In this document: positions 1 through 13,008 of the stretch, piece by piece
Position numbering within the stretch: position 1 is the stretch's first letter
How the letters are laid out: every line of letters starts with the position of its first letter
Origin: an uncultured Rubrobacteraceae bacterium
GTDB lineage: Bacteria > Actinomycetota > Rubrobacteria > Rubrobacterales > Rubrobacteraceae
DNA length: 13,008 bases
NCBI GenBank assembly: GCA_902806015.1
Contig: CADCUZ010000047.1
Span: forward strand, 1 to 13,008
Reading direction: 5' to 3'
Notes under the pieces: model-generated
Databases searched by the model: none
Told to the model about the DNA's origin: nothing
Seen by the model: the letters and a program-made list of their open reading frames with translations, nothing else
Position numbers and translations under genes: made by a program

Positions 1-1
1 T

Positions 2-490
2 AGGGAGGCGTGCCCGGACGGTAAATGGTTCAACGCCGAGAACCTTGAGCACGAAGTGTGCTGGGCTCTACGCAACGTCCAACCGCAAGACCTGGACGCG
101 CAGATTCAAACCCTCATCGATAGGGAGAGGTCACCCGAAGTCGAGATCAAAGCCGCTCACGCAACCTTGGAGGACGTTGCGAGGCAGAGGATGAAGTTTC
201 AGACGATGGCCGCGAGGGACCTCATAACGCTCGATGAGCTGGAAGTGCATCTCGAAGCCCTGGATAACCGTCGCAGGGCCGCAGAGAGGCAGATGGAGGC
301 CTCTCAGACCGTCTCGGAGCGTATCAAGAGACTCAGGCTGATGCAGAGGAACCCGATACTGGCGTTCGTGGGGCAAACGGAGGATATGCGCCGGGACTAC
401 TATCGGGACCTTGAACTAAGGATGGTGGCAGATAAAGAGGGAGTCGAGATATGCGGCGTTCTTGGTTCGCAAACCGTGACACCCACCTGA
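2..490 (+). CDS. Large serine recombinase, C-terminal fragment (5' end outside window)
   Basis: The frame is already open at the left edge, so the GTG at 56 is probably internal. The first residues (KWFNAENLEHEVCWALRNV) resemble the end of the recombinase zinc-ribbon domain, where a Cys-containing strand leads into an 'ae-LE--V---l' helix. Next come about 100 charged, heptad-like residues rich in Glu, Arg, Leu and Gln, matching the coiled-coil region of large serine recombinases. The last segment (LELRMVADKEGVEICGVLGS) fits their usual C-terminal strand. These enzymes integrate or excise phages and conjugative elements through a catalytic serine near the N terminus, which lies outside the window. 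Codon use is less GC-biased than in most downstream genes, which fits a mobile origin. Whether the full gene is intact cannot be seen. Confidence 0.75.
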   Translation, partial: REACPDGKWFNAENLEHEVCWALRNVQPQDLDAQIQTLIDRERSPEVEIKAAHATLEDVARQRMKFQTMAARDLITLDELEVHLEALDNRRRAAERQMEASQTVSERIKRLRLMQRNPILAFVGQTEDMRRDYYRDLELRMVADKEGVEICGVLGSQTVTPT

Positions 491-495
491 ACGTG

Positions 496-543
496 GGTGG
501 CGACATAGAAGTGACCGTCGAGGCCGCGGTCAGGGTCACCACC
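496..543. repeat. Imperfect inverted repeat just after the recombinase
   Basis: The outer arms GGTGGCGAC (496-504) and GTCACCACC (535-543) pair with one mismatch. Inner arms TGACC (512-516) and GGTCA (528-532) form a second, slightly off-centre pair. The whole is about 48 bp and starts 6 bases after the recombinase stop. Attachment sites of large serine recombinases are imperfect palindromes of about this size and often lie beside the integrase gene, so an att core or att half-site is possible. A transcription terminator is the alternative, but no T-run follows. The symmetry is weak. Confidence 0.3.
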
Positions 544-554
544 GCCCCCGAACG

Positions 555-1028
555 TTGAACCCTATCACGGTGGCGCCGGTACCCGCCTGGGGGCTCCGCG
601 AGCCCTTACGGCTCCTAGAAAGATGGCTCAGGCACGGCGAACCCGTACCGGACGATTTCGCCGCTAAGATGCGAGGCTCCGTCGAAGCCGGCGACGTCGA
701 GGTGCTCGCTGCCCGCTTGGACGGCCGGATGGTCGGCGTCCTCGTCCTCACCTTCCGGCCCAGCGTCTCCCTCGGCGCCCCCTTCGCCAGCATCGAAGAC
801 CTCTACGTTATCTCGGGGTCGAGACGCCGGGGCGTAGGGGGGGAACTCCTGAAAGCTGCGGACGAACGTTGCAGGCGGCGCGGCGTGTATTACGTTGAAG
901 CTCAGGTAAAAGAAAGCGTGGCCGAGGCACTCTACGCCGCCCTCGGGTACGAGCGGGAGGCCGGTGTGCGGGTCTTTTCCAGGTCCCTCGTTATCGGTGA
1001 CCGGTGCGATGAAAACCCTGAAATTTGA
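555..1028 (+). CDS. GNAT-family N-acetyltransferase
   Basis: A 157-residue protein of normal single-domain GNAT length. It would transfer an acetyl group from acetyl-CoA to an unidentified amine in the cytosol. The acetyl-CoA pyrophosphate loop is RRRGVGGELL at about residues 90-99, after the beta-4 strand ASIEDLYV (residues 78-85). A late ALYAALGYE segment (126-133) is the usual C-terminal GNAT motif. The TTG at 555 is the first possible start and has no clear ribosome binding site. GTG at 570 is a possible shorter start. The stop lies 16 bases from the stop of the convergent acetyltransferase. Substrate unknown; the family is secure. Confidence 0.8.
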   Translation: MNPITVAPVPAWGLREPLRLLERWLRHGEPVPDDFAAKMRGSVEAGDVEVLAARLDGRMVGVLVLTFRPSVSLGAPFASIEDLYVISGSRRRGVGGELLKAADERCRRRGVYYVEAQVKESVAEALYAALGYEREAGVRVFSRSLVIGDRCDENPEI

Positions 1029-1044
1029 TACCTATAGCTGAAGC

Positions 1045-1527
1045 CTAACCGAACTCCAGCACCTCGTATACCGAGATCTCGCGAAAACCGAGGTCGCCGT
1101 AGAACTTGCGGCCCCTAGCGTTGCCCGCTGCGACCTGCAGGGAGACGCCGGCGGCCCCCTTTTGCCTGGCCCACGCCTCGACGCTGGCGAGGAGGGCACG
1201 GCCGATGCCCGCGTTACGGTGGTCCGGCTCGACGAAGACGTCGTCCACGGAGGCCCAGGTTTTGGGAAGAAAGGTCGGGGAGCCCTCGCGCAGTTCGCCG
1301 GAGACGAAGCCGACGGTCCGATCCCCGACGGTGGCTATGAAGACGAAGGCGTAGCTGTTGCGGGCGAGGTCGGCAAGAAAGCGGCGCATGGTCTTCTCTG
1401 CGCCGGGAGCAGTGGTGTAGACTGGGTCGTGGGCGGTGTGCTCTTCGGCACTGTGCATCCACAGCCGCGCCGCTTCTGCGGCGTCCTCCCTGCGGCCCGG
1501 GCGGATGGTGAAGTCCTTTGCTCGCAT
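1045..1527 (-). CDS. GNAT-family N-acetyltransferase
   Basis: A 160-residue acetyltransferase starting at ATG (1527 reading leftward) and ending TAG. The N terminus FTIRPGRREDAAEAARLW is the typical GNAT beta-1/alpha-1. Motif A is SVDDVFVEPDHRNAGIGRAL (about residues 93-112), with the acetyl-CoA loop HRNAGIGR at 103-110. The C-terminal ARGRKFYGDLGFRE is motif B. An AGGA lies about 7 to 10 bases upstream of the start on the minus strand. It diverges from the membrane acyltransferase to its right and converges on the other GNAT gene. The two GNATs are only distantly alike, so they do not look like a recent duplication. Substrate not identifiable. Confidence 0.85.
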   Translation of the reverse strand: MRAKDFTIRPGRREDAAEAARLWMHSAEEHTAHDPVYTTAPGAEKTMRRFLADLARNSYAFVFIATVGDRTVGFVSGELREGSPTFLPKTWASVDDVFVEPDHRNAGIGRALLASVEAWARQKGAAGVSLQVAAGNARGRKFYGDLGFREISVYEVLEFG

Positions 1528-1603
1528 CCCGCAATCCTAAACCATGCGGTGCGGATCGCGTTGGGTGGAGTATCATCCCGCGACGGGCCGAAGGGAAACG
1601 CAC

Positions 1604-1612
1604 AAAGGGGAG
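1604..1612 (+). promoter_or_regulatory. Ribosome binding site that favours the ACG start
   Basis: AAAGGGGAG lies four to six bases before the in-frame ACG at 1617. It is the best Shine-Dalgarno in the neighbourhood and matches the N terminus expected from the protein family. It is the main reason for preferring 1617 over TTG 1518. Confidence 0.55.
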
Positions 1613-1616
1613 AGCC

Positions 1617-2357
1617 ACGAAAAGCGGTAGCCGGTTCTGGGAGGTAGACGCCGCCCGCGGCGTCGCCATCCTCATGATGGTCGTCTACCACTTTACCTAC
1701 GACCTGTACGCCTTCGGCGGGTACGACGTCGACGCCGTCTCTGGGTTCTGGGCGCGCTTCGCAGACGCCACCGCGAGCCTCTTCTTGCTTCTCGTGGGCA
1801 TCTCGCTCGCCATCACCGCCGCCCGGGAGGATAGTACGGGAAGCGGGGGCTTTTGGCGCCATGGGCTGCGGGGGCTCAGGATTTTCGGCTACGGGATGTT
1901 GCTAACGGCGGTCTTCCTCGCCTTTGGAATGGGGATCGTTGCGTTCGGGATCCTGCACCTGATCGGGGTCTCCATCGTCCTCGCCTACCCCTTCCTGAAA
2001 CTCAGGTTGACCAACCTATTCCTCGGCATCGCCGTCTTTGCCAGCGGGCTTTACGTGCAGGCAGGGGACCCGACGGGGAGCCCGTGGTTGCTGCCCTTCG
2101 GGGTCGTGCCGGAGGGTTGGATCATGCCAGACTACCGGCCCCTGTTGCCCTGGTTTGGGGTCGTCCTCGGGGGGCTGTTCCTCGGGAACGTGGTCTACGG
2201 TCGGGGGCGACCCGCGGGGCTTACGGTTCGGGCCCCGACCGCCGCGAGGCCGCTGCTCCCGCTAGGCAGGAACTCGCTCCTGATCTACCTCGTCCACCAG
2301 CCGTTGCTCGTCACCCTACTCGCCGCGCTGGGCGTGGTGGAACCGAACCTTTTCTGA
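1617..2357 (+). CDS. DUF1624 / heparan-alpha-glucosaminide N-acetyltransferase-like membrane protein, probable ACG start
   Basis: An integral membrane protein of about 246 residues. It opens with RFWEVDAARGVAILMMVVYH followed by FTYDLYAFGG, the signature of the HGSNAT/DUF1624 family ('R--iD-lRG-aillMv-yHf-yDL'). Several hydrophobic helices follow, and it closes with GRNSLLIYLVHQPLL, the usual last helix. Family members move acyl groups across the membrane to sugars; the bacterial substrate is uncertain. No ATG, GTG or TTG lies in frame between the TTG at 1518 and the domain. The TTG would overlap the divergent GNAT start and add 33 unlike residues. A strong Shine-Dalgarno (AAAGGGGAG, 1604-1612) sits just before an in-frame ACG at 1617, so that is the likely, non-canonical start, or a former ATG that has mutated. 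Confidence 0.7.
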   Translation, partial: TKSGSRFWEVDAARGVAILMMVVYHFTYDLYAFGGYDVDAVSGFWARFADATASLFLLLVGISLAITAAREDSTGSGGFWRHGLRGLRIFGYGMLLTAVFLAFGMGIVAFGILHLIGVSIVLAYPFLKLRLTNLFLGIAVFASGLYVQAGDPTGSPWLLPFGVVPEGWIMPDYRPLLPWFGVVLGGLFLGNVVYGRGRPAGLTVRAPTAARPLLPLGRNSLLIYLVHQPLLVTLLAALGVVEPNLF

Positions 2358-2502
2358 CGCAGCCGGGTTTCTTTTTCGCTCAGCGGTGGTTATAGTCCAT
2401 TCTGATTTTCAAGACAGTTTCGGAAAGTGGGGTTCTCGGACCTCGCCCTGAGGAGGTTCTCGGAAGTTTGCAGCTTTTAGAAACATCCAAGCAACCGCAA
2501 AA

Positions 2503-2542
2503 ATCGTTAGTTTTGGGGATACGAAGATCGTTAATTTTGGGG
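2503..2542. repeat. Two 16-bp direct repeats, 24-bp period
   Basis: ATCGTTAGTTTTGGGG (2503-2518) and ATCGTTAATTTTGGGG (2527-2542) differ at one base and start 24 bp apart. On the minus strand they read as CCCCAAAA-T/C-TAACGAT. Possible roles are a protein-binding tandem site or the multiple terminal repeats of a decayed insertion element. Neither is proven. Confidence 0.55.
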
Positions 2543-2599
2543 TTATCGTCGTACCCCAGTCGCTGTGAGACACGGGGATGCCTACCCGAGAACCACAAG

Positions 2600-2686
2600 A
2601 TACGCTGAATGTCCGATGCGGTGAACCACGGCGTATGCGCTCACATTCCCGTCTAGGTACGAAATACGCCGATCGGCCGATGCGGT
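2600..2686. repeat. Pair of 23-bp imperfect direct repeats
   Basis: The segments 2600-2622 and 2664-2686 both begin ATACGC and end CCGATGCGGT, matching at 19 of 23 positions, with a 64-bp period. A GCGTAT (complement of ATACGC) lies between them near 2633, so each copy could also take part in an inverted structure. Function unknown. Confidence 0.5.
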
Positions 2687-2825
2687 CATTCTTGCTGCTT
2701 TCTATCATCACGTTTGCTGTAGCCGTGCCTGCAGATGATAGGAGAATTCAGTAGCGTGCAGTGTGCCTTTCATACCGAGCATACAATCCGTGCAACTGAA
2801 GCAGACCGTCACGGCCCGCACACAA

Positions 2826-2837
2826 GCACGATCGTGC
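2826..2837. promoter_or_regulatory. Perfect 12-bp palindrome, possible operator
   Basis: GCACGATCGTGC is a perfect palindrome about 215 bases before the ribozyme. A TATAC-like sequence at 2844-2848 follows it and could be a -10 box, but no convincing -35 was found. A dimeric regulator of the glmS transcript could bind here; this is inference from symmetry alone. Confidence 0.25.
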
Positions 2838-2859
2838 GAGATCTATACGCTTCTTCACT

Positions 2860-3050
2860 AGGAGGATAGGAGAAAGAAAAAGAAAAAACTGGCATAGGCA
2901 GTTTGGCTACCGAACAGCGGGGACCACCGGTTCCTTAACGCTGCTGCGGTCACGCGAGAGGAGACGAAAAGGGAGAAACCTGTGTAGGGAAGAGACACCC
3001 GGTAGGCACGACGGAGTGGTCGGGGCTTGCGGGACGGAGAGACGAATACA
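2860..3050 (+). promoter_or_regulatory. Structured, purine-rich leader upstream of the glmS ribozyme
   Basis: No gene is visible. A purine tract (2860-2888) is followed by an inverted repeat AAACTG/CAGTTT (2886-2891, 2899-2904). Then comes a longer hairpin in which outer arms CAGCG and CGCTG enclose GGGACC, loop ACC and GGTTCC (about 2916-2943). Read on the minus strand, AAACTG/CAGTTT followed by a T-rich tract resembles a weak terminator. The glmS transcript must start upstream of 3051 for the ribozyme to work, so at least part of this belongs to the 5' leader. No known riboswitch class was recognised. Confidence 0.35.
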
Positions 3051-3200
3051 AGCGCCAGGGCTCCCAGGACGCAAGTCCGCAAAGCGGGAGTCGACGAGGG
3101 AGACGTTTATCGAGTTATTCGGCGGGTGCGTCTCGGCTTCGGGCGGTCGATAGGGCGGCGACAAACCCCGGCAGCAACGCCGGGCACAAAACGCCGTTCG
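3051..3200 (+). ncRNA. glmS ribozyme: glmS ribozyme (GlcN6P-activated self-cleaving riboswitch)
   Basis: The sequence begins AGCGCCAG, the conserved cleavage-site segment, with cleavage expected between A3051 and G3052. GACGAGG (3093-3099) and TTTATCGAGTTATTCGGCGG (3106-3124, approximate) match the catalytic core of Bacillus and Thermoanaerobacter glmS ribozymes. Helices can be drawn by eye: P1 GGCTCCC/GGGAGTC (3059-3065, 3086-3092), with an extra GGAC-GCAA-GTCC hairpin inside it; P2 GAGACG/CGTCTC (3100-3105, 3129-3134); P4 CCCGGC/GCCGGG (3167-3172, 3179-3184); pseudoknot P3.1 GGGCGGCG/CGCCGTTC (3153-3160, 3192-3199). P3 is less clear (about 3134-3149). Known role: GlcN6P, the GlmS product, acts as cofactor for self-cleavage, and the cut mRNA is degraded. 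The class is best known from Firmicutes. The 3' limit is approximate. Confidence 0.92.
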
Positions 3201-3205
3201 GCCCG

Positions 3206-3228
3206 GGCAGGACTACTACGATCCTGCC
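3206..3228 (+). other. GC hairpin between ribozyme and glmS, possible attenuator
   Basis: GGCAGGA (3206-3212) pairs perfectly with TCCTGCC (3222-3228) around a nine-base loop and is followed by a pyrimidine run (CTCCTTTCTCTTC). The tract is too C-rich for a strong intrinsic terminator. It could be a 3' structural extension of the ribozyme or a barrier that shapes decay of the cleaved mRNA. Confidence 0.3.
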
Positions 3229-3269
3229 TCCTTTCTCTTCGCCCTAAAAGACTTCGCCCATGGAAAATG

Positions 3270-3274
3270 GGAGG
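3270..3274 (+). promoter_or_regulatory. Ribosome binding site that fixes the glmS GTG start
   Basis: GGAGG lies 7 bases before GTG 3282. The ATG at 3276 is only one base away and too close to be used. CCCAT (3257-3261) can pair with ATGGG (3267-3271) and would cover part of this site. Confidence 0.75.
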
Positions 3275-3281
3275 TATGCTC

Positions 3282-5123
3282 GTGTGCGGCATCGTGGGTT
3301 ACGTTGGCAGGGAGCGGTGCGTAGAGGTGCTCATGCGAGGTCTCGCGCGCCTGGAGTACCGCGGTTACGACTCGGCGGGTCTTGCGCTGCAGGGCGATGG
3401 TAGGATAGAGCCCATCCGGCAGGTCGGCCGGCTGGAGAACCTGGCCAGGGCCGTCGCCGCCAGAAACGGGCACCTCTCTACGAGCCGGACCGGCATCGGG
3501 CACACCCGCTGGGCCACCCACGGCCGCCCGAGCGAGGAGAACGCCCACCCGCAGCTGGGGGGCGCCGGCGCCGTGGCCGTGGTCCACAACGGTATCATCG
3601 AGAACTTCCAGGGGATCAGGGCCGAACTTCTAGAGCGCGGCGTCCGGTTCGAGTCCGAGACGGACACCGAGGTGATAGCCCACCTGCTCGCCGAGAGGGT
3701 AGAGGCGAACCCGGGCGAATCGCTGCGCGGGGCGCTCTCCGCGGTGCTGGAGAGTTTAGAGGGCTCTTTCGCGGTCGCGGCCGTGGGGGCGAGGGAGCCC
3801 GGCGTCGTCGTCGCGGCCCGGTACCAGAGCCCGCTCGTGGTTGGGCTTGGGGAAGGCGAAAATTATCTCGCGAGTGCCGTGCAGGCGCTTCTTGGCGAGA
3901 CGCGTGAGTTCCTCGCCGTGGAGAACGGGGAGGTCGTGGAGATCAAGGGCGACTCGGTCGGGATCTTCACGCGCGGCGGCGAGCCGGTGGAGCGGGAGCC
4001 GTTCAAGGTTGACTGGGACGCAGAGGCCGTCGAGCTCGGCGTCTACGAGGACTTCATGATGAAGGAGATCCACGAGCAACCAGAAGCCCTCCGCGCCACC
4101 CTCTCTGGCCGCCTGGACACGGACGGCCGAGTGGATCTCTCCGAGACGGGCCTCGACCTCTCGGGTATAGACCGCGTCGTAGTCGTCGCCTGCGGCACGG
4201 CCCTCCACGCGGGCCTGCTGGGAAAGGGCCTCGTCGAGCGCCTCGCCCGCCTCCCGGTGGAGGTCGCCGTCGCGAGCGAGTACCGCTACGCCGAGCCCGT
4301 CGGGGACGAGATGACCCTCGTCGTTGCCGTGAGCCAAAGCGGGGAGACGACGGACACGCTGGCCGCGGTGCAGGCGGCCCGCGGGTTCGGCGGCAGGGTG
4401 CTCGCGGTGACCAACACGCGCGGCTCGCTCATCACGCGCGAGGCCGACGCCGTGCTGCTCACGGAGGCGGGGCCTGAGATCTGTGTCGCCTCGACAAAAG
4501 CCTTCGCCGCCCAGGTCGCCGGTCTAAGCCTGCTCGCCCTTGAGCTCGCCCGCGTCAAAGGGACATTGCCGGAAGAAGATATCCTCGCTTTGGGCCGGGA
4601 CCTGCGTCGGGCACCGGAGAAGGTGGCGGCGACGCTCGCCTTGCTGGAGGGGAGAATCGGGGCGGCGGTCGAGCTCTTCGGAGACGCGCGGTGCTCGCTC
4701 TTTCTCGGGCGCGGCCCCGCGTTTCCGGTAGCACTAGAAGGGGCTCTGAAGCTCAAGGAGATCTCCTATATCCCCTCCGAAGGCTACGCCGCCGGCGAGA
4801 TGAAACACGGCCCCATAGCCCTAGTGGACCAGCAATGCCCCGTCGTCGCCATCCTCGGGGAGGGTGTCTTGCGCGAGAAGACCCTCTCCAACGTCGAGGA
4901 GACCGTCGCGCGGGGCGCCAACGTCATCGCGGTCGCCCGTGAGGACGACCCGGCGTCGGCACGTGTGGGTCGCGTCGTGCTCCCCGTGCCGGACGCGCCC
5001 GAGATCCTGCGCCCTCTCGTCTGGAGCGTGCCGCTGCAGCTTCTTGCCCACGACGTCGCGACCGAGCGCGGCCTCGACGTGGATAAGCCCCGCAACCTCG
5101 CGAAGAGCGTGACCGTGGAGTAG
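3282..5123 (+). CDS. glmS: Glutamine-fructose-6-phosphate aminotransferase (isomerizing)
   Basis: GlmS converts fructose 6-phosphate and glutamine to glucosamine 6-phosphate, the entry step to UDP-GlcNAc for peptidoglycan. The GTG at 3282 puts Cys at residue 2 (M-CGIVGYVG). This cysteine must become the N-terminal nucleophile after Met removal, so longer upstream starts are ruled out. The N-terminal glutaminase half shows EYRGYDSAG, GHTRWATHG and HNGIIEN. Two SIS domains follow, with ACGTALHAG, VSQSGETTDT, CVASTKAFAAQ, SEGYAAGEMKHGP and the canonical C-terminal DKPRNLAKSVTVE. At 613 residues it is close to the usual ~600-610. It is expressed from a transcript carrying the glmS ribozyme, so product feedback is expected. 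The upstream frame stays open through the ribozyme and should not be translated as protein. Confidence 0.98.
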   Translation: MCGIVGYVGRERCVEVLMRGLARLEYRGYDSAGLALQGDGRIEPIRQVGRLENLARAVAARNGHLSTSRTGIGHTRWATHGRPSEENAHPQLGGAGAVAVVHNGIIENFQGIRAELLERGVRFESETDTEVIAHLLAERVEANPGESLRGALSAVLESLEGSFAVAAVGAREPGVVVAARYQSPLVVGLGEGENYLASAVQALLGETREFLAVENGEVVEIKGDSVGIFTRGGEPVEREPFKVDWDAEAVELGVYEDFMMKEIHEQPEALRATLSGRLDTDGRVDLSETGLDLSGIDRVVVVACGTALHAGLLGKGLVERLARLPVEVAVASEYRYAEPVGDEMTLVVAVSQSGETTDTLAAVQAARGFGGRVLAVTNTRGSLITREADAVLLTEAGPEICVASTKAFAAQVAGLSLLALELARVKGTLPEEDILALGRDLRRAPEKVAATLALLEGRIGAAVELFGDARCSLFLGRGPAFPVALEGALKLKEISYIPSEGYAAGEMKHGPIALVDQQCPVVAILGEGVLREKTLSNVEETVARGANVIAVAREDDPASARVGRVVLPVPDAPEILRPLVWSVPLQLLAHDVATERGLDVDKPRNLAKSVTVE

Positions 5124-5213
5124 GGACCGAGTCAGAGGACACACGAGGATAGCGTTCCGCGCCTTCCCTCTTGGTGTGGCGGCAATCCGCGTTTCGTCCA
5201 CCGCGGTTGTATC

Positions 5214-6069
5214 TTGGGCTTACTTCATACTCGAACCGCCACGAACTTTTGTTACCGGGCGGTCGTGGGGCAGGCCGGGGAGGGGATCCTGCTCGTGGAC
5301 GTCGGCACCAAGCGCGTGCGCGAGGCCAGCGCCGCCTACCGGGGCATGCTCGGCTACGCCCCAGAGGAGATCTCGCCCCTTACGCTCTACGACCTCGTCC
5401 CGTACTCGCGGGGGGCCATGGACTGCTCTGCGTCGGGCGCGTGCGGGAGGGCGAGCCCTGCGTCAGCGCCGAGCGGCGCCACCGGCGCAAGGACGGCTCG
5501 CTGGTCACGACGTCGAGGCGAGGATGAACGTGATCTCCTACGGGGCAAGGAGGCCCTTTGCGTCGTGGTCGGCGACATTACCGAGCGCAAGCGCGCCGAA
5601 GAGGCCCTGCGCGAGGTCAGGGAGGGGGAGCGCAACCGCATGGTCCGCGACCTCCACGACGGGGCGCTGCAGGATCTGACCTACGCCCTCGCCGAGGCGC
5701 AAGATCATCCGGGTCCTCTCTGAGGACCCCGGCTTAGACGGGAGGCTGGACGACCAAATCGGGGCCCTCAGGCGCACGGAGCGCCGCCTGCACGTCGTCC
5801 GACACCTGCCCTGGGCGAGGGGGAACAGGCCGCTGGCCGGGCTCCTGGAAACGCTGGTGGACGAGAGTCGGTGCATGTTCACGGGCTGCGAGGTGCGCCC
5901 GGCCGTCGACGGCGGTCCGCCGGAAGCACCCCCGGCGGAAGGCGACGATGAGGTTCTGCGCATCCTGCGGGAGCCGCTGTCGAACGCCCGGCGGCACTCC
6001 GGGCCCGGCAAGGTCCTCGTGGCCGGCAGGGCCAAGGGGACGGACGTGGTGATGCGCTGCCTCGGGTGA
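5214..6069 (+). pseudogene. Frameshifted PAS-domain sensor histidine kinase relic (NarL/HisKA_3 type)
   Basis: Pieces of one sensor kinase appear in order but in different frames. PAS core YRAVVGQAGEGILLVDVGTK through LTLYDLVPYSRGAMD is in one frame (to about 5420). The continuation GRVREGEPCVSAERRHRRKD is in a second, and DVEARMNVISYG in a third. The first frame then returns with GDITERKRAEEAL and the dimerisation/phospho-acceptor box RNRMVRDLHDGALQDLTYAL (His in DLHDG). The coiled region and ATPase N-box (ILREPLSNARRHS, near 5970-6000) lie in another frame from about 5701. The DxGxG part of the ATPase domain is missing and the frame ends TGA at 6069. Intact relatives phosphorylate a LuxR-type response regulator; none is encoded here. 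At least four frame changes and a lost 3' end make function very unlikely. Confidence 0.85.
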
Positions 6070-6161
6070 GCCGCCCGCGGGTGGGGCGCGGCTACACGCA
6101 ATACCCGGTCCGTCCCGTCACAGAGCGCAAGGGGGGTGGGTAAACCGGGCATCTCGACTCT

Positions 6162-6546
6162 CCGTCAGCTTGGCGCCGAGGAACATCCCGACGAGCGCCT
6201 GTGGCCTACTCGGAGGTCTTCAGAGATACAGGCCGGGACCCGCGCAACCAGCTCGTCGTGGTCGTAGCCGCGGGGGGCGATCGCAATCCTGTAACCCACC
6301 TTTATCCCTTCCCTGACCCACACCGGCGGGGAGCTGGCTCACGTCGAGGGAGTGCGTGTCGCCGCCGGCTTCCGCAACACGGGCGTCGGCCGCCGACTCC
6401 TCAAATGGTCCATATGCCGCGCCACAGAACGCGGCTGCAAGATGATCTGACTCACCACGGACAAACGCCGATCCGAAGCCCGACGCTTCTATGAGACGCT
6501 AAACGTCCAGGCAACCCACGAAGGTATGAAGCTAAAGCGGAAGTAG
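6162..6546 (+). pseudogene. Broken GNAT acetyltransferase
   Basis: The N-terminal half (AYSEVFRDTGRDPRNQLVVV, near 6201-6260) is in one frame. The C-terminal half is in another: PTFIPSLTHTGGELAHVEGV, then the acetyl-CoA loop RNTGVGRRLL, then an in-frame TGA at about 6448, then LTTDKRRSEARRFYETLNVQ and THEGMKLKRK ending TAG at 6546. Together these rebuild a common GNAT subfamily whose intact members read continuously through 'LTTDKRR---RFYE-LGF---HEGMK'. One frameshift and one internal stop indicate a pseudogene. The 5' boundary is uncertain. It adjoins the kinase relic, so 5214-6546 is one decayed block. Confidence 0.8.
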
Positions 6547-6627
6547 ACCTTCGACGTGTAAACGAACTCGAGAACATAGCCTGCCCGAACGCCCGCTCGC
6601 TGCGACCCGAAGCCCAATACCTGCTTC

Positions 6628-7506
6628 TCAGCAGACCACCTTCAGGGCGGCCGGTTCGACGCGGAAGGACATCGGCAGTTCTCCCCAGAGTTCTCCGTCG
6701 ATCTGGACCGGCACGTGGGAGCCGGCTGACTCCGCGCGGACCTCCGTCGCTTTAACGGACTTCATCGAGTTGTTGAGGGGCTTACGGAATATGATGCCCC
6801 AGAAGATATCCGGCCGGAGGAGCGAGCCCACGCGCTCGACGATTACGGTCTCCATTTTGCCGCTGGTGAGGAGGCCGGGCCCCGCCACCCGGTAGTCCCC
6901 GCCGTAGTAGTGGCCGTTCGCGACGATGGCGAACCTCGCGACGTGGATCTCGTCGCCTGCCGTGATCCGCACGGGGGGGAACCTGCTCCCGAAGAGCACC
7001 CTGAAGGCCGCCACCTGGAAGGCGAGGCTCCTCAGGTAGCGTTTCTGGCGGGGCGAGACCTCACCGACGACCTTCGCGTCGAAACCCACCCCGGCCATGC
7101 AGGCGAAGCGCCGTTCCGCGCCCCCCGGGTTTGTGGCCACGCCCAAGTCCACCCGCGTCTCCTGGCCGTCCAGGATGCGGCGGCAGGCCTCCCACGAGTC
7201 GAGTGGTAGGCCGAGCTCTCGCGCCAGCACGTTCGCCGTGCCGAAAGGGAGGATGCCGAGGGTGGCCCCCGCCGAGAGGCCGTTTACCACCTCGTTGACC
7301 GTGCCGTCGCCGCCCGCGGCCACGACCAGGCGGTCGCCGGCCTCGGCCGCGAGCTCCGTGGCGTGGTCCGGGCGCTCCGTGTTCAGAACCTCCACGGAAA
7401 GGCCCCCAGAGCGCAGGATATCCGCGTGGTGTTCCAGGTAACCCCGGTCGCCCGCCCGCCCCGAATTCGGGTTGCCGATTACCACCGCGTCGGTCGTGCC
7501 TGCCAT
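6628..7506 (-). CDS. Diacylglycerol/lipid kinase family protein (YegS/DagK-like)
   Basis: A 292-residue cytosolic or membrane-associated lipid kinase of the DAGK catalytic (LCB5/YegS) family. It would transfer phosphate from ATP to diacylglycerol or a related lipid, recycling it to phosphatidic acid. Motifs visible: GNPNSGRAG (11-19), the nucleotide-binding GGDGTVNEVVNG (65-76), PFGTANVLARELGLP (87-101), the GVGFDA segment, and a C-terminal QIDGE (268-272) with the conserved Asp-Gly. Length is normal. It starts at ATG (7506 reading leftward) and is divergent from acpS across 53 bases. A TATAGT on the minus strand just ahead of the start could be a -10 box giving a very short leader. The exact lipid substrate cannot be read from sequence. 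Confidence 0.9.
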   Translation of the reverse strand: MAGTTDAVVIGNPNSGRAGDRGYLEHHADILRSGGLSVEVLNTERPDHATELAAEAGDRLVVAAGGDGTVNEVVNGLSAGATLGILPFGTANVLARELGLPLDSWEACRRILDGQETRVDLGVATNPGGAERRFACMAGVGFDAKVVGEVSPRQKRYLRSLAFQVAAFRVLFGSRFPPVRITAGDEIHVARFAIVANGHYYGGDYRVAGPGLLTSGKMETVIVERVGSLLRPDIFWGIIFRKPLNNSMKSVKATEVRAESAGSHVPVQIDGELWGELPMSFRVEPAALKVVC

Positions 7507-7559
7507 CTCGCATACTATAGTCCTTTTACCGGCGCGCGATCTACCGTAACATAAGGCGT
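7507..7559. promoter_or_regulatory. Divergent intergenic region, lipid kinase / acpS
   Basis: These 53 bases must hold the minus-strand promoter of the lipid kinase and probably the start of the acpS-alr transcript. ACTATAGT (7514-7521) is an 8-bp palindrome giving a TATAGT-like -10 on either strand. No good -35 was found. AAGG at 7553-7556 is the likely ribosome binding site of acpS. Confidence 0.35.
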
Positions 7560-7952
7560 ATGGAAGGATTCGTCGTGCCGGGAGTCGGCGTTGACGTCGT
7601 GGACGTCGAGCGGATGAGGTTCGCCCTCGAACGCACCCCCAGGATACGCCATCGCCTCTTCACGGAGGCGGAGATAGCCTACTGCGAGAAATTCCGCTTC
7701 TTCGACCGCCACTACGCCGGTCGCTGGGCGGCAAAGGAGGCGGTCACGAAGGCGTTGGGTTGCGGCCTGATCCAGTGGAACGGCGTCGAGGTGGTGCGAA
7801 AGCCCCGCCAGGCCCCGACCGTCAGGATCACGGGGAGGAAGATCCAACGCTTCGCCGAAATGGTCGGCATCCGCGAGGAGGACCTCCACCTCTCCATCAC
7901 CCACTCCGAACTTTCCGCCGTCGCCGTCTGCGTGGTGCGCAAGGAGCAGTGA
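7560..7952 (+). CDS. acpS: Holo-[acyl-carrier-protein] synthase
   Basis: AcpS transfers 4'-phosphopantetheine from CoA to the serine of apo-ACP, switching on fatty-acid synthesis. The 130-residue length is typical. Magnesium-binding residues are visible as Asp12 in GVGVDVVDVER and Glu60 in GRWAAKEAVTKALG. The C-terminal LSITHSELSAVAVCV is also characteristic. It starts at ATG 7560 after AAGG. Its stop overlaps the GTG start of nnr by four bases (GTGA). The acpS-nnr-alr neighbourhood is common in Gram-positive bacteria, which supports the assignment. Confidence 0.96.
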   Translation: MEGFVVPGVGVDVVDVERMRFALERTPRIRHRLFTEAEIAYCEKFRFFDRHYAGRWAAKEAVTKALGCGLIQWNGVEVVRKPRQAPTVRITGRKIQRFAEMVGIREEDLHLSITHSELSAVAVCVVRKEQ

Positions 7953-9454
7953 AGCTCTACACCGCCGAGGAGATGTCCCGCGCGGACGGCAGGGCCCAGG
8001 ACCTCGGTATCCCCGGCGGCGTCCTCATGGAACGCGCCGGAGCCGCCATGGCCGAGATCGCCCTAGAACGCTTCTCCCCGCGTTGCGCCCTCGTCGTCTC
8101 CGGCGGCGGCAACAACGGCGGCGACGGCTTCGTTATCGCCCGCGAGCTGCACCGGGTGGGGGTTGAGGTGGCCGTGCTGGCGACGAAGGACCGGTACGAG
8201 GGCGATTCCGCGATCAACCTGGAAGCATTGCGGAACCTGGGCGTGCGGGTCGTGGGCATGGAAGAGTTAGCCGCGGAGCTGGTCCGGGCCGACCTTCTGG
8301 TGGACGCGCTGCTCGGGACTGGATTTTCCGGAGAGGTGCGCCAGAAGGAAGCCGGCATCATCGAGAAGATCAACGCCGGCGCCATCCCGGCCCTCTCCGT
8401 GGACGTGCCCTCGGGGGTGGACGGGGCCACTGGGGAGGTTGCGGGCGCCGCGGTTTTCGCGGACCTGACGGTCTGCGCGCACGCGGCAAAGGTGGGGTGC
8501 GTGATCTCCCCGGGCCGAGAACACGCGGGCGAGACACAGGTCGTTGACATCGGCATCCCGCCCGAGGCCGACGCGGAACCTTCACTCCTCTGGACGGACA
8601 GAGCTTCGCTGCGTGGAAAGATCCCCCGTACCCGTGAGCCGGCCCACAAGTACTCGGCGGGCGCGTTGATGGTGGTCGCGGGATCGCGGGCGATGACCGG
8701 CGCGGCCGTGATGAGCGTGCGCGGCGCCGAGCGGGCCGGCTGCGGCATAACCTTTCTGGCCACCTCTTCGGGCGCCGCCCCGGCCGTGGACATCGAGCTC
8801 ACCGAGACCATCGTCTACGGCGTCCAAGAGGGGGAGTCCGGCGGCATGGGCGCCGGGGCGGCCGAGGATATTCTGGCCCGCTCGGAGCGGGCGACGGCGC
8901 TCGTCGTAGGACCGGGCATCGGCACCGGCGAGGAGGGGAGAAGCCTCGTCGAGGCCGTCCTCGACGGTACGGACCTGCCCGTCCTTCTCGACGCCGACGC
9001 CGTCACAAGCCTCGCCGGCACGGAGGTCCTCGCCCGACGGGTTGCCCCGACCGTGATCACGCCGCACGCAGGCGAGCTCGGGCGGCTGCTAGGCTCGGGG
9101 GCGAAGGAGGTCTCCGCCCGCAGGCTCCGATCTGCCCGGGAGGCCGCGCACAAGAACGGCTGCTGCGTCTTGCTCAAGGGTTCGGACACGCTCGTCGTGG
9201 ACGGAGAGAGGGTGGCGGTCAACTCGACGGGGAGCGTCGCGCTCGCGACGGCGGGGACCGGGGACGTTCTTTCCGGCGTGATCGGGGCGCTCCTCTCGCG
9301 CGGCATGGTCCCCTACGAGGCGGCCCGGGCCGGGGCCTGGGCGCACGCGCGGGCGGGCGAGCTCTGGCTGGAGAAGACCGGATGGCCCGCCGAGAGCATG
9401 GTCGCCACGGATCTTCTGGACCATCTGCCGCGGGCTATGGGCGAACTTCTTTGA
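7949..9454 (+). CDS. nnr: Bifunctional NAD(P)H-hydrate epimerase / ADP-dependent dehydratase
   Basis: Nnr repairs hydrated NADH and NADPH: the N-terminal YjeF_N domain interconverts the R and S epimers and the C-terminal domain dehydrates the S form using ADP. In the N domain (residues 1 to about 215) are SGGGNNGGDGF (51-61), DALLGTG (119-125) and SVDVPSGVDG (150-159). In the C domain (about 225-501) are VVAGSRAMTGAA, GPGIGTG (321-327), LLDADAV (346-352), TPHAGE (371-376), LLKGSDT and the catalytic-loop NSTGSVALATAGTGDVLSG (425-443). At 501 residues it matches the fused bacterial form. The GTG start at 7949 gives the usual 'K-YTAEEM' N terminus. AAGGAG lies inside the acpS end, two bases away. 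Start and stop overlaps on both sides suggest translational coupling. Confidence 0.96.
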   Translation: MKLYTAEEMSRADGRAQDLGIPGGVLMERAGAAMAEIALERFSPRCALVVSGGGNNGGDGFVIARELHRVGVEVAVLATKDRYEGDSAINLEALRNLGVRVVGMEELAAELVRADLLVDALLGTGFSGEVRQKEAGIIEKINAGAIPALSVDVPSGVDGATGEVAGAAVFADLTVCAHAAKVGCVISPGREHAGETQVVDIGIPPEADAEPSLLWTDRASLRGKIPRTREPAHKYSAGALMVVAGSRAMTGAAVMSVRGAERAGCGITFLATSSGAAPAVDIELTETIVYGVQEGESGGMGAGAAEDILARSERATALVVGPGIGTGEEGRSLVEAVLDGTDLPVLLDADAVTSLAGTEVLARRVAPTVITPHAGELGRLLGSGAKEVSARRLRSAREAAHKNGCCVLLKGSDTLVVDGERVAVNSTGSVALATAGTGDVLSGVIGALLSRGMVPYEAARAGAWAHARAGELWLEKTGWPAESMVATDLLDHLPRAMGELL

Positions 9455-10257
9455 CCTTCCGGCTGCTCTTCGTCGGGGACGTCGTGGGGCCGTCCGGGTG
9501 CGCGGCGGCCCTGGAGCTCGTCCCCAAACTGCGGGAGAAGCTGGCGCTGGATGCCGTCGTCGCCAACGCCGAGAACTCGGCCCCCTCCGGGCGGGGGATC
9601 TCCGCCGAGAGCGGGGCCGCCTTGCTGAAGGTTGCGGACTTCCTCACCCTGGGCAACCACGCCTTCGACGCGAACGGGCACGAGGGATTCCTCAAGAGCG
9701 AGGGGAGGGTGATTCGGCCCGCCAACTTCGATGGCAACAACCCCGGCCGGGGGTGGGGCGCGTTCGAGGCGGGCGGCGTCAGGGTCGGCGTCGTCAACGT
9801 GCTCGGGAAGGTGTTCATAGACAGGACGAAAACGTCGGCCTTCGAGGCCGCGGACACGGCGTTGGCCGACCTGGAGTACCGAGCCGACCTGATACTGGTC
9901 GACGCGCACGCGGAGGCGACGTCGGAGAAGCAGGCGCTCGGGCACCACCTGGCGGGCAGGGCTCAGGCCGTTCTCGGGACGCACACCCACGTCCCGACGG
10001 CGGACGCCTCGATACTACCGGGCGGTACAGCCTACGCCTCCGACGTCGGCATGACCGGCTGCTCGCAGAGCGTCATCGGGTTCGACCGGCTCGGCTTTCT
10101 TGGCCTGTTCGTGGGGAACGGTTGGGAGAGACAACGGGGCATACAGGTGGAGACCCAGGGACCCGTGGCCCTAAACGGCGCCCTCGTCGAGTTCGACCTC
10201 GACGCGCGAAAAGCGGTAGGCATCCAGCGCGTGCAAAGGGAGTGGGATCCGGACTGA
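9451..10257 (+). CDS. ymdB: YmdB-type metallophosphoesterase (TIGR00282 family)
   Basis: A 268-residue calcineurin-like phosphodiesterase of the YmdB family; studied members hydrolyse 2',3'-cyclic nucleotides and affect biofilm and motility choices in Bacillus. Dinuclear metal ligands appear in order: Asp10 (FVGDVVG), Glu41-Asn42 (NAENSAPSGRG), Asn69-His70 (TLGNHAFD), His153 (VDAHAEATSEK), His178 and His180 (GTHTHVPTAD). The late DVGMTG is also typical. The start is TTG 9451, overlapping the nnr stop as TTGA. Nothing closer to the conserved N terminus (FRLLFVGD) offers a better start. In Bacillus the gene lies near rny, whereas here it sits inside an acpS-nnr-alr cluster. The cellular role in this organism is inferred only from family. 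Confidence 0.92.
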   Translation: MTFRLLFVGDVVGPSGCAAALELVPKLREKLALDAVVANAENSAPSGRGISAESGAALLKVADFLTLGNHAFDANGHEGFLKSEGRVIRPANFDGNNPGRGWGAFEAGGVRVGVVNVLGKVFIDRTKTSAFEAADTALADLEYRADLILVDAHAEATSEKQALGHHLAGRAQAVLGTHTHVPTADASILPGGTAYASDVGMTGCSQSVIGFDRLGFLGLFVGNGWERQRGIQVETQGPVALNGALVEFDLDARKAVGIQRVQREWDPD

Positions 10258-10317
10258 CCTCGGGCCGTCTAGAATAGCGGCGCGGGGGCACGTGCAGGAA
10301 GAGACGGGGGTGTAGGG

Positions 10318-10797
10318 ATGGATCAGCACGACATACGGGAGCTAAAGGTTTCGGACATCGCGCACGAGGAGTGGCCCACGCTCGGGCCGCGAGAGACGGT
10401 GGAGGGCGCCATCAAGGTCTTCGCCGAGTCCGGTATCTCCGGCACGCCCGTCGTCGAGGGCGGCAGGCTGGTCGGCATCGTCACCGAGGGCGACCTGATC
10501 TTCCGCGACGCGGACCTCAAATCCCCGGGTTTTCTGGACATTTTGGGCGGGATGATCCCGCTCGGAAACTGGGACGAGTACCGTCGGGAGGCGATGAAGA
10601 GCGCCGGCGTGACGGTGGACCAGGTGATGACGGAGGACGTGAGGACGGTCTCCCCGGACGCCACCCTCGCCGAGGCCGCCACCATCATGGCCGAGAACAG
10701 AGTCAAGATCCTGCCCGTCACCGAGAGCGGCGCCCTCCGCGGCGTCATCACCCGCATGGACATCCTGACCCTCCACGTCCTCAACCCCCGCCGGTAG
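10318..10797 (+). CDS. Two-CBS-domain protein
   Basis: A 159-residue protein made almost wholly of two CBS repeats, about residues 10-66 and 100-152, joined by a charged linker. CBS1 shows SGISGTPVVEGGRLVGIVTEGDLI; CBS2 shows VMTEDVRTVSPDATLAEAATIM and LPVTESGALRGVITRMDI. Stand-alone CBS pairs bind adenine nucleotides or similar ligands and often act as energy or c-di-AMP sensors; the ligand here is unknown. ATG 10318 follows a G-rich stretch (GGGGGTGTAGGG). It lies 60 bases after ymdB and 10 bases before alr, so it is probably co-transcribed. No extra catalytic or membrane domain is attached. Confidence 0.92.
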   Translation: MDQHDIRELKVSDIAHEEWPTLGPRETVEGAIKVFAESGISGTPVVEGGRLVGIVTEGDLIFRDADLKSPGFLDILGGMIPLGNWDEYRREAMKSAGVTVDQVMTEDVRTVSPDATLAEAATIMAENRVKILPVTESGALRGVITRMDILTLHVLNPRR

Positions 10798-10807
10798 CGC
10801 CGACCCC

Positions 10808-11917
10808 TTGGAGACCGCCCCCCCTGCTACCGGAAGCCGCACCCGGGCGGAGGTGGACCTCGGCGCAGTCCGCCATAACATCCGCGCCCTGAAACGCCGC
10901 GCGAAAGACGCCATGCTCATGGCCGTCGTAAAGGCGGACGCCTACGGGCACGGCTCGGTCCCCGTCTCCCGGACCGCCCTCGAGGCGGGCGCCGACGCTT
11001 TGGCCGTCGTCACCGCCGAAGAGGGCACGCAGCTGCGCCAGGCCGGGGTAACGGCCCCGATCCTGGTCTTTACTGACCTCCCCCCGGGAAAGCTCCTGCT
11101 CGCCCGCCGACACCGCCTCGCCGTAACGGCGCACTCCGTCGCTAGCGCGAAGCGGGTGGCTGCCGTGCCGGACCTGAAAGCCCACCTCAAGGTCAACACG
11201 GGCATGAACCGCTGGGGCGTCGAGCCCGCGGAGGTGGGGGAGGCGCGCGGCATCCTGGGCGGCCACCTGGCCGGAATCTACACCCACTTCGCGTCGGCGG
11301 ATTCCGACCGAAAGACGACGGGGCTGCAAAAGGAATGCTTCGACGCCGTGCTCGCCGACCAGCCCTTGGGCGGCGTGCTCGTCCACGCGGCAAACTCCGG
11401 GGCCCTCCTGTGGCACCCGGAATCCCACTACGACTGTGTCCGGCCCGGCATCGCGGTCTACGGGCTGCACCCGAGGGGGGACGACGGGGACCCGGCCGAA
11501 GAGGGGCTGCGCCCCGCCATGTCCCTCAAGAGCTACGTCGCGGACGTGCGGCGGCTTCTACCCGGGGAGGGGGTATCCTATGGGTTGATCTTCCGGGCCG
11601 AGGTGACGACCTTCGCGGCGACGGTGCCGGTCGGGTACGCGGAGGGTTACCGTAGATCGCTCTCGGGGAAGGCCTACGCCTTGATCCGGGGTAGGAGGAG
11701 GCCCCTCCTCGGACGGGTCACGATGGACGCCTGCGTCTTCGAAGCTGACGGCGGAGTGGAGGTCGGGGACGAGGTCGTGCTGGTCGGGGCGCAGGGCGAC
11801 GAAAAAGTGGCGGCGGAGGAGCTCGGGCGGCTTGGCGACACGATAAACTACGAGATCACGACCGGGATCAACCCCCGGCGGGTCGAGAGGAGCTACACGG
11901 ATGTTCGAGGGTCTTAA
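10808..11917 (+). CDS. alr: Alanine racemase
   Basis: Alr interconverts L- and D-alanine with PLP, supplying D-Ala for peptidoglycan. The PLP lysine is Lys42 in AVVKADAYGHG. The barrel shows KVNTGMNRWG (128-137), IYTHFASAD and ANSGALL. The second catalytic residue, Tyr258, is in GEGVSYGLIF, and the C-terminal domain holds GRVTMDACV (302-310). At 369 residues it is the normal length. The TTG start at 10808 lies 10 bases after the CBS stop and has no obvious Shine-Dalgarno, so expression may depend on coupling to the upstream gene. Its last 17 bases overlap the start of the small membrane protein. Linkage to nnr and acpS is common in bacteria. Confidence 0.97.
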   Translation: METAPPATGSRTRAEVDLGAVRHNIRALKRRAKDAMLMAVVKADAYGHGSVPVSRTALEAGADALAVVTAEEGTQLRQAGVTAPILVFTDLPPGKLLLARRHRLAVTAHSVASAKRVAAVPDLKAHLKVNTGMNRWGVEPAEVGEARGILGGHLAGIYTHFASADSDRKTTGLQKECFDAVLADQPLGGVLVHAANSGALLWHPESHYDCVRPGIAVYGLHPRGDDGDPAEEGLRPAMSLKSYVADVRRLLPGEGVSYGLIFRAEVTTFAATVPVGYAEGYRRSLSGKAYALIRGRRRPLLGRVTMDACVFEADGGVEVGDEVVLVGAQGDEKVAAEELGRLGDTINYEITTGINPRRVERSYTDVRGS

Positions 11918-12245
11918 CTGGAAGGCCGCCGCCCGCCGGTCGGCCATCGTTATCGGTATCTACATAGCCCTGTTCTACATCCTGGGCGTCGCCTTCCCGA
12001 AGACGTTCGGGTTGGGGGACAATGCCGAGATGATGCGCCTCCTCATAAACGCCGTGGTCTTCTTCTTTGTCTTCACGTTCGTCTACGCTTTTGTCGAGCG
12101 CAACAAGAACCGTCGCATCGAGCAGGCCAGGCAGAAGCAGACGGCCAGGCCCGCCCGCGCCGAGGGCGATCCGGGGGTATCGGGCGCGCTGAAGGGCCGC
12201 CCAAACCCCAACACTAGCCGCCGGAAGACCCGCCGCAAGCGGTAG
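11901..12245 (+). CDS. Small two-helix membrane protein, function unknown
   Basis: A 114-residue protein I do not recognise. Two hydrophobic helices are clear: about residues 13-32 (SAIVIGIYIALFYILGVAF) and 46-65 (LLINAVVFFFVFTFVYAFV). The tail is long, basic and low in complexity (NKNRRIEQARQKQ, ending RRKTRRKR) and would sit in the cytoplasm, where it could touch nucleic acid, acidic lipid or a partner protein. It starts with ATG preceded by GAGGAG, inside the last 17 bases of alr. Its stop lies two bases before the likely TTG of the HD protein, so it sits in the same operon. The overlap supports real translation. A resemblance to short 'DUF'-type actinobacterial membrane proteins is possible, but none can be named. 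Confidence 0.8.
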   Translation: MFEGLNWKAAARRSAIVIGIYIALFYILGVAFPKTFGLGDNAEMMRLLINAVVFFFVFTFVYAFVERNKNRRIEQARQKQTARPARAEGDPGVSGALKGRPNPNTSRRKTRRKR

Positions 12246-12247
12246 CG

Positions 12248-13008
12248 TTGCGCACGCGAGAGGCCCTCTTCGACGCGCTCGAACCCCCGGTAGACCCCGC
12301 GGAGCTCTTGGATCGGGTCCCCGAGCTCTCCCTGGCGCGCGGCCTGGAGGGCAGCCCCTACCACCACCTGGACACCCTGGACCACGTCTTAGAGGTGATC
12401 CGGCGCGTCGAGCGCGAGCTCGCAGAGAACCGCCTCGATGCCCGCGTGCCCGAAGGCCGCGTCGGGGGCCTGCGCCTCGCAGCCCTGCTGCACGACGTCG
12501 CAAAACCCGTGACCCGCGGCGAGCTCGAAGGCCGCGTCCTCTTCGTCGCCCACGACTCCCTGGGCTCGGCCCTCGTCCGGCGGGTGTGCCGCAGGCTGGA
12601 CCTCCCCGCGAAGGAGACGGACCTCGCGGCGACCCTCACGGCGCTGCACCTGAAGATCGGCTTCATGGAGAACCCTCACACCGACCACCCCCCCGACAGG
12701 CTCGCCCGCGCCGCCGGCCCCTTCGGCGAGGAGCTCGCCGTCCTCAGCCTCGCTGACCGCCTCGCCGCGCAGGGGCCGCGCCTCAAACCCGAGCACATAG
12801 ACCGCCACGTGGCCCTCTGCGCCGGCTTCCTTGAGACCAGCCGCAAACTGAACCCCTACCCCGAACCGGACTACGGCGCCCTGGCGGGGGCCCTGCCGCC
12901 CGACGCAACGGACGCCGACGCCGGGTACGCCGCGGCCCACGCCCGCCTCATCGCCGCCCGCGGCCTCGACCCCGAAGCCGCCGCGGCCGCTTCGGTAGCG
13001 CACGCCAC
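12248..13008 (+). CDS. HD-domain phosphohydrolase, 3' end outside window
   Basis: An uninterrupted frame runs from TTG 12248 to the right edge (about 253 codons). The HD metal-binding pattern is visible: His46 in YHHLDTLDHVLEV, His82-Asp83 in AALLHDVAKPVTR, and Asp170 in LSLADRLAAQGPR. A further His is in FVAHDSLGS (102). The spacing resembles the HD domain found after tRNA nucleotidyltransferase/poly(A) polymerase heads and in stand-alone HDIG-like hydrolases; here no nucleotidyltransferase head precedes it. It probably hydrolyses a phosphomonoester or phosphodiester, substrate unknown. The TTG is two bases after the upstream stop and has no clear ribosome binding site, so the start is tentative. 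The downstream part may carry another domain. Confidence 0.85.
   Translation, partial: MRTREALFDALEPPVDPAELLDRVPELSLARGLEGSPYHHLDTLDHVLEVIRRVERELAENRLDARVPEGRVGGLRLAALLHDVAKPVTRGELEGRVLFVAHDSLGSALVRRVCRRLDLPAKETDLAATLTALHLKIGFMENPHTDHPPDRLARAAGPFGEELAVLSLADRLAAQGPRLKPEHIDRHVALCAGFLETSRKLNPYPEPDYGALAGALPPDATDADAGYAAAHARLIAARGLDPEAAAAASVAHA

Follow-up and report, generated by a model that had tools for sequence, protein, structure and literature searches.

A probable glmS ribozyme leads into glmS in a Rubrobacter-like actinobacterium and belongs to a class-wide feature of Rubrobacteria

We analyzed a 13,008-nucleotide stretch of DNA from an uncultured Rubrobacteraceae bacterium (the window), in which a glmS gene and its leader are arranged as follows:

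3040..3209, + strand: predicted glmS ribozyme, whole match to Rfam family RF00234 (90.9 bits with the Rfam model; 156.7 bits with R1, a model made from Rubrobacteria sequences that include this one)
3269..3274, + strand: Shine-Dalgarno-like GGGAGG, 7 nt 5' of the GTG start
3282..5123, + strand: glmS, 613 amino acids, with a likely GTG start leading into M-CGIVGY and an in-frame ATG at 3276

The encoded protein scored 739 bits against TIGR01135 (cut-off 418) and 766 bits against NF001484, and contains a glutaminase domain and two SIS stretches. Among the best 80 of 586 loci, it is 70% identical to GlmS of a Rubrobacter sp. MAG, 67% to that of an Actinobacteria bacterium MAG, and ~52% to that of other Actinobacteria; against two class members, identity reaches 86.1% (L109, genome G025) and 85.5% (L094, genome G028) over 476 residues. 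The ribozyme match ends 76 nt 5' of the GlmS cysteine codon. The genes acpS, nnrD and alr lie downstream of glmS, and glmM was not found within the window. No sigma-70-like promoter was found in 2500-3400. We detected three terminator-like sites, two overlapping at 2671-2698 (+) and one at 3067-3055 (-), and found none between the ribozyme and glmS. Upstream of the ribozyme, positions 1518-2357 hold a gene of the HGSNAT type (heparan-alpha-glucosaminide N-acetyltransferase catalytic). Just 3' of glmS, positions 5171-5723 hold overlapping ORFs, one of which matches PAS and HisKA_3 weakly, at scores under the Pfam cut-offs; this stretch looks like a broken or frameshifted sensor kinase gene.

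When all Rfam families were compared with both strands of the window, RF00234 was the sole match at the gathering threshold. The match spans the full model (positions 1-167 of 167) with E = 2e-20, against a curated cut-off of 37 bits, and chance is thereby excluded. An earlier note on this DNA, made from the letters alone, had proposed a glmS ribozyme before glmS in a Rubrobacter-like actinobacterium, and this significant, full-length match bears the proposal out. The conserved segments that it named, AGCGCC, GACGAGG (3093-3099) and ATCGAG..TTCGGCGG (3109-3125), are all present, and its helices P1, P2 and P4 and pseudoknot P3.1 can indeed be drawn, as can P3 and P4.1, from the Rfam alignment, covariation and P3.1 scoring. 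The matched RNA, at 65% G+C, contains these elements:

3051..3052, + strand: predicted self-cleavage site, with A(-1) at 3051 and G(1) at 3052, placed by the position of AGCGCC and the A-1/G1 numbering convention for glmS ribozymes found in the available part of PMC11602151
3059..3065, + strand: P1, 5' strand (Rfam match, minimum-energy fold, covariation)
3067..3078, + strand: extra P1 hairpin, GGAC-GCAA-GUCC (minimum-energy fold; variable among relatives)
3086..3092, + strand: P1, 3' strand (Rfam match, minimum-energy fold, covariation)
3093..3099, + strand: core strand GACGAGG, unchanged in all 38 Rubrobacteria rows
3101..3105, + strand: P2, 5' strand (100% of cells paired; 2 of 5 pairs changed on both sides)
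3110..3113, + strand: core UCGA strand, 5' side of Rfam's inner helix (invariant)
3119..3125, + strand: core UCGGCGG strand, P2.1/P2.2 region (Rfam match; invariant)
3129..3133, + strand: P2, 3' strand (covariation analysis)
3134..3149, + strand: P3 hairpin, CGGCU ... GGUCG (Rfam match, covariation analysis)
3138..3144, + strand: P3.1 pseudoknot, 5' strand UUCGGGC, whose first base could instead serve as the final base of P3
3153..3159, + strand: P4, 5' strand (4 of 7 pairs changed on both sides; 92.3% of cells paired)
3163..3165, + strand: AAA of the P4 internal loop (IL4 purine stack), invariant; the correspondence to IL4, whose role in the glmS ribozyme is treated in the available part of PMC11602151, is our own mapping
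3167..3184, + strand: P4.1 hairpin with a GCAA tetraloop at 3174-3177 (alignment, covariation analysis)
3186..3190, + strand: ACAAA, opposite side of IL4 (fully or almost invariant)
3193..3199, + strand: P4, 3' strand (covariation analysis)
3201..3207, + strand: P3.1 pseudoknot, 3' strand GCCCGGG (P3.1 pairing scores)

We aligned the window with 37 relatives from the class (38 rows, 37 of them distinct) and applied the Rfam helices to this alignment. The core columns at 3051-3057, 3093-3099, 3110-3113 and 3118-3125 are invariant in the 38 rows, and the window possesses the core strands and A-1/G1 site that define membership of RF00234. Residues singled out as critical in the available part of PMC11602151 appear, by our own mapping, to keep the same letter in the window. 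The strands of the P2.2 pseudoknot do not vary in Rubrobacteria and leave no covariation signal to read.

Covariation among Rubrobacter relatives, which the earlier note had named as a check, was found both in the helices and in P3.1. Across the aligned helices, 97.5% of 1295 cells are paired, and 11 of 35 pairs have changed on both sides (two in P1, two in P2, four in P4 and three in P4.1). None of 500 shuffles equalled the real alignment on any of five measures, and sliding the partners by 1-3 columns lowered pairing to 34.5-50.6%. P4 is the weakest of the six helices by fraction of cells paired. Two helices are uninformative on covariation: Rfam's inner core helix is invariant, and in P3 just one of five pairs changes, on a single side. 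Because the position of P3.1 after P4 shifts by a base or two, we scored this pseudoknot separately from the alignment. Its mean pairing score was 7.00 with each sequence's own partner versus 6.28 with the partners of others, and none of 200 permutations did as well. The window can form seven P3.1 pairs, and at least four are possible in 37 of 38 rows; L093 has three, the best-scoring pairing is a shifted, different one in L083 and L084, and L101 and L103 are one base short.

Taken as a whole, the leader does not fold with unusual stability (z = -1.22; 23 of 200 shuffled sequences matched it), and its unconstrained minimum-energy fold departs in places from the ribozyme fold. The evidence for the ribozyme is homology and covariation, not stability. 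When 3056-3093 is folded to minimum energy (-17.1 kcal/mol, z = -3.25), the extra GNRA-capped hairpin that the earlier note placed on P1 does form. The P1 tip differs in length and sequence across Rubrobacteria, so we regard this hairpin as a local elaboration. Compared with the glmS ribozymes of Bacillus subtilis and Thermoanaerobacter tengcongensis (RF00234), the window shares helices P1-P4 and P3.1, the core strands and the downstream gene, and differs in its G+C content, the extra P1 hairpin and a closing A.C mismatch at P4.1.

Sequence, structure, covariation, position before glmS, conservation across the class and the presence of RNase J in the class are what this analysis shows. We conclude that the leader is almost certainly a bona fide glmS ribozyme, with cleavage and dependence on glucosamine-6-phosphate (GlcN6P) expected from the known family, and that this well-supported element is probably functional. 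By analogy with that family, GlcN6P, when plentiful, would act as a cofactor bound in the folded core, and the leader RNA would then cut itself between A3051 and G3052. The cut mRNA, with its 5'-hydroxyl end, would decay, most likely through RNase J, and less GlmS would be made. According to the available part of PMC3997798, RNase J1 of B. subtilis breaks down the glmS mRNA fragment that carries the 5'-OH after the cut. Of 39 Rubrobacteria genomes, 37 have a match to the RNase J family TIGR00649 above the cut-off; the remaining two have a partial match (G024) and only a weak one (G007). So do 9 of 14 control genomes at the cut-off, and the presence of RNase J thus permits the mechanism without arguing for it.

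Two other readings of the leader concern its function. The fold might have decayed or been repurposed and no longer cut: the window has the extra P1 hairpin, an Rfam score below those of all 37 relatives (93.7-114.9 bits) and a mismatched A3173.C3178 pair closing the P4.1 tetraloop, the sole departure at that pair among the 37 distinct rows. Against this, the core strands are the same as in the 37 relatives, the GNRA loop is retained and, as noted above, the mapped critical residues appear unchanged, which makes loss of cutting very unlikely. A second layer of control, in which a hairpin between the ribozyme and the start codon masks the Shine-Dalgarno site, was suggested by long complements to that site in some Rubrobacteria, such as TACCTCCTC in L090. 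We rejected such a hairpin 3' of the ribozyme, which showed no excess over shuffles and strikes us as barely credible: over 38 leaders the longest complement averaged 5.26 nt versus 5.13 nt after shuffling, and only two leaders had a complement reached by 10 or fewer of 200 shuffles (136 of 200 in the window).

The glmS ribozyme is a class-wide feature of Rubrobacteria, not an oddity of one genome. Of 39 genomes of the class, which is that of genome G001 and was taken as Rubrobacteria, 37 carry a single RF00234 match above the cut-off. The distance from the end of the match to the GlmS cysteine codon is 66-237 nt in these genomes and the window. The other two genomes, G021 and G037, give no evidence of a loss of the ribozyme: neither yielded a full-length glmS, the GlmS search giving only weak partial domain matches there (best E values 6.7e-24 and 1.4e-20).

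Outside the class, stricter filters gave a match in 75 of 396 Actinomycetota genomes (37 Rubrobacteria and 38 others), a sample drawn from a larger group, so this fraction is not a prevalence. The 38 other loci lead directly into glmS in 34 cases and into glnA in four. Nine actinobacterial copies had seemed not to precede glmS; five of these precede a CGIMGY-type GlmS that our pattern had missed, and four have glnA first. Ribozymes of the same RNA class stand before glmS in other Actinomycetota, including the Acidimicrobiia locus L064 and genomes G226 and G175. We did not find one in a Collinsella genome (L057) or in a Solirubrobacterales MAG (L032). The latter carries a c-di-AMP riboswitch (RF00379, 77.5 bits, L032:1925-2088, - strand) ~3 kb from glmS.

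In Chloroflexota, RF00234 matched in 62 of 201 genomes, 54 of them over the cut-off and five of these 54 above 90 bits; the Ktedonobacterales genome G399 was taken as belonging to this phylum. These RNAs, for example that of Ktedonobacterales locus L065, are of the same class as the window's, mostly score lower with Rfam and, in the two loci examined, have a different gene neighborhood. Two genomes (G573 and G605) have two matches each, the second in G573 below the cut-off. Nine Chloroflexota ribozymes (L194-L198, L201, L203, L204 and L207) score 80-102 bits, and the GlmS-like proteins behind them are strongly diverged, on a long common tree branch. A genome titled Proteobacteria bacterium (Centralia_MAG_377; L066, G404) came from the same phylum draw and groups with Ktedonobacterales in GlmS trees; its title is probably wrong. 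Among 14 control genomes, two had a match: Bacillus subtilis and Deinobacterium chartae.

We then asked how the element came to Rubrobacteria. GlmS trees were built from hand-picked loci, with 11 of the 38 Rubrobacteria in a first set and 8 of 38 in later sets, by short searches without bootstrap. L146 (on a short contig) was left out of all trees and L200 (209 amino acids) out of the second set; the nine long-branch Chloroflexota rows were kept in the second set and dropped from the third. Ribozyme-less Actinomycetota were represented by 30 loci, the best matches from 54 genomes (two of them Rubrobacteria) picked among 321 without a ribozyme match. Two sets placed Rubrobacteria beside ribozyme-less rows that include a Solirubrobacterales genome (support 86 and 89), and the third, with 55 rows, placed them next to ribozyme-bearing Chloroflexota (support 88). 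Other ribozyme-bearing Actinomycetota are scattered over several separate GlmS clades. A single late gain with one glmS lineage inside Actinomycetota was rejected, as it would make one clade of the 25 ribozyme-bearing rows (p-AU 0.0001). One clade of all 43 Actinomycetota rows was neither supported nor rejected (p = 0.237).

Gene order gives a second line of evidence. acpS, nnrD or alr recur downstream of glmS in Actinomycetota with and without the ribozyme. In other Actinomycetota the ribozyme lies downstream of glmM (38 of 38 loci), whereas glmM was found upstream in none of nine Rubrobacteria loci, within limited flanks. Five of these nine, the window, L001, L002, L152 and L154, have the HGSNAT-type gene upstream of the ribozyme. 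Among the 30 ribozyme-less loci, glmM lies within ~1.5 kb upstream of glmS in 15, and several, such as L057, show none of glmM, acpS, nnrD and alr. With actinobacterial queries, none of these four genes was found near glmS in five ribozyme loci from Bacillota or Chloroflexota. The actinobacterial gene order favors a native glmS and is still compatible with gain of the leader alone.

The earlier note left the choice between old inheritance and transfer open. This choice can be narrowed; the rarity it implied was overstated. Horizontal transfer to Rubrobacteria, with glmS or as the leader alone, from a donor such as Bacillota or Chloroflexota, would fit the lack of a ribozyme at most actinobacterial glmS loci: among the best 80 of 586 loci, R1 detects the ribozyme with an E value no higher than 3e-8 in eight, of which three (L001, L002 and L064) belong to Actinomycetota. 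It would also fit the 55-row tree and five Chloroflexota ribozymes that score 102-105 bits with R1, on a par with the best other Actinomycetota (up to 109.6 bits). We rejected these scores as a guide to origin, finding them uninformative; among 58 loci, R1 also failed to detect L150 and L151, which belong to the remodeled low-GC kind described below. Grouping Rubrobacteria GlmS with Bacillota ribozyme rows is rejected (p-AU 0.0044), and the Solirubrobacterales-type arrangement seen in the two other sets, when forced on the third, raises the likelihood by 12.7 units over the Chloroflexota tree (p-AU 0.854). Together with the order of acpS, nnrD and alr, these results make transfer unlikely. The class-wide ribozyme, the several separate GlmS clades and the actinobacterial gene order favor old inheritance with losses, which we consider likely, with transfer from Chloroflexota or gain of the leader alone as the alternatives. 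By old inheritance, the element has probably been present since at least the common ancestor of Rubrobacteria, inherited within Actinomycetota and later lost elsewhere.

In light of these findings, the glmS ribozyme looks less like "a Firmicutes device with outliers" and more like a recurrent regulator in GC-rich Actinomycetota and in Chloroflexota; the view of its mechanism is unchanged. The 38 covarying GC-rich sequences form a set for studying the fold, and ancestral presence versus loss becomes a testable question. A 2011 survey by McCown and co-workers reportedly counted 463 such RNAs across Gram-positive bacteria and Deinococcus-Thermus, those of Deinococcus-Thermus being said to have extra core stems. 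We claim no first report, as Rubrobacter copies may already figure in that survey or in Rfam; the useful addition is the class-wide conservation in Rubrobacteria. Our literature search found no paper in which the glmS ribozyme and Rubrobacter occur together. Papers that mention both this ribozyme and Actinobacteria do exist; the available parts of PMC2258182, PMC3766115 and PMC9495176 do not name Rubrobacter.

The four Actinomycetota copies that precede glnA form a remodeled low-GC kind, with 33-34% GC in the match and 50-62 bits against RF00234 (L145:4037-4279, L146:3653-3890, L150:3130-3372 and L151:3574-3806, from genomes G205, G395, G073 and G096, respectively). AGCGCC is replaced by AGCGCA in three and by AGCGAA in L151, UCGG is replaced by UCAG, and two hairpins are added within the core. 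Within their class, 4 of 40 genomes have a match. Each copy follows glmM and precedes glnA, which encodes a type I glutamine synthetase; the glnA product in L145 scores 524 bits against TIGR00653, and the same protein start can be read in all four loci. Three of the loci extend far enough to reveal the gene after glnA, and in each it is glmS. Judged by title or the opening of the abstract, none of the papers found to mention both the glmS ribozyme and glutamine synthetase deals with such an operon. We tentatively suggest, as a possibility somewhat short of an even chance, that the glmS ribozyme is ancestral to the glmM-glmS operon of Actinomycetota, kept in Rubrobacteria, Acidimicrobiia-like and other deep lineages, lost in Actinomycetia and Coriobacteriia, and remodeled before glnA-glmS in one low-GC lineage. 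If this is true, GlcN6P would restrain the supply of glutamine as well in the low-GC glnA-glmS lineage.
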